64,000 nt of DNA from an uncultured Chloroflexota bacterium. Its GTDB lineage: Bacteria; Chloroflexota; Anaerolineae; UBA4142; SHND01. The stretch covers positions 1 to 64,000 of the forward strand of contig CALMZO010000226.1 in the NCBI GenBank assembly GCA_937870825.1. The letters are read 5' to 3'. Positions within the stretch are counted from its first letter, which is position 1. Each line of letters begins with the position of its first letter. Position numbers and translations under genes: made by a program. The notes beneath the pieces were generated by a model, which saw only the letters and a program-made list of their open reading frames with translations, did no database searches and was not told the origin of the DNA. Positions 1-64,000 of this stretch are shown here, piece by piece.

Positions 1-832
1 ACTTGTCATCGCGGAAACTCTGTTCAATATGCATGCGTTTCAGATAGTGTTTCAAGTGGGCGTGACACGGATGTAAGTTCGTGATGACGGCACAGAGTTC
101 GGCAGGATGTTTTGGTGTTGCTTTGGTCCAAGTGACCATCAGGTTGCAGGTAAATTGTTTGGTTTGGGTCAAACGCACCGTCTTAAAATAGCGTGCCTGT
201 CCCGGGACCACGCCCAAGTGCTGGATGCTGACGCAACACCCATCGGGCAAGGTGACGTAGGTATTGTTCGCCACGCGAATCAGATAGTTCCAGCCCAATT
301 CTAGGCATTTTTCTGCCCAATCGGTGTCGCGAAAGCCGCGATCCGCCAAGAAGGTGACAGACCTAGCCAATGCCAACAAGCGTGCGGTCCGTGCCAACAA
401 TTCAGCACACGCTTCCATCGGAACCAAACCTGCGCCTTGGCACACTAGCCAAGCCAGTGGCAAGGCCCGAAAACAATGGGAGAGCGAGAGCCGAAAAAAT
501 TGCAGGGCTTCGTGATTGACGACACAGCCGTCCAGAATGATAAAGACCGGTTTCCCTGCCCACGCCTGCAAGAGCGGTTGGATCAACGGTGCGTAGAACG
601 TCTCAACAGGGATAAATTTGTTCGCCAGCCAACGGCGGACTTGGGCAATCCGCCCGGCGGCTTGGGCGTCACTGGGGAGATGTTGGGCGATCTGACTCAA
701 ATGCACCGATTGTGCTTGGATCAGCCCAACTACGACCCAGACCCAATTCGCGATGCGGGTTAAACGCGCTTCTGGATGGGCGGCACGTAAGACTTCAAAC
801 AACCGCGCATATAATATGGAACTGCTGTTCAT
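1..832 (-). CDS. IS4-family transposase, 3' part cut by the window edge
   Basis: Reading leftward from ATG at 830-832 there is an uninterrupted frame of 277 codons to base 1, with no stop, so the gene continues outside the window. It encodes a DDE transposase for cut-and-paste movement of an insertion sequence. Candidate catalytic residues are Asp101 (IILDG), Asp164 (LADRGF) and Glu270. The spacing Y263-x2-R266-x3-E270-x6-K277 is an exact match to the YREK signature of IS4 transposases. A purine-rich AGAGAGG precedes the start. Plus-strand reading frames across this stretch are shadows. Family assignment rests on these motifs; the IS group within IS4 cannot be named. Confidence 0.88.
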   Translation of the reverse strand, partial: MNSSSILYARLFEVLRAAHPEARLTRIANWVWVVVGLIQAQSVHLSQIAQHLPSDAQAAGRIAQVRRWLANKFIPVETFYAPLIQPLLQAWAGKPVFIILDGCVVNHEALQFFRLSLSHCFRALPLAWLVCQGAGLVPMEACAELLARTARLLALARSVTFLADRGFRDTDWAEKCLELGWNYLIRVANNTYVTLPDGCCVSIQHLGVVPGQARYFKTVRLTQTKQFTCNLMVTWTKATPKHPAELCAVITNLHPCHAHLKHYLKRMHIEQSFRDDK

Positions 833-905
833 GGGAGACCTCTCTGGTTTGGTGTGATGACCGCACCAGATTGTGTCTCACCATGAGCAGTTTCGCAAAA
901 GTGTT
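1..905 (-). mobile_element. IS4-type insertion sequence, right-hand part only
   Basis: This is the transposase gene plus a short noncoding end. The left end lies outside the window, so terminal inverted repeats and the target duplication cannot be paired, and the boundary near 905 is a guess. It sits upstream of the membrane-protein array and hydrogenase genes and may have separated them from genes further left. Confidence 0.4.
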
Positions 906-1005
906 AGCTACTCAGACGCAAGGGCATCATCAAATAAGGTCGTTCAAACCTCGAAGGTTGCGGTAGAGAACATCGCGGAATCTTCAAGGTTTCGTACACA
1001 ACAAC

Positions 1006-1314
1006 ATGACCGAACAAGAATTTTTCAACTATTGGCTCATCGGTTTGGGCGTTGCCGCGCTCGTCGTCGTCATCGCCGCCGCGCTGCTGCTGACGGTTTT
1101 GTCCGCCGCGAAAAGCATCGAACGCGGCGCGCTCGTCGCGTTGGACGTTGTGAAAAAGATTGACGATAACACCGATATTTTGTGGCGGCTCGAAGACACC
1201 AACAACGTCGCGAACAAATTGAGTTCCGGTGCCGAAGCGATATTGAAGAATGCAGGCGCGGTCGCGGCGGCATTGCATGAAGCAGATGTGGTCCGAAGGA
1301 GAGTCAGCCAATGA
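1006..1314 (+). CDS. small single-helix membrane protein, paralogue 1 of 5
   Basis: This 102-residue protein of unknown function has an N-terminal transmembrane helix (about residues 10-32, very rich in Val/Ala/Leu). An amphipathic alpha-helical region follows, rich in Asn, Ala and Leu. It is the first of five consecutive genes with the same architecture and a shared loose pattern around a 'LEDTNNVANKL' segment (hydrophobic residue, acidic, Thr-Asn, then Ala-rich heptads). Its stop overlaps the next start by ATGA at 1311-1314, so the array is translated as one operon. Position just upstream of the hydrogenase large subunit suggests a membrane anchor or scaffold, but that is inference. It could also be an unrelated envelope protein. 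Confidence 0.7.
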   Translation: MTEQEFFNYWLIGLGVAALVVVIAAALLLTVLSAAKSIERGALVALDVVKKIDDNTDILWRLEDTNNVANKLSSGAEAILKNAGAVAAALHEADVVRRRVSQ

Positions 1315-1625
1315 CAACCGTTGAATTGTTGTGGCTCGTTTCGATTGTCATCCTGCTCGTGGTCACAGCCGTCGTCGGATTCTTGTTAAACAAGATTTTG
1401 CAAACGGCGACGAGCATTGACAACGTCGCGGGCAAAATTTGGACGCACGGCAAGATGGTCGCGGCAAACACGATTCATATTCCCATGCTGCGCGAAACGA
1501 ATCGGCTCGCGGCGGGAATTTTGGACACGGCGCTGAAAATCAACGCGGGCGCGGCGGCGATTGAACAACACGCGCAGGGCTGTCCCGGCTGCCCTCGCTG
1601 TGTGATGACGACGCGCTCCGGTTAA
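1311..1625 (+). CDS. small single-helix membrane protein, paralogue 2 of 5
   Basis: This 104-residue protein has an N-terminal transmembrane helix (residues 5-27) followed by an amphipathic helix containing 'IPMLRETNRLAAGIL', the clearest copy of the motif shared by the array. Unlike its siblings it ends in a Cys-rich segment (GCPGCPRC, three Cys within eight residues), which might bind metal or form disulfides. It overlaps the upstream gene by four bases, and the next gene begins 15 bases downstream behind a GGAGG ribosome-binding site. No known function. Confidence 0.72.
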   Translation: MTTVELLWLVSIVILLVVTAVVGFLLNKILQTATSIDNVAGKIWTHGKMVAANTIHIPMLRETNRLAAGILDTALKINAGAAAIEQHAQGCPGCPRCVMTTRSG

Positions 1626-1639
1626 AGCTTGGAGGACCT

Positions 1640-1939
1640 ATGATTGTTTTTCTCGCACTCTTTTCTGCGCTCGCCGTCGTCATTTTTTTCGCCGCCGTTC
1701 TGTATTTCGTACTGCAAATCGCGCGCACACTGGAAAGTATCGGCGGACGCGGCGACAGTTATCTTGCAAAACTGCGGCTCGGCTTGCGCGCCATCGAAGG
1801 CGAGACGAACCACATTCCCGTTCAAGTCACCAAACTGAACAACGGGCTCACGCAAATCGCGGGCGGCTTGAAAGCGGTGGACGACCATCTCGTGCGAACC
1901 ATTGACGCCGCGCTCAAGCAGAAGGACTATGCCAAATGA
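1640..1939 (+). CDS. small single-helix membrane protein, paralogue 3 of 5
   Basis: This 99-residue protein has residues 2-28 forming a strongly hydrophobic helix. The rest is a polar amphipathic helix with 'NHIPVQVTKLNNGLTQIAGGL', again resembling the shared IP-x-L-x-x-TN pattern. A good GGAGG ribosome-binding site precedes the ATG. The stop overlaps the next start (ATGA at 1936-1939). No signal-peptide cleavage site is evident, so the helix is probably a membrane anchor with the amphipathic part on one face of the membrane. Function unknown. Confidence 0.7.
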   Translation: MIVFLALFSALAVVIFFAAVLYFVLQIARTLESIGGRGDSYLAKLRLGLRAIEGETNHIPVQVTKLNNGLTQIAGGLKAVDDHLVRTIDAALKQKDYAK

Positions 1940-2253
1940 ACCTCGACGTGCCGGACATTGTGTACTGGATTTGGGGCATCACGCTCGCGCTGGCAATTTT
2001 TGTCATCGTCCCCGCCGCGCTCTATCTTTTGCATCGCACGCTGAACGCGGCGCGAATGATTGAACGCTATTTCGCCGAAATGCGCGACGCGGGCTTGGGC
2101 ATCGCGAAAAATACCGCCGCGATTCCCGCGCTCGACGAGACCATCAACGTCGCCACACAAATTTTGAACGTCGCGGGCGCCATTAACGAACATTCGGAAG
2201 CGATTGAACAAGTTTTCGTCACGCGCACGGGCGGAAACGGACGGGAGGGATGA
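1936..2253 (+). CDS. small single-helix membrane protein, paralogue 4 of 5
   Basis: This 105-residue protein has a transmembrane helix at about residues 10-33, then an amphipathic helix with 'AAIPALDETINVATQIL', aligned with paralogue 2 'HIPMLRETNRLAAGIL'. The C-terminus is Gly/Arg-rich. Four-base overlaps on both sides show tight translational coupling. The pattern suggests that the five proteins assemble with one another, as paralogous subunits often do, but this is inference from architecture only. Confidence 0.7.
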   Translation: MNLDVPDIVYWIWGITLALAIFVIVPAALYLLHRTLNAARMIERYFAEMRDAGLGIAKNTAAIPALDETINVATQILNVAGAINEHSEAIEQVFVTRTGGNGREG

Positions 2254-2537
2254 ATATGCCGATTCATCTCATTCTCACCTGCATTTCGCTCGCGGTCGTT
2301 CTTGCCGTGGTCCTCGCGCTGGTGATTTATCTGCTGCTCATCATCATTGCGCTCCGCAACGCCAGCCGCAACCTTTATCAACTCGCCGACGGTCTCGTCG
2401 CGATTGATAAAGATACGAAACCATTGGAAGGCAAACTTGGCACTATCAACGGCGCGCTCGTGCAATTGTTGAACGGCTTGTTGTCCGTGAATGCCCATCT
2501 CGCCAATATCGGAAAAATGCTCAAGCTGAGTCCGTAG
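2250..2537 (+). CDS. small single-helix membrane protein, paralogue 5 of 5
   Basis: This 95-residue protein closes the array. A long hydrophobic helix (about residues 6-33) precedes an amphipathic region with 'KLGTINGALVQLLNGLLSV', the weakest version of the shared motif. The start at 2250 overlaps the upstream stop; a second in-frame ATG lies two codons downstream at 2256. About 180 bases of noncoding, repeat-bearing sequence separate it from the hydrogenase large-subunit gene, so co-transcription with the hydrogenase is possible but not shown. Confidence 0.68.
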   Translation: MNMPIHLILTCISLAVVLAVVLALVIYLLLIIIALRNASRNLYQLADGLVAIDKDTKPLEGKLGTINGALVQLLNGLLSVNAHLANIGKMLKLSP

Positions 2538-2578
2538 ACAGTAATCAGTATTCAGGAATCAGTATTCAGTCTAAATAC

Positions 2579-2676
2579 TAGAGTTACTTCACAATTGCTC
2601 TAGCCGACTACGAGTAGTGTTAATCCCATACTTTTAGTACCAGAGATTGTTGTGCAGTAAGTGTCAAGTAACTCTA
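2579..2676. repeat. 98-bp inverted-repeat element, MITE-like
   Basis: The arms TAGAGTTACTT (2579-2589) and AAGTAACTCTA (2666-2676) are perfect 11-bp inverted repeats, extendable with one mismatch. They enclose an AT-richer core that codes for nothing. Upstream (2537-2570) are short direct repeats of the type ATCAGTATTCAG. The element lies between the membrane-protein array and the hydrogenase gene. Confidence 0.5.
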
Positions 2677-2715
2677 CTGAACAGGGATTCCTGGTTACCG
2701 ATTGCTTGAACCATA

Positions 2716-4590
2716 ATGTGTTTCAAAAATCTCCCCATCGAATTTGACGAAAAAGGACGCGCGCGTCTGATTGAAGGAGTGCGCGACCCGTACGCGTATC
2801 AAACAACCTCGTTGGCGGATAACGCCGACAAAGTGCAAGAACTGCTCGCGCGCAACGGCTTTATCAAAACGGTTGACTTTGATCCCGTGACGCGCGTTGC
2901 GGGCGCGCTTGCGTTCCACAGTGTCGTGGATTTGGAGAACCGCAAGGTGTTGGAAACCAATTCGATGGCGACGCTGTTTCGCGGCTATGAAGTCATTCTC
3001 AAAGGACGCGACCCGCGCGATGCCGCATTCATCAGCAGCCGCGCGTGCGGTGTGTGCGGCGGCGTTCATGCCACCACCTCTGCGCTCACGATGGAAATGG
3101 CATTTCCCGTCAAGCCGCCGCCGCTCGGCATCGCGGTACGCAATTTGATGCTCGCGCTCGAATTTTGGTACGACAATCCGCTGCATCTCTTTTTGCTCGC
3201 GGGTCCGGATTATTCTCAATCCATCGTGCAGACGACGAATGCCGGGGTTTGGGAACGCGCGCAGCGTACCGAAGCGCCGCACGCGCAAGTTCATGGCTAC
3301 AAGACCATCGGCGAAATCATGACCGACCTGAATCCGCTCACCGGCGCGCTGTATCTGGAAGGTTTGCAAATGACGCGCACCGCGCGCGAAGCGTACGTTG
3401 CGGTCGGCGGCAAGTATCCGCATCCCGAAACCGTCATTCCCGGCGGGATGAGTACGACTGTCACCATCACGACGTTCAACGAAATTTATTCGCGGCTCTC
3501 GCAGCTGTTTGACTATTGCAAAAAGACCGCGTTGATTTGGGATGACCTCGTGGAATTTTTCTATGATGTGAATCCCGAATACAAAAAAGTGGGCGCGCGT
3601 CCCGCGAATTTGATTGACCCCGGCATTTGGGATGACCCGTTCGCATACGATGCCTCGTACGAAAACTGCAACGAGTGGGGCGAACGGCGTTGGGCGACGC
3701 CGGGCGTCATCGTGAATGGCGAACTCGTGACGACGAAACTGCAGGCGCTGAACATCGGCATCGAAGAATTTATCGAACACTCGTATTATGACCAATGGGA
3801 CAACAAACGTTTTGATACCGACCCGTCGGGCAATCCGTTGAGTCCGTACCACATGTGGAACAAGGACACCAAGCCGCATCCGTCGGGACAAAATTGGCGC
3901 GAAAAGTATTCGTGGTCCACGTCGCCGCGTTGGGACCGCAAAGCGATGGAGTCGGAATGTGTGGCGCGTTTATGGACGACCGGAGTGGCAAAGGTAATTC
4001 CGCATCGCCGCTTTATCGAACCCACCGGGCATGGCGTGAAACTGCACGTGCCAATGAGCACGCTGCCCGCGATGGATTTGGAATGGCAAGTGCCGGCGGT
4101 GTGGAACGCGTTCGAGCGCAATCGCGGGCGCGCGTATCATCTCGTCTATACCACGTGCGTTGCCTTTGACAATTGGCTCATCGGATTCGACCTTTTGAAA
4201 AAAGGGCACACCGAAATTCACACCAAGTTTGAAGTGCCGCGCAAAGGGCTGCACATCGGCGCGGGCTTTTGGGGCGCGGGGCGCGGCTATCTCACCCACC
4301 ATGCGACGATTGACAACGGCGCGCTTTCCAATTATCAAATTCTCACGCCCTCGACGTGGAACGCGAGTCCGCGCGATCCGTGGGGCAATCCCGGTCCGTA
4401 CGAAGAAGCGGTCCTCAATACCCCCATCCTCGAAGAATTTTCCAGCCCCGAAAACTATAAAGGCGTTGACATTCTCCGTACCATTCGCTCCTTTGACCCG
4501 TGCATGCCCTGTACCACGCACATTCACGTTGACGGTACCGACCATGTCGTCTTGCGCGAAGTGAACACGTGCGCGTGTGGAATTGAATAA
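2716..4590 (+). CDS. [NiFe]-hydrogenase large (catalytic) subunit, group 1-like
   Basis: This 624-residue protein is the NiFe-active-site subunit that splits or forms H2. The L1 motif is RACGVCGGVHAT with Cys111, Cys114 and His118; the L2 motif is DPCMPCTTH with Cys596, Cys599 and His602. Together these are the four Ni ligands plus supporting residues. An upstream 'FDPVTRVAGALAFHS' motif is also typical. A 22-residue tail containing 'NTCACG' follows His602; in most families the segment after this His is removed by the maturation endopeptidase. Linkage to NifU/Rieske and Hyp genes resembles aerobic H2-oxidising clusters of the 1h type, but the subgroup is inference. The partner small subunit is not present in the window, which is unusual because the two are normally adjacent. 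Confidence 0.93.
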   Translation: MCFKNLPIEFDEKGRARLIEGVRDPYAYQTTSLADNADKVQELLARNGFIKTVDFDPVTRVAGALAFHSVVDLENRKVLETNSMATLFRGYEVILKGRDPRDAAFISSRACGVCGGVHATTSALTMEMAFPVKPPPLGIAVRNLMLALEFWYDNPLHLFLLAGPDYSQSIVQTTNAGVWERAQRTEAPHAQVHGYKTIGEIMTDLNPLTGALYLEGLQMTRTAREAYVAVGGKYPHPETVIPGGMSTTVTITTFNEIYSRLSQLFDYCKKTALIWDDLVEFFYDVNPEYKKVGARPANLIDPGIWDDPFAYDASYENCNEWGERRWATPGVIVNGELVTTKLQALNIGIEEFIEHSYYDQWDNKRFDTDPSGNPLSPYHMWNKDTKPHPSGQNWREKYSWSTSPRWDRKAMESECVARLWTTGVAKVIPHRRFIEPTGHGVKLHVPMSTLPAMDLEWQVPAVWNAFERNRGRAYHLVYTTCVAFDNWLIGFDLLKKGHTEIHTKFEVPRKGLHIGAGFWGAGRGYLTHHATIDNGALSNYQILTPSTWNASPRDPWGNPGPYEEAVLNTPILEEFSSPENYKGVDILRTIRSFDPCMPCTTHIHVDGTDHVVLREVNTCACGIE

Positions 4591-4597
4591 AAAATAA

Positions 4598-4660
4598 AGA
4601 ATAAGGGATGAAGGATGAGACACAACATAGAACTGCTCTCGTTCCTCATCCCTTGTTATT
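4598..4660. repeat. imperfect inverted repeat downstream of hydrogenase gene
   Basis: A purine-rich arm containing AATAAGGGATGA is mirrored by TCATCCCTTGTTATT, separated by about 30 bases. It has no clear T-tract and so is not a classic terminator. The end CTTGTTATTAG recurs at the end of the inverted repeat at 15606-15673, suggesting one dispersed element family. Confidence 0.45.
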
Positions 4661-4677
4661 AGTCGGCTGATACATCA

Positions 4678-5175
4678 ATGCGCGTCTTGATTGCGGGTGT
4701 GGGCTATCACAACCTGAGCGACCTTTCTTTTGGTCCGCACATGGTCAATGAATTGCGCGCGTTAGAGTGGCGCAACGGCGTCGAGATTGACGACTGGAGT
4801 TTCGGACCCATCGCCGTCACGCAGCGTTTGCAAGACCGTCCGGGTTATTATGACCGCATCATTTTTATTTCGGCAGTCCAGCGCGGGCGAGAGGCGGGCG
4901 CGCTGGGTGTATACTGTTGGAACGGCGCATTGCCGGACGCGGCAGAAATACAACGCCGTATCGGCGAAGCTGTGATGGGTGTCATTAGTCTGGACAATTT
5001 GTTGATAGTGACCACGCATTTTCGCGCGCTGCCCAAAGATGTGATTGTGATAGAAGTGGAACCGGAAAATTTGGAATTTGGCGAAGCGTTCACCCCGCGC
5101 GTGCAGGCAGCAATTCCCAAAGTGAGCGAGCTGGCGCGCGCATATGCTACGAGTGGCACGGACAGCAAAGCATGA
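4678..5175 (+). CDS. hydrogenase maturation endopeptidase-like protein, probably catalytically dead
   Basis: This 165-residue protein has the fold signature of HyaD/HycI peptidases: N-terminal 'RVLIAGVGYHNLSDLSFGP', central 'IIFISAVQRG', and C-terminal 'VEPENLEFGEAFTP', the last matching the usual 'PE-LEFG--L-P' segment. The acidic Ni-binding positions are changed: the first motif has Asp-Leu-Ser instead of Asp-Asp/Glu, and the second has Ser where Asp is expected. It lies 87 bases after the large subunit, and its stop overlaps the next start (ATGA at 5172-5175). A canonical endopeptidase follows two genes later, so this copy may act as a chaperone or assembly factor. That role is inference. 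Confidence 0.7.
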   Translation: MRVLIAGVGYHNLSDLSFGPHMVNELRALEWRNGVEIDDWSFGPIAVTQRLQDRPGYYDRIIFISAVQRGREAGALGVYCWNGALPDAAEIQRRIGEAVMGVISLDNLLIVTTHFRALPKDVIVIEVEPENLEFGEAFTPRVQAAIPKVSELARAYATSGTDSKA

Positions 5176-6107
5176 GTGACAAGCCAATTGAACTAGCGCC
5201 AGCCGACGCGCCGCTAACGATACAGGAATTTCAAGACACGCTCGCGCGCCTCGACGCGCTTGTGCGCGAATTTGATGCCCTGCCGTTTCCCGAAGTGCGC
5301 GACCAGGTGTTCGAAATGCTCCAAGTCATTGACACGATTCATCGCCTCAGTTTGGGACAATTGTTGGAATCCATTCATCAGCAGGGACACATTGACGTTG
5401 TGCTGCGCGCCGCCCACGACCCTATCATCAACACCCTGCTTCAGTTGTACGATTTTCTGCCCACCGATGACCGCACCCAAGTGGAAACCGCACTGGAACA
5501 AATTCGTCCGTACATTCATTCGCACGGCGGCGCGGTCGAGGTCCTGGACGTTGTTGAAGGAATTGTTCATCTCAAACTGACCGGACACTGTTACGGCTGC
5601 GCGGGTTCGACGCAAACCTTGACGCGCGGAATTGAAGCCGTACTGCGCGAAGCGTACCTCGCCTTTCGCGGCATCGAGGTTCACGACGCCGCACCGCAAA
5701 TCACGCACGCGGCACCGGGGTTTATCGCCCTCGACGAAATACCCACATTAAAGCCGCGCGAACTGCGCCGTCCCGTCTTTCAAGACATTGCGCCCGCACA
5801 AGAATTATTGCCAAATACATTTCAGGTGTTTGACGTGGACGGCGTGCGCGCACTCGTCGCCAACATTGGCGGAGAATTTTTTGCCGTGCGAAATCGTTGC
5901 CCCGGCAGCGCCGCGCCGCTCGACCTCGGCAGTTTCCAACCGCCGATTATTGTTTGCCCCTGGCACAACGAAGCGTTCGACCTTCGCACGGGCAAACGCA
6001 GCGACGGCGAAGCGGGTCCGAATTTACAAGTGCTGCCCGTCGCAGTGCGCGAGGGCATGATTCAAATCGCAGTGAACACCACTGCCGATGCACCAATCGC
6101 CGCATGA
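5172..6107 (+). CDS. NifU-C / Rieske fusion protein with an altered Rieske motif
   Basis: This 311-residue protein has three parts. An N-terminal helical region (1-95) has no recognised domain. A NifU C-terminal-like domain (about 100-170) has the Fe-S scaffold pair Cys140-x2-Cys143 (GHCYGCAGS). A Rieske domain (about 205-300) is expected to hold a 2Fe-2S cluster with motifs C-x-H and C-x2-H. The second motif is intact (Cys262-PW-His265), but the first reads Cys243-Pro-Gly245, so one His ligand is missing. Fusions or pairs of NifU and Rieske proteins are familiar in aerobic H2-uptake clusters, where electron transfer or cluster delivery is supposed. The stop overlaps the next ATG at 6104. Confidence 0.85.
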   Translation: MSDKPIELAPADAPLTIQEFQDTLARLDALVREFDALPFPEVRDQVFEMLQVIDTIHRLSLGQLLESIHQQGHIDVVLRAAHDPIINTLLQLYDFLPTDDRTQVETALEQIRPYIHSHGGAVEVLDVVEGIVHLKLTGHCYGCAGSTQTLTRGIEAVLREAYLAFRGIEVHDAAPQITHAAPGFIALDEIPTLKPRELRRPVFQDIAPAQELLPNTFQVFDVDGVRALVANIGGEFFAVRNRCPGSAAPLDLGSFQPPIIVCPWHNEAFDLRTGKRSDGEAGPNLQVLPVAVREGMIQIAVNTTADAPIAA

Positions 6108-6616
6108 AGAACATGTTGATTGCAGGGATGGGCAATGTGCTGCGGCGCGATGACGGTTTCGGCGTCGAAATCGCGAAACGGCTCATGGCGGAAAATCATT
6201 TCCCGTCGAACGTCAAAATCATCGAAGTTGGCATCGGCGGCATTCATCTTGTTCAGGAATTGATGCACGGTTACGACGCGTTGATTGTCGTTGATGCGCT
6301 CGAACGCGGCAGTGCGCCCGGTACCCTGCACGTCTTGGAAGCGAACGTACCGAATCTAAAAGAATGGGACGCGGACACGCGCGGCGATTTTCTGGCGGAC
6401 ATGCACTATACAACGCCGGGCAAAGCAATGATTTTGTCCAAAGCATTGGACGTACTGCCGCCGTGCGTCTATCTCGTCGGTGTGCAGCCGCTCGACGCAA
6501 GCGAACTCGGCATCGGTTTGAGCGAACCCGTCGCCCGCGCGATTCCGCAAACCCTGCGCGCCGTCGAACGTATCGTGCAGCAGATTGAATGGCAGGAGCA
6601 CGTGTATGAGCAGTAA
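6104..6616 (+). CDS. hydrogenase maturation endopeptidase (HyaD/HycI family)
   Basis: This 170-residue protein cuts the C-terminal extension of the NiFe large subunit after nickel insertion. It has the canonical motif GMGNVLRRDDGFG (residues 8-20), a second acidic position at Asp64 (VVDALE) and a His at 101 (DMHYTTP), matching the three metal-contact sites of the family. The start at 6104 is chosen because it gives the family N-terminus MLIAGMGN and overlaps the previous stop. It overlaps the next gene by 11 bases. It is presumably the working protease for the large subunit encoded at 2716, since the paralogue at 4678 lacks key residues. Confidence 0.9.
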   Translation: MKNMLIAGMGNVLRRDDGFGVEIAKRLMAENHFPSNVKIIEVGIGGIHLVQELMHGYDALIVVDALERGSAPGTLHVLEANVPNLKEWDADTRGDFLADMHYTTPGKAMILSKALDVLPPCVYLVGVQPLDASELGIGLSEPVARAIPQTLRAVERIVQQIEWQEHVYEQ

Positions 6617-7007
6617 TTCGCGTGACGGAAACGGCAACGGCAATGGATATTCCGCGCTGGACGCGATTTTTTGGCGCGACGAAATTTTGCAGGTCATGTT
6701 TTGGATGCGGGGTGAAGGATTGGGCGATTCTTGCACCGCCGAAGCATTGGCATCGTTCCTAAACACGAACGCAACCGCGTTGCGCGCGCACCTTCAAGAG
6801 ATGGTCCGCGAAAAATATCTCAAGCGCAAAGGTGACGAATACATGTTGACGGAACATGGACGCATGGAGGGCGGCAGATTGTTCATGCAAGAATTTTCAG
6901 GGCTTACGAATCAAGCGCACGGCGAATGCAACAATCCGAATTGCGCCTGCAAAACACAAGGACCTGCCGCGTGTGCGTCACGCACGCACGTTCACGCGGA
7001 CAAGTGA
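6606..7007 (+). CDS. winged-helix protein with Cys/His-rich C-terminal tail
   Basis: This 133-residue protein has a low-complexity Gly/Asn leader, then a winged-helix-like region (about 20-95) with 'TAEALASFLNTNATALRAHLQEMVREKYLKRK' character (helix-turn-helix followed by a wing). Its tail is HGECNNPNCAC...CASRTHVH, holding five Cys and three His. The tail could bind nickel, zinc or an Fe-S cluster. The start is taken at 6606 within the end of the protease gene. Proteins of this kind occur beside group 1h-type hydrogenases, but no function is established; it might be a regulator or a metallochaperone. The next gene begins 20 bases downstream. Confidence 0.72.
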   Translation: MSSNSRDGNGNGNGYSALDAIFWRDEILQVMFWMRGEGLGDSCTAEALASFLNTNATALRAHLQEMVREKYLKRKGDEYMLTEHGRMEGGRLFMQEFSGLTNQAHGECNNPNCACKTQGPAACASRTHVHADK

Positions 7008-7027
7008 GACGTGGAACGCAAAGAGAA

Positions 7028-9361
7028 ATGGTGATAGAAACTGTGCTGCCGCTGGAATTGAAACTCGAACGCCGCCGCATCCATGTGCAAGGAATCGTGC
7101 AAGGCGTCGGCTTTCGCCCGTTTGTGTTTCATCTCGCCGAACGTTTCGGCATCAGCGGCTGGGTGTTGAACAACGCGGCCGGTGTCATTATCGAAGCCGA
7201 GGGCAATGCGGACGCGCTCGATAATTTTGAAAACACGCTGCGGAACGACGCGCCGCCGCTCGCGCACGTCGCACACATTTCGAGCGAATGGCTGCCCGCG
7301 TTGGGCGAGCGCACGTTTCGCATTGTGCCGAGCACCAACAATGAACAAAAGCGCGCGTGGATTTCCCCCGACGCGTCCGTTTGCGACGACTGCTTGCGCG
7401 AACTGTTTGACCCCAACAATCGGCGCTATCGGTATCCGTTCATCAATTGCACAAGCTGTGGTCCGCGTTTTACGATTGTTCAAGATGTACCGTATGACCG
7501 TCTCTACACCACGATGGCGGAATTTCCAATGTGCGCGGACTGTCAGCGCGAGTACGACGACCCGCGTGACCGCCGCTTTCATGCACAGCCGAACGCGTGC
7601 GCCAGGTGTGGACCGCAGGTTCGACTTGAGACGAATGACGAAAGACGAAAGACAACCGACACACCAATCGAACAAGTCGCGGAACTATTCTTTGAAGGAA
7701 AAATTGTTGCCGTCAAGGGACTGGGCGGGTATCACCTTGCGTGCGATGCGATGAATGACGAGGCAGTCGCAAAACTGCGCGCGCGCAAACGCCGTAACGA
7801 AAAACCGTTTGCGTTGATGGTGCGCGATTTGGAAACTGCGCGCGCGTTGTGTGAAATCAATCAGGCAGAAGAAAAATTATTGACCTCGCGTCGTCGTCCC
7901 ATCGTCCTCTTGCGCGCGCACAAAACATCACGCGTCTCTCCACACGTTGCGCCCAAACAAAACACGCTCGGCATCATGCTCCCGTACACGCCGCTCCATC
8001 ATCTCCTTTTGGAAAAGTCTCCGCCCGCATTGGTGATGACGAGCGGAAACGTGAGCGACGAACCCATCGCGTTTCGCGATGACGAGGCGCGCGAACGTTT
8101 ATCGGACATTGCGGACGCGTTTCTTACGCACAATCGCGTCATCCACATGCGCTGCGATGATTCGGTGACGCGCGTGGTGAATGTAGGCGCGTTGCATGAA
8201 ATGCCGCTGCGTCGTTCGCGCGGCGCTGTGCCCGAACCGCTGCGCGCGCCGCAAAGATTGCACACGCCGATTCTCGCCGTCGGCGCGCATCTGAAAAATA
8301 CCTTTTGCCTGGCAAAAGACGATTACGCGTTTGTCAGTCACCACATCGGCGATTTGGAAAATTACGAAACACTGCTATCGTTCACACACGGCATCGAACA
8401 TTTCAAAAAATTATTTGACCTCGAACCGCGCATCATCGCCTACGACCTGCACCCCGAATACCTTTCGACAAAATACGCGCTCGAACAATGTGCCATGCGC
8501 CATTTGCAATTTGCGATGCCTGTTCAGCATCATCACGCGCACATTGCAAGCGTGATGGGCGAACACGGCATCACCGAACGCGTGATTGGTGTTGCGTTCG
8601 ACGGAACCGGTTACGGCACGGACGGCACGCTTTGGGGCGGCGAATTTCTAATCGCCGATCTGAAATCGTTCGAGCGCGCGGCGCACCTCGATACGATTCC
8701 GCTCATCGGCGGCGAGCAAGCAATTCACGAGGTATGGCGGCTGGCGGCGGCGTGGCTCGATAAAATTTATGGCGATGATTTTTTGGATTTGGAAATTGAT
8801 TTTGTGAAACGTTTGGAGCGCGCGAAATGGCGTGTGATGAAACAGATGCTCGCCAACAATGTAAACACACCGCGCACATCGGCGATGGGGCGTTTGTTCG
8901 ACGCGGTGGCGGCATTAATTGGCGTGCGCGATATTGCAACGTACGAAGCGCAGGCGGCGATTGAATTGGAAATGCTCGCCGATGAAAATTGCGTCCAAGA
9001 ATATCCCTTTGAAATTTCAAACGCGCGCCCGCGCCTTTTGAAAATGGACGCGACATGCCGCGCCATCGTACACGATTTGCAGAACGGCATTTCACAAAAC
9101 AGCATCGCCGCGAAATTTCACAATACCATTGCATCATGCATCGCGCGCACGTGCGAATTGCTGCGCGCGGAAACCGAACTCGAACGCGTTGTTCTCGGCG
9201 GCGGTGTGTTTCAAAACACGCGGTTGCTGCAGCAAACGGGTCGGGCATTGCGCGCGAAAAATTTTCAAACGTACGTGCCGACAAAACTACCGCCGAACGA
9301 CGGCGGCATTTCGTTTGGTCAAGCCCTCGTCGCCAACGCGCAGCGGCTTGCCGCCGACTGA
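7028..9361 (+). CDS. hypF: HypF, carbamoyltransferase for NiFe cyanide ligand synthesis
   Basis: This 777-residue protein converts carbamoyl phosphate to carbamoyl-adenylate and transfers it to HypE. Domains in order are: acylphosphatase (about 15-105, GIVQGVGFRPF); paired zinc fingers (about 118-195, CDDC, CTSCGP, CADC, CARCGP); YrdC-like (about 210-390); and a Kae1-like C-terminal half with HHHAH and FDGTGYGTDGTLWGGE. The start at 7028 is selected over an upstream in-frame ATG because it gives the normal N-terminus. A purine-rich simple repeat (7628-7655, GACGAAAGACGAAAG) is inserted in frame between the zinc-finger and YrdC domains, encoding a non-conserved polar stretch. Length is normal for HypF. 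Confidence 0.96.
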   Translation: MVIETVLPLELKLERRRIHVQGIVQGVGFRPFVFHLAERFGISGWVLNNAAGVIIEAEGNADALDNFENTLRNDAPPLAHVAHISSEWLPALGERTFRIVPSTNNEQKRAWISPDASVCDDCLRELFDPNNRRYRYPFINCTSCGPRFTIVQDVPYDRLYTTMAEFPMCADCQREYDDPRDRRFHAQPNACARCGPQVRLETNDERRKTTDTPIEQVAELFFEGKIVAVKGLGGYHLACDAMNDEAVAKLRARKRRNEKPFALMVRDLETARALCEINQAEEKLLTSRRRPIVLLRAHKTSRVSPHVAPKQNTLGIMLPYTPLHHLLLEKSPPALVMTSGNVSDEPIAFRDDEARERLSDIADAFLTHNRVIHMRCDDSVTRVVNVGALHEMPLRRSRGAVPEPLRAPQRLHTPILAVGAHLKNTFCLAKDDYAFVSHHIGDLENYETLLSFTHGIEHFKKLFDLEPRIIAYDLHPEYLSTKYALEQCAMRHLQFAMPVQHHHAHIASVMGEHGITERVIGVAFDGTGYGTDGTLWGGEFLIADLKSFERAAHLDTIPLIGGEQAIHEVWRLAAAWLDKIYGDDFLDLEIDFVKRLERAKWRVMKQMLANNVNTPRTSAMGRLFDAVAALIGVRDIATYEAQAAIELEMLADENCVQEYPFEISNARPRLLKMDATCRAIVHDLQNGISQNSIAAKFHNTIASCIARTCELLRAETELERVVLGGGVFQNTRLLQQTGRALRAKNFQTYVPTKLPPNDGGISFGQALVANAQRLAAD

Positions 9362-9383
9362 TTACGCAACACGGAGTCAAAAC

Positions 9384-9671
9384 ATGTGTCTCGGAATTCC
9401 CGGTAAAATTGTCGAAATCGTGGACGCGGAAAAATTCATCGCCAAAGCCGATGTGTCAGGCGTCAAACGAAATATCAATGTGGGCTTGCTCAAACCGGAC
9501 GAAGCGCGCGTGGGCGAATGGGTGTTGATTCACGTCGGGTTCGCGTTGAGTCGCATTGACGAACAAGAAGCGCAAGAGACGTTTGCGTTTCTCAAAGGCA
9601 TGGGGCAGCAGTTGGATGATGAAATACGGGCAATGGAAGAAAGTGCGCGGTTGAGGTCGTTTGAGACATAG
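9384..9671 (+). CDS. hypC: HypC, NiFe cofactor chaperone
   Basis: This 95-residue protein starts MCLGIPGKIVEI, with the essential N-terminal Cys2 of HypC/HybG that carries the Fe(CN)2CO unit together with HypD. The mid-region 'VGEWVLIHVGFALSRIDEQEA' is also family-typical. A CGGAG ribosome-binding site lies seven bases before the ATG, 20 bases after hypF. It chaperones the iron fragment to the large subunit. A tandem repeat array directly follows the stop. Confidence 0.96.
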   Translation: MCLGIPGKIVEIVDAEKFIAKADVSGVKRNINVGLLKPDEARVGEWVLIHVGFALSRIDEQEAQETFAFLKGMGQQLDDEIRAMEESARLRSFET

Positions 9672-9731
9672 GGCGTGAAACGTCAAACGGGAAACGTCAA
9701 ACGGGAAACGTCAAACGGGAAACGGGAAACG
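9672..9731. repeat. purine-rich tandem repeat, about 14-bp period
   Basis: Three to four copies of a unit close to ACGTCAAACGGGAA, followed by degenerate ACGGGAA units, fill the gap between hypC and the first SIS gene. An in-frame ATG inside the array would extend the SIS protein with a repeat-encoded peptide; I reject that start. Confidence 0.85.
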
Positions 9732-9737
9732 TACACT

Positions 9738-10367
9738 ATGGTGAGTACCCTATCCGATTTTCGCGAATTGGTTGTAGCGCAATTTCATGACAGCATCGAG
9801 ACGCCGCCGCGTTTTTTTCAAGACAACGCAGACTTGATTGCTCGATGCAGTTTTGAAATGGCGCGCCGCTTTCAACGCGGGGGGCGCTTGCTCGTGTTTG
9901 GCAGTGGCGCATCAACGACGGACGCACAGCACGTTGCGGTGGAATTTGTGCATCCCGTCATCGTCGGCAAACGCGCGCTGCCTTCGATGGCGCTGACGAA
10001 CGACATTGGTTCGGTGTTGGGGCTGATGCAGAGTGCGGGCGCGGACGAAATTTTTGCAAGGCAATTGCAGCTCCTTGGCATGCGCGACGACATTGCGATG
10101 GGTTTGACAACCGATGGCGGCGACGAAAAGGTGTTGCGCGCACTGGATATTGCGCGTGAAATGGAAATGTTGACGATTGGAATGTGCGGCGACGCGGCGG
10201 ACAACTCGCGTCATGCTCGCAGTATGTTTGAGACGTCATTGGATTTTTGTTTCCGCGTTCCATCGAACAATCCGTACGTGATTCAAGAGGTGCAAGAAAC
10301 GACGTACCACATTTTGTGGGAAACGGTGCATGTGTTTTTTGAACAGCAAGTCGCAAATGGCAGATAG
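9738..10367 (+). CDS. SIS-domain sugar-phosphate isomerase-like protein, first of two in the hyp cluster
   Basis: This 209-residue protein has a SIS fold: 'RLLVFGSGASTTDAQHVAVEF' (about 48-68) resembles the GNGGSA-DAQH phosphosugar loop of GmhA, and 'YVIQEVQETTYHILWETVH' closes the C-terminus. GmhA-like isomerases act on sedoheptulose 7-phosphate, but SIS genes inside hyp operons are recurrent and probably have another, unassigned role. The Gly-Asn of the loop is Gly-Ser here, and later 'TTDGGDEKVL' replaces the usual STSGNS, so this copy looks less canonical than the one at 10733. The start at 9738 lies after the repeat array. Confidence 0.82.
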   Translation: MVSTLSDFRELVVAQFHDSIETPPRFFQDNADLIARCSFEMARRFQRGGRLLVFGSGASTTDAQHVAVEFVHPVIVGKRALPSMALTNDIGSVLGLMQSAGADEIFARQLQLLGMRDDIAMGLTTDGGDEKVLRALDIAREMEMLTIGMCGDAADNSRHARSMFETSLDFCFRVPSNNPYVIQEVQETTYHILWETVHVFFEQQVANGR

Positions 10368-10395
10368 CGAATTGCGGATTGCGTAGGGTGGAATC

Positions 10396-10656
10396 ATGGA
10401 AAATTTTATTCCTTTGAGACCGAAAAAGATTTTTTCCGAACCGCATTTTTCTTGTCCGACCTGCAAGGACGAAGGACTGCCCGCGCGCGTGTTGGAAATT
10501 GACGCGGCGACAAACATGGCGCGCGCACAGCTGAACGACGGCGAAGCGGAAATCGCGCTCGACTTGCTCGACGATGTGCGCGTCGGCGATATTGTGTTGG
10601 TGCATCTTGATATCGCGATTGCGAAATTGAATCCGCGCGATATTGTAGAGCTGTGA
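10396..10656 (+). CDS. HypC-like protein lacking the N-terminal cysteine
   Basis: This 86-residue protein has the HypC beta-barrel pattern ('LPARVLEIDAATNMARAQL' then 'VRVGDIVLVHLDIAIAKLNPRDIVEL'). It carries a 20-residue N-terminal extension with CPTC instead of starting Met-Cys. The catalytic Cys2 of HypC is therefore absent, and a CxxC pair might replace it. It sits between two SIS genes, downstream of a canonical hypC. It may be a specialised chaperone for the same hydrogenase, or may act with the SIS proteins. The family resemblance is clear but the function is inference. Confidence 0.75.
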   Translation: MENFIPLRPKKIFSEPHFSCPTCKDEGLPARVLEIDAATNMARAQLNDGEAEIALDLLDDVRVGDIVLVHLDIAIAKLNPRDIVEL

Positions 10657-10732
10657 GAGAGATTTCTCGCTCCGATTCGACTATCGCTCATCGGAACCGT
10701 TCGAAACGACGACGCTCCAATCTCCAATTCCC

Positions 10733-11443
10733 ATGTCTGATTTTTCAAAACGTTTTTATCCGTTTTTGCATGAACAAGAATCCGTCTCGCTTGCCCAAGT
10801 TCTGGCGGATGTGAAAACGTCAACCTTGAAAAAATGCGCGGACGTGGTGGAATTGCGCGCGCGCGTCGTGGAACAATACGCGGATGAAATCGTGCGCTGC
10901 GCGCAAGTCATGGCGCGCGCGTTTGTGGCGGGCAAGAAATTGTTGGCATTCGGCAACGGCGGCAGCGCGACGGACGCACAAGATATCGCAGTGGATTGTA
11001 CGTTGCGCGGATTGCCCGCGCTTTCGCTCACGAATGATATTGGCGTTGTGACCGCCGTGGGCAATGATGTGGGTTTTGAAAATGTGTTTTTGCGTCAGGT
11101 CATCGCGTTCGGCAGCGCGGGCGATATTGCCTTTGGGATTTCGACGAGCGGCAATTCGCGCAATGTCGAAATGGCGTTCGAGCAAGCGCACAAAATGGGA
11201 CTCGCCACGATTGGGCTCGCGGGCTATGACGGCGGCAAGACGGGCGAACTGTATCGCGCGGGCACTGTAGATTTTTGTTTTACCGCGCCTTCGACCTACG
11301 TGCCGCGCATTCAAGAAGCGCACGCGACGATTTATCACACGTTGATTGAATTGACGTTGCAAATGACGGAGGACGGACGACAAAAGTCCAAAGAGTTCCA
11401 TTCGTCTGCCGTCTATCGTCCTCGGTCGGAGTTTGTAAAATGA
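10733..11443 (+). CDS. SIS-domain sugar-phosphate isomerase-like protein, second copy
   Basis: This 236-residue protein has an intact GmhA-type loop 'LAFGNGGSATDAQDIAVD' (about 75-92) and second loop 'FGISTSGNSRNVEMAF'. The C-terminus 'YVPRIQEAHATIYHTLIELT' matches the family helix. An N-terminal extension of about 30 residues precedes the domain. It overlaps hypD by four bases (11440-11443), so it is translationally coupled to NiFe maturation. It is more canonical than the 9738 copy. The pair may form a heteromer with one active and one altered site, which is inference. Confidence 0.85.
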   Translation: MSDFSKRFYPFLHEQESVSLAQVLADVKTSTLKKCADVVELRARVVEQYADEIVRCAQVMARAFVAGKKLLAFGNGGSATDAQDIAVDCTLRGLPALSLTNDIGVVTAVGNDVGFENVFLRQVIAFGSAGDIAFGISTSGNSRNVEMAFEQAHKMGLATIGLAGYDGGKTGELYRAGTVDFCFTAPSTYVPRIQEAHATIYHTLIELTLQMTEDGRQKSKEFHSSAVYRPRSEFVK

Positions 11444-12591
11444 AATTTGTTGACGAATATCGCGACGCAGACCTTGCGAAAAAATTGTCGGAAGAAATCG
11501 CGCGGGTGAGTCAAGGACGCCCGCTGAAAATTATGGAAGTGTGCGGCGGACACACGCATACGATTTACAAGTACGGCATCGAAGATGTTTTGCCGCCGAA
11601 CATTGATTTGATTCACGGACCCGGCTGCCCCGTTTGTGTGATTCCGATGGGGCGCATTGACGACGCGCACGCGATTGCGCGCGAACCCGATGTGATTTTT
11701 ACCACGTTCGGCGACATGATGCGCGTACCCGGTTCGCGCGGCGCTCTGCTGGATGCCAAAGCAGAAGGCGCGGACGTGCGCTTTGTGTATTCGCCGCTCG
11801 ACGCGTTGAAACTCGCGAAACTGAATCCTGACAAACGTGTGGTGTTTTTCGCGATTGGTTTCGAGACGACCGCGCCTTCGACGGCGTTGACGCTGCTGCG
11901 CGCGCAAGCCGAAGACGTAAAAAATTTTTCCGTCTTTTGCAATCACGTCAACATTCTGCCCGCCATCAAAGCGCTGCTCGATTCGCCCGATTTGCGGCTC
12001 GACGGGTTCGTCGGACCCGGACACGTCAGCACGATTATTGGGTGCGAGCCGTACCGTTTTATTCCCGAAAAATACGGCAAGCCCGTCGTGATGAGCGGCT
12101 TTGAACCGCTCGACGTCATTCAAGCCATCTATATGCTCGTCAAGCAAATCGCCCAAGAACGCCGCCAAGTGGAAAATCAGTATTCGCGTGTGGTGCGTTG
12201 GGAAGGCAACCTCAAAGCGTTGGAAATCCTCGCGCGCGTGTTTGAACTGCGCCCCTTTTTTGAATGGCGCGGTTTGGGTTTCATCAATCACAGCGCAATG
12301 AAATTGCGCGGCGAGTTCGCGGCGTGGGATGCAGAATTGTTGTTCGATGTGCCCGGCTTGCGCGTCGCCGACCCCAAAGCGTGTCAATGCGGCGAAGTGT
12401 TGAAAGGCGTTATCAAACCGTGGGAGTGCAAAGTATTTGGCACCGCGTGTACGCCCGAAACGCCGATTGGAACGTGCATGGTTTCAAGCGAAGGCGCGTG
12501 CGCGGCATATTATAACTATGGACGCTTTTCCATCGCGTCGCAGCGACGCGCGCTCGTCGCGGAACAAGCGCCGGAAATGCGCGTCCATTGA
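11440..12591 (+). CDS. hypD: HypD, Fe(CN)2CO assembly protein
   Basis: This 383-residue iron-sulfur protein forms the scaffold with HypC on which cyanide and CO are attached to iron. Visible motifs are CGGHTHTIYKYGI (around residue 36), GPGCPVCVIP (around 66-75), GPGHVSTIIG, and a C-terminal cysteine cluster (CQCG, WECKVFGTACTPE, GTCMVSSEGAC) that ligates the 4Fe-4S cluster. All conserved cysteines I can place are present. The start overlaps the SIS gene. Length is normal. Confidence 0.97.
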   Translation: MKFVDEYRDADLAKKLSEEIARVSQGRPLKIMEVCGGHTHTIYKYGIEDVLPPNIDLIHGPGCPVCVIPMGRIDDAHAIAREPDVIFTTFGDMMRVPGSRGALLDAKAEGADVRFVYSPLDALKLAKLNPDKRVVFFAIGFETTAPSTALTLLRAQAEDVKNFSVFCNHVNILPAIKALLDSPDLRLDGFVGPGHVSTIIGCEPYRFIPEKYGKPVVMSGFEPLDVIQAIYMLVKQIAQERRQVENQYSRVVRWEGNLKALEILARVFELRPFFEWRGLGFINHSAMKLRGEFAAWDAELLFDVPGLRVADPKACQCGEVLKGVIKPWECKVFGTACTPETPIGTCMVSSEGACAAYYNYGRFSIASQRRALVAEQAPEMRVH

Positions 12592-12606
12592 AACGGGGAA
12601 GAAAAA

Positions 12607-13107
12607 ATGTCTCTTTTGAAAACCTTTGAACGTCTCGACCGCCAAATTGTCCACACGATGGCAAAATACGGCATCACGCTGCTGCGCCTCACGCTCGCGC
12701 TGGTCTTTGTTTGGTTCGGCGCGCTCAAAGTGATTGGCGCAAGTCCCGTCACCGATTTGGTTGCCAGCACTCTGCCGTTTCTCTCTCCACAAATCAGCGT
12801 GCCGTTGATTGGCGTGGTCGAAGTTGTGATTGGCCTCGGACTTGCCACGCGCATCGCGCTGCGGCTTGTGCTGTTGTTGTTTTTTCTGCAAATGGCGGGA
12901 ACGTTTCTCGTATTTGTGCTGCAGCCGAATCAATCCTTTCAAAATGGAAACCCGCTTCTCTTGACCGTGACGGGCGAATTTGTTTTGAAAAATTTTGTCT
13001 TGCTCACCGCAGGATTCGTCATCGGCTCGACGGTGCGCCGCCCCACCGAACGGCTGCCCGAAAGTACGCATCAAGACCCTGCGCGTAAAGCGGCAGAACC
13101 AAAATGA
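12607..13107 (+). CDS. DoxX/DUF417-like four-helix membrane protein inside the hyp operon
   Basis: This 166-residue protein has about four hydrophobic helices (roughly 20-45, 58-82, 85-108, 118-145) and starts with 'ITLLRLTLALVFVWFGALKVIG', typical of DoxX/DUF417 (YkgB-like) proteins. These are poorly understood membrane proteins linked to quinone or redox stress. It lies 15 bases after hypD and overlaps hypE by ATGA. Membership of the maturation operon suggests a membrane or quinone link for the hydrogenase, but no partner can be proven. Confidence 0.75.
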   Translation: MSLLKTFERLDRQIVHTMAKYGITLLRLTLALVFVWFGALKVIGASPVTDLVASTLPFLSPQISVPLIGVVEVVIGLGLATRIALRLVLLLFFLQMAGTFLVFVLQPNQSFQNGNPLLLTVTGEFVLKNFVLLTAGFVIGSTVRRPTERLPESTHQDPARKAAEPK

Positions 13108-14192
13108 GCACACGCTTTTCGACGGACGCTGTGCTCGCGCAATTTGAAAAAATCGAATTGGTGCAGCAGCAGCGCGCGCGCTTGCAAGACACACAGATTA
13201 CGCTCTCACATGGCAGCGGCGGCAAAGCGACGCACAATTTGATTCAAGCCTTGTTCGCCGACGCGTTCGCCAATCCGCTGCTTGATCAACTCGATGATGG
13301 CGCGGTGTTTGACGTGAACGGCGCGCGGCTCGCATTCACTACCGATTCGTACGTCGTCAACCCGATTTTTTTCGCGGGCGGCGACATCGGCGAACTCGCA
13401 GTGAACGGCACGGTGAACGATTTGGCAATGTGCGGCGCGACACCGCTTTTTCTTTCGGCAGGATTCATTCTCGAAGAAGGATTTTCGATGGACGATTTGG
13501 CGCGCATCGTACGTTCGATGGCGCGCGCGGCGGAACGCGCGGGTGTAAAAATTGTGACGGGTGATACCAAAGTCGTCCATCGCAACAAGGCGGACAAAAT
13601 TTTTATCAACACGGCGGGCGTTGGCGTCATCACGCGCGACGTGAGCCTTTCCGCGTCGAACGCGCGCGCGGGCGACAAAATTATTTTGAGCGGCAGCATC
13701 GGCGACCACGGCGTCACAATTCTCGCGGCGCGCGGCGAACTCGAACTCGAAGGCGATTTCTCCAGTGATACCGCGCCGTTGAATGATTTGGTGGAAACGA
13801 TGTTGAATGTGACGACCGAGATTCGCTGCTTGAAAGACCCGACGCGCGGCGGCGTGGCGACATCCTTGAATGAGATTGCCAAAGCGGCGGGCGTGACAAT
13901 GGCGATTGACGAGCGCGCGATTCCCGTGCGCGCAGAGGTACGCGGCGCATGTGAAATTTTGGGCATTGACCCGTTGTATATTGCGAACGAAGGAAAATTA
14001 CTCGCGGTTGTGCCGTCGAATTGCGCGGATGAAATTGTGAACGCGATGCGCGCGCATCCGTTGGGACGCGATGCCCGCGTGATTGGTCAGGTATGGGCGG
14101 AACCGAAAGGACTTGTTTTTTTGCAAACGCAGATTGGCGGCAATCGCGTGGTGGACATGTTGGTGGGCGACCCACTGCCGAGAATTTGTTGA
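13104..14192 (+). CDS. hypE: HypE, thiocarbamate dehydratase
   Basis: This 362-residue protein accepts the carbamoyl group from HypF on its C-terminal cysteine and dehydrates it to cyanide using ATP. The AIR-synthase-type N-terminal motif 'LSHGSGGKATHNLI' is present, as is the diagnostic C-terminus PRIC with the terminal Cys. Metal/ATP segments 'TTDSYVVNPIFF' and 'LKDPTRGGVATSLNE' are intact. The N-terminus is about 20 residues longer than the shortest family members. It is the last recognised gene of the hyp run. Confidence 0.97.
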   Translation: MSTRFSTDAVLAQFEKIELVQQQRARLQDTQITLSHGSGGKATHNLIQALFADAFANPLLDQLDDGAVFDVNGARLAFTTDSYVVNPIFFAGGDIGELAVNGTVNDLAMCGATPLFLSAGFILEEGFSMDDLARIVRSMARAAERAGVKIVTGDTKVVHRNKADKIFINTAGVGVITRDVSLSASNARAGDKIILSGSIGDHGVTILAARGELELEGDFSSDTAPLNDLVETMLNVTTEIRCLKDPTRGGVATSLNEIAKAAGVTMAIDERAIPVRAEVRGACEILGIDPLYIANEGKLLAVVPSNCADEIVNAMRAHPLGRDARVIGQVWAEPKGLVFLQTQIGGNRVVDMLVGDPLPRIC

Positions 14193-14302
14193 TGAACGAT
14201 GAGCGACGAATGCCCGACGACGAAAAACTCGCGCATTGGAACATTTTCGCGCTTGACGTGTACAGGTTAGCGGAAGTGGGGGCGTCTCGGACAGAAACGT
14301 GA
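14192..14302 (+). CDS. possible 36-residue peptide partly encoded by repeat DNA
   Basis: A short frame whose ATG overlaps the hypE stop (TGATGA) encodes MNDERRMPDDEK followed by an unremarkable tail. The first dozen codons are the GACGA-type purine repeat seen elsewhere in the window, so the frame may be only a by-product of repeat insertion. It is kept because it fills the gap between hypE and the regulator with coupled spacing. Confidence 0.2.
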   Translation: MNDERRMPDDEKLAHWNIFALDVYRLAEVGASRTET

Positions 14303-14309
14303 GGGGCGT

Positions 14310-14615
14310 ATGGGAACATTCGGCACTGCCGTACGCAGCGCGCGGCAGCGCGCGGGATTGTCACAAGGCGAACTCGCCGCGCGGCTTGGGGTAAGTCAAG
14401 GTACCATCTCGTTTTGGGAACGCGACATCGAACTTCCAACGCTCGACCATCTGCTCAAACTGCTTGTGCAATTTCCCGAACTCCTTGACGCAGTCCGCAC
14501 GCACAATCACGAAATGCTGATACAGCTGCGGCGGATCGAACGTATTGTCTTTAACGGGCAGTGCGCGTGCCGGGACTGCAACTGTGCCGCGCATTCCGAA
14601 ATGCGCGCACCCTGA
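14310..14615 (+). CDS. XRE-family regulator with C-terminal Cys cluster
   Basis: This 101-residue protein has a classic helix-turn-helix at about 5-58 (SARQRAGLSQGELAARLGVSQGTISFWERD). A helical linker follows, then a tail with CACRDCNC (four Cys in eight residues). GAGGGG lies seven bases before the ATG. The tail could hold an Fe-S cluster or a metal and make DNA binding respond to redox state, nickel or O2. It sits between the hyp genes and two CooC-type ATPase genes on the same strand, so it may control either. This is inference from position. No operator was identified. Confidence 0.82.
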   Translation: MGTFGTAVRSARQRAGLSQGELAARLGVSQGTISFWERDIELPTLDHLLKLLVQFPELLDAVRTHNHEMLIQLRRIERIVFNGQCACRDCNCAAHSEMRAP

Positions 14616-14834
14616 CAACGGCACAATGTGTGCTGTCACGACCCGCAACAAACTCCACGTCTCTGCTATTTCCTCTGCACGCGGCGAAAGCGCCGGAATT
14701 TTTGCGCCCGGCGCTTGCATTTGTTCGCGTCGCGCGTTCCCCAATCGGCAATCCAATGATTTGTAGGTGAACACCCCATTCAAATTGCGATAAAATTGTG
14801 CAAGAATATCAGACCTTGAGGAGCGAAAAGTGAA

Positions 14835-15608
14835 ATGAAAATTGCAGTGTCGGGTAAAGGCGGTTCAGGCAAAACAACGCTCACAGGAATGCTTGCGCGC
14901 ATTATGGCGCGAAGCGGACATCGCGTATTGGCGATTGATGCCGACCCGAATCCCAATATGGCAATGGCGATGGGCGTCCCGCGCGAGCGCGCCGAAACCT
15001 TGAGTGTGATTCCCCGCGACATGGCGCATTGGGAAGAAGATGACAACGGACAGCCGTTTGTGAAATTGCAAAAACCACTCGCGCAAATTGCCGCCGAGTA
15101 CGGCGTCACTGCGCCCGATGGAATTCGCCTGCTCGTCACCGGACAAATCACCGAAGCCGGGGCGGGGTGCATGTGTCAGCCGCACACGATTGCGCGCGGG
15201 TTGATGGCGAACGTTGGCGATTGGGCAGACTTTATCTTGACGGACATGGAAGCGGGGTTGGAGCATTTGAGCCGCGGCACAACCGAACACGCCGATGTGA
15301 TGCTTGTCGTCGTCGAACCGTACTATCGTTCGCTCGACACCGGCGCACGCGCGGCGGGTTTAGCACGGGCGTTAGGGATTCCAAATATCTTTTTTGTCGC
15401 CAACAAGCTGCGCACCGAGACCGAACGCCAAGCCGTTAAAGAACTCGCCGATAAAAAAGGGATTGAACTGATTGCCCTCATCCCGCATGACGAAGGTTTT
15501 CCCGAAGCCGACCGTCTCGGACTTGCGCCGCTCGATTTTGCCCCCGATTCTCCCGCCGTTCAAGAAATCGCGCGGCTCGCGCAAAAGTTGGAAGCGCGCG
15601 CAGCGTAA
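14835..15608 (+). CDS. CooC-type nickel-insertion ATPase (Cys-X-Cys form)
   Basis: This 257-residue P-loop ATPase of the MinD/ParA/CooC group has a deviant Walker A 'SGKGGSGKTTLTG' (6-18) with the signature Lys. It also has 'LAIDADPNPNMAMAMG', 'TDMEAGLEHLSRG' and the nucleotide-base motif 'VANKLR'. Cys112-Met-Cys114 (GAGCMCQPH) is the dimer-interface Ni/Zn site known from CooC1 of carbon monoxide dehydrogenase systems. It presumably loads nickel into a CODH or related enzyme; no CODH gene lies in the window. GAGGAG precedes the start at a suitable distance. A paralogue follows at 15725. Confidence 0.9.
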   Translation: MKIAVSGKGGSGKTTLTGMLARIMARSGHRVLAIDADPNPNMAMAMGVPRERAETLSVIPRDMAHWEEDDNGQPFVKLQKPLAQIAAEYGVTAPDGIRLLVTGQITEAGAGCMCQPHTIARGLMANVGDWADFILTDMEAGLEHLSRGTTEHADVMLVVVEPYYRSLDTGARAAGLARALGIPNIFFVANKLRTETERQAVKELADKKGIELIALIPHDEGFPEADRLGLAPLDFAPDSPAVQEIARLAQKLEARAA

Positions 15609-15673
15609 CAAGAAAGGGGCAAGTTGAATCACAACAGATTCATTTGTTCCTTTTTGTTCGTTCTTGTTATTAG
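15606..15673. repeat. imperfect inverted repeat between the two CooC-type genes
   Basis: The arms TAACAAGAA (15606-15614) and TTCTTGTTA (15661-15669) flank further partly complementary sequence (GTTGAATC / GATTCATT). The element ends in CTTGTTATTAG, the same end as the repeat at 4598-4660. It is followed by a direct repeat of GCAATCGCAT. Confidence 0.5.
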
Positions 15674-15724
15674 TAATCTAATTTCCGCAATCGCATTTCT
15701 GCAATCGCATACAAGGAGCCCGCG

Positions 15725-16609
15725 ATGAAGATAGGTGTATCCGGCAAAGGCGGCGTCGGTAAAACAACCACCTCTGCAACACTCGCACGCATTTTCGCCG
15801 CGCGCGGGTATGATGTTTTGGCGATTGATGGGGACCCCAACCCCAACATGGCGTTATCGCTCGGCTTTTCGCCCGATGTCGCAAACGCGATGCAGCCAAT
15901 GCCGCGCCGCGCCTTTGCCAAGGACGCCGAAAAAACATTTTCGGCAGACGAAATTCTCGGAACGTATAGCGTACAAGGTCCACAAAATATCGCGCTTGTG
16001 CTGGGCGCGAAAATCGAACACGCGGCGAGTGGCTGAACCTGAGGAAATCATGCCACCGTGCGTGGCTTGATTGCCGAGCTGGTCAGCTCGCGCCACCAGA
16101 TTACAGTGACAGATATGGAAGCCGGTCTCGAACACCTTTCGCGTTCGGGCGGCACGCTGCGGCATGTGGACCAATTGTTCATCATTACCGAAATGGACCG
16201 CAAGGCGTCCGAAACCGCGCGCCGTACATTCCACCTCGCGCAAGAGCTCGGCGTTGCGCGTGTCGCACTCATCGGAAATAAATTGCGCGACGCGAACGAC
16301 CACAACGATTTGGAAAAATTTGCCGCCGGGCTCGGCATCGAAATTGCCGCCGCGATTGCTTTCGACGAAGATGCCCATCAAGCCGACCGGCGCGGCATTG
16401 CGCTGTACGATTACGCGCCCCATTCGACGACTGTGCGTGCGCTCGAGCAGGTGGTCTCCAAACTCGAACACGAGTTTGAGCTCGTGCCGGCTCATCAACC
16501 GATAACTTCCGTTGCCGCGCCTGCGTTGTCTCTAGCGGCGGACGGGTCAAGCATTCTCGAAGGTTTGACGCCCAAAGAAATCAAAAAACGCTTCCCGGAG
16601 TGCGACTGA
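15725..16609 (+). CDS. CooC-type ATPase with two in-frame UGA codons at the Cys-X-Cys site: candidate double selenoprotein
   Basis: Read through, this is a 294-residue paralogue of the 14835 product: P-loop 'SGKGGVGKTTTSA', 'LAIDGDPNPNMALSLG', 'TDMEAGLEHLSRSGG', 'IGNKLRD'. Codons 104 (16034-16036) and 106 (16040-16042) are TGA in the same frame. Alignment gives SG-U-T-U-GNHATVRGL against AG-C-M-C-QPHTIARGL, so both stops fall exactly on the metal-binding cysteines. The 188 codons after them are open and conserved. A perfect-arm hairpin follows (16046-16072). Other genes here use TGA as a normal stop (for example hypE and 5172-6107), so a changed code is unlikely. The alternative is a pseudogene with two coincident mutations. 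A C-terminal region unlike the paralogue ends PECD. Confidence 0.75.
16046..16072 (+). promoter_or_regulatory. candidate bacterial SECIS hairpin
   Basis: AATCA-T-GCCAC pairs with GTGGC-T-TGATT around a five-base loop CGTGC. The lower stem is 5 bp, then a U-U mismatch, then a 5-bp upper stem; the loop has G in its second position and contains GU. The loop begins 15 bases after the second TGA and 21 after the first, in or near the spacing usual for bacterial SECIS elements. The hairpin is inside the reading frame, as expected for bacteria. Confidence 0.65.
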
Positions 16610-16626
16610 ACCTCGTTCGCCCCGCG

Positions 16627-16650
16627 TTCGGGTTCGAGAAACCGAACGCT
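16627..16650. other. hairpin in the gap before the solute-binding protein gene
   Basis: CGTTCGG and CCGAACG are separated by ten bases, just after the second CooC-type gene, and no T-run follows. The gap 16610-16787 is GC-rich and otherwise shows nothing I recognise. Confidence 0.35.
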
Positions 16651-16787
16651 GCCTTTGCCGGGAAAATGACGCGTATCGTGCGCGTCCGGTCCGGGTCTGA
16701 GAGGATGTGCCCCATTCCGCGTCGGGGCAAATATGTGATGCGCTGATTCAACGACTACGCCAGCTTCATTCCAATGGAGGAGAGAAG

Positions 16788-18389
16788 ATGAAACGCATAT
16801 TTGTTCCGTTTGCGTTGTTGGCATTCGTACTTGTCATTGCTGCCTGTGCTCCTGCGGCACAACCCACTGTTGTTCTCCCGACCGCCGCACCAACGTCCGC
16901 GCCACCAACTGCAATCCCTGCCACTGCCACCATTGCCGCTACTGCACCGCCGCCTGTTTTGCCGACCACCGCGCCAACTCCGGGCGCCCAACCCACTTCC
17001 GCTCCTTCCGGTCAAATCAAACGCGGCGGCACGATTGTTGTCGGCGTGACCACTGACCCCGGCAATTTCAATACCGGAATTACCACTGCCGGCGGAACGC
17101 ATGCGGTTGCAGACAATCTTTACAACGGGCTCTTGCAATTTGACGAACAACTGAATCCGCAGCCGTCACTCGCGCAAAGTTGGGACATTTCTCCCGACGG
17201 GAAAACGTACACGTTTCATCTGGAAAAAGGCGTGACGTGGCACGACGGCAAGCCCTTTACCTCCGCCGATGTCAAATTCACATTCGAAAACATACTGCTA
17301 AAATTCCATTCGCGCACGAAAGCGGGTTTGGAAAATGTTCTCGAAGCGATTGAAACGCCCGATGACAGTACGGTCGTTTTCAAATTCAAAAATCCGTACG
17401 CCCCGCTCTTGCGCCGCCTGGATGTGGTCGAAGCATCCATTCTCCCCAAACATCTGTACGAAAATGAAGCCGACATCACCAAAGCCGCCGCGAATCTCAA
17501 TCCTGTCGGTACGGGTCCGTTCAAATTCAAAGAGTACGTCAAAGGCGACCACGTCGCGTTCGTCCGCAATGAAAATTACTGGAAAAAAGATTTGCCGTAT
17601 GTGGACCGGGTGATTTTCAAAATCATTCCCGACGCGGCGGCGCTCGATGCCGCGTTGGAAGCAGGCGAAGTAGATTACGCGGGCGGCGTGAACAGTGCAG
17701 ACATTGCGCGGCTAAAGGCGAATCCCGATGTGGTGCTGCGGCAAGCGCCCGGCGGTCCCGGCGGCTCGTTCTGTATTGATATGTTGATTTTCAACATGCG
17801 GAAATCGCCGTTCGACAAAAAACAAGTGCGCGAAGCCTTCGCGTACGGGATCAATCGCCAGCAAATTTTGGAACAGGTGATTTTCAATCAAGGACACGTG
17901 GCGACAGGTCCCATTTCCAGCACGATGGCGTGGGCATACAACCCCAACGTGCTGCCGCGCGCGTATGACACGAAAAAGGCAGCCGAACTGCTTGATGCGG
18001 CGGGTTACAAAGCGGGTGCTGATGGTAAGCGGCTCCGCGTCGCATTCGTTCACGCGACCGGTTTTGCCAAGCGCGGCGAAGTGATTCGTGAGAACATGGG
18101 CCAGGTTGGTGTTGAGGTGGAGCTCATTCCGCTTGAAGTGAATGCGGCGAATGAACGCGTGTTTATCAAGAACGATTTCGACCTCGGTATCGGCTCGTAC
18201 TGCAACGGACCCGACCCCGAAATCGGTGTAACACGCGCGTATGTTTCTTCGAACATCAAACCGATTCCGTTTTCGAACGGCGCGGCGTACAGCAATCCAA
18301 AAATTGACGAACTCTTTTTGAAAGCGGCAAGCACAGTGGAGACCTTTCTAAACGATTTCATTGTGCGCGACTCCCAAGAGCTTGTTTAA
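16788..18389 (+). CDS. family 5 solute-binding lipoprotein (peptide/nickel type), C-terminus truncated
   Basis: This 533-residue ABC-transporter binding protein is exported and lipid-anchored: signal helix 4-17, lipobox IAAC, then a Pro/Thr/Ala-rich linker to about residue 80. The SBP_bac_5 body follows ('LAQSWDISPDGKTYTFHLEKGVTWHDG', 'NPVGTGPFKFKEYVKGDHVAF', 'VREAFAYGINRQQI'). It stops soon after 'PKIDELFLKAAST' with an unrelated-looking end, about 50-60 residues short of the usual C-terminal lobe. The expected first permease gene is absent. GGAGGAGAG precedes the ATG at 16788. Ligand unknown; nickel is attractive next to CooC and Hyp genes but unproven. Confidence 0.85.
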   Translation: MKRIFVPFALLAFVLVIAACAPAAQPTVVLPTAAPTSAPPTAIPATATIAATAPPPVLPTTAPTPGAQPTSAPSGQIKRGGTIVVGVTTDPGNFNTGITTAGGTHAVADNLYNGLLQFDEQLNPQPSLAQSWDISPDGKTYTFHLEKGVTWHDGKPFTSADVKFTFENILLKFHSRTKAGLENVLEAIETPDDSTVVFKFKNPYAPLLRRLDVVEASILPKHLYENEADITKAAANLNPVGTGPFKFKEYVKGDHVAFVRNENYWKKDLPYVDRVIFKIIPDAAALDAALEAGEVDYAGGVNSADIARLKANPDVVLRQAPGGPGGSFCIDMLIFNMRKSPFDKKQVREAFAYGINRQQILEQVIFNQGHVATGPISSTMAWAYNPNVLPRAYDTKKAAELLDAAGYKAGADGKRLRVAFVHATGFAKRGEVIRENMGQVGVEVELIPLEVNAANERVFIKNDFDLGIGSYCNGPDPEIGVTRAYVSSNIKPIPFSNGAAYSNPKIDELFLKAASTVETFLNDFIVRDSQELV

Positions 18390-18573
18390 TGCTGCACTAG
18401 TTGCTGTGTGGTGTTGGATTCGACGCTTTAGCGCGAGCGACTCGCAATTGCCATCAACCGCCTGAATCTAAATTCCATCTCTCACAAACCAAAGTGGGAT
18501 TCGCTCCAAGACATGCCGGCGGAAAACAAATCTGCAAAACACATCTCGCCGTCATTTCGTATCTCGGCATCTC
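18390..18573 (+). other. deletion scar between binding protein and permease
   Basis: This 184-base noncoding stretch stands where the roughly 900-base DppB-type permease gene would be expected. I find no remaining coding similarity. The binding protein upstream loses its normal C-terminus at the same junction, so a deletion of about 1 kb or an assembly join is likely. Confidence 0.4.
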
Positions 18574-19485
18574 ATGTCTGAAACGGTCCTTTCTGTAAAA
18601 ATTTTTTCCACGCCGCCCGTGAACGAGCGCGCCGTTTTGCGCGTCCCGCGTTGGTGGCGCCGTTTTGCGCGTCAGCCCACGGGCATTCTCGGCTTGACGC
18701 TCACGCTCATCGTCGTTGCCGTTGCCCTGTGCGCGGCATGGCTTGCGCCCGGCGACCCTTTCAGAAATGTTGGGAACGCCCTGCAAGCGCCAACCGCAAA
18801 GCATTGGTTTGGAACGGATGATTTGGGACGGGATGTGTTCGCGCAGCTTGTTCATGGCGCGCGCATCTCGCTGTTCGTCGGACTCGCCGTCGCGCTGCTT
18901 TCGACGGGCATCGGCATTCTCATCGGCAGCTTATCGGGTTTTTTTGGGGGATGGGTGGATGATGGATTGATGCGGTTCACCGAGATGGTGCAGGTGCTGC
19001 CGCGTTTTTTTCTCGCGATCCTTGTCGCGGCGTTCTTTGGCGGTAACACGTTCAACATCGTCGTGTTGCTGGGCGTCACCTTTTGGACTTCGACTGCGCG
19101 CATTCTGCGCGCGCAGATATTTTCATTGCGTGAACGTGAATTTGTGATTGCGGCGCGCGCCATCGGCGTGCCAGACTTGAACATTCTGGCGCGTCATGTT
19201 TTGCCCAATGCGCTGCCGCCCATTTTGGTTAACGCAACCTTGCAAATCGGCGCCGCGATTCTCGTCGAAGCGGGATTGAGTTTTCTCGGCTTGGGGGACC
19301 GCAGCAATGTGAGCTGGGGATACATGCTGAATAATGCGCAGGGGTTTTTGCGCGCGGCATGGTGGATGTCAGTCTTTCCCGGCCTCGCAATCTTGGTTAC
19401 ACTGGTCGCGGTCAATTTGCTCGGAGATGGTTTGAACGACGCGTTGAATCCCCGGCTGGCAGCGCATGGAGGGCAGAACGATTGA
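18574..19485 (+). CDS. DppC/OppC-type ABC permease
   Basis: This 303-residue membrane permease has the N-terminal OppC helix (about 38-60), six transmembrane segments in all, and the cytoplasmic coupling motif 'EFVIAARAIGVPDLNILARHVLPNALPPI'. The C-terminus 'EAGLSFLGLGD...SWGYML' is typical of DppC/NikC. It normally pairs with DppB and two ATPases. None of these is in the window: the next gene runs on the other strand 10 bases away. The transporter is therefore incomplete and may depend on subunits encoded elsewhere, or be a remnant. Confidence 0.88.
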   Translation: MSETVLSVKIFSTPPVNERAVLRVPRWWRRFARQPTGILGLTLTLIVVAVALCAAWLAPGDPFRNVGNALQAPTAKHWFGTDDLGRDVFAQLVHGARISLFVGLAVALLSTGIGILIGSLSGFFGGWVDDGLMRFTEMVQVLPRFFLAILVAAFFGGNTFNIVVLLGVTFWTSTARILRAQIFSLREREFVIAARAIGVPDLNILARHVLPNALPPILVNATLQIGAAILVEAGLSFLGLGDRSNVSWGYMLNNAQGFLRAAWWMSVFPGLAILVTLVAVNLLGDGLNDALNPRLAAHGGQND

Positions 19486-19495
19486 TGCAACATGC

Positions 19496-20668
19496 TCACG
19501 ACACCGCGACTTGGGGCAACAATTCGCCCAATGCGGTAACCAACGCGTCCACATCGTCGCGTGTGTTATAGCCCTGAATTGAAACGCGAACCCACTGCCG
19601 ATTCTTGCCCGCGAGATGGACAACAATCGGCACTTCGATGTTGTATTCCTGATACAGTCGCTGCTTTAACAATTCAGGATTGCAGTCCGGCAGTGGCAGC
19701 GAGACCATCTGCGAATACCACTCTGACGAGTCCGGACTTGGCGGCTCCAACCCGGTCAGTTCCGTAATTGCAGCCCTCGCATGGCGCGCGAATTCATGGC
19801 ACTGTGCCCGAACCTGCTCCCAATTGTTTTCGCGCATGAATTCAATGGCGGCGGGAACCGAAAGAAATGCGGCAATGTCGCGCGTGCCTTGCCACTCTTG
19901 TTCCTGGACGAATTTCGAATGGCCCGGTTTCTTTGGTCGCCAGCCCCAACTCACCACCAATGGCTCGACGGCGGATTGCATCTCGCGCCGTACATAAAGA
20001 AACGCGCTGCCTTTGGCGCCCATCATCCACTTGTGCGCATTACTACTGTAGAAATCCGCGCCGAGCGCAGAAAGGTCGAGCGGAATTTGTCCAACCGCAT
20101 GAGCGCCATCAATGATAGTGATGATGCCTGCCTCACGCGCGCGCCGACAAATTTCTTGTACGGGAAAAATAAGCGCGGTGGGTGAAGTGATGTGACTGAG
20201 AAAAATGACGCGTGTGCGCGGAGTGACTCCCGCCCAAAAAGTTTCTACAAATTCATTTTTGGTTGACAGAGGAACGGAAATCGGTTGTCGCTTGTAGACT
20301 GCGCCCGTCCTCTCGGCGATAAAGGTCCATGTGCGGTCGAGCGCGCCATATTCGTGGTCCGTAGAAAGAATTTCATCTCCGGGCGCAAAGGTAAGTGAGC
20401 GCGCGACAATGTTCAGTCCGACAGTTGCATTTGTGACATAGACAATGTCGTCCGCATTGCACTTGATGAACCCGGCGAGAGCGGTCCGCGCCGTGTGCAT
20501 CAAATCGTCGAAACGACGTCCGAGAAATTCGACGGGCTGCGTTTCGAGTTCGCGCTGCCAGCGTTGGTATGCTTCAAACACAGGACGCGGACACGCGCCG
20601 AATGAGCCGTGATTGAGAAAAATGATGTCAGGGCGCAAGAGGAAAAGTTCGCCAAGTGTTGAATTCAT
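19496..20668 (-). CDS. class V aminotransferase, isopenicillin-N-epimerase/CefD-like
   Basis: This 390-residue PLP enzyme has 'FLNHGSFGACPRPVFEAYQRW' at the N-terminus, 'IIDGAHAVGQIPLDL' (PLP-contact Asp) and 'SSNAHKWMMGAKGSAFLY' with the Schiff-base Lys. The start at 20668 is chosen because the upstream 48 in-frame codons resemble noncoding sequence. Members epimerise or desulfurate amino-acid substrates; the actual substrate is not predictable. It ends 10 bases from the convergent permease gene, with no clear terminator between. Confidence 0.88.
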   Translation of the reverse strand: MNSTLGELFLLRPDIIFLNHGSFGACPRPVFEAYQRWQRELETQPVEFLGRRFDDLMHTARTALAGFIKCNADDIVYVTNATVGLNIVARSLTFAPGDEILSTDHEYGALDRTWTFIAERTGAVYKRQPISVPLSTKNEFVETFWAGVTPRTRVIFLSHITSPTALIFPVQEICRRAREAGIITIIDGAHAVGQIPLDLSALGADFYSSNAHKWMMGAKGSAFLYVRREMQSAVEPLVVSWGWRPKKPGHSKFVQEQEWQGTRDIAAFLSVPAAIEFMRENNWEQVRAQCHEFARHARAAITELTGLEPPSPDSSEWYSQMVSLPLPDCNPELLKQRLYQEYNIEVPIVVHLAGKNRQWVRVSIQGYNTRDDVDALVTALGELLPQVAVS

Positions 20669-20724
20669 CGCGGCGAACTGTAGCATGGCGCGGGATGAGC
20701 GGAGGGTGCTGACAAACGGCAATG

Positions 20725-21231
20725 TTATTGCAAATTGGAGTGCGGATGCGTCTCGTCTTTGAAATCGTCTTGGTCCGATTGGACGAGCGCTTTGAGGATA
20801 TGATGGAACCAAATCTCGGCGCGCAAAAGTTCGCCTTCGGACAGCGCGGTGTGATTCGGCTCTACAAAAAAAACGGTGGGTGGCATGACCATCACCATTT
20901 CACGTTCCTGCAAAAGACGCGCAAGGGCAAAGCCATGCGCCCAAGTCAAGGGTGACTGGGCGCGATTTTGCACTTGGTACAACGTGACCAGTTTTGGTTC
21001 CGCGCCGGAGGGGATTAGTCCGCGCAATTTCTTTTTGAACTTGAGGGGGTAAATCAGCGCGCGGTGCGAAAAGCCGAAAATAATCCAATCTGCCCATTCC
21101 CATTCGGCAGAACGCGCGTCGCGCAGAGGGATAACTTGGACCGTCTGTGCCAAATGGAGCAGGGGTGCGAGCGTTAACGCAAGACTTGATACAGCTTGGT
21201 TGTTTTCGTCAACCAAAATGAGGATTCGCAT
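20725..21231 (-). CDS. flavodoxin-fold-like hypothetical protein
   Basis: This 168-residue soluble protein starts 'RILILVDENNQAVSSLALTLAPLL', with alternating beta/alpha character and 'DWIIFGFSHRALIYPLKFKKKL', resembling a flavodoxin-like fold. No cofactor signature or catalytic motif is visible. It is cytoplasmic with no signal. It stands alone between the aminotransferase and a coiled-coil protein on the same strand. I do not recognise the family. Confidence 0.6.
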   Translation of the reverse strand: MRILILVDENNQAVSSLALTLAPLLHLAQTVQVIPLRDARSAEWEWADWIIFGFSHRALIYPLKFKKKLRGLIPSGAEPKLVTLYQVQNRAQSPLTWAHGFALARLLQEREMVMVMPPTVFFVEPNHTALSEGELLRAEIWFHHILKALVQSDQDDFKDETHPHSNLQ

Positions 21232-21283
21232 GGGCGATAGGTGGGGCTCGCGGCGCGGGTTGCCCGAGCTTTATCAGTATCGC

Positions 21284-21310
21284 AAAAAAACCTTAATGTT
21301 GATATTAAGG
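21284..21310 (-). terminator. rho-independent terminator
   Basis: On the minus strand, CCTTAAT-atcaac-ATTAAGG is followed by seven T residues, 16 bases beyond the stop of the coiled-coil gene at 21327. Confidence 0.75.
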
Positions 21311-21326
21311 TAGAGTCCAAATCCGG

Positions 21327-22241
21327 TCAACTCAATCCATTTTTCTGTTTGTATGCGTCAATCTGCTTTATCACGATTTCACGCTGTGCTAGCGCGCTGT
21401 TGACGGGTTGCGCGACCTGGCTCTCCCAACTGTCCAGGACCGCTTCAACTTGTGTCAGAAAACGGCGCGCGGGTTCGAGAACGTTTTGTGTAATTGGTTT
21501 TGCGAGCGTCGCTTCCAAATTGCGCGCGCTGTCCTGGCTGAACCAACCTTCGCGCAATGTGCGAAACAGTCCGTCGTCGAGCGCGTCTAACGCACTCGGC
21601 ACGGCGACCATCAAGCCGATGATGCCGTTAATCCCCTGGCGAAAACCCTCTCCGCCGCCAAACGGAATTTTGCCGAGCAGGTTGTCGAAAAATCTGCGCG
21701 CCTGGTCAATGAAAGGGAGAATGGGCGACGTGGCTTGAGCGACCAACTCTTGCGCGTTTTTCAGCAGCGCGGCGACGTTTGCCCACGCATTCTCCGCGCT
21801 CGTCAATACGGCGCGAATGGACGCGAACGCGTTTTCAAAATTGTCCAACGCGTTTTCGGCGCTGACAATGCCCTCGCGCAAAAGAGTCACTCCCGCTTGC
21901 AGCGCGTCGAGCGAGGTTTTGTACGCGCCCAACGCCGCACCGACGACGGAATCAATTCCGATTTTGTCGAGCGTATCGTACAATCCGGTGAGCCCTTTGT
22001 AAATTTCGATTTGCAACTGCGCGGCGGCGAGTTGTTTTTGCGCCTCGTCATGTTTCGCGCGCAGCGCATCGAGTTGAAATTGCAGGTCCTGGAGCTGCTG
22101 CTCGGCTTCGCGTTTTGACCATGCGCTGGCTTCGATGCCTGTCACGGCAACCGCCCCGCCCGCCGCCAACACGCCCGCGCCCAATGCGGCAACCGCCTGC
22201 CGCCGTGTCAAGGTGATTTCATCTTGAGATTTTTCTGCCAT
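21327..22241 (-). CDS. secreted coiled-coil protein with Tat-like signal
   Basis: This 304-residue protein has the N-terminus 'TLTRRQAVAALGAGVLAAGGAVAV', which carries a twin-arginine pair followed by a hydrophobic stretch, suggesting Tat export or an anchored tail. Residues about 50-95 form a strong coiled coil (Lys/Glu/Gln heptads), and the rest is largely helical and Ala-rich. No enzymatic motif is seen. The start at 22241 (MAEKSQDE) is preferred to an upstream in-frame ATG whose product is Arg-rich. It is terminated by the hairpin at 21284-21310. Function unknown. Confidence 0.65.
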   Translation of the reverse strand: MAEKSQDEITLTRRQAVAALGAGVLAAGGAVAVTGIEASAWSKREAEQQLQDLQFQLDALRAKHDEAQKQLAAAQLQIEIYKGLTGLYDTLDKIGIDSVVGAALGAYKTSLDALQAGVTLLREGIVSAENALDNFENAFASIRAVLTSAENAWANVAALLKNAQELVAQATSPILPFIDQARRFFDNLLGKIPFGGGEGFRQGINGIIGLMVAVPSALDALDDGLFRTLREGWFSQDSARNLEATLAKPITQNVLEPARRFLTQVEAVLDSWESQVAQPVNSALAQREIVIKQIDAYKQKNGLS

Positions 22242-22435
22242 ATGTCTCGCCCTCCGCCTACTCTTACGCACAAACGTCGCCGCGCGTTTCGTGCGTGTGC
22301 CGCACGCGCGCAAGGTCGGCAACGCGTTTTCACTATGGCGTCATGAGTGCATGTTCGTTTACATCCGGGTCACGCTCTCGCAATGGTTGGATTGCGAATT
22401 TCATTGTTGCGATGCGTTGATGTTAAAATTCCGCC

Positions 22436-23050
22436 GTGCTGTTTCCCGAAAGTGAATTGATGGCGCAAGCGCGCCGCGCTTTGCGCGAAGGTCGTTTAGA
22501 AGACGCGCAAGGTATTCTCGTCAACGTCGTCGTTCAAGAACCTTCGAATGATGAGGCATGGCTTTTGCTCGCGGATACCGTCCAAGACCCGCAGCGCAAG
22601 ATGGAATGTCTCGAACATGCGCGGCGCATTGATGCACGCAATCCTGCCACACAACGCGCCATTCAGCAATTGCAAAACGAAATTGCCCAAGCCGCGTTTG
22701 GCGCGCCCCCGGCCGAGTCAAAGGACCAAGCGCCGCCGGTCCGAATCGCGGACCGCGCAGAATTGGCAGGACCGCTGCTGGAATATGCCGCAACGATCGC
22801 GCAAGCGGTCATGATGTCGGTCGAGCCAAGCGCGACGCGTACGCTCGGGCTCGAACTGGTTCACCAAATCGAACAAGCCTTGCGCCACGATGAAATGCGC
22901 GCGCGGCGTTGGGCGCGTTCGGCAGGACGCGATGCGTTGGTGAAATACGAAAGAGCATTGACCACGCTGATAACCAACCTGCACCATAACGATGCGCAAC
23001 TTGGGCTGCTGCGCGATCAGCGGCAACGCGCGTTAGAGTTGATGAAGTGA
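22436..23050 (+). CDS. TPR-like helical protein
   Basis: This 204-residue protein has 'AQARRALREGRLEDAQGILVNVVVQEPSNDEAWLLLADT' (about 10-48), a tetratricopeptide-type repeat followed by a second weaker one, then a long helical domain (about 95-204). The start is GTG at 22436; an in-frame ATG at 22460 gives a protein eight residues shorter and is equally possible. No signal or membrane segment. Proteins with one or two N-terminal TPRs of this kind are common in Chloroflexota and mostly uncharacterised. Confidence 0.65.
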   Translation: MLFPESELMAQARRALREGRLEDAQGILVNVVVQEPSNDEAWLLLADTVQDPQRKMECLEHARRIDARNPATQRAIQQLQNEIAQAAFGAPPAESKDQAPPVRIADRAELAGPLLEYAATIAQAVMMSVEPSATRTLGLELVHQIEQALRHDEMRARRWARSAGRDALVKYERALTTLITNLHHNDAQLGLLRDQRQRALELMK

Positions 23051-23078
23051 AAAGTTTGCGCCATTAGGCGCGAACTTT
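23050..23078. terminator. bidirectional terminator hairpin
   Basis: AAAGTTTGCGCC and GGCGCGAACTTTT surround the loop ATTA between two convergent genes. A and T runs on both sides allow use from either strand. Confidence 0.75.
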
Positions 23079-23080
23079 TG

Positions 23081-23560
23081 TTATTTATCGAACGCTTTGA
23101 AATACACCACCTTGCCGTCGCCGACGTCATAGTAATCTTGAAAATGCGCGACGAGTTCGTAACCGCGTCGTTCGTAAAACGCGCGCGTCGGTGCGTACTG
23201 CGGCTTGTCCGACGTTTCAATGTACAGCTGACGCGCGTTCCGCCGGCGCAAATCCGCTTCGACAAAATTCAACAACGCGCTGCCGATTTTTTTGTCCTGA
23301 AAATTTTTGTCCACGACAATCCAATACAAATCGTACGTTCCTACCGCGAGCGATGCGGGTCCGTACACGGCGAAACCGCGCGGCGGCGCGTTTTCGTGTT
23401 CACGCTCCACAATCCACGCGTACTCGTCCGATTCAGGGTGCGCCTGCCAGTCCTCAAACATTTCGCGCACGATTTCAATTTCGTCGGAATGAAAAAAGCC
23501 CGTCGCCCTTGTGAGAGCGACGAGCGTTTCGATTTCATCAACGCGCGGTTTGTCTATCAC
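23081..23560 (-). CDS. GNAT-family N-acetyltransferase
   Basis: This 159-residue protein has the acetyl-CoA loop region 'LYWIVVDKNFQDKKIGSALLNFVEADLRRR' (about 83-112), with the Q/R-x-x-G-x-G/A pattern in slightly altered form (QDKKIG). The typical C-terminal 'APTRAFYERRGYELVAHFQDYY' is present. It acetylates an unknown amine. It lies downstream of the ATP-grasp gene on the same strand (64 bases), so the two may be one unit acting on the same small molecule, which is inference. Confidence 0.87.
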   Translation of the reverse strand: MIDKPRVDEIETLVALTRATGFFHSDEIEIVREMFEDWQAHPESDEYAWIVEREHENAPPRGFAVYGPASLAVGTYDLYWIVVDKNFQDKKIGSALLNFVEADLRRRNARQLYIETSDKPQYAPTRAFYERRGYELVAHFQDYYDVGDGKVVYFKAFDK

Positions 23561-23624
23561 AACATTTCCTTGCGTTCCCCCGAGTTCCCTTCCGAGTAAG
23601 AATCAAGGGAACTCGAGGAACTCA

Positions 23625-24752
23625 TCACGCCGCTACGCGTTCCAATTGTGGCGTCGGTTTCTTGTCGGCTTTGAACGCGCTGACAGGAATCGCGCGCACA
23701 CCATCCGCGCCCGCACTGCGCGCCTTCAAACGCAGCGAAATAATACGCGGACGCGGTTCCTTCAAGCGATAGCGATGCGCGGCGAGACGCACAATTTCAT
23801 CCGCCAACATCGCATAACTCATCCCCGCCACACGCGCCGCGCGCGCAATCCCCGCGTCTGGCGACAGGTCCGCGTTCGGATTCACTTCCAACACATAGGG
23901 CGTTCCATTCATCACGCGCAAATCCACGCGCCCGTAATCGCGCACACCCATCGCGCGATACGCATCCACCGCGACTTGGACGATTTTTTCTTTGAGCGAG
24001 TCGCTGACCTTGGCGGGCGAAATGACCTGGGTGTATTTGTAATCGTCCGAATCTTCCACCCACTTGCCTTTGAACGTCACGATGCGCGCTTTCGGGTCCG
24101 GAATCTGCGAGAAATTAATTTCCGAGAGCGGCAGCACGCGCGGATTTTCATTGCCCAACACCGTCACGTTAAATTCGCGTCCCTCGATGAATTGTTCGAC
24201 GAGCGCGGGCTGGCGATACGTGTCCCAAATAAAACGCAATTGCTGGCGCAGCTCGCGTTCATTCTCGACGACCGAGTCGAGCGTGATGCCGAGCGAGGCG
24301 TCTTCCGCGACTGGTTTGACAAAGAGGGGGAAATCGAGTTGGCGGCGGACGGTGGGCGGACCAATCACCTGAAACGGGGCGGTGGGGATGTTGTGTGCTT
24401 TGAGAATTTCTTTGGCGCGTCCCTTGTTCAAACACGTTGCGAGAGTGAGGCGATTGGAACCTGTGTAACGAAAATGCAAATACTCGTACACGGAAATCAC
24501 GTACGGTTCCAGATAGGTTTTGTCGCGAATGCTTTCACACAGATTGAAAATCAACCATTCGTTCGGGTCGAATTCGCGCAGGGGTTCCCACAATTCGTGA
24601 CGAATGGGAACGGAAACGACTTGATGTCCGAACGAGCGCAGCGAATTGGCAACCGCGTCTTCGACGATTTTTGTTTCTTGTTCGGCGAGTAAATCTTCCG
24701 GTTGTCCTTTGTCCAAGAGGTCGACGACGTTATAGACGACGAGTACTTTCAA
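23625..24752 (-). CDS. ATP-grasp ligase, D-Ala-D-Ala-ligase-like
   Basis: This 375-residue protein has an N-terminal domain with 'KVLVVYNVVDLLDKG' and 'DEWLIFNLCESI'-type segments. The ATP-grasp core (about 130-310) includes 'FPLFVKPVAEDASLGI', 'LVEQFIEGREFNVTVLGN' and the Mg-binding end 'YGRVDLRVMNGTPYVLEVNPNADLSPDAGI'. These match the D-alanine ligase branch, which makes peptide bonds using ATP. The N-terminal domain differs from Ddl, so the substrates are probably not D-Ala. A GNAT gene follows. Upstream is a 743-base AT-rich region. Confidence 0.85.
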   Translation of the reverse strand: MKVLVVYNVVDLLDKGQPEDLLAEQETKIVEDAVANSLRSFGHQVVSVPIRHELWEPLREFDPNEWLIFNLCESIRDKTYLEPYVISVYEYLHFRYTGSNRLTLATCLNKGRAKEILKAHNIPTAPFQVIGPPTVRRQLDFPLFVKPVAEDASLGITLDSVVENERELRQQLRFIWDTYRQPALVEQFIEGREFNVTVLGNENPRVLPLSEINFSQIPDPKARIVTFKGKWVEDSDDYKYTQVISPAKVSDSLKEKIVQVAVDAYRAMGVRDYGRVDLRVMNGTPYVLEVNPNADLSPDAGIARAARVAGMSYAMLADEIVRLAAHRYRLKEPRPRIISLRLKARSAGADGVRAIPVSAFKADKKPTPQLERVAA

Positions 24753-25495
24753 TGGAAATGCCTCACTCTCATTTGCGCGTCAGTGGGATGACGCACAAGA
24801 AATCGTACTTGGATGGTTGTTGGCGTTGTGTGCGACAAAAACATTTCGCGCACAAAATTTTTTTTCGGACACAAGATTTTTTTGTGACCACACAGCGTAT
24901 CGAAAAAATTCTGGCGCACGATGGAAATGTTTTGAACCGTAAAATTTTTTCTCGAATAGCTCGCGCGCAACATGCATTATGTGTCAATCATTATAACGTA
25001 TTGCTTACGAATCGTATCCTTAAAATTTTTTCACAAAAAATTTTTTTGTGAGACGTGTAGAGCGAAAATGAGCGCGCAATTTTCTTAAGGTGAGCGCGAG
25101 AATTATTTTGTGCGCGTAATTTTTTGTCGTACCCCATTGGAGTCAACGCTTCCGCGAGTACACGGACAGGGCGCGAAACCTGTTCAAGCATCGAGTCCGA
25201 AATGCAAGTGAGTATCCATCAATTCTGCACGGCGCGATTTTCTTGCCGTTGCGCGATAGAGACCCAAAGCGTTTTATCGCGAACTTGCGGTTTGCACCGA
25301 TGCTCCGAAAACGCTTTAGGACGTAAAGGGCGCGCAATTTCATAACAGGGCGTATCCAATGGTATAATCGCAACGTCTTTACATTGTGCAAGTCGTTCGG
25401 CGCGGCACATCTGTCCCCGCGTCGTTTTTTTTGGCGGATTGGTCAAACGGCAAAAGCAAATGTGCTGTGAGGCTATCCGCAGGAGTTGATACGCT
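24753..25495. other. AT-tract-rich divergent intergenic region
   Basis: This is 743 bases with no credible gene, between divergently transcribed ligase and M50 protease genes. It contains repeated A/T tracts of 5-9 bases spaced through 24840-25130, which predicts curved DNA. A perfect palindromic hairpin lies at 25031-25050 (CACAAAAAA-T-rich-TTTTTTGTG). GCGCAC/GTGCGC words recur. No tRNA, DnaA box cluster or riboswitch was recognised. Confidence 0.5.
25339..25368 (+). promoter_or_regulatory. probable promoter for the M50 protease gene
   Basis: A perfect TATAAT at 25363-25368, with a weak TTCATA 18 bases upstream, lies about 125 bases before the GTG start at 25496. Confidence 0.45.
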
Positions 25496-26197
25496 GTGAT
25501 TTTCTGGTTATTGGGGGCTCTGCAAAGTGGAAATCCGCTCTTTGCGGTGACAGTTGTTATTGGTGCGCCCATCGCTTTGATTCTCGGGCTTGCGCTCCAT
25601 GAATTTGCTCATGCGTTTGTGGCGTATCGGCTCGGTGACTTGACGCCGTTACGCGACGGGCGGCTGACGATTAATCCACTCGCCCATTTTGACGTGCTGG
25701 GAACAATTCTAATTTTGTTGGCGGGATTTGGTTATGGACGCCCTGTACTCGTGAATCCGTATAATTTTCGGATGGATCGTCGAACGGGCATGGCGTTGGT
25801 GGCGATTGCCGGACCTCTCACCAATGTTTTGATTGCGCTTGCGTTTGGAATTTCGCTACGCGTGTTGTATGGCGCAACGGGCGGAATTAGTTTCGCGCAA
25901 CCATCGAGTATAGATTTCGTCAAAGGTATTTTTTCGATGATTGTTACCTTCAATTTGGGATTGGCAGTCTTTAATATGATTCCATTCCCGCCGTTGGATG
26001 GTTCCAAAGTGTTGCTTGCTCTTTTGCCGGGAGACCTTGCCTATCGTGTTGAGCAGTTTTACCTTCAAGCGCAACAGTACGGGATGTTGATCTTGTTTGC
26101 AATTCTCATGTTCGGGCAGCGTTTCGTTGGACCTATCATTAGTGGCCCGGCGGATGCGTTATATGTCGTGATTGTCGGACGCGCCGCAATTTTTTAG
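25496..26197 (+). CDS. M50 (site-2 protease) family membrane metalloprotease
   Basis: This 233-residue protein has about five to six transmembrane helices. The zinc motif is HEFAH (about residues 36-40) and the second metal ligand is in 'NMIPFPPLDGSK' (about 160-171). It belongs to the compact rhomboid-like M50 branch without PDZ or CBS domains. It cleaves unknown membrane proteins within the bilayer. The start is GTG at 25496, behind GCAGGAG about eight bases upstream. The HD gene begins two bases after its stop, so the two are probably co-transcribed. Confidence 0.9.
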   Translation: MIFWLLGALQSGNPLFAVTVVIGAPIALILGLALHEFAHAFVAYRLGDLTPLRDGRLTINPLAHFDVLGTILILLAGFGYGRPVLVNPYNFRMDRRTGMALVAIAGPLTNVLIALAFGISLRVLYGATGGISFAQPSSIDFVKGIFSMIVTFNLGLAVFNMIPFPPLDGSKVLLALLPGDLAYRVEQFYLQAQQYGMLILFAILMFGQRFVGPIISGPADALYVVIVGRAAIF

Positions 26198-26198
26198 G

Positions 26199-26726
26199 AT
26201 GGCTCACCCGCTCTATCGCGTGCGCCAATTTTTTGACGCGCTGCGCGCTGTGCCTTTGTCCAAACACGAAATGGAACGTGTGCGCTCGGTGTTGAATGCG
26301 AATGCGTTTGCTCTTTACCAATCTATGCCGCTTGGCGACCAACGTCACAGTTTGAAAATTTTTGACGCGCTCTGCGCGCAAGGTTACACCGCGCCCGCAA
26401 TCCTGCAAGCCGCGCTGCTGCATGATGTTGCGAAACGAAAGGTTGGACTGGTACATCGGACGGGAGTGATTTTGTTGAATCGTTTTGCGCCGAACGCGTT
26501 GCCGCGCATGGCGAGCACAAACGAACGCAGCTGGCGGTATCCCCTTTATGTTTCGCTGCATCATCCGGAAATTGGCGCAGAGCTCGCACAACGCGCGGGT
26601 GTTACGGAACCTGCGCTCACGTTGATTCGCGTACATCAAAAAAAAGAATGCGCGTTTGAAGGAATGGATGCGGCACAACTCGACGAATGGCATCGCGCGT
26701 TGAAATTGTTGGACGATGTGAATTGA
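26199..26726 (+). CDS. HD-domain hydrolase
   Basis: This 175-residue protein has 'HSLKIFDALCAQGYTAPAILQAALLHDVAKRKVGL' (about 48-82), which gives the His and His-Asp of the HD metal-dependent phosphohydrolase superfamily; 'LHHPEIGAELAQRAG' supplies a later His. ATG at 26199 is chosen over a GTG inside the upstream gene. It is likely a nucleotide or (p)ppGpp/dNTP-type phosphohydrolase; the substrate is not predictable. It overlaps the start of the lipoprotein gene by four bases if TTG at 26723 is used. Confidence 0.8.
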   Translation: MAHPLYRVRQFFDALRAVPLSKHEMERVRSVLNANAFALYQSMPLGDQRHSLKIFDALCAQGYTAPAILQAALLHDVAKRKVGLVHRTGVILLNRFAPNALPRMASTNERSWRYPLYVSLHHPEIGAELAQRAGVTEPALTLIRVHQKKECAFEGMDAAQLDEWHRALKLLDDVN

Positions 26727-28069
26727 GTACACGGAAAATTTTTTCGCGGATTTTTTTTGTCGGCGCGTTGTGCGTGGCGTTTTTTGCAGCGGCGTGTCAA
26801 CCCAGTCCCACGGCGACGCCGACCGCCGCGCTGATTCAAGAAACGAATACGCCCGCGCCGACGGCAACGCCCGAACCGACGGAAAGTTTGACGCCGACGA
26901 TTTCGCCGCCAACGGATACGCCTCTGCCGACAGCGACCCCACTGCCACCCGTTGCCACGACACGCATTATTGTGAATGTGCGCGCGGGACCCGGAGCCGG
27001 TTTTCCCTTGATTGGGAAATTGCCGCGCGGTGTGTCCAAAGAAATTTCGGGCAAGAGTCAGGACAGCCAGTGGTGGCAAATTGATTTCGAAAGCAAGCTC
27101 GGGTGGATTGCCGCCGACTTTACCGATGTGCGCGGCGGCACAAGTGGCGTGCCTGTGATTGCGGTGGCGCGACCACCAACATCAACGGCGTTGCCGACAG
27201 GTGGCGTGGTAGCGCGGTTGCAGCCGACCGCGACGCCGACGGCAGACATTCCTTTGCGCGAGGGACGGATTTATTTCGTCGTCAAACAGGACGATGCGAG
27301 TTATACGACAGCGTGGACGCGTCCGAATAAAAAGCAAGAAATTTTTTCGGATGTCACGCTCGGCACCGCGCCCGGCGATTTGAGCAGCGCGTTAAGCACG
27401 AATGCTTCGCCGCTCGATTGGTCTGACCAAGCGGGCAAGCTCGCGTATGTCGTCGGCGGTGACACGCAAAACAAGTTGCAAACGATTGACGAAAGTCAAA
27501 ACGTGGTGGATGTGGCATCGCACGGCGCGATTGTCACACCGCGTTGGTACGGGGATGGGAACGCGTTGGCGTACATCGGCTACGACAACAATTTACAAAA
27601 TCAAAAAATCTACATCGTCAACGCGGACGGCACACAGCGGCGCGAATGTTTTGGCGCGCGCAGTGGCGAAATGCTGCGCGGACTCGATGTTTCGCCCGTC
27701 ACAAGTGAGATTGTATTCGTTTCAAATTATACCGGTGGTTTTGAATTGTGGGTGTTGGACGGCAATTGCAATGCGCCGACGCGTTTGACGCATTTTAACG
27801 CGGACACGACGGCGCCTGCGTTTTCGCCGGATGGAACACGGCTCGCGTTTGTTTCGAATCAGGCGGGCGCAAGCCAATTTGACATTTATACTATCCACGC
27901 GGACGGTTCCAATTTGCAACGCTTGATTGCGGGCTTTAGTCCGATTTTTTCGCCTGACGGCAACTGGCTCGCGTTTTCGCAAAACGGCGAAGTGTATATC
28001 ATGGACATTACGGGCAATCGCATTCAAACCATCGCGCCGGGAACAAGACCTGCATGGGCGAGTGAGTGA
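26723..28069 (+). CDS. lipoprotein with SH3b domain and TolB-like beta-propeller
   Basis: This protein of about 448 residues has a signal helix and lipobox-like FAAAC, with the Cys at about residue 25. A Thr/Pro-rich linker (25-75) is followed by an SH3b domain (about 76-140, 'RIIVNVRAGPGAGFPLIGKLPRG...WWQIDFESKLGWI'). A second linker leads to WD40-like/TolB propeller repeats (about 190-445; 'FSPDGTRLAFVSNQAG', 'IFSPDGNWLAFSQNG'). It is extracellular and probably binds wall or polymer ligands. The TTG start at 26723 overlaps the HD stop; an in-frame ATG at 26687 would add 12 residues. Confidence 0.82.
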   Translation: MSTRKIFSRIFFVGALCVAFFAAACQPSPTATPTAALIQETNTPAPTATPEPTESLTPTISPPTDTPLPTATPLPPVATTRIIVNVRAGPGAGFPLIGKLPRGVSKEISGKSQDSQWWQIDFESKLGWIAADFTDVRGGTSGVPVIAVARPPTSTALPTGGVVARLQPTATPTADIPLREGRIYFVVKQDDASYTTAWTRPNKKQEIFSDVTLGTAPGDLSSALSTNASPLDWSDQAGKLAYVVGGDTQNKLQTIDESQNVVDVASHGAIVTPRWYGDGNALAYIGYDNNLQNQKIYIVNADGTQRRECFGARSGEMLRGLDVSPVTSEIVFVSNYTGGFELWVLDGNCNAPTRLTHFNADTTAPAFSPDGTRLAFVSNQAGASQFDIYTIHADGSNLQRLIAGFSPIFSPDGNWLAFSQNGEVYIMDITGNRIQTIAPGTRPAWASE

Positions 28070-28082
28070 AACAAAACAAAAC

Positions 28083-29063
28083 ATGAAACCACGTCTCACC
28101 ATCATCGGACTCGGACGTCTCGGCACGTCCATCGGACTCGCGCTGAAAAAGACCAGCGCGGAGTTGGAAATTGTTGGACATGACAAAGACCGTCAAGCCA
28201 TCGGCGCGGCACAAAAAGCGGGCGCGGTGGACAAGGGCGAATGGAACTTGTACAACGCGTGCGAAGGCGCGGGCTTGATTGTTTTGGCGATGCCGCTCGC
28301 AGGCGTGTTGGAAAATATCAATCTGCTGAAAGATGACGTCGCGCCGGGTGTAATTGTCACGGATACCGCGTCGGTGAAAATGCCTGTCCTCGAAGCAGCA
28401 AGGGTTTTCAAACCGGGCGTACATTTTATCGGCGGCAATCCGGTGTTTCGTCCCGCGTCCGACGGTACGATGCCGTCGGGCGAAGCGCAAACGCCGAGCG
28501 CGGACCTGTTTCAAAACGCGGTGTACTGTTTAACGCCTTCCGTCACAACCGAACCGGATGCTGTTCAAGTGTTGACCGGTTTCGTTTCCATGCTCGGCGC
28601 GAAACCCTTGTTCCTTGATGCGATGGAACATGATGGACTCGCGGCGGGCGCGCAGCATTTGGCGACGGTGATGGAAGCGACGCTGTTGAAAACCATCACG
28701 GCAAGCTCGGGCTGGCGCGAATTGAACAAATTTGCAGGCGCAGAGTTATATCAAGCAACGGAACTCGCGGGTGGCGAACCTGCCTCGACCGCGCAATTGT
28801 TGTTGACGCAGCGCGTACCGTTGCAAAGTTGGATTGATACGTACACACAAACATTGCGCGAATTGAAAGCGTTACTTGCCCAAGATGATGTGGCAGCATT
28901 GGAAAAGTGGTTGAGCGCGGCACAACAAGCGCGCGCCCTTTGGCTCAACAATCAGGTGGGCACAGCCGAGCCGACGACGGATTATTCCGAGCTTCGTTCC
29001 GGCGCGCTCCGCATGTTTATCGGCGGACTCGCAACTCGTTTTGGAGGAGAGAAAAAGAAATAG
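28083..29063 (+). CDS. prephenate/arogenate dehydrogenase-like protein (TyrA family)
   Basis: This 326-residue NAD(P)-dependent dehydrogenase has the N-terminal Rossmann motif 'IIGLGRLGTSIGLAL' (residues 6-20). 'VTDTASVKMPVLEAA' and 'AMEHDGLAAGAQHLATVMEATLL' correspond to the TyrA segments TDVxSVK and HD...HL. The usual catalytic 'HPMFG' segment reads 'IGGNPVFRPASDG', so the substrate might be a relative of prephenate rather than prephenate itself. It starts 13 bases after the lipoprotein gene. Tyrosine-pathway neighbours are absent. Family assignment is good, reaction less sure. Confidence 0.78.
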   Translation: MKPRLTIIGLGRLGTSIGLALKKTSAELEIVGHDKDRQAIGAAQKAGAVDKGEWNLYNACEGAGLIVLAMPLAGVLENINLLKDDVAPGVIVTDTASVKMPVLEAARVFKPGVHFIGGNPVFRPASDGTMPSGEAQTPSADLFQNAVYCLTPSVTTEPDAVQVLTGFVSMLGAKPLFLDAMEHDGLAAGAQHLATVMEATLLKTITASSGWRELNKFAGAELYQATELAGGEPASTAQLLLTQRVPLQSWIDTYTQTLRELKALLAQDDVAALEKWLSAAQQARALWLNNQVGTAEPTTDYSELRSGALRMFIGGLATRFGGEKKK

Positions 29064-29129
29064 TTGGTTCGTCGGTGATGCATCATCACGCATTTCGTTT
29101 AGGTTAGGCGTCGTGCGAGATGATGTGTC

Positions 29130-29198
29130 ATAGTCGGTTAGTCGGCTGGGCATTCCGCTCTCTGATTAACGGACCATCCGACCATCCGACCATCCGAC
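29130..29198. repeat. short tandem/inverted repeat
   Basis: Three copies of ACCATCCG (29173-29196) follow a degenerate complementary stretch (GTCGGTTAGTCGG near 29134), giving a potential hairpin upstream of the family 2 glycosyltransferase gene. Confidence 0.6.
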
Positions 29199-29202
29199 TT
29201 GA

Positions 29203-29937
29203 ATGACATCTCTATCTTTTGTGATTCCTGCATTTAATGAAGAACCGAACGTGGCAGAAGCATTGCGCCGGGCATCGGCGGTGATGCAAACGTTAAATCT
29301 GGATTATGAAATTATTCTCGTGAATGACGGCAGTCGAGACCGCACCGGCGAAATTGCCAAAAGTATGGTTGGAAAAATTCCCAACTTGCGCGTGGTGGAA
29401 AATAATCCGAATCGCGGTTACGGCGGCGCGCTGAAAGCGGGATTCTACGCGGCAAGCAAAGATTGGATTGCGTTCGGACCGAGCGACAATCAGTTTGATT
29501 TCCATCAACTGCGCGACTTGATGGCGCAGACGTCGGCGTACGATATTGTCACGGGCTATCGCGCGAATGATGCCGACCCGTTCATGCGCCGCGTCAATCG
29601 GTGGGGCTGGAATTGGCTCGTGCAAATTTTGTTCGGTTACATGACGCGTGACATTGACTGCGGTTTCAAAGTATTCCGCCGCGAAATTTTGCAGCACGTC
29701 ACGCTCAATTCCGACGGCGCAATGGTGGACACCGAACTGCTCGCGGGCGCGCAAGCGCGCGGTTACAAAATTGTCGAAGTGCCGTTGAAACATTTGCCGC
29801 GTACGGCAGGTTCACCAACCGGCGCAAACGTCAAGGTTATCCTGCGCGCCTTCCGCGATTTGGTGCAGTTTCGTTCGCGGCTCTCGCAAGAGTTGGCGGA
29901 CGAAAAAAAAAGGATTGAACCCGCAACGCAGCGCTAA
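29203..29937 (+). CDS. family 2 glycosyltransferase (polyprenyl-phosphate glycosyltransferase-like)
   Basis: This 244-residue GT-A enzyme starts 'LSFVIPAFNEEPNVAEALRRA', followed by 'IILVNDGSRDRTGEIAKS' and 'NRGYGGALKAGF', the standard dolichol-phosphate-mannose-synthase pattern; the later 'DIDCGFKVFRREIL' is also typical. No C-terminal membrane helices. It probably transfers a sugar from a nucleotide donor to a lipid carrier. The next glycosyltransferase starts two bases after the stop, so they form one operon for cell-surface glycan synthesis. Confidence 0.9.
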   Translation: MTSLSFVIPAFNEEPNVAEALRRASAVMQTLNLDYEIILVNDGSRDRTGEIAKSMVGKIPNLRVVENNPNRGYGGALKAGFYAASKDWIAFGPSDNQFDFHQLRDLMAQTSAYDIVTGYRANDADPFMRRVNRWGWNWLVQILFGYMTRDIDCGFKVFRREILQHVTLNSDGAMVDTELLAGAQARGYKIVEVPLKHLPRTAGSPTGANVKVILRAFRDLVQFRSRLSQELADEKKRIEPATQR

Positions 29938-29939
29938 CG

Positions 29940-31196
29940 ATGGCTTATCGTATCTTGATGATTGCGCCGACCTCCTTTTTTGGAGATTACGGCTGCCACG
30001 TTCGCATCCTCGAAGAGACCCTCGCCTTACAAAAGCTCGGACACACCGTTCGCATCGTCACCTATCCACGCGGACGCGATTTGCCCAACCTCGACATTGA
30101 ACGCACGATGCCGATTCCGTGGCGCGTCAATTACGAAGTCGGTTCTTCGCGCCATAAATTGGGACTGGACATTTTTCTCACTACGCGCGTCTTGCGCGCG
30201 GCGCGGCGTTTCAAGCCCGACATTCTTCATGGCCATTTGCACGAAGGCGCGTTAATGGGTTGGCTCGCCGCGAAAATGTTTCGCAAGCCGCTCGTGTTTG
30301 ATTTTCAAGGTTCGCTCACGGGCGAAATGGTGGACCATCGTTTTTTGAATCCGCGCGGATTTTTTTACAAACCGCTGCGCGCGCTCGAACAATGGATTGA
30401 CCATCAACCGTCATACATTTTCACCAGCGCGGCGTATCAACGCGATTTGTTGGAGCAAGAATATCATGTTCCCTCACAAAACATTTTGCACATCCCCGAC
30501 GCGGTGAATCCCGAATGGTTTCGTCCGTGGAGTGACCACGAACGCGCGGAATTTCGCGCGAAAAAATTCGACCTCAAAGTACGCAAATTGGGAATTGTCG
30601 CGGGGAGTCCGGTGGTGGTGTATTTGGGTCTGCTCGCGGATTATCAAGGTGTGGAACATTTGCTGCAGGCGGCGCAAAAAATTTTGCAGCGCGGCAGCGA
30701 CGCGTATTTTGTCATCATGGGTTATCCGGGCGCAGAAAAATATATTGCGCGCGCTCACGAAATGGGCATTGCACAGCGCGTACTCTTTCCCGGACGTATT
30801 CCGTACGAGGAGATTGCCCAATGGCTCGCGGTGGGCAACATCGCGGTCGCGCCAAAATTGAGTCAGAGCGAAGGCAACGGAAAAATTTTGAATTACATGG
30901 CGAGTGGTTTGCCCGTCGTCGCCTTTGACAATCCTGTCGCGCGCGATTATTTGGACGACGATGGGGTGTACGCCAAGTCGGGCGATGTGGACGCGTTGGC
31001 GCGGGGCATTGAACCATTGCTGGCGAACCGTGATGTTGCCAAAGAGTTGGGGAAAAAATTGCGCGCGCGCGCCCTGGAAAAATTTTCGTGGGATGTGTCG
31101 GCGCGGAAAATTGAAGCCGCGTATGATTCACTGCTGGCGACGACGCCGCGTGTGGCAAAAGAAACGCCCGCCAATGCGCCGCGCTTGACAGACTAG
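29940..31196 (+). CDS. family 4 glycosyltransferase
   Basis: This 418-residue GT-B protein has an N-terminal acceptor domain with 'FFGDYGCHVRILEETLALQKLGH'. The C-terminal donor domain has 'VVVYLGLLADYQGVEHLLQAAQ', 'RVLFPGRIPYEEIAQWLAVGNIAVAP', and 'SEGNGKILNYMASGLPVVAFD' in place of the usual E-x7-E segment. It is a retaining transferase adding a sugar to a surface glycan or lipid. The C-terminal 20 residues are nonconserved. A consensus promoter for the next gene overlaps its stop region. Confidence 0.9.
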   Translation: MAYRILMIAPTSFFGDYGCHVRILEETLALQKLGHTVRIVTYPRGRDLPNLDIERTMPIPWRVNYEVGSSRHKLGLDIFLTTRVLRAARRFKPDILHGHLHEGALMGWLAAKMFRKPLVFDFQGSLTGEMVDHRFLNPRGFFYKPLRALEQWIDHQPSYIFTSAAYQRDLLEQEYHVPSQNILHIPDAVNPEWFRPWSDHERAEFRAKKFDLKVRKLGIVAGSPVVVYLGLLADYQGVEHLLQAAQKILQRGSDAYFVIMGYPGAEKYIARAHEMGIAQRVLFPGRIPYEEIAQWLAVGNIAVAPKLSQSEGNGKILNYMASGLPVVAFDNPVARDYLDDDGVYAKSGDVDALARGIEPLLANRDVAKELGKKLRARALEKFSWDVSARKIEAAYDSLLATTPRVAKETPANAPRLTD

Positions 31197-31213
31197 AACG
31201 CCTGTGCTATTCT
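31185..31213 (+). promoter_or_regulatory. sigma70-type promoter for the 31359 gene
   Basis: TTGACA (31185-31190), a 17-base spacer, then TATTCT (31208-31213). It begins within the last codons of the upstream gene, about 145 bases before the start of the downstream gene. Confidence 0.7.
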
Positions 31214-31249
31214 TTTTCCACAAATAAAAAGATTCGCGTCTTGCATTTT

Positions 31250-31335
31250 TGACCATCGTTCCTAAAAACTCACAAACTCACGCAAACGATTCACGATGGT
31301 CTTGATGAGCGCAATGCAATGTCCTTTTGCATTGC
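31250..31335 (+). promoter_or_regulatory. two hairpins in the leader of the 31359 gene
   Basis: GACCATCGT pairs with ACGATGGTC (31250-31293), and GCAATGCAA pairs with TTGCATTGC (about 31312-31335) just before the CGGAGG ribosome-binding site. Such placement could affect mRNA stability or ribosome access. Confidence 0.45.
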
Positions 31336-31358
31336 CGCATCCTACGGAGGTAAATACC

Positions 31359-32165
31359 ATGACACGCGAACAAATTCTCCAAATCGTGCGCGCGACCCCG
31401 AACATTGGCAAAGTGGCGCACGAAGAGTTTGCCGATTACGTGCTGGCGCTCGCGCAGCGCAAGAAAACTGACGAGGGCTGGCAGACTACCGAACATCCCT
31501 ACATGACGGTGGACGGCAAACTGGCGATGGCAAATCAAGACCACGCGCGCCTCGCCAAACGTCTCGATTTCAGCGCGCCCCAAGTTTTGGTTGACAATGA
31601 TGAACAATTGACCTTGCTCGTGACCGTGACGAGCGAAATGTACGGCACGCGTCACGGGATTGCCACATCGCGCCGCATCGGGGGCAGTGAAATTGAACGA
31701 TTGTTTCCTTGGGAAGTGGCGGAAACATCCGCGATGGGACGCGCACTCTCGGCGATGGGCTATGGCTTGTTCCCCGGTTCAGGTCTCGCGTCGGCTGACG
31801 ATATGTTGCGCGCGGCAACGACAGTGAACGCGGAGACGCGTACACCATCGAACGAACCGCGTCGCACAAGCACACCGACGAGTGCGCCGCGCGCGACGAA
31901 CGAACAGCGCGCAACGTACGCGCGTTCGCACCCCCCCCTCTCGCCCGTGCAGCGCAACAAACTGACAGAACTCTGGCGCATTTTGCACCCTTCGACCGGC
32001 GCTCAGGGCGGCGAAGATGCTGATGTGCAAGAGGGTTTGGACAAATTGTTCATGGAATCCTTCAAGCATGGCATCAACGAAGCAACGTACGAAGAAGGCG
32101 CGCGGTTGACCGGACAACTGTTGGCCGAGTTGAGAAGCAAGACCAATACACAAGCAAACAATTGA
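31359..32165 (+). CDS. phage-type DNA-metabolism-like protein with ETSAMGRAL motif
   Basis: This 268-residue protein has an N-terminal region containing 'EVAETSAMGRALSAMGYG' (about 125-142), a motif recurring in ERF/annealing-type and other phage or plasmid recombination-associated proteins. A Thr/Ser/Arg-rich linker (150-195) and a helical C-terminal domain follow. There are no membrane segments. It has its own promoter, a structured leader and a terminator, so it is an independent unit. Assignment to single-strand annealing function is inference from one motif; it may be an uncharacterised cellular protein. Confidence 0.6.
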   Translation: MTREQILQIVRATPNIGKVAHEEFADYVLALAQRKKTDEGWQTTEHPYMTVDGKLAMANQDHARLAKRLDFSAPQVLVDNDEQLTLLVTVTSEMYGTRHGIATSRRIGGSEIERLFPWEVAETSAMGRALSAMGYGLFPGSGLASADDMLRAATTVNAETRTPSNEPRRTSTPTSAPRATNEQRATYARSHPPLSPVQRNKLTELWRILHPSTGAQGGEDADVQEGLDKLFMESFKHGINEATYEEGARLTGQLLAELRSKTNTQANN

Positions 32166-32180
32166 AAAAGTATCAATACG

Positions 32181-32216
32181 AATACCGCCCAAGTGTTCAC
32201 TTTGGCGGTATTTTTG
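32181..32216 (+). terminator. rho-independent terminator
   Basis: AATACCGCCcAAGTG and CACTTtGGCGGTATT with loop TT, followed by TTTT, lies 16 bases after the stop at 32165. Confidence 0.85.
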
Positions 32217-32218
32217 CG

Positions 32219-32461
32219 TTAACTCTCTGGTGTCTCCAAATATATTCTTACGGGACGAAAATGGTTTTCTTGGTCAATTTCTGCTATTGTGCATTTGAGT
32301 GGCAAGTTGCTGACCAAATGATTTGCAACTGAGCGGCTACGTTCTTTCGGAATCATTCCGAGCTTATTGCCATGAGTTGTTAAGACCTACTTTGCAAGCA
32401 TTTCCCCGTGATTAAGGTCGAGCGCTGGACTACGAGGACTCACCTTAATCTTGTTTGGCAT
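32219..32461 (-). pseudogene. remnant of a HIRAN-like domain gene
   Basis: An 81-codon minus-strand frame is broken by one TAG after codon 24. The second part encodes 'VLTTHGNKLGMIPKERS' followed by 'LKCTIAEI' and 'RPVRIYL', resembling the second half of a HIRAN domain (…G-x-K-I/L-G-Y-x-P-R/K…). Base composition is lower in GC than its neighbours. It is probably a decayed accessory gene, and the family call is tentative. Confidence 0.35.
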
Positions 32462-32567
32462 AGTTTCGGGAAAAGAAAAGAGTGTTCCTGTTGTTCCCTC
32501 CAGAAAGTCCTTGGTTAAATGATTGGTTGGAGTTTCAAAATGTTCGCGTCCGTAGTTATTCCAATAG

Positions 32568-32744
32568 TCTAATGCAAAGTGGAATATCCGCTCGCGTAAT
32601 ATCGAGATTGTCCGTTGGAATTTTCGAGAACCAATTCTTCTTCATTTTCGCCAAGCTCTTTATCCTAAAGATAATTGTATTTCGATTCCAGCAGAGCGTC
32701 TTTCAATTGGTCAACCTCAAAAAGAGCTCGAATTAGAAAATCCC
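32568..32744 (+). pseudogene. unidentified coding remnant fused in frame to the WYL gene start
   Basis: From 32568 the frame is open through to the downstream gene and encodes a plausible protein-like stretch ('NFREPILLHFRQALYPKDN', 'IPAERLSIGQPQ') with AT-richer codons than the regulator. A TAG lies at 32565-32567. I take it as a fragment of a lost gene rather than a true N-terminus, because the WYL regulator starts canonically at 32745. Confidence 0.3.
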
Positions 32745-33683
32745 ATGAACAAAACCGACCGTCTCTTTGCCATCATTCTTGAATTGCAAGCGCGCGGGCA
32801 AACGCGCGCAGAAGATTTGGCGCGCACGTTCGAGGTCAACAAGCGCACAATTTATCGTGACGTGCAAGCGTTGAGTGAAATGGGTGTGCCTATCGTCGCC
32901 GTGCCGGGGCAAGGGTACGCGTTGATGGAAGGGTATTTTCTGCCGCCGTTGCGTTTCACCACCGACGAAGCGACGATGCTTTCACTCGGCAGTGAATTGG
33001 TCGCGCAGCATTTCGACGCGCAGTATCGCGCCGCCGCCCATTCCGCCGCGCGCAAATTCGAAGCGGTGCTGCCCGCAACCTTGCGCGCCGAAGTGCGTTA
33101 TCTCCAAGACAATATCGAATTCGTTTCCGAACGCGAACTGACGACAGAGCAAGCACATATCCTCGCGCAAATTCGCCGCGCGCTGATGGAAAAAAAGATG
33201 GTGCGCTTTGAATACCACGCGCGCTTTGGCGATGAAAAAAATTCGCTGCGGGCGCGAACGGTGAATCCGTACGGCATTGCCAACATTGACAGCATTTGGT
33301 ATCTCGTGGCGTATGACCATGGACGCCACGACCTGCGTCACTTTCGCCTCGACCGTGTGGAAAATGTGGAACTCTTGAACAAAACGTTTGAACGTCCGAA
33401 ACATTTTCAAATGGGTGAGAATGGCGAGTCCTCCCGCGAAATTGCTTTACGTGTTTTGTTTGATGCAGAGGTCGCGCGGTGGGTGCGCGAAACGCCATCC
33501 TTTTTTATTTCAAACTTGGAAACGACGCGTGAGGGATTGTTGGCGACACTGCATGTGCGACACGAACGCGAAGCGCTTCAGTGGCTGTTGAGTTGGGGCA
33601 GTCATGTGCGCGTGTTGGAAACAGAAAAACTGCGCGAATTATTGAAAAGCGAAGCCGAAAAAATGTTGGAGAATTTTTCTTGA
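32745..33683 (+). CDS. YafY-type transcriptional regulator (HTH-WYL)
   Basis: This 312-residue protein has an N-terminal winged helix (about 1-60, 'LARTFEVNKRTIYRDVQALSEMGVPIVAVPGQGYAL'), a linker helix region (70-140), and a WYL domain (about 140-215, 'VNPYGIANIDSIWYLVAYDHGRHDLRHFRLDRV'). A WCX-like C-terminus follows. WYL regulators sense nucleic-acid or other ligands and often control defence or stress genes. The next gene (VOC protein) starts 105 bases later and may be a target; no operator is visible. Confidence 0.92.
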   Translation: MNKTDRLFAIILELQARGQTRAEDLARTFEVNKRTIYRDVQALSEMGVPIVAVPGQGYALMEGYFLPPLRFTTDEATMLSLGSELVAQHFDAQYRAAAHSAARKFEAVLPATLRAEVRYLQDNIEFVSERELTTEQAHILAQIRRALMEKKMVRFEYHARFGDEKNSLRARTVNPYGIANIDSIWYLVAYDHGRHDLRHFRLDRVENVELLNKTFERPKHFQMGENGESSREIALRVLFDAEVARWVRETPSFFISNLETTREGLLATLHVRHEREALQWLLSWGSHVRVLETEKLRELLKSEAEKMLENFS

Positions 33684-33787
33684 TGCTTTTGTATTTCTCA
33701 GCCCGCATCCTTTGTTTCGCGCTGCTGACATACAGTTGTCACTGGACTCTGTTATGCTGAGACCAACACATTCAAATGGAGGCAGTT

Positions 33788-34168
33788 ATGGCAAAACCCG
33801 ACATGATTGGCATCGTGGTCAAAGAGATGAGCGCGACGCTGGATTTTTATCGCGCGCTCGGTCTCGACATTCCACAGGGCGCGGAAAAAGATGACCATGT
33901 TGAAGTCAAAGCGAATGGCTATCGCATCGCATGGGACACGGAAGAAGTGGTCAAGGGATTCAATCCGAATTGGCACGCCCCGGATGGTTCGCGGATTGGT
34001 CTCGCGTTTCTATGTGACGACGCGGCGGATGTGGACGCGACATATCAACGCGTCATCGCGCAAGGGCATCGCGCGCATAAAGAACCGTTCGACGCGTTTT
34101 GGGGACAACGCTACGCGCAGGTACTTGACCCCGATGGGAATGTGGTTGACTTGTTCGCGCCGCTGTGA
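33788..34168 (+). CDS. VOC-family (glyoxalase/bleomycin-resistance-like) protein
   Basis: This 126-residue protein forms a single VOC module with 'IGIVVKEMSATLDFYRALGLD' and the closing 'YAQVLDPDGNVVDLFAPL' containing the Asp-Pro-Asp-Gly-Asn turn and metal-ligand region. The start at 33788 is set by GGAGG seven bases upstream. Members bind metals and small molecules (methylglyoxal adducts, antibiotics, aromatics); the substrate is unknown. A strong terminator follows at 34263. Confidence 0.88.
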   Translation: MAKPDMIGIVVKEMSATLDFYRALGLDIPQGAEKDDHVEVKANGYRIAWDTEEVVKGFNPNWHAPDGSRIGLAFLCDDAADVDATYQRVIAQGHRAHKEPFDAFWGQRYAQVLDPDGNVVDLFAPL

Positions 34169-34262
34169 TGGAACCGTTCGCAGTTAGCAGTGTTCACTAT
34201 TCAGCGGTTGGTAGGCGATGGGCGATTTGCGATACGCGATACACAAAGCACGTAAGAATCGG

Positions 34263-34309
34263 AAACGGATTGGCACACACAAGCAAATGTGCGAATCCGT
34301 TTTGTTTTT
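34263..34309 (+). terminator. rho-independent terminator
   Basis: AACGGATTgGCACA and TGTGCgAATCCGTT, with a ten-base loop, are followed by TTGTTTTT about 95 bases after the VOC gene. Confidence 0.8.
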
Positions 34310-34376
34310 CATCTTGGTTTAATGTAAGAAGCGTAACAAGAGTAGGAATGTGTTGTAGCGATAGGAGTGCATCAAA

Positions 34377-35486
34377 ATGAAATGGTCATGGAAAATCGGC
34401 GAGTTTGCGGGAATTGGTCTGTTCATTCACGCAACCTTTCCATTGTTGATTGCGTTTGTGGCTCTGCCCGCGCTCATTTATGGCGGAGATATTGTCAGCG
34501 CGTTGGAGAGCATCGCGTTTATCTTGGTGTTGTTTCTGTGTGTAGTGCTGCACGAGTACGGACATGCGCTCGCGGCGCGTCGTTACGGCATCAAGACGCA
34601 GGACATTACGTTGCTGCCGATTGGCGGTGTGGCGCGTTTGGAACGGATGCCCGAAAAACCGTCGCAAGAGTTTGTCGTCGCGGCGGCGGGTCCGCTGGTG
34701 AATGTGGCGATTGCGGCGATTCTGTTCGTCGGGTTGTCTCTCGCCGGTTCGACCATTCCGTCGTTCGGTTTCGGGCTCGGCAATGAATCGTTCCTCGAAC
34801 GGTTGTTGATGATTAACGTGGGACTTGTGCTGTTCAATTTGATTCCTGCGTTTCCGATGGACGGTGGGCGCATTTTGCGCGCGATTCTCGCGGCGCGCAT
34901 GGATTACGCGCAAGCGACGAAATACGCGGCGCTGCTCGGACAGGGCATCGCGGTGTTGTTTGCGATTGGCGGTTTCTTTGTGAATCCGTTGCTTGTCGTC
35001 ACCGCCCTCTTTATTTTCATGGGCGCGCAGGGCGAAACGCAGATGGCACAACAACGCAGCAAGCTGAACGGCTTTACGGCGGAACAAGCGATGCGAACGA
35101 ACATCCGCGCGCTCGCGCCGCACGAAATGCTCTCTAGCGCGGTGGACTCGATGATGTCAACGGCGCAGCAAGATTTTCCGATTGTAGAACGCGGGCGCGT
35201 GGTGGGACTCTTGACGCGCGATAATTTGCTCAAGGGGTTGAATCAATTCGGCGCGTACGTGCCGATTGCAAATGTGATGCAACGCGATGTAACGTCTGTG
35301 GAAGCCGAGCAGTCGCTTTCGAGCGCATCGGAAACGATGCAAGCGAATGAAATATCTGCGGTGCCGGTGACGCATCATGGAACGCTTGTGGGCATGTTGA
35401 CGTTCGACAGCATTCGGGAATTTTTGACGCTGCAAAAAGTGTTGCAAGCGCGCTCCCGTCAAGCAGGTGAAATGCGGTACCTGTAA
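34377..35486 (+). CDS. M50 site-2 protease with C-terminal CBS pair
   Basis: This 369-residue protein has an N-terminal membrane domain of about six helices with the zinc motif HEYGH (about 61-65) and the second-ligand motif 'NLIPAFPMDGGRILRAIL' (about 156-173). Two CBS domains (about 235-290 and 300-355; 'VVGLLTRDNLLKG', 'TLVGMLTFDSIREFL') sense adenine nucleotides. This is the SpoIVFB/cyanobacterial-type branch. A pro-factor substrate is not evident nearby. The bidirectional terminator at 35515 ends the transcript. Confidence 0.93.
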   Translation: MKWSWKIGEFAGIGLFIHATFPLLIAFVALPALIYGGDIVSALESIAFILVLFLCVVLHEYGHALAARRYGIKTQDITLLPIGGVARLERMPEKPSQEFVVAAAGPLVNVAIAAILFVGLSLAGSTIPSFGFGLGNESFLERLLMINVGLVLFNLIPAFPMDGGRILRAILAARMDYAQATKYAALLGQGIAVLFAIGGFFVNPLLVVTALFIFMGAQGETQMAQQRSKLNGFTAEQAMRTNIRALAPHEMLSSAVDSMMSTAQQDFPIVERGRVVGLLTRDNLLKGLNQFGAYVPIANVMQRDVTSVEAEQSLSSASETMQANEISAVPVTHHGTLVGMLTFDSIREFLTLQKVLQARSRQAGEMRYL

Positions 35487-35514
35487 TGTGCCGGGCTGAC
35501 GTGAAATTGTCAAT

Positions 35515-35556
35515 AAAAAACTCTCACGAATTTGTTTCGTGAGAGTTTTTCTTTTT
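35515..35556. terminator. bidirectional terminator
   Basis: AAAAAACTCTCACGAA and TTCGTGAGAGTTTTT with a five-base loop lie between convergent genes ending at 35486 and 35555. Confidence 0.88.
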
Positions 35557-37720
35557 ATTTCACCTGCAATCCGTCGAGGAGAATGAATGTATCCAGCGCA
35601 TTCGGGTTTTTCGCGCCCGCATTTTTCATTCGCAACGTGTGGGCGCCGGGCGCGAGATTGCTGATGGTATACGTGAGACCATATTGCGCGTTCGGCGCGT
35701 ACTGGTCAATCACGCCAACGCGTTTGCCGTCCACGATGAGCCGCATCTTGCCTTGATAGATGTCGGCGATATAGTGAATCATAATTTGTGTTCCGGTAAA
35801 TTTGTAAATCGCGACAACGGCTCTGCCTTTTGCGCCCGCGCCGTAATGATAGGTGTTGTTGTACGCCGCGCCGTCATTTGCCATTTCCCACGCGCCGCGA
35901 TAGACGATGCTGCCGTGTGTGTCGTCGAGAGTCTGTGATGCCGGCGACGTCAGGGTGGGCGTCGGCGTGAAAGTTTGTGTTGCTGTAGATGGTGGATTCG
36001 TCGCGGTGTGTGTTGGCGTTAGCGTGGGAGTTGGTGTGTTCGTCGGCGAACCATTGCTGCCCTTGACTGTTTTTTGAAAATACAAAATAAAATTGACGTG
36101 ATGATTGCCCGGCAGTCCCATCCCGCGCACGACATCGCTTGGCAGTCCGCCGACATAACCATTGTACGGACCCGGACCATTCTGGGGCCAATAGTTTGCC
36201 CACATGGCAATATCGGCAGTGCCATCTTGGCGCGTTTGCGCGCTGGTCGAATCGTCGGGCCAAGACTGCCACACGCGTTGATTCGCAACCGGCGCGCCTT
36301 GTTCATTCGTCACAACATAGTACATGTTGTGATTGCCGCCCGATTGCGTGCCGTCTTGATAATCCGCGCGAATCAATTTCCAATACAACGTTCCTGCGGA
36401 AACGTTCGCGGGTTCGAGAGACACATTCAAGTCCGGCAAGCGCGGGTCCCAAATCACCGCAGGGTCATCGGGCGTCGGCGCGGCGGGATTCGCAAAATCG
36501 AACGGCTGCGGCGGCGGCAACACGGGTGTAGGTGTCGGCGCGCGGCGTTTCTTTTTGGGCTGGGGTGTTGGCGTCACGCGCAGCGCGATATTTTTTTGAG
36601 GCGAGAGCTGCGCGGATTCCGCGCCCACTTGCAGCGCGTCGAGTGTGATGTATGAATCCGACGCGGTTGCATTTTTCGCGCCAGCGTTGCGGATTTTCAA
36701 AACATGCGCGCCGGGCGCAAGATTGCCGAAAGTTTGTGAAAGATTGTAGGTGAGGTTCGGTGTGTACTGGTCAATCACTCCAACCTTTACGCCGTCAATC
36801 AAAACTTTGGCTTTGCCGCGATTTTTGAAACCAATGTACCAGACCTTGATTTGTGTGCCGATGAAATTGTGCCGGAACAAAACGGGCGCGCCTTTTTTGC
36901 CGCGCGCATAATGGAACGTTCCATTCGTCGCACTCGCATCGTTTGCGGTTTTCCATCCGCTGCTGTAAAGAATCGCCGCGTCCGTGTCTTCGACAACATT
37001 CGGAATTTCGGTTGGCGTGAGAGTTGGTGTCGGTGTGTTCGTCGGTGTCCATGGCGTTGACGTGGGTGTGCCGTTTGCGGGATACAAACACGCGGTATCA
37101 AAAAAAACTTTGTTGCGTCCGTCGAGATGTCCGTTTTGCGCGCGCAAGAAAAAGGTCGCCGTCGCGTTCGGCGCAGCAAAGGTCAAATGCCATTCGGGAC
37201 GATTGAATCCGCTGCCGCCGTAATACGGAATTGTCCATTGCACGTTCGGCGATGTCGGGTCTGTGCCGCCCGTGAGGTCAACGCCGATTTGGCGATTGAT
37301 GAGTGTCGAGCGCGCGTTGTTGCCCGCGATGTCGTGGAGCGATTGTCCCCACACCATCCAAAAATGGTACGTTTGTCCGGGCGTGAGCGTCGTCACTTGT
37401 TGATAAATGCCCGCGTCCCACGCGTCGAAATCGCGCCAAATATACTGCGAACCGTTCGGGTCATATCCTTCGTTCAACGCGTTTTCAAAATGCGGCTGCG
37501 TTGCGCCGACGACGAACGCTTTCCATCTTTTCGCGACAACGCCGTACGAATTTGGCGCGCCGCCGAGCATCGTCCCATTTTTCAAAAGATTGCTCGCATC
37601 TTCCGCGCACGACGCGGCGGAAACGCGCTCGGGCGCGCGCAACGTCAAACCCAACGCGGCGGTTAGCGCTGCGCCAATGACGATGAAAAGAATTGTGCCA
37701 TGTAAAAATTTTGATTGCAT
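35555..37720 (-). CDS. secreted multi-domain surface protein with duplicated carbohydrate-binding-like domains
   Basis: This 721-residue protein has a signal peptide (residues 1-33). Region 40-200 is beta-rich and lectin-like ('WHLTFAAPNATATFFLRAQNG'). Thr/Pro linkers (TPTNTPTPTLTPT) separate two closely similar domains (about 235-365 and 600-720). Both contain 'GTFHYA / NTYHYG', 'TQI-V-YI', 'VGVIDQYTPN / APN' and 'NLAPGAHVLKIRNAGAKN'. A different Ig-like middle domain spans about 430-565. It is probably extracellular, attached to or interacting with polysaccharide. The start at 37720 is chosen because it begins the signal peptide. Confidence 0.78.
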   Translation of the reverse strand: MQSKFLHGTILFIVIGAALTAALGLTLRAPERVSAASCAEDASNLLKNGTMLGGAPNSYGVVAKRWKAFVVGATQPHFENALNEGYDPNGSQYIWRDFDAWDAGIYQQVTTLTPGQTYHFWMVWGQSLHDIAGNNARSTLINRQIGVDLTGGTDPTSPNVQWTIPYYGGSGFNRPEWHLTFAAPNATATFFLRAQNGHLDGRNKVFFDTACLYPANGTPTSTPWTPTNTPTPTLTPTEIPNVVEDTDAAILYSSGWKTANDASATNGTFHYARGKKGAPVLFRHNFIGTQIKVWYIGFKNRGKAKVLIDGVKVGVIDQYTPNLTYNLSQTFGNLAPGAHVLKIRNAGAKNATASDSYITLDALQVGAESAQLSPQKNIALRVTPTPQPKKKRRAPTPTPVLPPPQPFDFANPAAPTPDDPAVIWDPRLPDLNVSLEPANVSAGTLYWKLIRADYQDGTQSGGNHNMYYVVTNEQGAPVANQRVWQSWPDDSTSAQTRQDGTADIAMWANYWPQNGPGPYNGYVGGLPSDVVRGMGLPGNHHVNFILYFQKTVKGSNGSPTNTPTPTLTPTHTATNPPSTATQTFTPTPTLTSPASQTLDDTHGSIVYRGAWEMANDGAAYNNTYHYGAGAKGRAVVAIYKFTGTQIMIHYIADIYQGKMRLIVDGKRVGVIDQYAPNAQYGLTYTISNLAPGAHTLRMKNAGAKNPNALDTFILLDGLQVK

Positions 37721-37952
37721 ATTGGAATCTGTTTTTCTCGGACTATCGCGCCGCGAAACGATGCGCGCAATAGTACAAAGGAATTGAAAATTGTATCGCT
37801 CGTCCGCGCGCAAAACGAAACAGCGAAATTGTAACCAAGATTTGCAAAACCGCGCGTTACGAAACGCTTGCCCCACGTTACAATATGCTGTCAGAGCGCT
37901 TTCAATAAAGATAAAAAAGGTGTGCTAGAATGTGACCGGCAAGGAGGGAACG

Positions 37953-38306
37953 ATGACACTCAAGCAATTGGAAAAACGCGTGGCAGCAATGGAACAACGA
38001 CTGAGCGCATTGGAAAAAAAGAAGCGGCGCCCAAATGGAAACAAATCAAACGGGATTCGCAAAACGCGGAATCGGCAAACTCTCCGTTCCAACACCGCCG
38101 CGCTCACGGAACAAGAGAAACAAAAACGCGCGTTAGAAATCTTGCGCGCGAAAGGGATGATTTCAGAACCCACGGAACACGAAAAGCAAATCGCGGCAGA
38201 CTGGCTGGCGCGACCAAAGGAAGAACGCGAACGCCTACTAGAAGAATTCTATAACCTACCGCTCACCAAATCTCTTTCTGACATTGTGATTGAAAACAGA
38301 CGCTAA
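37953..38306 (+). CDS. putative antitoxin/coiled-coil partner of the PIN protein
   Basis: This 117-residue, highly charged protein has an N-terminal heptad coiled coil (LKQLEKRVAAMEQRLSALEKK), a basic stretch, and a C-terminal helical segment ('KQIAADWLARPKEERERLL'). AAGGAGGG lies four to five bases before the ATG at 37953. It is followed two bases later by a PIN-domain gene, the classic antitoxin-then-VapC order. The N-terminus does not match a recognised antitoxin DNA-binding fold, so the role is inferred from position. Confidence 0.65.
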   Translation: MTLKQLEKRVAAMEQRLSALEKKKRRPNGNKSNGIRKTRNRQTLRSNTAALTEQEKQKRALEILRAKGMISEPTEHEKQIAADWLARPKEERERLLEEFYNLPLTKSLSDIVIENRR

Positions 38307-38308
38307 CA

Positions 38309-38794
38309 ATGGCAACCTACTTTATGAACACCAGCGCCCTCGTCAAGCGTTTTCATTACGAGGCGGGCAGCAGGTGGGTTCGGACAATTTTTGCCGCCGC
38401 AGTGCCAAACGAGAACGAGACGAGACACGTCATCTATGTTTGTGGTTTGAGTATTGTAGAAGTCCCCGCAGCGTTAGCAATACTAGAACGCACGCGCGAA
38501 TTGACTCTCGAACTCCGCGATGAGCTCTACCGTACATTTCTCGCAACTCGGCAAACGGAATTGATTGTTGTTCCCATTATTGATGCAATTCTCTCCCAAG
38601 CAGCGGCTTTAACTCAACGACATCCTCTCAAAGCGTACGACGCTGTTCAATTGGCGAGCGCGCTTGATTTGCAAAATACTCTGCGCGAATTTGATATAAA
38701 TTTGGTTTTTGTGGCGAGCGACAACCAACTCTTGCGCGCCGCGCAAGCAGAGGGATTGCAAGTCGAAAATCCAGAATCATACCCCAATCCATAA
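38309..38794 (+). CDS. PIN-domain (VapC-like) protein with Asp-to-Asn at the first catalytic position
   Basis: This 161-residue protein has the PIN fold 'YFMNTSALVKRF', where VapC nucleases have 'YxLDTSALVK'; here residue 7 is Asn. Remaining acidic positions are present: Glu in 'SIVEVPAAL', Asp in 'AYDAVQLASAL' and Asp in 'VFVASDNQLL'. Active VapCs cut tRNA or rRNA using a metal held by three or four acids, so this copy may be weak or inactive. It directly follows its presumed antitoxin, and the M20 gene starts 21 bases later. Confidence 0.85.
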   Translation: MATYFMNTSALVKRFHYEAGSRWVRTIFAAAVPNENETRHVIYVCGLSIVEVPAALAILERTRELTLELRDELYRTFLATRQTELIVVPIIDAILSQAAALTQRHPLKAYDAVQLASALDLQNTLREFDINLVFVASDNQLLRAAQAEGLQVENPESYPNP

Positions 38795-38815
38795 TTTACT
38801 CAACGAGGAGTCACC

Positions 38816-40009
38816 ATGTCCAATTATCTCGAACGCGCGCAGGAAATGCGCGAACAACTCGTCGCCACACGGCGCGATTTGCATCAACATCCCGAACTTT
38901 ATTTTCAAGAAATTCGCACGGCGAAAAAAATTACAGAACATTTGGATACGCTCGGCATCGAATACGCGACAGGTGTTGCCAAGACCGGCGTCGTCGCGCA
39001 TTTGGGCGAAGGCGCGCCGGTGATTGCGCTGCGCGCCGATATGGACGCGCTGCCGATTGAAGAAGCGAACGATGTCGAATACAAATCACAAAATCCCGGC
39101 ATCATGCACGCCTGCGGACACGACGCGCATGTGACATGCTTGCTCGGTGCGGCGACCATGCTCGCGCAAGACTTTGCGGCGGGACGTTTGAAAGGCACGG
39201 TACGCTTTTTGTTTCAACCGGCGGAAGAGTGCGAAGACGACGAAGGCAAATCGGGCGGACAACGCATGGTAGAAGAAGGCGCGCTCGAAGGCATTGACGC
39301 GGTGATTGGAATGCACGTCATCAGTACGCTGCCTGCGAATCAGGTGTTTGTGCGGGAAGGCGCGTTCATGGCGGCGGTGGACAGCTTCAAGGCAAAAGTG
39401 ATTGGCCGCGGCGGACACGGCGCGTATCCGCAAGAGGCGCTTGACCCGATTTGGCTCGCGGCGCAAGTGATTAATGGTATTCATGGCGTTATCTCGCGGC
39501 GTCGTCATCCGATGGAGCCGGGCTTGCTAACGGTCGGCGTCATTCACGCGGGCAAAGCGGGAAACGTAATTCCCGTTGAAGTGGAAATGGAAGGGACGAT
39601 TCGTTCGTTCTCGCAAGAGACGCGCATGTTGCTGCACCGCGAATTGGAAAATGCGTTTCGGATCGCGCAAGCGTTCGGCGGCGACTATCATTTGAAAATC
39701 GAGTACGGTTATCCCGTCACGGTGAACGACCCCGAAATGGCGCGTTATGTGCGACGCATGGCGATTGGGCTGATTGGCGCAGAAAACGTACAAGAGGCGA
39801 CGATGGAAACGGGCGCGGAAGATTTTTCATTCATGGCGCAAGCCGCGCCCGGCGCGTTCTTTTATCTCGGCGGCAAAATGGACGAACGCAATCGCTTGCA
39901 TCACGCGCCCGATTTCGATATTGACGAAAGCATTTTGCCAACGGGCGCGGCATTGATGGCAGAAGCTGCGCGAAAATATCTGGAAGAAAACGCGGTCAAT
40001 GACGAATGA
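38816..40009 (+). CDS. M20-family amidohydrolase (IAA-amino-acid/hippurate hydrolase type)
   Basis: This 397-residue protein has '[21 protein letters not shown]' (about 19-39), '[13 protein letters not shown]', '[19 protein letters not shown]' (metal Cys-Gly-His-Asp-x-His) and '[14 protein letters not shown]'. All are characteristic of the M20D metallopeptidases that cleave N-acyl or indole-acetyl amino acids. The C-terminal '[24 protein letters not shown]' is also intact. GGAG precedes the ATG at 38816. Cytoplasmic; the exact substrate is unknown. Confidence 0.94.
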
Positions 40010-40026
40010 CCGGCGACGGAGGACGA

Positions 40027-40491
40027 ATGACGAATTTTCACCTCGCTCAACTCAACATCGCGCGCATTCTTGCGCCGATGGATTCGCCGACGATGGCGGG
40101 CTTTGCCGCGCGCCTCGACGACATTAACGCGTTGGCGGATAGCGCGCCGGGTTTTGTGTGGCGATTGCAAACCGAAAGCGGCAACGCCACCGAAATCAAA
40201 GCATTCAACGACGATTGGCTGCTCGTCAACATGAGCGTTTGGGAATCGGTGGAACAATTGAAAACATTCACGTACAACACCGCGCACGCAGAGGTGATGC
40301 GTCAACGGCGTCAGTGGTTCGAGCCGCATACGGAAATGTACATGGCGCTGTGGTGGATTCCCGCCGGACATATTCCTTCGCTCGACGAAGCAAAGGAACG
40401 CTTGGAACATTTGCGCGCGCATGGGGAAAGTGAATACGCGTTCACGTTCAAAAAAACGTTTGAGCCACGCACCCAGATTCAGATGCGATAG
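40027..40491 (+). CDS. DUF3291-family protein
   Basis: This 154-residue protein has 'FHLAQLNIARILAPMDSPTMAGFAARLDDINALAD' and 'GFVWRLQ', 'NMSVWESVEQLKTFTY' and 'ALWWIPAGHIPSLDEAKERLEHL', matching the monooxygenase-like DUF3291 family (dimeric alpha-beta barrel). Function unknown. The ATG at 40027 follows GGAGGA. The preceding linker (40003-40035) is a GACGAATGACGA-type purine repeat that also supplies an alternative upstream ATG overlapping the M20 stop. Confidence 0.85.
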   Translation: MTNFHLAQLNIARILAPMDSPTMAGFAARLDDINALADSAPGFVWRLQTESGNATEIKAFNDDWLLVNMSVWESVEQLKTFTYNTAHAEVMRQRRQWFEPHTEMYMALWWIPAGHIPSLDEAKERLEHLRAHGESEYAFTFKKTFEPRTQIQMR

Positions 40492-40511
40492 ACGACAAAG
40501 AGAGCAAGAAT

Positions 40512-40802
40512 ATGATTCAGCAAGTAACCACTACCGCCGAATCGCCTGTATCCATCAAACCTTTGATTGAAGGCGCGATTCGCGCGCAGCTTCGGCTATT
40601 ACAGCACGGAGTAAATCGCACGCGTGAACGACTCACTGGCTTTGAGAAACAATATGGCTTGCCAACAGATGAGTTTGAGCGTCGTTTTCGCGCACGCGAA
40701 ATTCAGGAAACGCTCGATTACTTGGACTGGTGGATGGAAATAGAAGCGCTCCATTTACTGCAAGAAAAGATTCTTGCGTTACAAGGGGCGCGGCTTGATT
40801 GA
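40512..40802 (+). CDS. small helical protein, likely antitoxin partner of the TumE-like gene
   Basis: This 96-residue, all-helical, charged protein has 'LRLLQHGVNRTRERLTGFEKQYGLPTDEFERRF' and 'TLDYLDWWMEIEALHLLQEKI'. Small proteins of this shape commonly sit just before DUF6516/TumE-type genes. The downstream frame overlaps it by about eight bases. The family call is by position and pattern; no DNA-binding motif is visible. Confidence 0.6.
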   Translation: MIQQVTTTAESPVSIKPLIEGAIRAQLRLLQHGVNRTRERLTGFEKQYGLPTDEFERRFRAREIQETLDYLDWWMEIEALHLLQEKILALQGARLD

Positions 40803-41172
40803 AGAATATTTTCAGACGATTCTTGAGCAGCTTGCCGAGTTGCCTTTTGTGCAATCAAGTGATTTGAACTTGGACCGCCGTAGCGAAACGGTGGGCTTTG
40901 TGCGTGGCGATATTTACTTTGCTGACGATTCGCGATTGCATGTGCGCGAGCTTGTGGATACTCGCGCGACTGGACGGCTCAAATATATTTAGCACTACCA
41001 AAGTGCCGATGAGTCAATTGTTTTCCGCTATGATAACGCGCCACATTTTCCCGAATTGGAGAATTTTCCACATCACAAACATGAAAATCAGGAAGAAAAT
41101 GTCATTAGCGCCAAAGCACCCACATTGGCAGATGTGCTAAAAGAAATCGAATCCCTTGTCACAATCGAGTGA
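40795..41172 (+). pseudogene. TumE/DUF6516-like toxin gene interrupted by an in-frame TAG
   Basis: The frame starts at TTG 40795 (LIEEYFQTILEQ) and encodes 'GFVRGDIYFADDSRLHVRELVD...LKYI', then TAG at 40990-40992. It continues in the same frame with 'HYQSADESIVFRYDNAPHFPELENFPHHKH', which is the conserved second half of the family, to TGA at 41172. One change (for example TAT to TAG) explains the break. It could be a real nonsense mutation silencing a toxin, or a sequencing error. The antitoxin-like gene upstream is intact. Confidence 0.7.
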
Positions 41173-41176
41173 ATCT

Positions 41177-41764
41177 ATGGACTATCGCAATCGCGACGAA
41201 ATTTGGAATCTCGTGTGTGAGTACACCGAATCGGAACAACTACGCAAGCATATGCTCGCCGTCGAAGCCGCAATGAAATTTTACGCGCGCAAATACGGCG
41301 AGGACGAAATCTTTTGGGGCAATCTCGGACTCGTTCACGATTTCGATTACGAAAAATTTCCCGAACGCCATCCGTTCCACGGATTAGAACTGCTTGCCGA
41401 AAAGGGGTTCCCCGAAGAATTTTTGTATGCGATTCGCGCGCACGCCGATTACGGCGACCCGAATGCGCGCCAAGAAAAATATCGCGAACCCGCGCCGCGC
41501 GTGCGTTTGGTGGATAAAGTACTGTATGCCGTAGATGAATTGACGGGGCTCATCATCGCCGTCGCGTACGTCCGTCCTTCAAAAAAATTAGCCGATGTGG
41601 ATTTGCAAGCCGTCAAGAAAAAGTGGAAAGACAAGGCATTTGCGCGCGGCGCGAAACGCGAGGACATTGAACGCGGCACGCAAGCACTGGGCGTCCCATT
41701 GGACGAACACATTCAAAATGTGTTGACCGCGTTGCAAGAAACGCACGAACAATATGGACTTTGA
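41177..41764 (+). CDS. HD-superfamily hydrolase
   Basis: This 195-residue protein has 'LRKHMLAVEAAMKFYARKYGEDEIFWGNLGLVHDFDYEKFPERHPFHG', which provides the His, the His-Asp pair and later His of HD hydrolases. 'LVDKVLYAVDELTGLIIAVAYVRPSKKL' is typical of the YfbR/HDIG-like predicted hydrolases. The start at 41177 lies four bases after the interrupted TumE-like frame. Predicted to be a cytosolic phosphohydrolase. A long bidirectional terminator follows. Confidence 0.88.
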   Translation: MDYRNRDEIWNLVCEYTESEQLRKHMLAVEAAMKFYARKYGEDEIFWGNLGLVHDFDYEKFPERHPFHGLELLAEKGFPEEFLYAIRAHADYGDPNARQEKYREPAPRVRLVDKVLYAVDELTGLIIAVAYVRPSKKLADVDLQAVKKKWKDKAFARGAKREDIERGTQALGVPLDEHIQNVLTALQETHEQYGL

Positions 41765-41807
41765 GAAATCGAAACCCGTTATCTTGGAGATAACGGGTTT
41801 CGATTTC
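41765..41807. terminator. bidirectional terminator
   Basis: A 20-bp stem (GAAATCGAAACCCGTTATCT and its complement) around the loop TGG separates convergent genes ending at 41764 and 41811. It has A/T-rich ends on both sides. Confidence 0.85.
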
Positions 41808-41810
41808 TCA

Positions 41811-43829
41811 TTACTGATACGCATTCAACACGCGGTCAACCCACAACCATAACGTTTGCGCGAACGCGAACGCGCACACCGCGTACGCGGCGAATTGTGT
41901 CGCGCGCGATTTTTCCGCGAACCAAGCGAGCAACAATCCCGCGCTCAATGCCAACGCGGGCGCAGCCCACAAGGTATAGCGCGTGGAAAACGTCGAGCCG
42001 ATGGTGACAAGCCCAAACAACAATCCCACCACAAGCCACGCGAGCCACACCGCGCGCGCACGCGACGAAAAATTTTTCCACGCCAACGGAATCCCCCCAA
42101 TTCCCGCTACCAGCAAAACCCAGCCCACTTGTTCCCACGTATAACGCAAAACATCGCTTACACGTTTCAGTGTAACGCCTTCGCGCGTCCCCGCGCGTCC
42201 CGCGCCGAAATCGTCCAAAAATTTTTGCGTTTGCGTGAGCAGCGGCTCTGTAAATTCCGCATAATAAAGAATCATCGCCAGCCCGATGCCAATGACAAAT
42301 ACAAGAACGAGAGCAATCGTTTCGCGTTTGGCATCTTCATCACGCGCGAGCAATCGAAAAAGAATCGCTAACGGAAAAAGTGCGAGCAGCGAAAGAAAGA
42401 CGCCGAGATGCGCGGTGGACGCGAGAAAAAGAAAAAATAGCGCGAGCAAAAAGTTGCGCGGACGCGCCAACGATTGTGTGAGCAAAATGCAAAACAACAA
42501 CGTTGCTGCCGTTTGTCCGAAAATGTTGGTGTGATTGCCCCACGAATAAATCCAAAACGAGACGGGATTGAACGCCAAGAGAAGGGCGGCAAAGAGCGCG
42601 GCATCGAATGTTCGATGTTCGGTGTTCGATGTTCGATTCGGCAGAACGGCGCGTGCGGCAAAATAAAACGCGATAATCGCAATGGCATCAAACAAAACAT
42701 TTGCAATCAAGAGCAACGCTTCATAGGCAGGCACGAACGAGACGATAGAGTTCATCGCAGCGAGCGGCGCGAGGGTGATGTACAACGCGGGCGGATACGG
42801 GACCACGCGCCGCGCGGCGTCGGGCAATTCAGAGGTGAAAAATAAATTGCCGCGCGCGACAAATTCGAGGCGATGCCCGTGAAACGTCAAATCGGACGAA
42901 TGAAATTGCGGATACCACACCCCCCCCCATTTCAGACCGACGCTCAACAAAACAATCGCGCACAACAACGCGCGTTGTGTCGCCTCAAGCGAAATCGCAA
43001 AATGTTTCGCAATTCGTGGAATGACCCAGCCGAGCGCGATAGATAAAAATCCGAGCGTGAGCGCGAGCGCAAGAAACGCGGCAGTGTATGTTGCCAGATA
43101 AGGACGCCAAAACGCAAAACCAAACGCGAGCAGCAGAGCCAGAAACGCGAACACGCTATTCACACCGCGCGCAATGAATCCGATTCCGCGCGCACTCGCA
43201 TACAAAATGCCGAACGCACTCGCCCAACTCAACACAATCGCAAGCGGCGGCACAACCGGCATCTGCCCCAAGTCAATCCACATCGCATCATTGCCGATTG
43301 TGAGACTGCTGCGCGTCGGCGTCCATTCAATCCAATCAATCGCAATTCCCAAACGCCGCGTATCGGGATTGTTTGCATCAAAATTTTGCGGAAGAAACGT
43401 ATCGCTCGAAATGTTCAGGATTGTATTGCCTGTCCAAACATCACCGCCCACATTTCCCGCTTGCTCATAAATTTCCCAATCGCCAATCAACTCGAACTGG
43501 TCAAAGGGCTGCCCGTTCACTTGCAGTTCCACCTGGGCGGTGCGATTCGGACGATAACCGAACGCGCGCATTTTCAAAATCCACGGCGCGGCAAGTTGCT
43601 GCCCTTCCAATTCGACGCGCGCCCTGCCCTGCGTCCAGCGAAAGGTTTGCGTCTGAATCACTTCGGGATGAAAAAAACGGCGCAGAAAAAAATCATCCTG
43701 CGCGCCGCCGACGTCAATCACGATGCGCGCACGAATTTGATACGCGAGCGCGAGCGCGACGAGTGTGAGCAGCGCGATGATGAGCGAATCGCGGAGAATT
43801 GGGAAAAAGCGTCGAGTGTTGAGCGACAC
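41811..43829 (-). CDS. large multi-spanning membrane protein, GT-C glycosyltransferase-like
   Basis: This 672-residue protein has one N-terminal helix (about 15-30) followed by a soluble beta-rich extracytoplasmic domain (about 35-205). About 12-13 transmembrane helices (210-670) come next, with loops such as 'WYPQFHSSDLTFHGHRLEFV' and 'RVVPYPPALYITLAPL', in the manner of GT-C/DUF2298-like mannosyltransferases acting on polyprenyl-linked sugars. A GATGTTCGGTGTTCGATG simple repeat at about 42605-42640 encodes 'RTSNTEHRTFD', an insertion between helices. Family call tentative. Confidence 0.65.
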   Translation of the reverse strand: MSLNTRRFFPILRDSLIIALLTLVALALAYQIRARIVIDVGGAQDDFFLRRFFHPEVIQTQTFRWTQGRARVELEGQQLAAPWILKMRAFGYRPNRTAQVELQVNGQPFDQFELIGDWEIYEQAGNVGGDVWTGNTILNISSDTFLPQNFDANNPDTRRLGIAIDWIEWTPTRSSLTIGNDAMWIDLGQMPVVPPLAIVLSWASAFGILYASARGIGFIARGVNSVFAFLALLLAFGFAFWRPYLATYTAAFLALALTLGFLSIALGWVIPRIAKHFAISLEATQRALLCAIVLLSVGLKWGGVWYPQFHSSDLTFHGHRLEFVARGNLFFTSELPDAARRVVPYPPALYITLAPLAAMNSIVSFVPAYEALLLIANVLFDAIAIIAFYFAARAVLPNRTSNTEHRTFDAALFAALLLAFNPVSFWIYSWGNHTNIFGQTAATLLFCILLTQSLARPRNFLLALFFLFLASTAHLGVFLSLLALFPLAILFRLLARDEDAKRETIALVLVFVIGIGLAMILYYAEFTEPLLTQTQKFLDDFGAGRAGTREGVTLKRVSDVLRYTWEQVGWVLLVAGIGGIPLAWKNFSSRARAVWLAWLVVGLLFGLVTIGSTFSTRYTLWAAPALALSAGLLLAWFAEKSRATQFAAYAVCAFAFAQTLWLWVDRVLNAYQ

Positions 43830-43865
43830 GGGAAGGAGGGATAGAGAGTGCAGTAATCAGTGGTC

Positions 43866-43930
43866 AGTCATCAGAGACGAGAAACGAGAAACGAGAAACG
43901 AGAAACGAGAAACGAGAAACGAGAAACGAT
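43866..43930. repeat. tandem GAGAAAC repeat, about eight copies
   Basis: A 7-bp unit, ACGAGAA/GAGAAAC, is repeated head to tail between two minus-strand membrane-protein genes. It is preceded by ATCAGTGGTCAGTCATCAG-type direct repeats. Confidence 0.9.
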
Positions 43931-43943
43931 ACACTATTTGCCA

Positions 43944-45368
43944 TTAGCGATTTCGTAATTTTTCTAGCGCTTTGAAGGGCGCGGTGAATTTATCCAGCGT
44001 CATTTCTTGCCAGGTGGGAATCGAACTGATGTGACCGATGCCGTGCAGCCACAAATTGTATTGCAATAAAAACAAATTGTTCCAAACAAGGAACGCGCCG
44101 AGCGCGAGCAGAATCGCGTTTTGTGAAATACGCGGACGGACAAAATCAATGAACGCCGCGAGTCCCAACGCGAAAAACGGCATCAGCGAAATGAAACGCC
44201 GCGCGCCAAACGCTTCGCCGCCCCACCAATCTACGACGATGCCGTTGGTGTACGTTTGCAAAATCAAAATCACGAACGCGCACGCGCCGAGCAATTTATT
44301 CTTTTGATACAGTGGAACAAATCCGAGCGCCGCGAACAAAAGAAGCGGCGTCCATGTGAACAATCCGCGTTTCGTCGAAAACAACACATTCCACATTTCC
44401 GGCTGCCAAAAGCCGAGAAAGCCGTAGCCCTGCGGAATCGTGAACGGCGAACCGTACAACACATTCCACGCGAGCATTTGCGGTAGAAAAACGACGAACG
44501 CGCCCAGCAAAAAACCAAGACCATTGACAAAGGACAAAGGACGAAAGGAGAAACCAGGTTGGCGTTGGTCATTCGTCGTTCGTCGTCCGTCCGCAATCCA
44601 CTCCGCGAACGCCAGCAACGCAATGATACTGTCCTGCCATCGCACCAACGCCATCAGTCCCGCGCTCATGCCCCACACAAACCAATCGCGCCGCATTCTC
44701 TTTGCTCCCTCTCCCATTTGGGGGAGAGGGCTGGGGTGAGGGGTGTGCCGCCACCACAAAAAAACAAACAGCGCGCTCGCAAACATCGAAAGCACATGCG
44801 ACGCGGACGGCGAAACGCCCATGTAGTACACCACGTTCGTCCCCAGCCAAATGCCGAGAATCGCAACGAACGCGGCAAATTTCGAAAACATGCCCGCGGC
44901 GACGCGATACATCAACACGATGCCGATGAAACCATACGCGATGCTGGAAAACAAAATCGGCGCTTCGTACCCATACGAAAACCCATCGCCTGCCTGTCCG
45001 AAAATTGTCGCGAGCGCGTGCGTGACCAGAAACACCGGCGACCACAACACGGCGGGTCCAATCGAAAAGAAATTTCCCGCCATGCCTGTCGGCGTTTTGC
45101 GCGAGAGCATCTCTTCTTTTTTGCGCGGGTCATCGGTGTTGAATGCTTGATAGATGGTGTAATCGTTCGTAAATTCCAGGTCGCCGTCCAACACCGCCGA
45201 ACGCAAGTACACGTAATAGTAAATCCCGTCGCCGACAATCAAGCGTCCGTACCGTTTCGGAAGCAAAATAATGGACGCGCCGTACACCAGAACAAACACC
45301 AAAAAAATCGCGACAAACAACGGCAGTGGACGCGCAATCAACGCATCTAGCCGCGCTTGAAGGTTCAT
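43944..45368 (-). CDS. multi-spanning membrane protein, predicted glycosyltransferase/mannosyltransferase-like
   Basis: This 474-residue protein has about 10 transmembrane helices. An extracytoplasmic loop contains 'GDGIYYYVYLRSAVLDGDLEFTNDYTIYQAF'; the acidic Asp/Asp positions early in the first loop resemble GT-C enzymes. Two insertions are repeat-encoded: 'HPSPLPQMGEGAKR' at about 44703-44745, and 'DGRRTTNDQRQPG' at about 44540-44600. Both lie in loops, so the frame survives. The start at 45368 (MNLQARL) is preferred to an upstream ATG. It belongs with the surface-glycan genes around it. Confidence 0.68.
   Translation of the reverse strand: MNLQARLDALIARPLPLFVAIFLVFVLVYGASIILLPKRYGRLIVGDGIYYYVYLRSAVLDGDLEFTNDYTIYQAFNTDDPRKKEEMLSRKTPTGMAGNFFSIGPAVLWSPVFLVTHALATIFGQAGDGFSYGYEAPILFSSIAYGFIGIVLMYRVAAGMFSKFAAFVAILGIWLGTNVVYYMGVSPSASHVLSMFASALFVFLWWRHTPHPSPLPQMGEGAKRMRRDWFVWGMSAGLMALVRWQDSIIALLAFAEWIADGRRTTNDQRQPGFSFRPLSFVNGLGFLLGAFVVFLPQMLAWNVLYGSPFTIPQGYGFLGFWQPEMWNVLFSTKRGLFTWTPLLLFAALGFVPLYQKNKLLGACAFVILILQTYTNGIVVDWWGGEAFGARRFISLMPFFALGLAAFIDFVRPRISQNAILLALGAFLVWNNLFLLQYNLWLHGIGHISSIPTWQEMTLDKFTAPFKALEKLRNR
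44703..44745. repeat. palindromic repeat inside a coding sequence
   Basis: CCCTCTCCC and GGGAGAGGG arms, followed by CTGGGGTGAGGGG, form the widespread palindrome whose translation gives a 'PHPSPLPQMGEG' peptide. Here it is in frame within the membrane-protein gene. Confidence 0.8.
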
Positions 45369-45411
45369 GGAAAATGGCGAAGGGCGAGCCGCGATTTGCA
45401 TTCTTTATGGT

Positions 45412-45482
45412 GTGTCATTCCGAACGTAGTGAGGAATCTCGACTCTGAACGCCGAGATTTCTCGCTTCGCTCGAAAGGACAG
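45412..45482. repeat. inverted repeat overlapping the 3' end of a glycosyltransferase gene
   Basis: TCATTCCGAACGTAGTGAGG and the partial complement CGCTTCGCTCGAAAGGACAG, with AATCTCG and CGAGATTTCTC inside, form a dispersed palindromic element of the kind that encodes 'ARNL...SRDSSLRS' peptides. Confidence 0.7.
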
Positions 45483-46677
45483 ATGGTTCACAAAGTTCCT
45501 GCACCACGTTCAAAAACTCGCGCGCGCCGCGTTCCCACGAATACATCGCCGCGACGCGCTGTATCCCCGCCGCGCCGAACGCCACACGCTGCGCGCTGTT
45601 TTGCGCCAACGCGTAGGCGGCAGCAGAAATCGCGTCGGGCGACGCCTCCACCAAAAATCCGGTCACGCCATCCGCAATAATTTCACGCGGTCCCCCTTGA
45701 TTCACCGCGACCACCGGCAAACCTGCCGCGCTCGCTTCCAACACGCTCAAACCGAACGATTCATTTTTGCAGGTGTGAACGTACACATCGCTCGCGCCAT
45801 AGAACGCGGGTAGTTGTTCATCGGGCACGAATCCCGTAAAACGCACAACATGGCTGATGCTTAATTCGCGCGCGAGGGTTTGCAGCGCGTCGTCTTCGGG
45901 ACCCGCGCCGACGACGAGCGCGGCGGAATTTTTTTCGCGCGCGTGAAATTGCGCGAACGCGCGGAGAAATACATCAATCCGTTTGCGCGGATGCAAAAAG
46001 TTGACGGTGAGCCAAACGAACTTGGCATCCAGCGTGTATTGTGCGCGGACGCGTTGTGCGTCCGCGGGCGTGGGGGCGGGAAAATCTGCGCCGTGTGTGA
46101 TGACGGTTGCGTCGCGGCCGTACGCCGCGCGCAAACGTTCCGCGCCAAATTGACTGTTGGCAAGCAGCGCATCCGCGCGGCGCACCATCGCGCGGTCTAA
46201 CATTTTGTACAGAAAAAAAAATGGACGCGCGACGATTCCACTCATGCCCATGCGCGTTGTCACCGCGTCCGCGTCGTCATAGATAAAACGCGGCGGCTCG
46301 TAACAAAAATACAGTTTGGGCGCGCGCAATTTTTTTTGAACCGAACTGTACGCGAGCGCGGGCAAACTCGGCGCACCGAAAAAGGTGATTGCCTCTGCGT
46401 CGTCGCGAATCAATTTCAACAAGCGCAGCGAGTGCAGGTATTCAAACGGCGCGTTGAGATAGTGATTGCGGCGATTTGCCGCATGAAAAATTTCCAGACG
46501 GTCATGGGTCTGTACGAGTTGGACGCGCGGGTCGAGCGCGGGCGCGCAACTCGCATCAAAATAATGCGTCAAAAGTGTTACGGGTGTGCCGAGTTGTGTG
46601 ACGTAACTGGCGAGGCGGAGGATGAGACGTTCTGCGCCGGATAATTTGCGTAGGCGAGGATATACAAAATAAATCAT
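45415..46677 (-). CDS. family 4 glycosyltransferase
   Basis: This 420-residue GT-B protein has N-terminal 'VYPRLRKLSGAERLILRLASYV' and donor-domain segments 'FVWLTVNFLHPRKRIDVFLRAFAQ', 'VVGAGPEDDALQTLA', 'VRFTGFVPDEQLPAFYGASDVYVHTCKNESFGLSVLEASAAGLPVVAV'. The last holds the E-x7-E motif (ESFGLSVLE). It resembles ALG2-like mannosyltransferases. The last 20 codons (45415-45482) are encoded by a repeat, giving 'SSEARNLGVQSRDSSLRSE', so the native C-terminus has been replaced or extended. It lies 31 bases after the response regulator on the same strand. Confidence 0.9.
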   Translation of the reverse strand: MIYFVYPRLRKLSGAERLILRLASYVTQLGTPVTLLTHYFDASCAPALDPRVQLVQTHDRLEIFHAANRRNHYLNAPFEYLHSLRLLKLIRDDAEAITFFGAPSLPALAYSSVQKKLRAPKLYFCYEPPRFIYDDADAVTTRMGMSGIVARPFFFLYKMLDRAMVRRADALLANSQFGAERLRAAYGRDATVITHGADFPAPTPADAQRVRAQYTLDAKFVWLTVNFLHPRKRIDVFLRAFAQFHAREKNSAALVVGAGPEDDALQTLARELSISHVVRFTGFVPDEQLPAFYGASDVYVHTCKNESFGLSVLEASAAGLPVVAVNQGGPREIIADGVTGFLVEASPDAISAAAYALAQNSAQRVAFGAAGIQRVAAMYSWERGAREFLNVVQELCEPSVLSSEARNLGVQSRDSSLRSE

Positions 46678-46707
46678 TGCGAATCGAACAAGCTGTCCGA
46701 TGCGCCA

Positions 46708-47421
46708 TTATAACCGATTCGGTTCTTTTCGCACTTCAAACAAATAGCCCTCTTCGCGTATCGTATGAATGTAACGCGAATCGCGCGCGTCGTCGTTTAA
46801 CTTTTCGCGCAGCCCCGAAATTTGTACTTTGACTGCGCGCGGGTCAGCAAATTCGGGATTGTCCCAGCCGGCATTCAAAAGATTTTGATAGCTGGCAATA
46901 CGCCCTTCATTTTCGACAAGATATTTGAACAATTTCCATTGCAGGGGGGTTAGGTTGACCGGTTTGTCGTCCAGACGTACGCGACGGCGCGGCACATCCA
47001 CTTCGAGCTGTCCATCATAGCGGCGCGGTCCTTGGGGTGTGCGTTTTCGTTCGTATGTTCGCAGGCGATTCTGGATGTGCGCGATGAGAACATCCATGTT
47101 CGTCCCTTTGGAAATAAAATCCGTCGCGCCCTTGTCCATTCCGCGAATGCGATTTTGGTCTTGTCCCATTGCCGTCAACATGATGATGGGAATATCGGTG
47201 ACCGCGCGCAAATGGTCCAACACTTCAAAGCCGTCCATGCCGGGCATCATAATATCCAACAAAACCAAATCGGGATGCTGGTCATACGCGGCCCGCAAGC
47301 CCTCTTTGCCGCTGTGTGCGGCAGTGACGTTGAACTTGGCATCTTCCAACGTCACACTCAACACGCCGACGATATGCGGGTCATCGTCAATAATCAAAAT
47401 TTTTGGAGATGAATTTGGCAT
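46708..47421 (-). CDS. OmpR/PhoB-type response regulator
   Basis: This 237-residue protein has a receiver domain (about 5-118) with the acid pair 'IDDDPH', phospho-acceptor Asp in 'LVLLDIMMPGMDGFEVL' (about residue 53), and Thr and Lys of 'IIMLTA' and 'DFISKG'. The C-terminal winged helix (about 135-232, 'NLTPLQWKLFKYLVENEGRI', 'RAVKVQISGLREKL') binds DNA. ATG at 47421 gives the normal N-terminus. The gene for a multi-GAF histidine kinase ends 20 bases upstream, so the two form one signalling operon; targets may include the glycan genes downstream. Confidence 0.95.
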   Translation of the reverse strand: MPNSSPKILIIDDDPHIVGVLSVTLEDAKFNVTAAHSGKEGLRAAYDQHPDLVLLDIMMPGMDGFEVLDHLRAVTDIPIIMLTAMGQDQNRIRGMDKGATDFISKGTNMDVLIAHIQNRLRTYERKRTPQGPRRYDGQLEVDVPRRRVRLDDKPVNLTPLQWKLFKYLVENEGRIASYQNLLNAGWDNPEFADPRAVKVQISGLREKLNDDARDSRYIHTIREEGYLFEVRKEPNRL

Positions 47422-47440
47422 CGTAGTGCTCCTTGCGCGG

Positions 47441-50400
47441 CTATTCCTTTTTTGCGTCCGGGGGCGCAGGCGGTTTGGGTCGGCGCAGGGTGAGACAAAA
47501 CGTTGTCCCGCGCCGCGCGTGGCTCTCAATGTGAATGTCTCCGCCTACTTCATGCAGCTTGGTTTGGACGAGCCATAAACCCAGACCGCTGCCGGGTTGG
47601 TCGGATTCGCCGCGCTGCCCGCGTTCAAAGAGCCGCGCCTGGAGTTCGGGCGGAATGGGCTTGCCCGCGTTGTGAACGTCCAGCTGCAGTGTATCGGAAT
47701 TCGGCAAACGCCCGCGGAGCGTAATCCAAGAACCGGGCGGAGAATACTTGCACGCGTTGTCGAGCAAATTTTCGATGACGACATCGAGGCGCATTTCATC
47801 CGCAAGGACATGGTCGAACGCGCCTTGCATCCGAAACCGATGTTCGGGGTGAGTGAGCCGCCATCTCACAAGTTTCCGCCGCACCAACGCGCGCAAATCC
47901 ACCTGGCTTTCTTCCACCGCTTCCTGCATGTGTTCCTGCTGGAAGGCGTTCAAGCGTTTGTTAAATGCCTGGAGTTCGCGCTGGGTATCGGCAATAATAT
48001 CGAGGTGCTTGGTGCGGCTGCGCGCGTTCAAGTTCTTGTGCTGCAACTCTTGCGCGCTCCAAAGCATCGCGGAAAGTTTGTTGCCGAGTTGATGTCCCAG
48101 CAAATTGAGCAAGTCCACTTTGGCGCGTTCCGCTGCTTGTTCGGAGGTGCGGTCCCAAAACGCACACACCGCGCCGCGTACTTTGCCGTTGACGTCGAGC
48201 AGCGGCGCGGCGGCTTCGCGTAATTGAATCACTTTGCCGTCGGGACGCGTGAGGAAACGCGGGGCAACACTGAACTGCACTTTTTTTTCTGCCATGGCTT
48301 CCAACACGATATTGTCGGGGCGGCGGTGCGCGCCCGCACGGGGTCCGTCAACATGCCAGCATTTGCCGCGCAGGTCTTGTTCCGTCAAACCGGTGATTTG
48401 TTGTGCCGCGCGATTCCAGGTCTGGATTACCCCTTCGTCATCCGTTGTGAATACGCCGCTGAAAACACTGTCGAGGATGGCGCGCAATTCGGCACTCTTC
48501 TGCTGTACTTTTTCGATTTGCTGTGCATTCGTCAGCGCGAGTGCGAGCGTATTGGCAGCCGCCTGCGCGAATTGAATCTCTGCCTGCTGCCACTTGTGCG
48601 TCTCTGCTTCAAAGATGGTGAGAATCCCCATCACTTGACGATTTGCCAACATTGGCACCATCAAGAGCGAACGAAATCCTTCTTGCAAATGTCGTTCGCG
48701 CCAATGCGGTAACACATTCGGTTCGGTCTCAAGGTCAAAAATCGGATAGGGCTTTTGCTGTATCAAGACGCGGTGCAAGGGGGGATTGATAGCGATGGAA
48801 TGTTCGCGCGCCTCTGGATTTTTGTAGCCCGCGCTCGCGCCCGTTGTGAGTTTACCATCCTGCACGAGGCGCACGCTCGCCGCGCGTACGCGCAACATCG
48901 CGCGAATTTTTTCAATGGACTCGTCGGTCAGCGTGTGACTGTCATTCACAGTGCCGCACCACAATCCAAATTCCGCAAGCTGCATCAATTTATCAATGCG
49001 TGTTTCTTTATCTTCAAGCAAGTGTGCGTTGGCGAATGCCATCGAGACCTGATTGGCGGCGGATTGCGCGAGGCGAATTTCGGCGTCGGTGAACACGCGC
49101 GGCGTGTGAAAGTGAAACGACAACAGTCCAATCGTTTCGGCGGCGGTAATCACCGGAATGATGAGACATGCTTTGAGATTGTAAAATGCTGCGCGCTCGG
49201 CAAAATCGCCGTCCAGTGTGGGTTGATGTTTCTCATCCAGAATACAAATTTGCTTTTCATTGATGACCTTTTGCAGCCATGTTGTCATCGGCGGCGGTTG
49301 CTGTGGATAGACGACGCCATCCGAAGAATGAACGCGGACTACCTGTCCATCGCGCACGAGCGACAGGAGAACGCGGTCGGCTTTGAGCAAACTTTGTAAG
49401 GGCTCAAGCACGGTGTCAAGCAAAATTTGTTCGTTGAAAATGCCGGTGGTGAGTTCGTTCAATTCGATGAGCTGCGTGAGTTCGCGCACACGCGCTTCTT
49501 TTTCGTTCAAGAGCTGAACATTTTCGAGGACGTTGGCGATTTGCTGCGCATACGATTCGAGAAAATGGATTTCATGGGCCTGCCAAACGCGCCGCGTCCG
49601 TTGCGACACAAAAAGGATCCCGATTGTCTTGTTGCGTGCGACCATCGGCACGCCGAGGTCGGCGCGAAAATTATGTTCGGCAAGGATGGCGCGATGAATC
49701 TCGTCTTTGGCGTCCAGGTCGCGGTCTGTCGTAATGATTTTTTGAAAGTACTGGATGGGAAGGTGGTGATAGGGGTGGACGGGATAGACCAGCGTATTAA
49801 AATACTGCTCTGTCTCTGTGATAATGTGAAACCGGTCGCCTTTGAGCAAATGAAAGCCGCAGTAATCTGCGCCGAGCGCGCGGCGAATATCGCTTGCCAC
49901 ATACGGCAACGTGCTTTCGGCGGAACGGGTTTGAGCAATCAGATTGGCATTGCGCGCCAAAGACCGCAAGCCCTGCGTCTGCTGCAAGGATTCGCGGTAC
50001 AGGCGCGCTGTTGTCAAAGCCGCCGCGGTCTGCTGCGCGAACGTTTCTGCCAATTGCACTTCGTCGTCACTCCAGCAGTGCGCGCGGTGATAACAAATGT
50101 ACATGATGCCCAGCGCTTTTTGTCCCGACACGAGGGGCACGCCGAGGTCGGCAATGATGTTGTAACGCCGCAGATAATCCAACTGTAGCGGATGCACCGG
50201 GTCTTTTTCCGAATCGTTCACGCGCAGCGGATAAAGCTCTTCAAGAATTTGATGCTGATAGGGCTGGGTGGGCAGAAGGGTAGCTGCACTGAGCGGATGC
50301 GATTCCGCCACGAGCCGCAGCATGTTGTCACTGCGCATGTGAAAACTGACGTAATCGGCACCAAAGACGCGGCGGATTTCGTCGGCGACGGAATACAGTG

Positions 50401-52423
50401 CCCGGTCGGGTGGCATCACCGCGCCGATAAAGCGTCCTACGCGCGCAAGCGCCTTGAGTTCGCCAACCTGCCGGGTCACTTTATCCAACAGCTGTTGATT
50501 TTCCAACGTGTTTGCAAGCTGCTGTGCGAACGCTTGAATCAAGCGCGCGTCGCGTTCATGCCATTCCCGCCGCGTATCCTGGTTGACGAACAAAAGACCG
50601 ATGGGACGGTCCTGAACAAACAAGCGCAGACCAAACGACGCGCGCAATTCCAATTTGCTCAGAATCGCGTGTTGTTCGGCGTCCACATTGGGGTCGTCGC
50701 GGTCTCGCACAATCAACGGTTGATTCGAATTTAGCAAACGCTGTTCGTACTCGGCAATGCGAAAGGTTCTGCCCGGCTCGCGCGTGTCCGTAGCCGTCAC
50801 GTATTCAAAATGGTCATCGCGTACCAGGTGCAGCACCACATACGTCGCATTGAGGGCTTGCCGAATTTCGCCCAGCACGTGCGGCAGTGCACTCGCGCTG
50901 TACGGCGCGGCTTGCAGAATGTGTCCCGTGCGAATGACACTGCGCATCTCTTCGACTTGCCGTTTTAAAGCGCTTACCAGCTGCTGCGTGTGGAGTTTCA
51001 ATCCCAATTGTGCCGAGATGCTCGTGACGAGTTGGATGTCATGGTCATCAAATTGCTGGAGCGTTTTGGAACCGACCATCGCCACCGCGTACACGTTGTT
51101 GTCAAAGCCAATGGGAAAGGTCAACAGGGTTTGATAACCGAACGCCAAAATCGGTTGCACATCAAAACGCGGCATAGCGCGCAACTGGTCGAGCGTGAGC
51201 ACGCGGCGCGTCAAAACGATGTACTCGATGAGATTCCACGTTGTCTCCGGGTTAAAGCCCGATTCATAAATCGCGCGGTCAAACGGCGCGGTCTGATAGG
51301 CTTGCACCAACGCGGGCTCCAGCCCGTGTTGCGCGACGAGGTCATAGTGGCCCTCTTCTTTGTTAATCAACACGATGCCAACCGCTTCGGCATGGGTGAG
51401 CTTGGCAATCAAGTCCAGTCCCGCGTTCAACGCCTCATGTTCCGCCATCGTATTGTTCAAGCGTGATGCGAGTTCCTGCAGCAGCTGCAATTCTTGATTG
51501 CGCGCGGTCAATTCCGCGAACGTCGCGCGCGTTTCGGTAATGTCGCGAAAAATTCCCTGCATCGCAGTCACATTGCCGTTCGCATCTTTTATGACCTGAA
51601 GCGATTCGCGAATCGTTCGAATTTCCCCATCTTTGGCGCGGACGTGCAAAATAAAATCGCGCACCAAGCCCTCGCGCTGCAAGCGCTGGCGCAGTTCACG
51701 CAAACCCTCCGGGTCCGCATCCGAGAGTTCGTCAATCCGTTTGCCGATGACCTCCTTTTCTCCGCGTTTCAAGGTTCGCAGCGCCGCCTCATTGACGCGG
51801 GTAATACGCCCCTGCGCGTCCGTTTCCCAAAAACCGTTCTCCACCTGATTCAAAAATTCACGCAGCCATTTTTCCGATGTCGCCAGGGCATTGTGCGCGC
51901 CGATGCGCTGAAACGCCGTGCCGAGCTGCGCGCCGACGATATCCCAAAATTCTTGGCGCGCAGCAAACGCGTGCCACGCGCTTGCCATTTCCGGATGCGG
52001 GTCGCCCGCCAACACCAAGAGACCAACGGCGGTCTGTCCCGCCTGCAGCTTGGTTATCAAAGGCGCGGTGATTTTGTGCGCCCTCAAAATTCGACGAACG
52101 CGGTCGGCGAGTGGCTCGAACGCGTCCGGCGTATTTAGCCGGGTGAAAAATTCCGGTGGCAGACCGAGCGCACTCAAATCATCTCGCAGGTCGGGCGGCA
52201 CACGGCGCGGTTGTTCGGGGACGACGCGCAGGGTTTGGGCGTTGCAGAGCAGAAAAAAGCCAAGTCGAAAGGGGAAGAGGACTTGGAGGGTATCCAGCGC
52301 GTAGCTCGCGAGGTCACTGACAGTCGCACTTTGATTCGCTGCCGCGACAATTTCCAACAGCCGCGCGCGTGCCGATGCGTCGGCATCGCTGTCGAACAGG
52401 GCGGAAAAGGGTTCTTGTAACAT
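47441..52423 (-). CDS. very large soluble histidine kinase with about seven GAF and two PAS domains
   Basis: This 1660-residue protein has no transmembrane segment. Approximate order: GAF-like 1-180; PAS 185-305 ('NGFWETDAQGRITRVNEAAL', 'GIFRDITE'); GAF 315-485; GAF 495-645; GAF 650-815; GAF 820-980; GAF 990-1150; GAF 1160-1310; PAS 1315-1435; HisKA about 1440-1510 with phospho-His in 'LLGHQLGNKLS'; HATPase about 1550-1650 ('VIENLLDNACKYSPPG', 'GSGLGLWLVQTKL'). The four central GAFs share phrases such as 'RADLGVPMVARNKTIGILFVSQ', indicating internal duplication. It probably integrates several cytosolic small-molecule or redox cues. It phosphorylates the regulator encoded 20 bases downstream. 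Confidence 0.93.
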   Translation of the reverse strand: MLQEPFSALFDSDADASARARLLEIVAAANQSATVSDLASYALDTLQVLFPFRLGFFLLCNAQTLRVVPEQPRRVPPDLRDDLSALGLPPEFFTRLNTPDAFEPLADRVRRILRAHKITAPLITKLQAGQTAVGLLVLAGDPHPEMASAWHAFAARQEFWDIVGAQLGTAFQRIGAHNALATSEKWLREFLNQVENGFWETDAQGRITRVNEAALRTLKRGEKEVIGKRIDELSDADPEGLRELRQRLQREGLVRDFILHVRAKDGEIRTIRESLQVIKDANGNVTAMQGIFRDITETRATFAELTARNQELQLLQELASRLNNTMAEHEALNAGLDLIAKLTHAEAVGIVLINKEEGHYDLVAQHGLEPALVQAYQTAPFDRAIYESGFNPETTWNLIEYIVLTRRVLTLDQLRAMPRFDVQPILAFGYQTLLTFPIGFDNNVYAVAMVGSKTLQQFDDHDIQLVTSISAQLGLKLHTQQLVSALKRQVEEMRSVIRTGHILQAAPYSASALPHVLGEIRQALNATYVVLHLVRDDHFEYVTATDTREPGRTFRIAEYEQRLLNSNQPLIVRDRDDPNVDAEQHAILSKLELRASFGLRLFVQDRPIGLLFVNQDTRREWHERDARLIQAFAQQLANTLENQQLLDKVTRQVGELKALARVGRFIGAVMPPDRALYSVADEIRRVFGADYVSFHMRSDNMLRLVAESHPLSAATLLPTQPYQHQILEELYPLRVNDSEKDPVHPLQLDYLRRYNIIADLGVPLVSGQKALGIMYICYHRAHCWSDDEVQLAETFAQQTAAALTTARLYRESLQQTQGLRSLARNANLIAQTRSAESTLPYVASDIRRALGADYCGFHLLKGDRFHIITETEQYFNTLVYPVHPYHHLPIQYFQKIITTDRDLDAKDEIHRAILAEHNFRADLGVPMVARNKTIGILFVSQRTRRVWQAHEIHFLESYAQQIANVLENVQLLNEKEARVRELTQLIELNELTTGIFNEQILLDTVLEPLQSLLKADRVLLSLVRDGQVVRVHSSDGVVYPQQPPPMTTWLQKVINEKQICILDEKHQPTLDGDFAERAAFYNLKACLIIPVITAAETIGLLSFHFHTPRVFTDAEIRLAQSAANQVSMAFANAHLLEDKETRIDKLMQLAEFGLWCGTVNDSHTLTDESIEKIRAMLRVRAASVRLVQDGKLTTGASAGYKNPEAREHSIAINPPLHRVLIQQKPYPIFDLETEPNVLPHWRERHLQEGFRSLLMVPMLANRQVMGILTIFEAETHKWQQAEIQFAQAAANTLALALTNAQQIEKVQQKSAELRAILDSVFSGVFTTDDEGVIQTWNRAAQQITGLTEQDLRGKCWHVDGPRAGAHRRPDNIVLEAMAEKKVQFSVAPRFLTRPDGKVIQLREAAAPLLDVNGKVRGAVCAFWDRTSEQAAERAKVDLLNLLGHQLGNKLSAMLWSAQELQHKNLNARSRTKHLDIIADTQRELQAFNKRLNAFQQEHMQEAVEESQVDLRALVRRKLVRWRLTHPEHRFRMQGAFDHVLADEMRLDVVIENLLDNACKYSPPGSWITLRGRLPNSDTLQLDVHNAGKPIPPELQARLFERGQRGESDQPGSGLGLWLVQTKLHEVGGDIHIESHARRGTTFCLTLRRPKPPAPPDAKKE

Positions 52424-52545
52424 GGTTGGTTGGGAAGCGGGAGACTGTCGGAATTATAACTCGAAAACCACGCGAATTGGATACAACTTTTGTATGATAT
52501 TTATTTAGAATTGGTAAAGACGACTTGTGATAGAATCGTGCGGCA

Positions 52546-53640
52546 ATGAAGGCAAACGAACGGTGGGGGATTGTCGGACACGCGTGGGCGGTGGACTCAC
52601 TGGAACACGCGATACGCACCCGGCGCGCGGCGCACGCGTTTTTGCTCGCCGGACCTCACAGCATTGGCAAAACGACGCTCGCGCGCGCGTTGGCGAAACG
52701 GTTGCTGTGTATGGCGAATGATGCGTCTGTCGGACAGGGCGATTTGTTCGGAGGGGTTTCCGCCCACGAACCGCCTTGCGGCGAATGTCGCGCGTGCGTA
52801 AAAAATGCCAAAGGCGTGCATCCTGACGTGATGCTGCTCGAAGGCGTGCCGTCGCGTGACTATTACAATAAAAACGGTTCGATGGTGCCGCCGCGCAAGA
52901 GTGACCGCGAGAAACGCATTTTGCTGGTTGACCAAATGCGCGATATGGAAAAATGGTTGTCCACCGCGCCGTTCGAGGGCAAATCCAAAATCGGCATCGT
53001 GCGGCGTTTTGAAGACGCGAATGAAGAAGCGCAGAACGCGTTTTTGAAAACATTGGAAGAACCGCCGTCGCACGCGATTTTGATTCTCACCGCGCAGGAC
53101 GCGGGATTACTTTTACCGACGATTGTTTCGCGTTCGCAGCCGCTTACCCTTCGCCCACTCGCCGTTGAAACGGTCGCGCGCGCGCTTGTGGAAAAATGGA
53201 ACGCGCAAGAAGCGGACGCGCAGCTGCTCGCGCGCATTTCAGGCGGACGCCTGGGCTGGGCAGTGCGCGCGTTGAGTACGCCAAATGTTTTGGATATGCG
53301 CCGCGAGGCATTGGGCGCGCTGAACGCGTTGGTGCAGGAGGGACGCGCGGAACGCATTTCACGCGCGGAAAAATTGTCCAAAGAGGCAGGGGAACTGCCG
53401 CAAATGTTGGAAACGTGGCAAACGTGGTGGCGTGATCTTTTGCTGCTCGCGTCGGAACAAAACGCGCGTGTGACGAACGTGGATTATTTGAACGCATTGC
53501 AAGCGCAAGCGGGCATGTTTTCGCTCGAAGAAATCCAACGCGCGTTGAACGCAACACGGAACGCGGCGCGACAATTGGGGCAGAATGTGAATGCGCGGCT
53601 GGTGACCGAAATTCTCGCGTTGAGTTTGCCGAGGGTTTAG
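52546..53640 (+). CDS. holB: DNA polymerase III delta-prime subunit (clamp loader)
   Basis: This 364-residue AAA+ protein has 'GHAWAVDSLEHAI', P-loop 'AGPHSIGKTTLARAL' (about 35-49), a zinc module 'CGECRACVKNAKGVHPDV', and 'NAFLKTLEEPPSHAILILTAQD' followed by the sensor-1 region 'LLPTIVSRSQPLTLRPL'. It takes part in loading the beta clamp. An insert of about 25 residues (around 70-95) precedes the zinc cysteines. It starts 122 bases from the divergent kinase gene. A bidirectional terminator follows. Confidence 0.9.
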   Translation: MKANERWGIVGHAWAVDSLEHAIRTRRAAHAFLLAGPHSIGKTTLARALAKRLLCMANDASVGQGDLFGGVSAHEPPCGECRACVKNAKGVHPDVMLLEGVPSRDYYNKNGSMVPPRKSDREKRILLVDQMRDMEKWLSTAPFEGKSKIGIVRRFEDANEEAQNAFLKTLEEPPSHAILILTAQDAGLLLPTIVSRSQPLTLRPLAVETVARALVEKWNAQEADAQLLARISGGRLGWAVRALSTPNVLDMRREALGALNALVQEGRAERISRAEKLSKEAGELPQMLETWQTWWRDLLLLASEQNARVTNVDYLNALQAQAGMFSLEEIQRALNATRNAARQLGQNVNARLVTEILALSLPRV

Positions 53641-53684
53641 AAAAAAACAAAACCCGTCCTTGTGAGGACGGGTTTTGTTTTTTT
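53641..53684. terminator. bidirectional terminator
   Basis: AAAAACAAAACCCGTCCT and its complement around the loop TGTG, with T-runs both ways, lie between convergent holB and PHP genes. The stem core (ACCCGTCC...GGACGGGT) is nearly the same as in the recA terminator. Confidence 0.9.
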
Positions 53685-54528
53685 ACACCATCTTTTCTTT
53701 CGCGCGTTTTAGTTTTTCCACCACCTCAATCGGTACATTCACCTGTCCCAGCGCGCTCATGTGTCCCATGCGATTGAGCCCGTGAAAATCGCTGCCGCCT
53801 GTCGCAAGCAAGCCGTACTGTTTTGCCAAATCAACGAGTTCGTGCTGCTCGCGGTCATTGTACTGCGCGTAATAACATTCGATTCCCACAAGTCCTTTTT
53901 GAACGAGTTCGGGAAGGATGCGCGTGACTTCACGCGGATGCGCGAGAACGGGGACAGCGCCGACGGCGCGAATCATTGCGACAGCTTGATGCGGCGACGC
54001 GCTCTCGTATTCCACATACGCGGGCTTGGCGCTGGCGAGATATTTGTCGAATGCTTCTTGAATCGAGCTGACATGTCCGGCGGCGAGAAGTGCGCGCGCA
54101 ACGTGCGGACGCCCAATCGCGGCGTCGCCCGCAATCGCGGCAACGGCGTCAAATTCCACAGGCACGCCGAGCGCGGCAAGTTTCGCCAAAATTTTTTGCG
54201 CGCGCCCCAACCGTCCTTCGCGAAATTTGTCCGCGAGCGCGATGGTTGCAGGGTCGCGGTCATCTACCAGATACGCGAGGACATGTATTTCGCGTTTTTC
54301 CCAATCGGTTGAAAACTCGACGGCAGGAATGATTTCAATATCGTCGAAGGCTTTGGCATAGTCAACCGCGCGTCCGATTCCTGCAATCGTATCGTGGTCG
54401 GCGATGCCGAGTACGGTGACGTCGCGCGCGCGCGCGATTTGGACCAGCTCTTCGGGGGAATGTTCGCCGTCAGACGCGTTGGTATGCGCGTGCAAGTCCA
54501 CGCGCATTTTTTTTGTCAGCTGGGACAA
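53683..54528 (-). CDS. PHP-domain phosphoesterase (TrpH/RNase AM-like)
   Basis: This 281-residue protein has 'RVDLHAHTNASDGEHSPEELV' (His-x-His and Asp metal ligands), 'LGIADHDTIAG', 'IPAVEFSTDW', 'PVLAHPRE' and 'GSDFHG'. These together make the trinuclear site of PHP enzymes of the TrpH/YciV type (3'-5' exonuclease or 3',5'-nucleoside bisphosphate phosphatase). The start is TTG at 54528 with CGGAG upstream; ATG at 54507 has no ribosome-binding site. Cytoplasmic. Downstream of spoVS on the same strand. Confidence 0.9.
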   Translation of the reverse strand: MSQLTKKMRVDLHAHTNASDGEHSPEELVQIARARDVTVLGIADHDTIAGIGRAVDYAKAFDDIEIIPAVEFSTDWEKREIHVLAYLVDDRDPATIALADKFREGRLGRAQKILAKLAALGVPVEFDAVAAIAGDAAIGRPHVARALLAAGHVSSIQEAFDKYLASAKPAYVEYESASPHQAVAMIRAVGAVPVLAHPREVTRILPELVQKGLVGIECYYAQYNDREQHELVDLAKQYGLLATGGSDFHGLNRMGHMSALGQVNVPIEVVEKLKRAKEKMV

Positions 54529-54565
54529 TGGATGCTCCGATGAAAATTTTTTGGGGAGGGGATTG

Positions 54566-54618
54566 GTAGCATAGCGCCGCAGATGCGCCGTAACGACGCA
54601 CAGACGGCGCTATGCTAC
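54566..54618. repeat. 14-bp-arm inverted repeat between spoVS and the PHP gene
   Basis: GTAGCATAGCGCCG (54566-54579) and CGGCGCTATGCTAC (54605-54618) are perfectly complementary, with a nested TGCG/CGCA stem inside. There is no T-tract. It may be a miniature mobile element or an mRNA-processing hairpin. Confidence 0.7.
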
Positions 54619-54625
54619 GAGAAAT

Positions 54626-54958
54626 CTAAGCCGCTTCGAGTTCCGCGACGTCAGTATGATGATTGTTGCTGTGCGGTACGTTCGGCGCCTCGTCGCTGGC
54701 TCGCGATTCAATGTAGAGACGAACCGCAGTACGTTCTTCGCCGTTAATGTCCACTTCGGCAAAGGTCGGTACGACCGCAAGGTCGAGTTGGTCTTGCTGC
54801 AAATAACTGCGCGCAATCGCAATCGCTTTGATTGCTTGATTCACCGCGCCCGCGCCAATCGCTTGGACTTCGGCTTTCCGATACTCACGAATCACGCCTG
54901 CGATCGCGCCAGCAACCGCAGTCGAACGGGACTTGGCAGAAACTTTGATGGTATCCAT
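54626..54958 (-). CDS. spoVS: SpoVS-family protein
   Basis: This 110-residue protein has 'MDTIKVSAKSRSTAVAGAIAGVIREYRKAEVQAIGAGAVNQAIKAIAIAR', the highly conserved Alba-like core of stage V sporulation protein S. The tail after about residue 88 is lineage-specific (His/Asn-rich). In non-sporulating lineages the role is unknown; nucleic-acid binding and developmental regulation are proposed. It lies in the rny-spoVS neighbourhood common in Gram-positive-like and Chloroflexota genomes. Confidence 0.95.
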   Translation of the reverse strand: MDTIKVSAKSRSTAVAGAIAGVIREYRKAEVQAIGAGAVNQAIKAIAIARSYLQQDQLDLAVVPTFAEVDINGEERTAVRLYIESRASDEAPNVPHSNNHHTDVAELEAA

Positions 54959-55270
54959 GTTACGTTTAACTCCCTATTACACCACAACCCAAATAACGCG
55001 GAGCAGTTGGACCCGAGTACCTCCATGCAAAACTTGGGGCGGTGTGTTGGAACGCATCTCAAAACGCGAGAAGGTTGCCTCGAGTTTGGAATTTTGAGAC
55101 ACGTTGTGACTCTGGTGTGGCTGCTAATTTGATACTCGATTCTTTAGGAATGAGTCGCGGCATTGCATTTCTGGTTTTTTAATGAGAGAGCGGCGTCGCG
55201 CATCCGCTCCAACCTCAAGACCTTGATTGTATGCCGACGGACATAAGCGCACATGAGGGCGAGATTAAAA
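54959..55270 (-). other. noncoding leader/promoter region of spoVS
   Basis: This 312-base stretch has no gene. It holds an inverted repeat CTCAAAA...TTTTGAG with nested CGAG/CTCG (about 55050-55103). An AT-rich segment around 55125-55150 could supply a minus-strand promoter. No riboswitch class was recognised. Confidence 0.4.
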
Positions 55271-56812
55271 TTATTTTGCGTACTCGACCGCGCGCTGTTC
55301 GCGTATCACCGTTACTTTGATTTGTCCGGGGTATTCAAGGTTTTCTTCAATCTTGCGCGCAATCATTTTGGACAAGTTGATTGCGGATAGGTCGTCAATC
55401 TGCTCCGGTTTGACTATGATACGTAATTCACGCCCTGCTTGAATCGCATACGATTGTTGAACACCGGGCATGGCATTCGCCATGCCTTCCAATGCTTCGA
55501 CGCGCTTGAGATATTGTTCCAGTGACTCGCGCCGCGCCCCCGGGCGCGCGCCCGAAATGGCATCCGCGGCGGTCACCAGTACGGCTTCGATATTTTTTGG
55601 TTCCACTTCGCCGTGATGCGACGCAATCATGTTGCATACATTTTCGGGAACGCCGTACTTGCGGGCATATTCCGCGCCGATGATGGCATGCGCGCCGCCG
55701 ACTTCATGCGTGACCGCTTTGCCGATGTCGTGTAACAGCGCGCCCATTTTCGCCGCTTTGACATCTGCTTTGAGTTCGGAGGCAATCATGCCCGCAAGAT
55801 GCGATGTTTCTACGACGTGCGCGAGGACATTTTGTCCGTACGATGTACGAAATTTTAACGAGCCGAGCATTTTGACAAGTTCGGGATGCAGCCCGCCGAT
55901 GCCCGTTTCCAAAACGGCGGCTTCGCCTGCTTCGGAAATGCTCTTGTTGACTTCTTCTTCGGCGCTTTCGACAATTTTTTCGATGCGTCCGGGATGAATC
56001 CGGCCGTCGCTTATCAACTTTTGTAACGAAACACGCGCCACTTCGCGACGGATAGGATTGTGCGATGAAATAATCACCGCTTCGGGGGTATCGTCCACCA
56101 CGAGGTCAACGCCGGTCAGCATTTCAATCGCGCGGATGTTTCGCCCTTGTTTGCCGATGATGCGCCCTTTCATTTCATCACTCGGCAGCGGCACCAGCGA
56201 AACGGTGCTTTCGACCACCTGGTCGGACGCGACGCGCTCAATCGCGGTGGTGAGAATTTCGCGCGCGCGGCGTTCGCCCTCTTCGCGCGCGCCGCCTTCG
56301 ATTTCACGAATGATGCGCGCGGCGTCCTGGCGGGTTTCTTTTTCCACCGCTTGCAAAAGCAGCTGCTTGGCTTCGTCGGTGTTCATTTGCGCGACGCGCT
56401 GAATTTCCAGCAACTTTTTGTTTTCCAATTCGTCCATCCGCGCTTTGGCGCGGTCCGCTTCCTTTTCTCGATTTTCGAGTTTGCGGCTGCGGTTCTCGAT
56501 TTGCTCCAGTCGTTTGTCGAGGGCTTCACGGCGCTGTCGCAGTTGGTCTTCTTCGCGCGACAGTTCCATGCGTTTGCGTTTGTTATCCGCTTCTTGTTCG
56601 TTGCGAATGGCTAACGCCTGGTCTTTGGCTTTGAGAATAATATCTTTTGCCTGTGCGTCGGCTTCGACCAATTTCTTGGCCAGCTCGGCGCGCTGTGTTT
56701 CCAATTCGACCCTTTTTGCCGTAAAGACACGCGACTGGAGGAAATAGCCCACCGCAAACCCGGCGGCGCCGACAATGACGGCGACGATGAGGGTAACGAT
56801 AAGGGTGTCCAT
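55271..56812 (-). CDS. rny: ribonuclease Y
   Basis: This 513-residue membrane-anchored endoribonuclease initiates mRNA decay. It has an N-terminal transmembrane helix (about 3-25) and a long charged coiled coil (about 30-190). The KH domain (about 205-265) contains 'GRIIGKQGRNIRAIEMLTGVDL'. The HD domain has 'HVVETSHLAGMIASEL' and 'GALLHDIGKAVTHE'. The C-terminus 'IKVTVIREQRAVEYAK' is typical. Length is normal. Confidence 0.97.
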   Translation of the reverse strand: MDTLIVTLIVAVIVGAAGFAVGYFLQSRVFTAKRVELETQRAELAKKLVEADAQAKDIILKAKDQALAIRNEQEADNKRKRMELSREEDQLRQRREALDKRLEQIENRSRKLENREKEADRAKARMDELENKKLLEIQRVAQMNTDEAKQLLLQAVEKETRQDAARIIREIEGGAREEGERRAREILTTAIERVASDQVVESTVSLVPLPSDEMKGRIIGKQGRNIRAIEMLTGVDLVVDDTPEAVIISSHNPIRREVARVSLQKLISDGRIHPGRIEKIVESAEEEVNKSISEAGEAAVLETGIGGLHPELVKMLGSLKFRTSYGQNVLAHVVETSHLAGMIASELKADVKAAKMGALLHDIGKAVTHEVGGAHAIIGAEYARKYGVPENVCNMIASHHGEVEPKNIEAVLVTAADAISGARPGARRESLEQYLKRVEALEGMANAMPGVQQSYAIQAGRELRIIVKPEQIDDLSAINLSKMIARKIEENLEYPGQIKVTVIREQRAVEYAK

Positions 56813-56904
56813 GAATCCTCCAAGTTACTTGCAAAAGTAATCAGTAGCGTTCGATTACGAACGCAGCAGTACTCGGCAATCAGTTACTGAATACGGATGA
56901 CTGG
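56813..56904. repeat. ATCAG-type direct repeats between recX and rny
   Basis: AGTAATCAGTAGCG, GGCAATCAGTTACTGAATACGG and similar units resemble the repeats at 2537-2570 and 43845-43870. Nothing else is seen in this 92-base gap. Confidence 0.55.
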
Positions 56905-57663
56905 TTACTCGATGTCCCAGTCTTGATTCGAATCTGCTTGCTTCCCACTCACTTCTTGCCACAAGCGGTTGACCGTTTCGCGGGTGACGGTGTAATCGAA
57001 ACCGCGCCGCGCGAGGAAACCGCTCAATTTTTCGCGAAAGGATTGTGCGTCCAATTCTTTGTAGCGCAGCGCTTTGGAATGCGCGGCGCGATACGCGCTG
57101 TCGCGTTCGTCCACTTTTTTCACCGCGCGGGTAATCTCCTCCGCCGTAACGCCTTTTTGACGCAGTTCATACTGCAACGCGCGTTTGCTGCGCGGTTTAA
57201 AGCCCTCGCGGTTCTCGACCCAAAATTTTGCAAAGTCACGGTCATCCACGAGTTTCACGTCGCCGAGCCGCGCCATCACCTGGTCAATAATTTCCTGCGG
57301 GTATTTTTTTTGGGCGAGGCGCTGACGCACTTCGCGTTCGCTGCGCGGGCGCACTGCCAGAAAACTCAACGCCTTGTTGCGCGCCTCTTCCAATTGTTCC
57401 GCGTACAATAATTTTTCCAAATCCGCGCGCGACAATTCTTGCCCCACGCGCACGCTCGCCGCCACGTACGCCGACAAGCCCATCGCAAAATGGTCGTCAA
57501 TGTATAACGTAAAACGGTTCGCGCGTTTCACCTGCGGTTCGACGGCGGTGACGCGTCCGGGACTGGTGTTGATGCGCGCCAAGCGCGCCGCGCGCGCCGC
57601 TTCACGTTCTTCGCGCGTTTTGAATTTTCGCGCAAATGGTTTCTTGTTTTTTTCGAACGGCAT
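56905..57663 (-). CDS. recX: RecX, RecA modulator
   Basis: This 252-residue protein has three-helix repeats typical of RecX: 'ARNKALSFLAVRPRSEREVRQRLAQKKYPQEIIDQVMARL', 'DDRDFAKFWVENREGFKPRSKRALQYELRQKGV', and a last repeat to 'RRGFDYTVTRETVNRLW'. A basic N-terminal extension of about 60 residues precedes the domain. RecX limits RecA filament growth. It is on the same strand as recA but is separated by 555 bases that include the recA terminator and a second terminator-like hairpin. Confidence 0.93.
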   Translation of the reverse strand: MPFEKNKKPFARKFKTREEREAARAARLARINTSPGRVTAVEPQVKRANRFTLYIDDHFAMGLSAYVAASVRVGQELSRADLEKLLYAEQLEEARNKALSFLAVRPRSEREVRQRLAQKKYPQEIIDQVMARLGDVKLVDDRDFAKFWVENREGFKPRSKRALQYELRQKGVTAEEITRAVKKVDERDSAYRAAHSKALRYKELDAQSFREKLSGFLARRGFDYTVTRETVNRLWQEVSGKQADSNQDWDIE

Positions 57664-58167
57664 GATTTTTTGCAGCGAACGGTTTTGCCGGAAACTGCGA
57701 CTCTGTCAGAAAGCAAAAATCGCTGTGACTCGGCGCGTTGACGCGTCAAACCCACAGCGATTCGAAATGTTGGAACTGTCTTGACTTGCAATCGCTTGAA
57801 ACGTTGCAAGTCGAAATGAAATGCTGCGCGGGAAGGGCACAGCGGCGTGTCAATTCAAATGCGCGGCGTATCCCTCGCGTCGCGCGGACGACCTTAGTGC
57901 TTGACGACAACGTTCCCGAGCCGAACGTTTGGCGGCGCAATCTCTAAATTCATGTGAGTCTCAACAATGGTCCAAAAATAATTCGCCGTTCAACATCCGT
58001 CCGAAGTATCGTACCTGAATCGAAATTCGACACCGTTCATTGACATCGCGTAAAGACATTTTCACTGTGGGGTTGTTGCGGCAAAATGGCAACAACGGAA
58101 ACGCGAAAGCGTAGCGACGCGTTTGGATTGCGCGGATTATACCACAAAGCGCACAGCGCATACCACG
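57664..58167 (-). other. recX leader or independent small RNA region
   Basis: About 500 bases upstream of recX have no recognised gene. Minus-strand features in order: a TATAAT-like box at about 58137-58142; a 32-codon open frame beginning MSLRDVNERCR at about 58056 and ending at 57961; a second frame of 19 codons beginning MNLEIAPPNV at about 57952; a hairpin GACTTGCAA/TTGCAAGTC at 57783-57812; and a terminator-like hairpin at 57710-57762. I looked for RNase P RNA, tmRNA and SRP RNA signatures and did not see them. Confidence 0.45.
57710..57762 (-). terminator. terminator-like hairpin before recX
   Basis: On the minus strand, AATCGCTGTG...CACAGCGATT (10-bp arms, nested TTGACGCGTCAA palindrome) is followed by TTTTTGCTTT. 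It sits 47 bases upstream of the recX start, so it would either end an upstream small RNA or attenuate recX. Confidence 0.65.
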
Positions 58168-58202
58168 CAAACAAAAACCCGTCCACAAGGACGGGTTTTG
58201 TT
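58168..58202 (-). terminator. recA terminator
   Basis: AACAAAACCCGTCC and GGACGGGTTTTGTT around the loop TTGT lie 17 bases beyond the recA stop, with T-rich ends. Confidence 0.85.
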
Positions 58203-58218
58203 CGCTGTACTCGGTTTT

Positions 58219-59343
58219 TTATTCTTCGTCTTCCTCTTCGTCTTCTTCCTCGTCTTCGTCCTCGTCGTCCAAATCGGGAGTATCCTGCATCGCTTTCGGC
58301 AGCGCCGCTGCGCCGTTTGCGCCGTCAATGCCTGCTTTAACACGAATGGCTTTGACGATTTCTTCCATCGTGGACGGATTTTCGCGGAGGAAGGTGCGGG
58401 CGTTTTCGCGTCCTTGCCCAAGCCGCTGTCCATTGTACGAATAGAATGCGCCGCGTTTTTCGATGATGCCGTATTCGGTGCCGGTGTCAAGCATGTCGCC
58501 TTCGCGCGAAATGCCTTCGTTGTGCAAAATATCAAATTCGGCTTTGGTAAAGGGCGGCGCGACTTTGTTTTTCTTGACGCGCACGCGGACGCGCGTGCCA
58601 ATCACATCTTCGCCGTTTTTGATTTGGTCGGTCGGGCGAACGTCCATGCGGACGGACGCGTAAAATTTTAGCGCCATGCCGCCCGTTGTCGTTTCGGGAT
58701 TGCCGAACATGATGCCGATTTTCTGGCGAAGCTGATTCGTGAAAATAACGGCGGTGTTGGACTTTTTGATTGCACCTGTGAGTTTGCGAAGTGCCTGTGA
58801 CATGAGGCGCGCGTGCAAGCCCATGTGCGAATCGCCCATCTCGCCTTCGATTTCGGCGCGCGGCACGAGTGCGGCGACGGAATCAATCACCACAATATCC
58901 ACCGCGCCGGAACGCACCAACGCTTCGGCAATTTCCAATGCTTGTTCGCCGGTGTCGGGCTGCGAAATCAAAAGGTCTTCGATATTGACACCGCATTTTT
59001 GCGCGTACGACGCATCAAACGCGTGTTCGACATCCACAAATGCTGCGACGCCGCCGTTCTTTTGCGCGTTGGCGATGACGTGCTGGCAGATGGTCGTTTT
59101 ACCGGATGCTTCGGGACCGTAGATTTCGGTGATGCGTCCTTTGGGAACGCCGCCGATGCCAAGCGCGAGGTCAAGGGAAACGGCGCCGGTGGAAATCGCT
59201 TCGACTTTGGCGTGAGGATTGTCGCCGAGACGCATGATGGCGCCTTCGCCGAACCGTTTTTTGAGAGAAGAGAGGGTGGAATCCAGAGTTTGCGCTTTGC
59301 CTTTGCTTTCGCGATACTCTGTTTCTGCTGCTGTCCTAGCCAT
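58219..59343 (-). CDS. recA: RecA recombinase
   Basis: This 374-residue protein has Walker A '[14 protein letters not shown]' (about 72-85), 'FVDVEHAFD', '[26 protein letters not shown]', and loop-2 region '[22 protein letters not shown]'. Together these define RecA, which performs strand exchange and SOS co-protease activity. The N-terminus is normal ([22 protein letters not shown]). The tail is a long acidic run of Asp/Glu after 'DTPDLDD', stronger than usual. Two promoters and a palindrome lie upstream. Confidence 0.98.
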
Positions 59344-59426
59344 GTGGCAATGCTCCTTTTACCCGTGCTTACAAAATCACAAGTTCGCGCTTATGGCTCT
59401 CACGCGTTGCAGTGAATTGTTGGGAA

Positions 59427-59454
59427 ATTATACTCGCGTAAATTTCTCTGTAAA
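59427..59454 (-). promoter_or_regulatory. recA proximal promoter
   Basis: On the minus strand, TTTACA (59449-59454), a 16-base spacer and TATAAT (59427-59432) lie about 80 bases before the recA start. Confidence 0.7.
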
Positions 59455-59498
59455 GAACGGGACCGAAAAAAAATTTTTGCGTCGAGGGATTCAGACGC

Positions 59499-59519
59499 CA
59501 TCGTTCGGTGTGAACGATG
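59499..59519. promoter_or_regulatory. palindromic operator candidate at the distal recA promoter
   Basis: CATCGTTC-GGTGT-GAACGATG has perfect 8-bp arms. It covers the predicted start point of the distal promoter, a classic repressor position. LexA or another SOS regulator is a reasonable guess, not shown. Confidence 0.5.
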
Positions 59520-59525
59520 AAAGAA

Positions 59526-59555
59526 TTATACTAGAACAGGTGTGCGGTTGTCAAG
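59526..59555 (-). promoter_or_regulatory. recA distal promoter
   Basis: On the minus strand, TTGACA (59550-59555), an 18-base spacer and TATAAT (59526-59531) are both consensus, about 190 bases upstream of recA. Confidence 0.75.
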
Positions 59556-59586
59556 TAAAAGTATCGGAAATTTTCAAAATTCCCTA

Positions 59587-59614
59587 TTGACAACTCTAAA
59601 TCCCGTGATACACT
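59587..59614 (+). promoter_or_regulatory. promoter for the ABC exporter leader
   Basis: TTGACA (59587-59592), a 16-base spacer and TACACT (59609-59614) on the plus strand diverge from the recA promoters. Confidence 0.65.
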
Positions 59615-59619
59615 CTCCC

Positions 59620-59997
59620 TTGCTTTTCTGCCAGGCGCTCGCGACCTTTTGTTGCTGCCGCTACAAGTTTTGACAATGATTGAACTACATGTGAGTTAGC
59701 AGTTGTCGGAACAAGTACCAATGAGTTAATGAGCATCACTTATTTCATGCTTCCGCGTGTTCGCACCACCCGCATTGTTAGCGGTGGTGATGCGTTCGCG
59801 CCGTGTACGAGTGCGCCTGTTGACGGATAATGCGTTCCAGAGGAACGCTCCGTATCGCTGTCGTTTCGGCGGTCACAGTCGCATCTCCTGCGCTGTGACC
59901 GTTTTTTATTTCTATCGGCATAGCGCGCGCCTTGCGCGCTATTTTCATCAGTTTCGTTCGCGCCGTGATGCGCGAATGGGAGGCAACGACAGAAGTT
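59620..59997 (+). ncRNA. structured leader RNA or small RNA upstream of the ABC exporter, class unknown
   Basis: About 290 bases between the plus-strand promoter and an intrinsic terminator (59870-59911) contain several hairpins (for example GCGTTCC-AGA-GGAACGC at 59832-59848) and no convincing reading frame. The exporter gene starts 87 bases after the terminator. This arrangement fits a riboswitch-type attenuator or an independent small RNA. It matches no riboswitch consensus I can recall. Confidence 0.45.
59870..59911 (+). terminator. intrinsic terminator in the leader of the exporter
   Basis: CGGTCACAG...CTGTGACCG (9-bp stem, with nested CGC/GCG) is followed by TTTTTTATTT. Confidence 0.8.
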
Positions 59998-61851
59998 ATG
60001 GCAAAAACAAATTCGTCCGAGTTTCATCATATCGTTTCGCAAAAGCCCATTGTGGGATTGTGGGGGCTTTTGCGCGGGTTCCGTTTGCGCTATGGCGTCG
60101 CGGTCAGTTCGCTCATGATTTCCGTCGCCGCGCGCACGGGAACATTTTTTCTCATCGGCTATTTGGTGGACCAGATTCTGAATCGTTCCGACATGCTCCA
60201 GGTGCTGCCGTGGGTGGCGGCGGGATTCATCGCGCTCGCGTTGACGGAAGGCACGTTCTCGTTCTTGAGCGGACGATTCGCCGCGCGCACCGCCGAAGGT
60301 ATCGCGCAAAAAGTTCGCAACTATCTGTATGACCACATTCAACGCATGACGTTCGCGTTTCATGACAAGATGCCGACGGGCGATTTGATTCAACGCGCAA
60401 CATCGGATGTGGACGCGGTGCGACGGTTTTACGCGGAGCAGGCGATTGGCGTCGGACGCATTTCGCTTTTGTTCATCGTGAACTTTGTCGCGTTGTTGAG
60501 TCTGAACGCGCAGCTCGCGTTGTATTCCGTCGTCGTCGTTCCTATCATCATCATCATGTCCGTGTTCTTTTTTCGCCGCGTATCCAAAGCGTACGAACAT
60601 TATCAAAATCAAGACGCGGTGGTTTCGACGACACTGCAAGAAAATTTGACGGGCGTGCGCGTGGTGAAAGCATTCGCGCGGCAGCAGTACGAGATGGACA
60701 AGTTCGAAAGAGACAATTTCGAAAAATTCGTGCGCGGCAAAAAACTGCTCATCATGCACTCGCTCTTTTGGCCCACCGCCGATATTTTGTGCGCGACACA
60801 AATGATTGCGGGTTTCACCATCGGCGCGTTGATGACGATGAACAATCAACTCACGCTCGGCGATTACGTCACGTACATGGGGCTCGTCATTCTCTTGATT
60901 TGGCCCATGCGCGAACTCGGACGCCAAATCGTGCAAGCATCAACGGGCATGGTGTCGTTCGGACGTTTGGCAGAAATCATTCGCACCGAACGCGAACCGA
61001 TTGAACACGGTACCTTCACACCGCCCGCGAATTATCGTCTGCGCGGCGACGTTGAATTTCAAGACGTGGGTTTCGAATATGCCAAAGAAAGCCGCGTGCT
61101 GCATGACATTTCGTTTCACGCGGAACCCGGGCAAGTGATTGCGTTGATGGGTCCGACGGGTTCGGGCAAAACATCGCTGGTGAATTTGCTCCCGCGCTTT
61201 TACGAGTACGAACACGGCAGCATTCGTCTCGACGGCGTGGAATTAAAAGAATATCCGCGCGATTACTTGCGCCGCAACATCGGCATCGTGGAACAAGAAC
61301 CGTTCTTGTTCTCGCGGACGATTCGTGAAAATATCACGTATGGCGTGGGGCGCAAAGTGCCGGATGAAGAAGTGTTCGCGGCGGCGAAAGCGGCGGCGGT
61401 GCATGATGTCATTCTTTCGTTCCCCGACGGCTACAGCACCCTCGTCGGCGAAAAAGGCATCACGCTTTCGGGCGGGCAAAAACAACGCGTCACGATTGCG
61501 CGCACGATTTTGAAAAATCCGCGCATTCTGATTCTCGACGATTCCACGTCATCGGTGGACACGGAAACGGAAGAAGAAATTCGCGGCGCGCTCGAAGAAT
61601 TGATGCACGATAGAACGACGTTCATCATTGCGCATCGCATTCAAAGCGTAATGAACGCAGACCAAATTCTGGTGATGGAACATGGACGCATCACACAGCG
61701 CGGCACGCATCGCGAGTTAGTGAACCAAGACGGGTTGTATCGGAAAATTTATGAATTGCAAGCGAAAATTGAGAGTGAAGTGGAACGCGAAATCGAAGCC
61801 ACCACGCACGAACATCGCGCGATGCGCGAAGCGGCGGTTGCATTGAATTGA
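59998..61851 (+). CDS. ABC exporter half, degenerate-site subunit
   Basis: This 617-residue protein has a six-helix transmembrane domain (about 30-330) followed by an ATPase domain: Walker A 'GPTGSGKTSLVNLLPRFYE', Q-loop 'IGIVEQEPFLFSRTI', signature 'LSGGQKQRVTIAR', Walker B 'ILILDDSTSSVD'. The catalytic Glu after Walker B is Asp, marking the non-hydrolysing site of heterodimeric exporters of the TM287/288 type. The start at 59998 is chosen; GGGAGG lies 14 bases upstream. The partner gene follows after a 20-bp hairpin. Substrates could be drugs, lipids or peptides. Confidence 0.92.
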   Translation: MAKTNSSEFHHIVSQKPIVGLWGLLRGFRLRYGVAVSSLMISVAARTGTFFLIGYLVDQILNRSDMLQVLPWVAAGFIALALTEGTFSFLSGRFAARTAEGIAQKVRNYLYDHIQRMTFAFHDKMPTGDLIQRATSDVDAVRRFYAEQAIGVGRISLLFIVNFVALLSLNAQLALYSVVVVPIIIIMSVFFFRRVSKAYEHYQNQDAVVSTTLQENLTGVRVVKAFARQQYEMDKFERDNFEKFVRGKKLLIMHSLFWPTADILCATQMIAGFTIGALMTMNNQLTLGDYVTYMGLVILLIWPMRELGRQIVQASTGMVSFGRLAEIIRTEREPIEHGTFTPPANYRLRGDVEFQDVGFEYAKESRVLHDISFHAEPGQVIALMGPTGSGKTSLVNLLPRFYEYEHGSIRLDGVELKEYPRDYLRRNIGIVEQEPFLFSRTIRENITYGVGRKVPDEEVFAAAKAAAVHDVILSFPDGYSTLVGEKGITLSGGQKQRVTIARTILKNPRILILDDSTSSVDTETEEEIRGALEELMHDRTTFIIAHRIQSVMNADQILVMEHGRITQRGTHRELVNQDGLYRKIYELQAKIESEVEREIEATTHEHRAMREAAVALN

Positions 61852-61855
61852 TTTG

Positions 61856-61898
61856 TTTGAAATTGAAAATGTTACTCTGTAACATTTTCAATTTCAAA
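61856..61898. other. perfect 20-bp hairpin between the two exporter genes
   Basis: Twenty-base arms (61856-61875 and 61879-61898) enclose the loop TCT. There is no T-tract after it. It may tune the relative expression of the two subunits by RNA processing or partial termination. Confidence 0.75.
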
Positions 61899-61909
61899 CT
61901 CCCACACTC

Positions 61910-63733
61910 ATGAATTACGAATTTGAAGAAGAAGATTTTCAGGCGCAACTTTCGGGCAAGACCATCAAGCGCATGTTTGAGCTCACATTGCCGCACAAGT
62001 GGTGGCTAATCGGGTTTATCATCTTGATTGCGATTGTCGCCGCGCAAGATGGCGTGTTCAATTATCTGAAAAAGTTGATTATTGACACGGGCATCACGCC
62101 GCATGACCCTGCCGCGTTGACGAACGTGATGCTCGTGTATGCTATCATCGCGCTCACGCAAGCGGCGGGCGTGTTCGGGTTCATCTATCTCGCGGGCATT
62201 CTCGGCGAACGCGTCCAGTACGATTTACGCAAGAAACTGTTCAATCACTTGCAGACCCTTTCGTTTTCGTACTTTGACCGCACTGCCGTTGGTTGGGTCA
62301 TGTCGCGCGTGACGAGTGACACGGGACACATCGCCGACTTGATTACGTGGGGCGCGGTGGATGTGACGTGGGCAATCATGTCCATCATCACGGCGGGCTT
62401 TTTCATGCTGCTGTTGAATTGGAAACTCGCGCTCGTCGTTCTCACCATCATTCCGATTTTGGTGATTGTGGCGTCGTGGTTCCAAAAACGCATCATCACC
62501 GAATATCGCATGGTGCGTAAAACCAACTCGCGCCTCACGGGCGCGTACAACGAAAACATTCAAGGCGTGCGCGTCATCAAGGCATTGAACCGCGAAGAAA
62601 AAAATCTGGACGAGTTCAGCGAATTGACGGGACAGATGTACCGCTCGTCGTTTCGCGCGGCGCGTTTGTCCGCGATGTTTTTGCCGGTGGTGCAATTCAT
62701 CAGCGCGATTGCGTTGAGCATCATCGCATGGTACGGCGGCGCACAAATCGCGTGGGGTGAGATGACCGTCGGAACCTTGCAAGCGTTCATCGGTTATATC
62801 ACGTTCATGCTTTGGCCCGTGCAAGATTTGGCGCGCGTGTATGCTTCGATGCAGCACGCCGTCGCGTCGGCGGAACGAACGTTTTCGCTGCTCGACACAC
62901 CGGCGGACATTGTTGACCGTCCGAACGCCGTCGACCCGGGCACACTGCGCGGCGATATTGAATTCGACAACGTGGACTTTTGGTACGTTCCCGAAAAACC
63001 CGTGCTGCGCGATTTCAATTTGCACGTGAAAGCGGGTGAAACGATTGCGCTCGTCGGTCCAACGGGCGGCGGCAAATCCACGCTCGTGAATCTTGTCTGC
63101 CGTTTCTATGAACCGAAAAAGGGGACATTGAAAATTGGCGGGCGCGACTACATGGATTTGACGCTGCACGGCATTCAATCGCGCATCGGCGTCGTTCTGC
63201 AAACACCGCATTTGTTCAGCGGCACGATTCGCGAAAACATTCGCTATGGCAAACTCGAAGCGAGTGATGCAGATGTGGAACAAGCGGCAAGGGTCGCGGG
63301 CGCGCACGATTTCATCATCACGCTCGACAAGCAGTACGACGCGCAAGTTGGCGAAGGCGGCAACTTGTTGTCAACGGGACAAAAGCAACTCATCTCACTC
63401 GCGCGCGCGGTGTTGGCGAATCCCGACATTCTCATCATGGACGAAGCGACGAGTTCGGTGGATACGTTGACGGAGGCGTTGATTCAACGCGGGATGGAAC
63501 GCTTGATGGCGGGACGCACAAGTTTCGTCATCGCACATCGTCTGTCGACAATCAAACGCGCGAGCAGAATTTTGGTGATTGAGAACGGCGGCATTTCGGA
63601 AATGGGAACGCACGCGGAACTGTTACGCAAACACGGACACTATTACGAACTCTACACGCGCCAATTCCGCAAAGAATTGGAGAGCGAGTACGGGTTGGGA
63701 CGGTTGATGGGGTTGGCGGTGGCGGCGGAGTGA
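61910..63733 (+). CDS. ABC exporter half, canonical-site subunit
   Basis: This 607-residue protein has a six-helix transmembrane domain (about 35-320) and an ATPase with Walker A 'GPTGGGKSTLVNLVCRFYE', Q-loop 'IGVVLQTPHLFSGTI', signature 'LSTGQKQLISLAR' and Walker B 'ILIMDEATSSVD' with the catalytic Glu intact. With the upstream subunit it forms a heterodimer having one hydrolytic and one degenerate site. It ends the operon at the terminator near 63778. Confidence 0.94.
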   Translation: MNYEFEEEDFQAQLSGKTIKRMFELTLPHKWWLIGFIILIAIVAAQDGVFNYLKKLIIDTGITPHDPAALTNVMLVYAIIALTQAAGVFGFIYLAGILGERVQYDLRKKLFNHLQTLSFSYFDRTAVGWVMSRVTSDTGHIADLITWGAVDVTWAIMSIITAGFFMLLLNWKLALVVLTIIPILVIVASWFQKRIITEYRMVRKTNSRLTGAYNENIQGVRVIKALNREEKNLDEFSELTGQMYRSSFRAARLSAMFLPVVQFISAIALSIIAWYGGAQIAWGEMTVGTLQAFIGYITFMLWPVQDLARVYASMQHAVASAERTFSLLDTPADIVDRPNAVDPGTLRGDIEFDNVDFWYVPEKPVLRDFNLHVKAGETIALVGPTGGGKSTLVNLVCRFYEPKKGTLKIGGRDYMDLTLHGIQSRIGVVLQTPHLFSGTIRENIRYGKLEASDADVEQAARVAGAHDFIITLDKQYDAQVGEGGNLLSTGQKQLISLARAVLANPDILIMDEATSSVDTLTEALIQRGMERLMAGRTSFVIAHRLSTIKRASRILVIENGGISEMGTHAELLRKHGHYYELYTRQFRKELESEYGLGRLMGLAVAAE

Positions 63734-63777
63734 AGTGAATGAGAGATGGAGTGATAGAGGGATAGAGAGTAAAAATG

Positions 63778-63818
63778 AAACCTGACGCGTTAAAAATGGC
63801 GCGTCCGGGTTTTATCTT
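63778..63818 (+). terminator. terminator after the exporter operon
   Basis: AAACCtGACGCG and CGCGTCcGGGTTT, separated by about ten bases, are followed by TATCTTTCC. Confidence 0.65.
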
Positions 63819-63873
63819 TCCTCTGATTTTTGCATAGGGCACGCGTGATTCATGACATTGGAACAGCACATAA

Positions 63874-63907
63874 AAAATGCGATGCCAAATTTTGGGCATC
63901 GCATTTT
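63874..63907 (-). terminator. terminator of the gene at the right edge
   Basis: AAAATGCGATGCC and GGCATCGCATTTT around an eight-base loop directly abut the stop of the minus-strand gene at 63907. Confidence 0.8.
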
Positions 63908-64000
63908 CATTTCTCGAAATTTTTCAAAATCGTATCCACAATCTCGAATGCGGCGCGCGGTCTGCCGACGCGTTTCGCGCACGCACGCATCATCTCCAAA
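63907..64000 (-). CDS. C-terminal end of an unidentified protein, cut by the right edge
   Basis: A minus-strand frame runs from the window edge to TGA at 63907-63909, encoding about 30 residues that end 'RPRAAFEIVDTILKNFEK'. The style resembles the C-terminal helix of GT-B glycosyltransferases (the UDP-GlcNAc transferase or diacylglycerol glucosyltransferase type), but so little sequence does not allow identification. The adjoining terminator supports it being a real gene end. Confidence 0.6.
   Translation of the reverse strand, partial: LEMMRACAKRVGRPRAAFEIVDTILKNFEK

Follow-up and report, generated by a model that had tools for sequence, protein, structure and literature searches.

A candidate nickel chaperone of the CooC family with two putative selenocysteine ligands, encoded beside a [NiFe]-hydrogenase

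The window analyzed here, a stretch of 64,000 nucleotides from an uncultured Chloroflexota bacterium, contains two adjoining CooC-type ATPase genes on the forward strand. The first (14835–15608) has Cys112-Met-Cys114 at the columns where the second (15725–16609) has TGA codons, at codon 104 (16034–16036, aligned to Cys112 of CooC1) and codon 106 (16040–16042, aligned to Cys114). Is the second gene a damaged copy, or does it encode an ATPase with selenocysteine (Sec, U) at both positions? With TGA translated as U the frame is open and gives 294 residues on readthrough, 188 codons following codon 106 before a TGA stop. Inspection of the frame confirmed the in-frame TGAs and the open codons after them described in the initial annotation, together with the cysteine pair of the neighboring gene. 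Standard gene calling truncates such genes at UGA.

Among 60 related genomes, both TGAs are kept in G001, from the same genus, and in G019, from another family of the same order. The proteins of these three genes (UxU) are 73–78% identical, varying with the alignment, and no other disruption is scattered through them. Codon 104 is TGA in the three UxU genes and in all relatives of a second, UxC form; codon 106 is TGA in the UxU clade only and Cys in the UxC relatives. For codons 107–255, dN/dS in the three UxU pairs was 0.174/1.157, 0.221/1.371, and 0.212/1.732 (0.12–0.16), so selection acts on the protein encoded beyond the TGAs. These values, and the same double TGA in two other genomes, uphold the earlier judgment that chance decay is improbable. 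It is likewise improbable that the window's raw reads hold TGC or TGT at these codons, since two other assemblies carry the same TGAs. In the three inspected among weaker paralogue matches with reported stops (L021, L036, and L039), the stops fall beyond the C-terminus.

Both adjoining proteins belong to the Pfam class CbiA/MinD; neither the window protein nor two UxC relatives matched a specific model in NCBIfam 20.0. The best solved relative by profile is CooC1 (3KJE, E 3.3e-50), and the TGA columns are its Cys112 and Cys114. A predicted model with Cys substituted for Sec (mean pLDDT 87.2, pTM 0.82) also has CooC1 as its top fold match, with NifH-type iron proteins among the close folds. With CooC1 of Carboxydothermus hydrogenoformans (3KJE, 3KJG, 3KJH, 3KJI), the window protein shares the deviant Walker A motif GKGGVGKTT, the MinD-class fold, and the two interface ligand positions, and it falls within the CooC family. 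These conserved positions are Cys-X-Cys in CooC1, whereas here they are a putative Sec-X-Sec and in UxC relatives TGA and Cys. According to PMC6006190, the CooC1 cysteines bind Zn between two monomers, Ni competes for the site with a Kd of 0.4 µM, one nickel is bound per dimer, and ATP is hydrolyzed; the earlier equation of the aligned pair with the dimer-interface metal site (Zn/Ni) is borne out by the alignment and by this account. HypB, the GTPase that supplies nickel to [NiFe]-hydrogenase, belongs to another NTPase family and resembles the window protein only in the job proposed for it, and TIGR00073 (hypB) is absent from the NCBIfam matches of the protein up to E 0.001.

The client of CooC1, the maturation nickel ATPase of CO dehydrogenase, differs from what surrounds the window gene, which lies among hydrogenase genes, all on the forward strand. 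The cluster encodes a [NiFe]-hydrogenase large subunit, the likely client (2716–4590; PF00374; best solved relative 5AA5 HofG, E 4.4e-152), and two hydrogenase maturation proteases (4678–5175, TIGR00072 over cut-off; 5897–6616, PF01750, a frame given as listed, with the true start probably later). HypF (6926–9361, TIGR00143), HypC (9399–9671, TIGR00074), HypD (11440–12591, TIGR00075), and HypE (13104–14192, TIGR02124) all score over cut-off, and a second HypC-family protein (10396–10656) is over cut-off for PF01455 and below it for TIGR00074. Downstream of the CooC pair lies an ABC transporter solute-binding protein of family 5, of nickel or peptide type (16785–18389, PF00496), relatives of which recur next to Sec-CooC genes. 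We take the relative of HofG to be an actinobacterial type, or group 1h, hydrogenase, and this type is the best reading of the client. We did not identify a hydrogenase small subunit within the window. Across the 39 Sec-CooC loci recovered in the genome scan reported below, relatives of the hydrogenase cluster, or of the small subunit at L069, occur in 33, and in 30 of the 34 loci of at least 5 kb. This hydrogenase neighborhood was missed in the initial annotation.

Three further features of the cluster are noted. A small protein with a Cys-rich tail (6585–7007; HTH_Cys), which has no Pfam or NCBIfam match, recurs near Sec-CooC genes and is possibly a partner or regulator. The hydrogenase genes are followed by a fusion of NifU-like and Rieske domains (5172–6107), which recurs in other Sec-CooC loci. 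Two SIS-domain, GmhA-like proteins (9675–10367 and 10733–11443) lie between hypF and hypD, with relatives in a few other Sec-CooC loci.

The protein may be a genuine selenoprotein in which U-X-U or U-X-C does not carry nickel, serving instead as a redox centre (selenenylsulfide or diselenide) or as the holder of an Fe-S cluster, as in NifH-type relatives. PMC13188914 describes most known selenoproteins as thought to be redox proteins, and NifH-type proteins are among the close folds of our model. However, CooC1, the best relative by both sequence and fold, binds Zn and Ni through these two residues, and the genes around the ATPase belong to hydrogenase maturation. We consider a redox or Fe-S role unlikely.

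Insertion of Sec by a bacterial ribosome depends on a signal in the mRNA, of which the SECIS element of E. coli fdhF is an example. A hairpin does follow the TGAs, as first noted, and we found that it covaries. The candidate SECIS core (16052–16066, forward strand) has a 5-bp stem and a 5-nt, GU-bearing loop; with the T of TGA104 numbered 0, bases 18–22 pair with bases 28–32 around the five-base loop. Pairing holds in 89.2% of cells over the 37 distinct sequences compared. Covariation links position 3 of codon 110 to position 1 of codon 114 (C-G 18, U-A 12), and position 1 of codon 111 to position 3 of Arg codon 113 (G-C 18, A-U 14), largely at synonymous sites. The covariation score was 0.362; shuffled alignments gave 0.196, with none of 500 reaching the observed value, and slid registers gave no more than 0.10; the number of pairs changed on both sides and the number of pair types were matched by 48 and 60 of 500 shuffles, respectively. 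In L073, L095, L103, and L109 pairing occurs in a shifted register only. Among the distinct sequences that passed the filter, all five pairs are present in 3 of 3 UxU, 22 of 28 UxC, and 0 of 22 CxC genes.

The bSECIS rule given in PMC13188914 asks for a loop of 3–9 nt with G in its first two positions, at least 4 bp, an MFE of at most −7.5, and a distance of 16–37 nt from the UGA, and the same source states that some bSECIS elements fall outside it. An MFE within this limit was obtained for 41 of 42 sequences. For UGA104, with a spacing of 20 nt, the hairpin agrees with the rule, whereas UGA106, at 14 nt from the loop, falls just short, so that the suggested bSECIS check succeeds for the first codon and misses on spacing for the second. 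Compared with bacterial elements such as that of fdhF, the present case is distinguished by one hairpin for two UGAs one codon apart. The simplest reading is that one hairpin serves both UGAs. Another small hairpin (16073–16094, forward strand), kept in the three UxU genes, may assist at the second UGA, a weak signal given that only three sequences are involved. Its loop is GGUC in two of the three genes.

Could UGA104 alone be decoded as Sec, with UGA106 acting mostly as a stop that yields a truncated product or a selenium-dependent switch? The 14-nt spacing and the adjoining Cys paralogue would suit such an arrangement, but purifying selection acts on the codons beyond UGA106, all three species retain UGA106, and these genes share the second hairpin. 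We regard termination at UGA106 as quite improbable and retain readthrough of both codons as the preferred reading.

The machinery for Sec insertion is present in the assembly to which the window belongs, as a search proposed at the outset was to establish: selA (594.7 bits), selB (359.4), and selD (353.6) are over cut-off, and one tRNA-Sec lies above the Rfam cut-off and is also called by ARAGORN (anticodon tca). The assembly is 95.4% complete and 5.1% contaminated, and these genes are on contigs other than that of the window. The selD gene itself (L046, contig C139 of the window genome) has one in-frame TGA and would be a second selenoprotein gene there. In both G001 and G019, selB and tRNA-Sec score above cut-off; a selA gene was recovered from G019 and not from G001. 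Within the order selA is widespread (17 of 22 genomes), so finding it there carries little weight. More broadly, selB passes the cut-off in 29 of the 38 genomes with TGA-bearing CooC sites (leaving 9 below) vs. 2 of 14 named controls. In the G-set, 6 of 7 Sec-form and 1 of 3 related Cys-form genomes have selB over cut-off; for tRNA-Sec the numbers are 5 of 7 and 2 of 3, respectively, one of them barely (47.6 bits vs. 47); the two sets overlap, with at least G001, G019, G451, G481, G507, and G586 in common.

How far does this form of CooC extend? A search of species genomes with the single window protein found no relative, and a DNA motif pattern was used instead. Scanning 84,980 species genomes for G-U-x-[U/C]-G-x-H-[AST]-[AT]-V-R returned 45 sites in 44 loci, of which 40 sites in 39 loci lie within CooC frames: 38 UxC and 2 UxU (from the G019 and G001 records). 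Five sites outside CooC frames (L079, L088, L096, L099, and L101) were dropped as chance matches. Among the sites kept, the forward-strand site of L105 has just 7 open codons upstream, L083 loses homology shortly past the motif, and L074, L092, and L109 are truncated by the ends of the available stretch. Going by record titles, the 39 loci, all in draft genomes, are distributed over Acidobacteria (12), Actinomycetota (11), Chloroflexi/Chloroflexota/Thermomicrobiaceae (9), and SAR324 (2), with one each in Verrucomicrobia, Armatimonadetes, Dormiibacterota, HR26, and HR28. A plasmid collection gave one distant match only.

Because the pattern requires the motif, variants like L071 escape the scan, which is also no test of alternation at the two positions; nor is the stem-count set, whose filter required C or U. 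Alternation was assessed on 17 genes from searches of the class and the phylum, with six candidates scored per genome. In 396 class genomes (E at most 1e-50), the double TGA occurred in the window genome, G001, and G019 only. In 400 phylum genomes we found five more relatives with one TGA, always at the first position (UxC), three Cys-x-Cys relatives, and the window's own Cys paralogue. Both positions are a TGA or a Cys codon in all 17 genes, the alternation anticipated in the initial annotation. What it had not seen is that the putative double-Sec form is part of a much wider family with a predicted single Sec (UxC).

This alternation would also be compatible with UGA being read as Cys or Trp through a changed code or a suppressor tRNA, and a Cys-inserting suppressor would suit the protein. 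Against recoding of that kind, TGA is an ordinary stop in this host, terminating 11 of the 17 cluster genes checked, 15725–16609 included; tRNA-Sec and selA, selB, and selD are present; and the covarying hairpin goes with TGA and not with Cys codons. We reject a changed code as highly improbable. Although the intact adjoining Cys paralogue could make loss tolerable, a decaying pseudogene or a sequencing error is rejected with near certainty on the same two TGAs in three assemblies, in genes that are otherwise undisrupted, the downstream dN/dS, the association of stem with TGA, and the TGA forms in several phyla. The selenoprotein interpretation of the double-TGA gene has held up in the computational checks.

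A tree was built from 47 of the 56 genes of the stem-count set, with the TGA positions masked; one repeat (L092) and eight distantly related Cys genes were dropped. The UxU genes form one clade (100/100) beside L065, a UxC gene from another class (90/83, not starred). L067, L070, and L072, all Cys forms, are nested in a UxC clade, and two of their three genomes lack selB over cut-off. From these placements it is most likely that UxU arose from UxC, and Sec and Cys appear to have interchanged more than once. Two-gene loci were also observed: L105 has two CooC genes, both Sec forms, in opposite directions around 2974 (reverse) and 5283 (forward), and L114 has a Sec and a Cys form around 1158 and 2668, both forward, in the same direction as in the window. 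Such loci suggest paired Sec/Cys chaperones.

Nickel delivery to [NiFe]-hydrogenase is usually the task of HypB. Of the 22 genomes given, 6 have HypB over cut-off; G001, also a UxU genome, is one of these, and the window genome and G019 are not. The hydrogenase neighbors, with no HypB over cut-off in the window genome and G019, favor nickel delivery to hydrogenase. The gene thus probably encodes an ATP-dependent nickel chaperone with two Sec ligands, directed by the candidate SECIS element and serving the [NiFe]-hydrogenase of the same cluster. The ATPase would be translated through UGA104 and UGA106 as Sec by means of the hairpin at 16052–16066, SelB, and tRNA-Sec, and two selenolates would take the place of the Cys-X-Cys at the dimer interface. 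A homodimer could hold one metal ion, most likely Ni(II), coordinated by as many as four selenolates; the site would open and close as nucleotide is bound and hydrolyzed, and nickel would be handed to the hydrogenase. Selenium may provide tighter nickel binding and ligands that recover from oxidation.

Several observations weigh against this chaperone reading. PMC6006190 reports that the CooC of R. rubrum lacks tight nickel binding and plays no part in the maturation of that organism's CO-induced hydrogenase. In the window, nickel handling may fall to the adjoining Cys paralogue alone. A single hairpin has to serve two UGAs, the second too close to its loop by the published rule; the Sec genes lie outside the window contig in an assembly with contamination, selA was not found in G001, and 9 of 38 genomes are without selB over cut-off. 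HypB in G001 and the small subunit not identified in the window count on the same side. On the finer detail our judgment is evenly balanced: an Se4, all-selenolate nickel site in the UxU homodimer, or an S2Se2 heterodimer with the Cys paralogue, reached in steps, Cys-x-Cys giving way to Sec-x-Cys and then Sec-x-Sec, with a single SECIS for two UGAs.

We found no description of a selenium-containing CooC among the matches listed in the literature searched, a scope that leaves out most subscription papers and preprints. The 2026 table of 119 selenoprotein families (PMC13188914) has no CooC-type ATPase and no UxU motif, and a term search for "CooC" found it absent from PMC12013277 and PMC9312934; a text match in PMC5424206 was to "cooccur". 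The ATPase family is known; its selenoprotein form and the double-Sec metal site, as read from the genes, would be new. In NiFeSe hydrogenase, CobW-related proteins, HgcA, and MbdU, as listed in PMC13188914, Sec likewise occupies a proven or probable metal site, and a few families among the known metal-site selenoproteins have two Sec.

Sec is known mostly from redox enzymes, and here it is likely a metal ligand of a putative nickel chaperone. The Sec-CooC family is missing from the selenoprotein lists searched, though it occurs in several phyla beside hydrogenases. Its UxU form would offer a clean case of a single recoding signal for two UGAs one codon apart, and the natural series of CxC, UxC, and UxU would make the benefit of selenium to the metal site directly testable.
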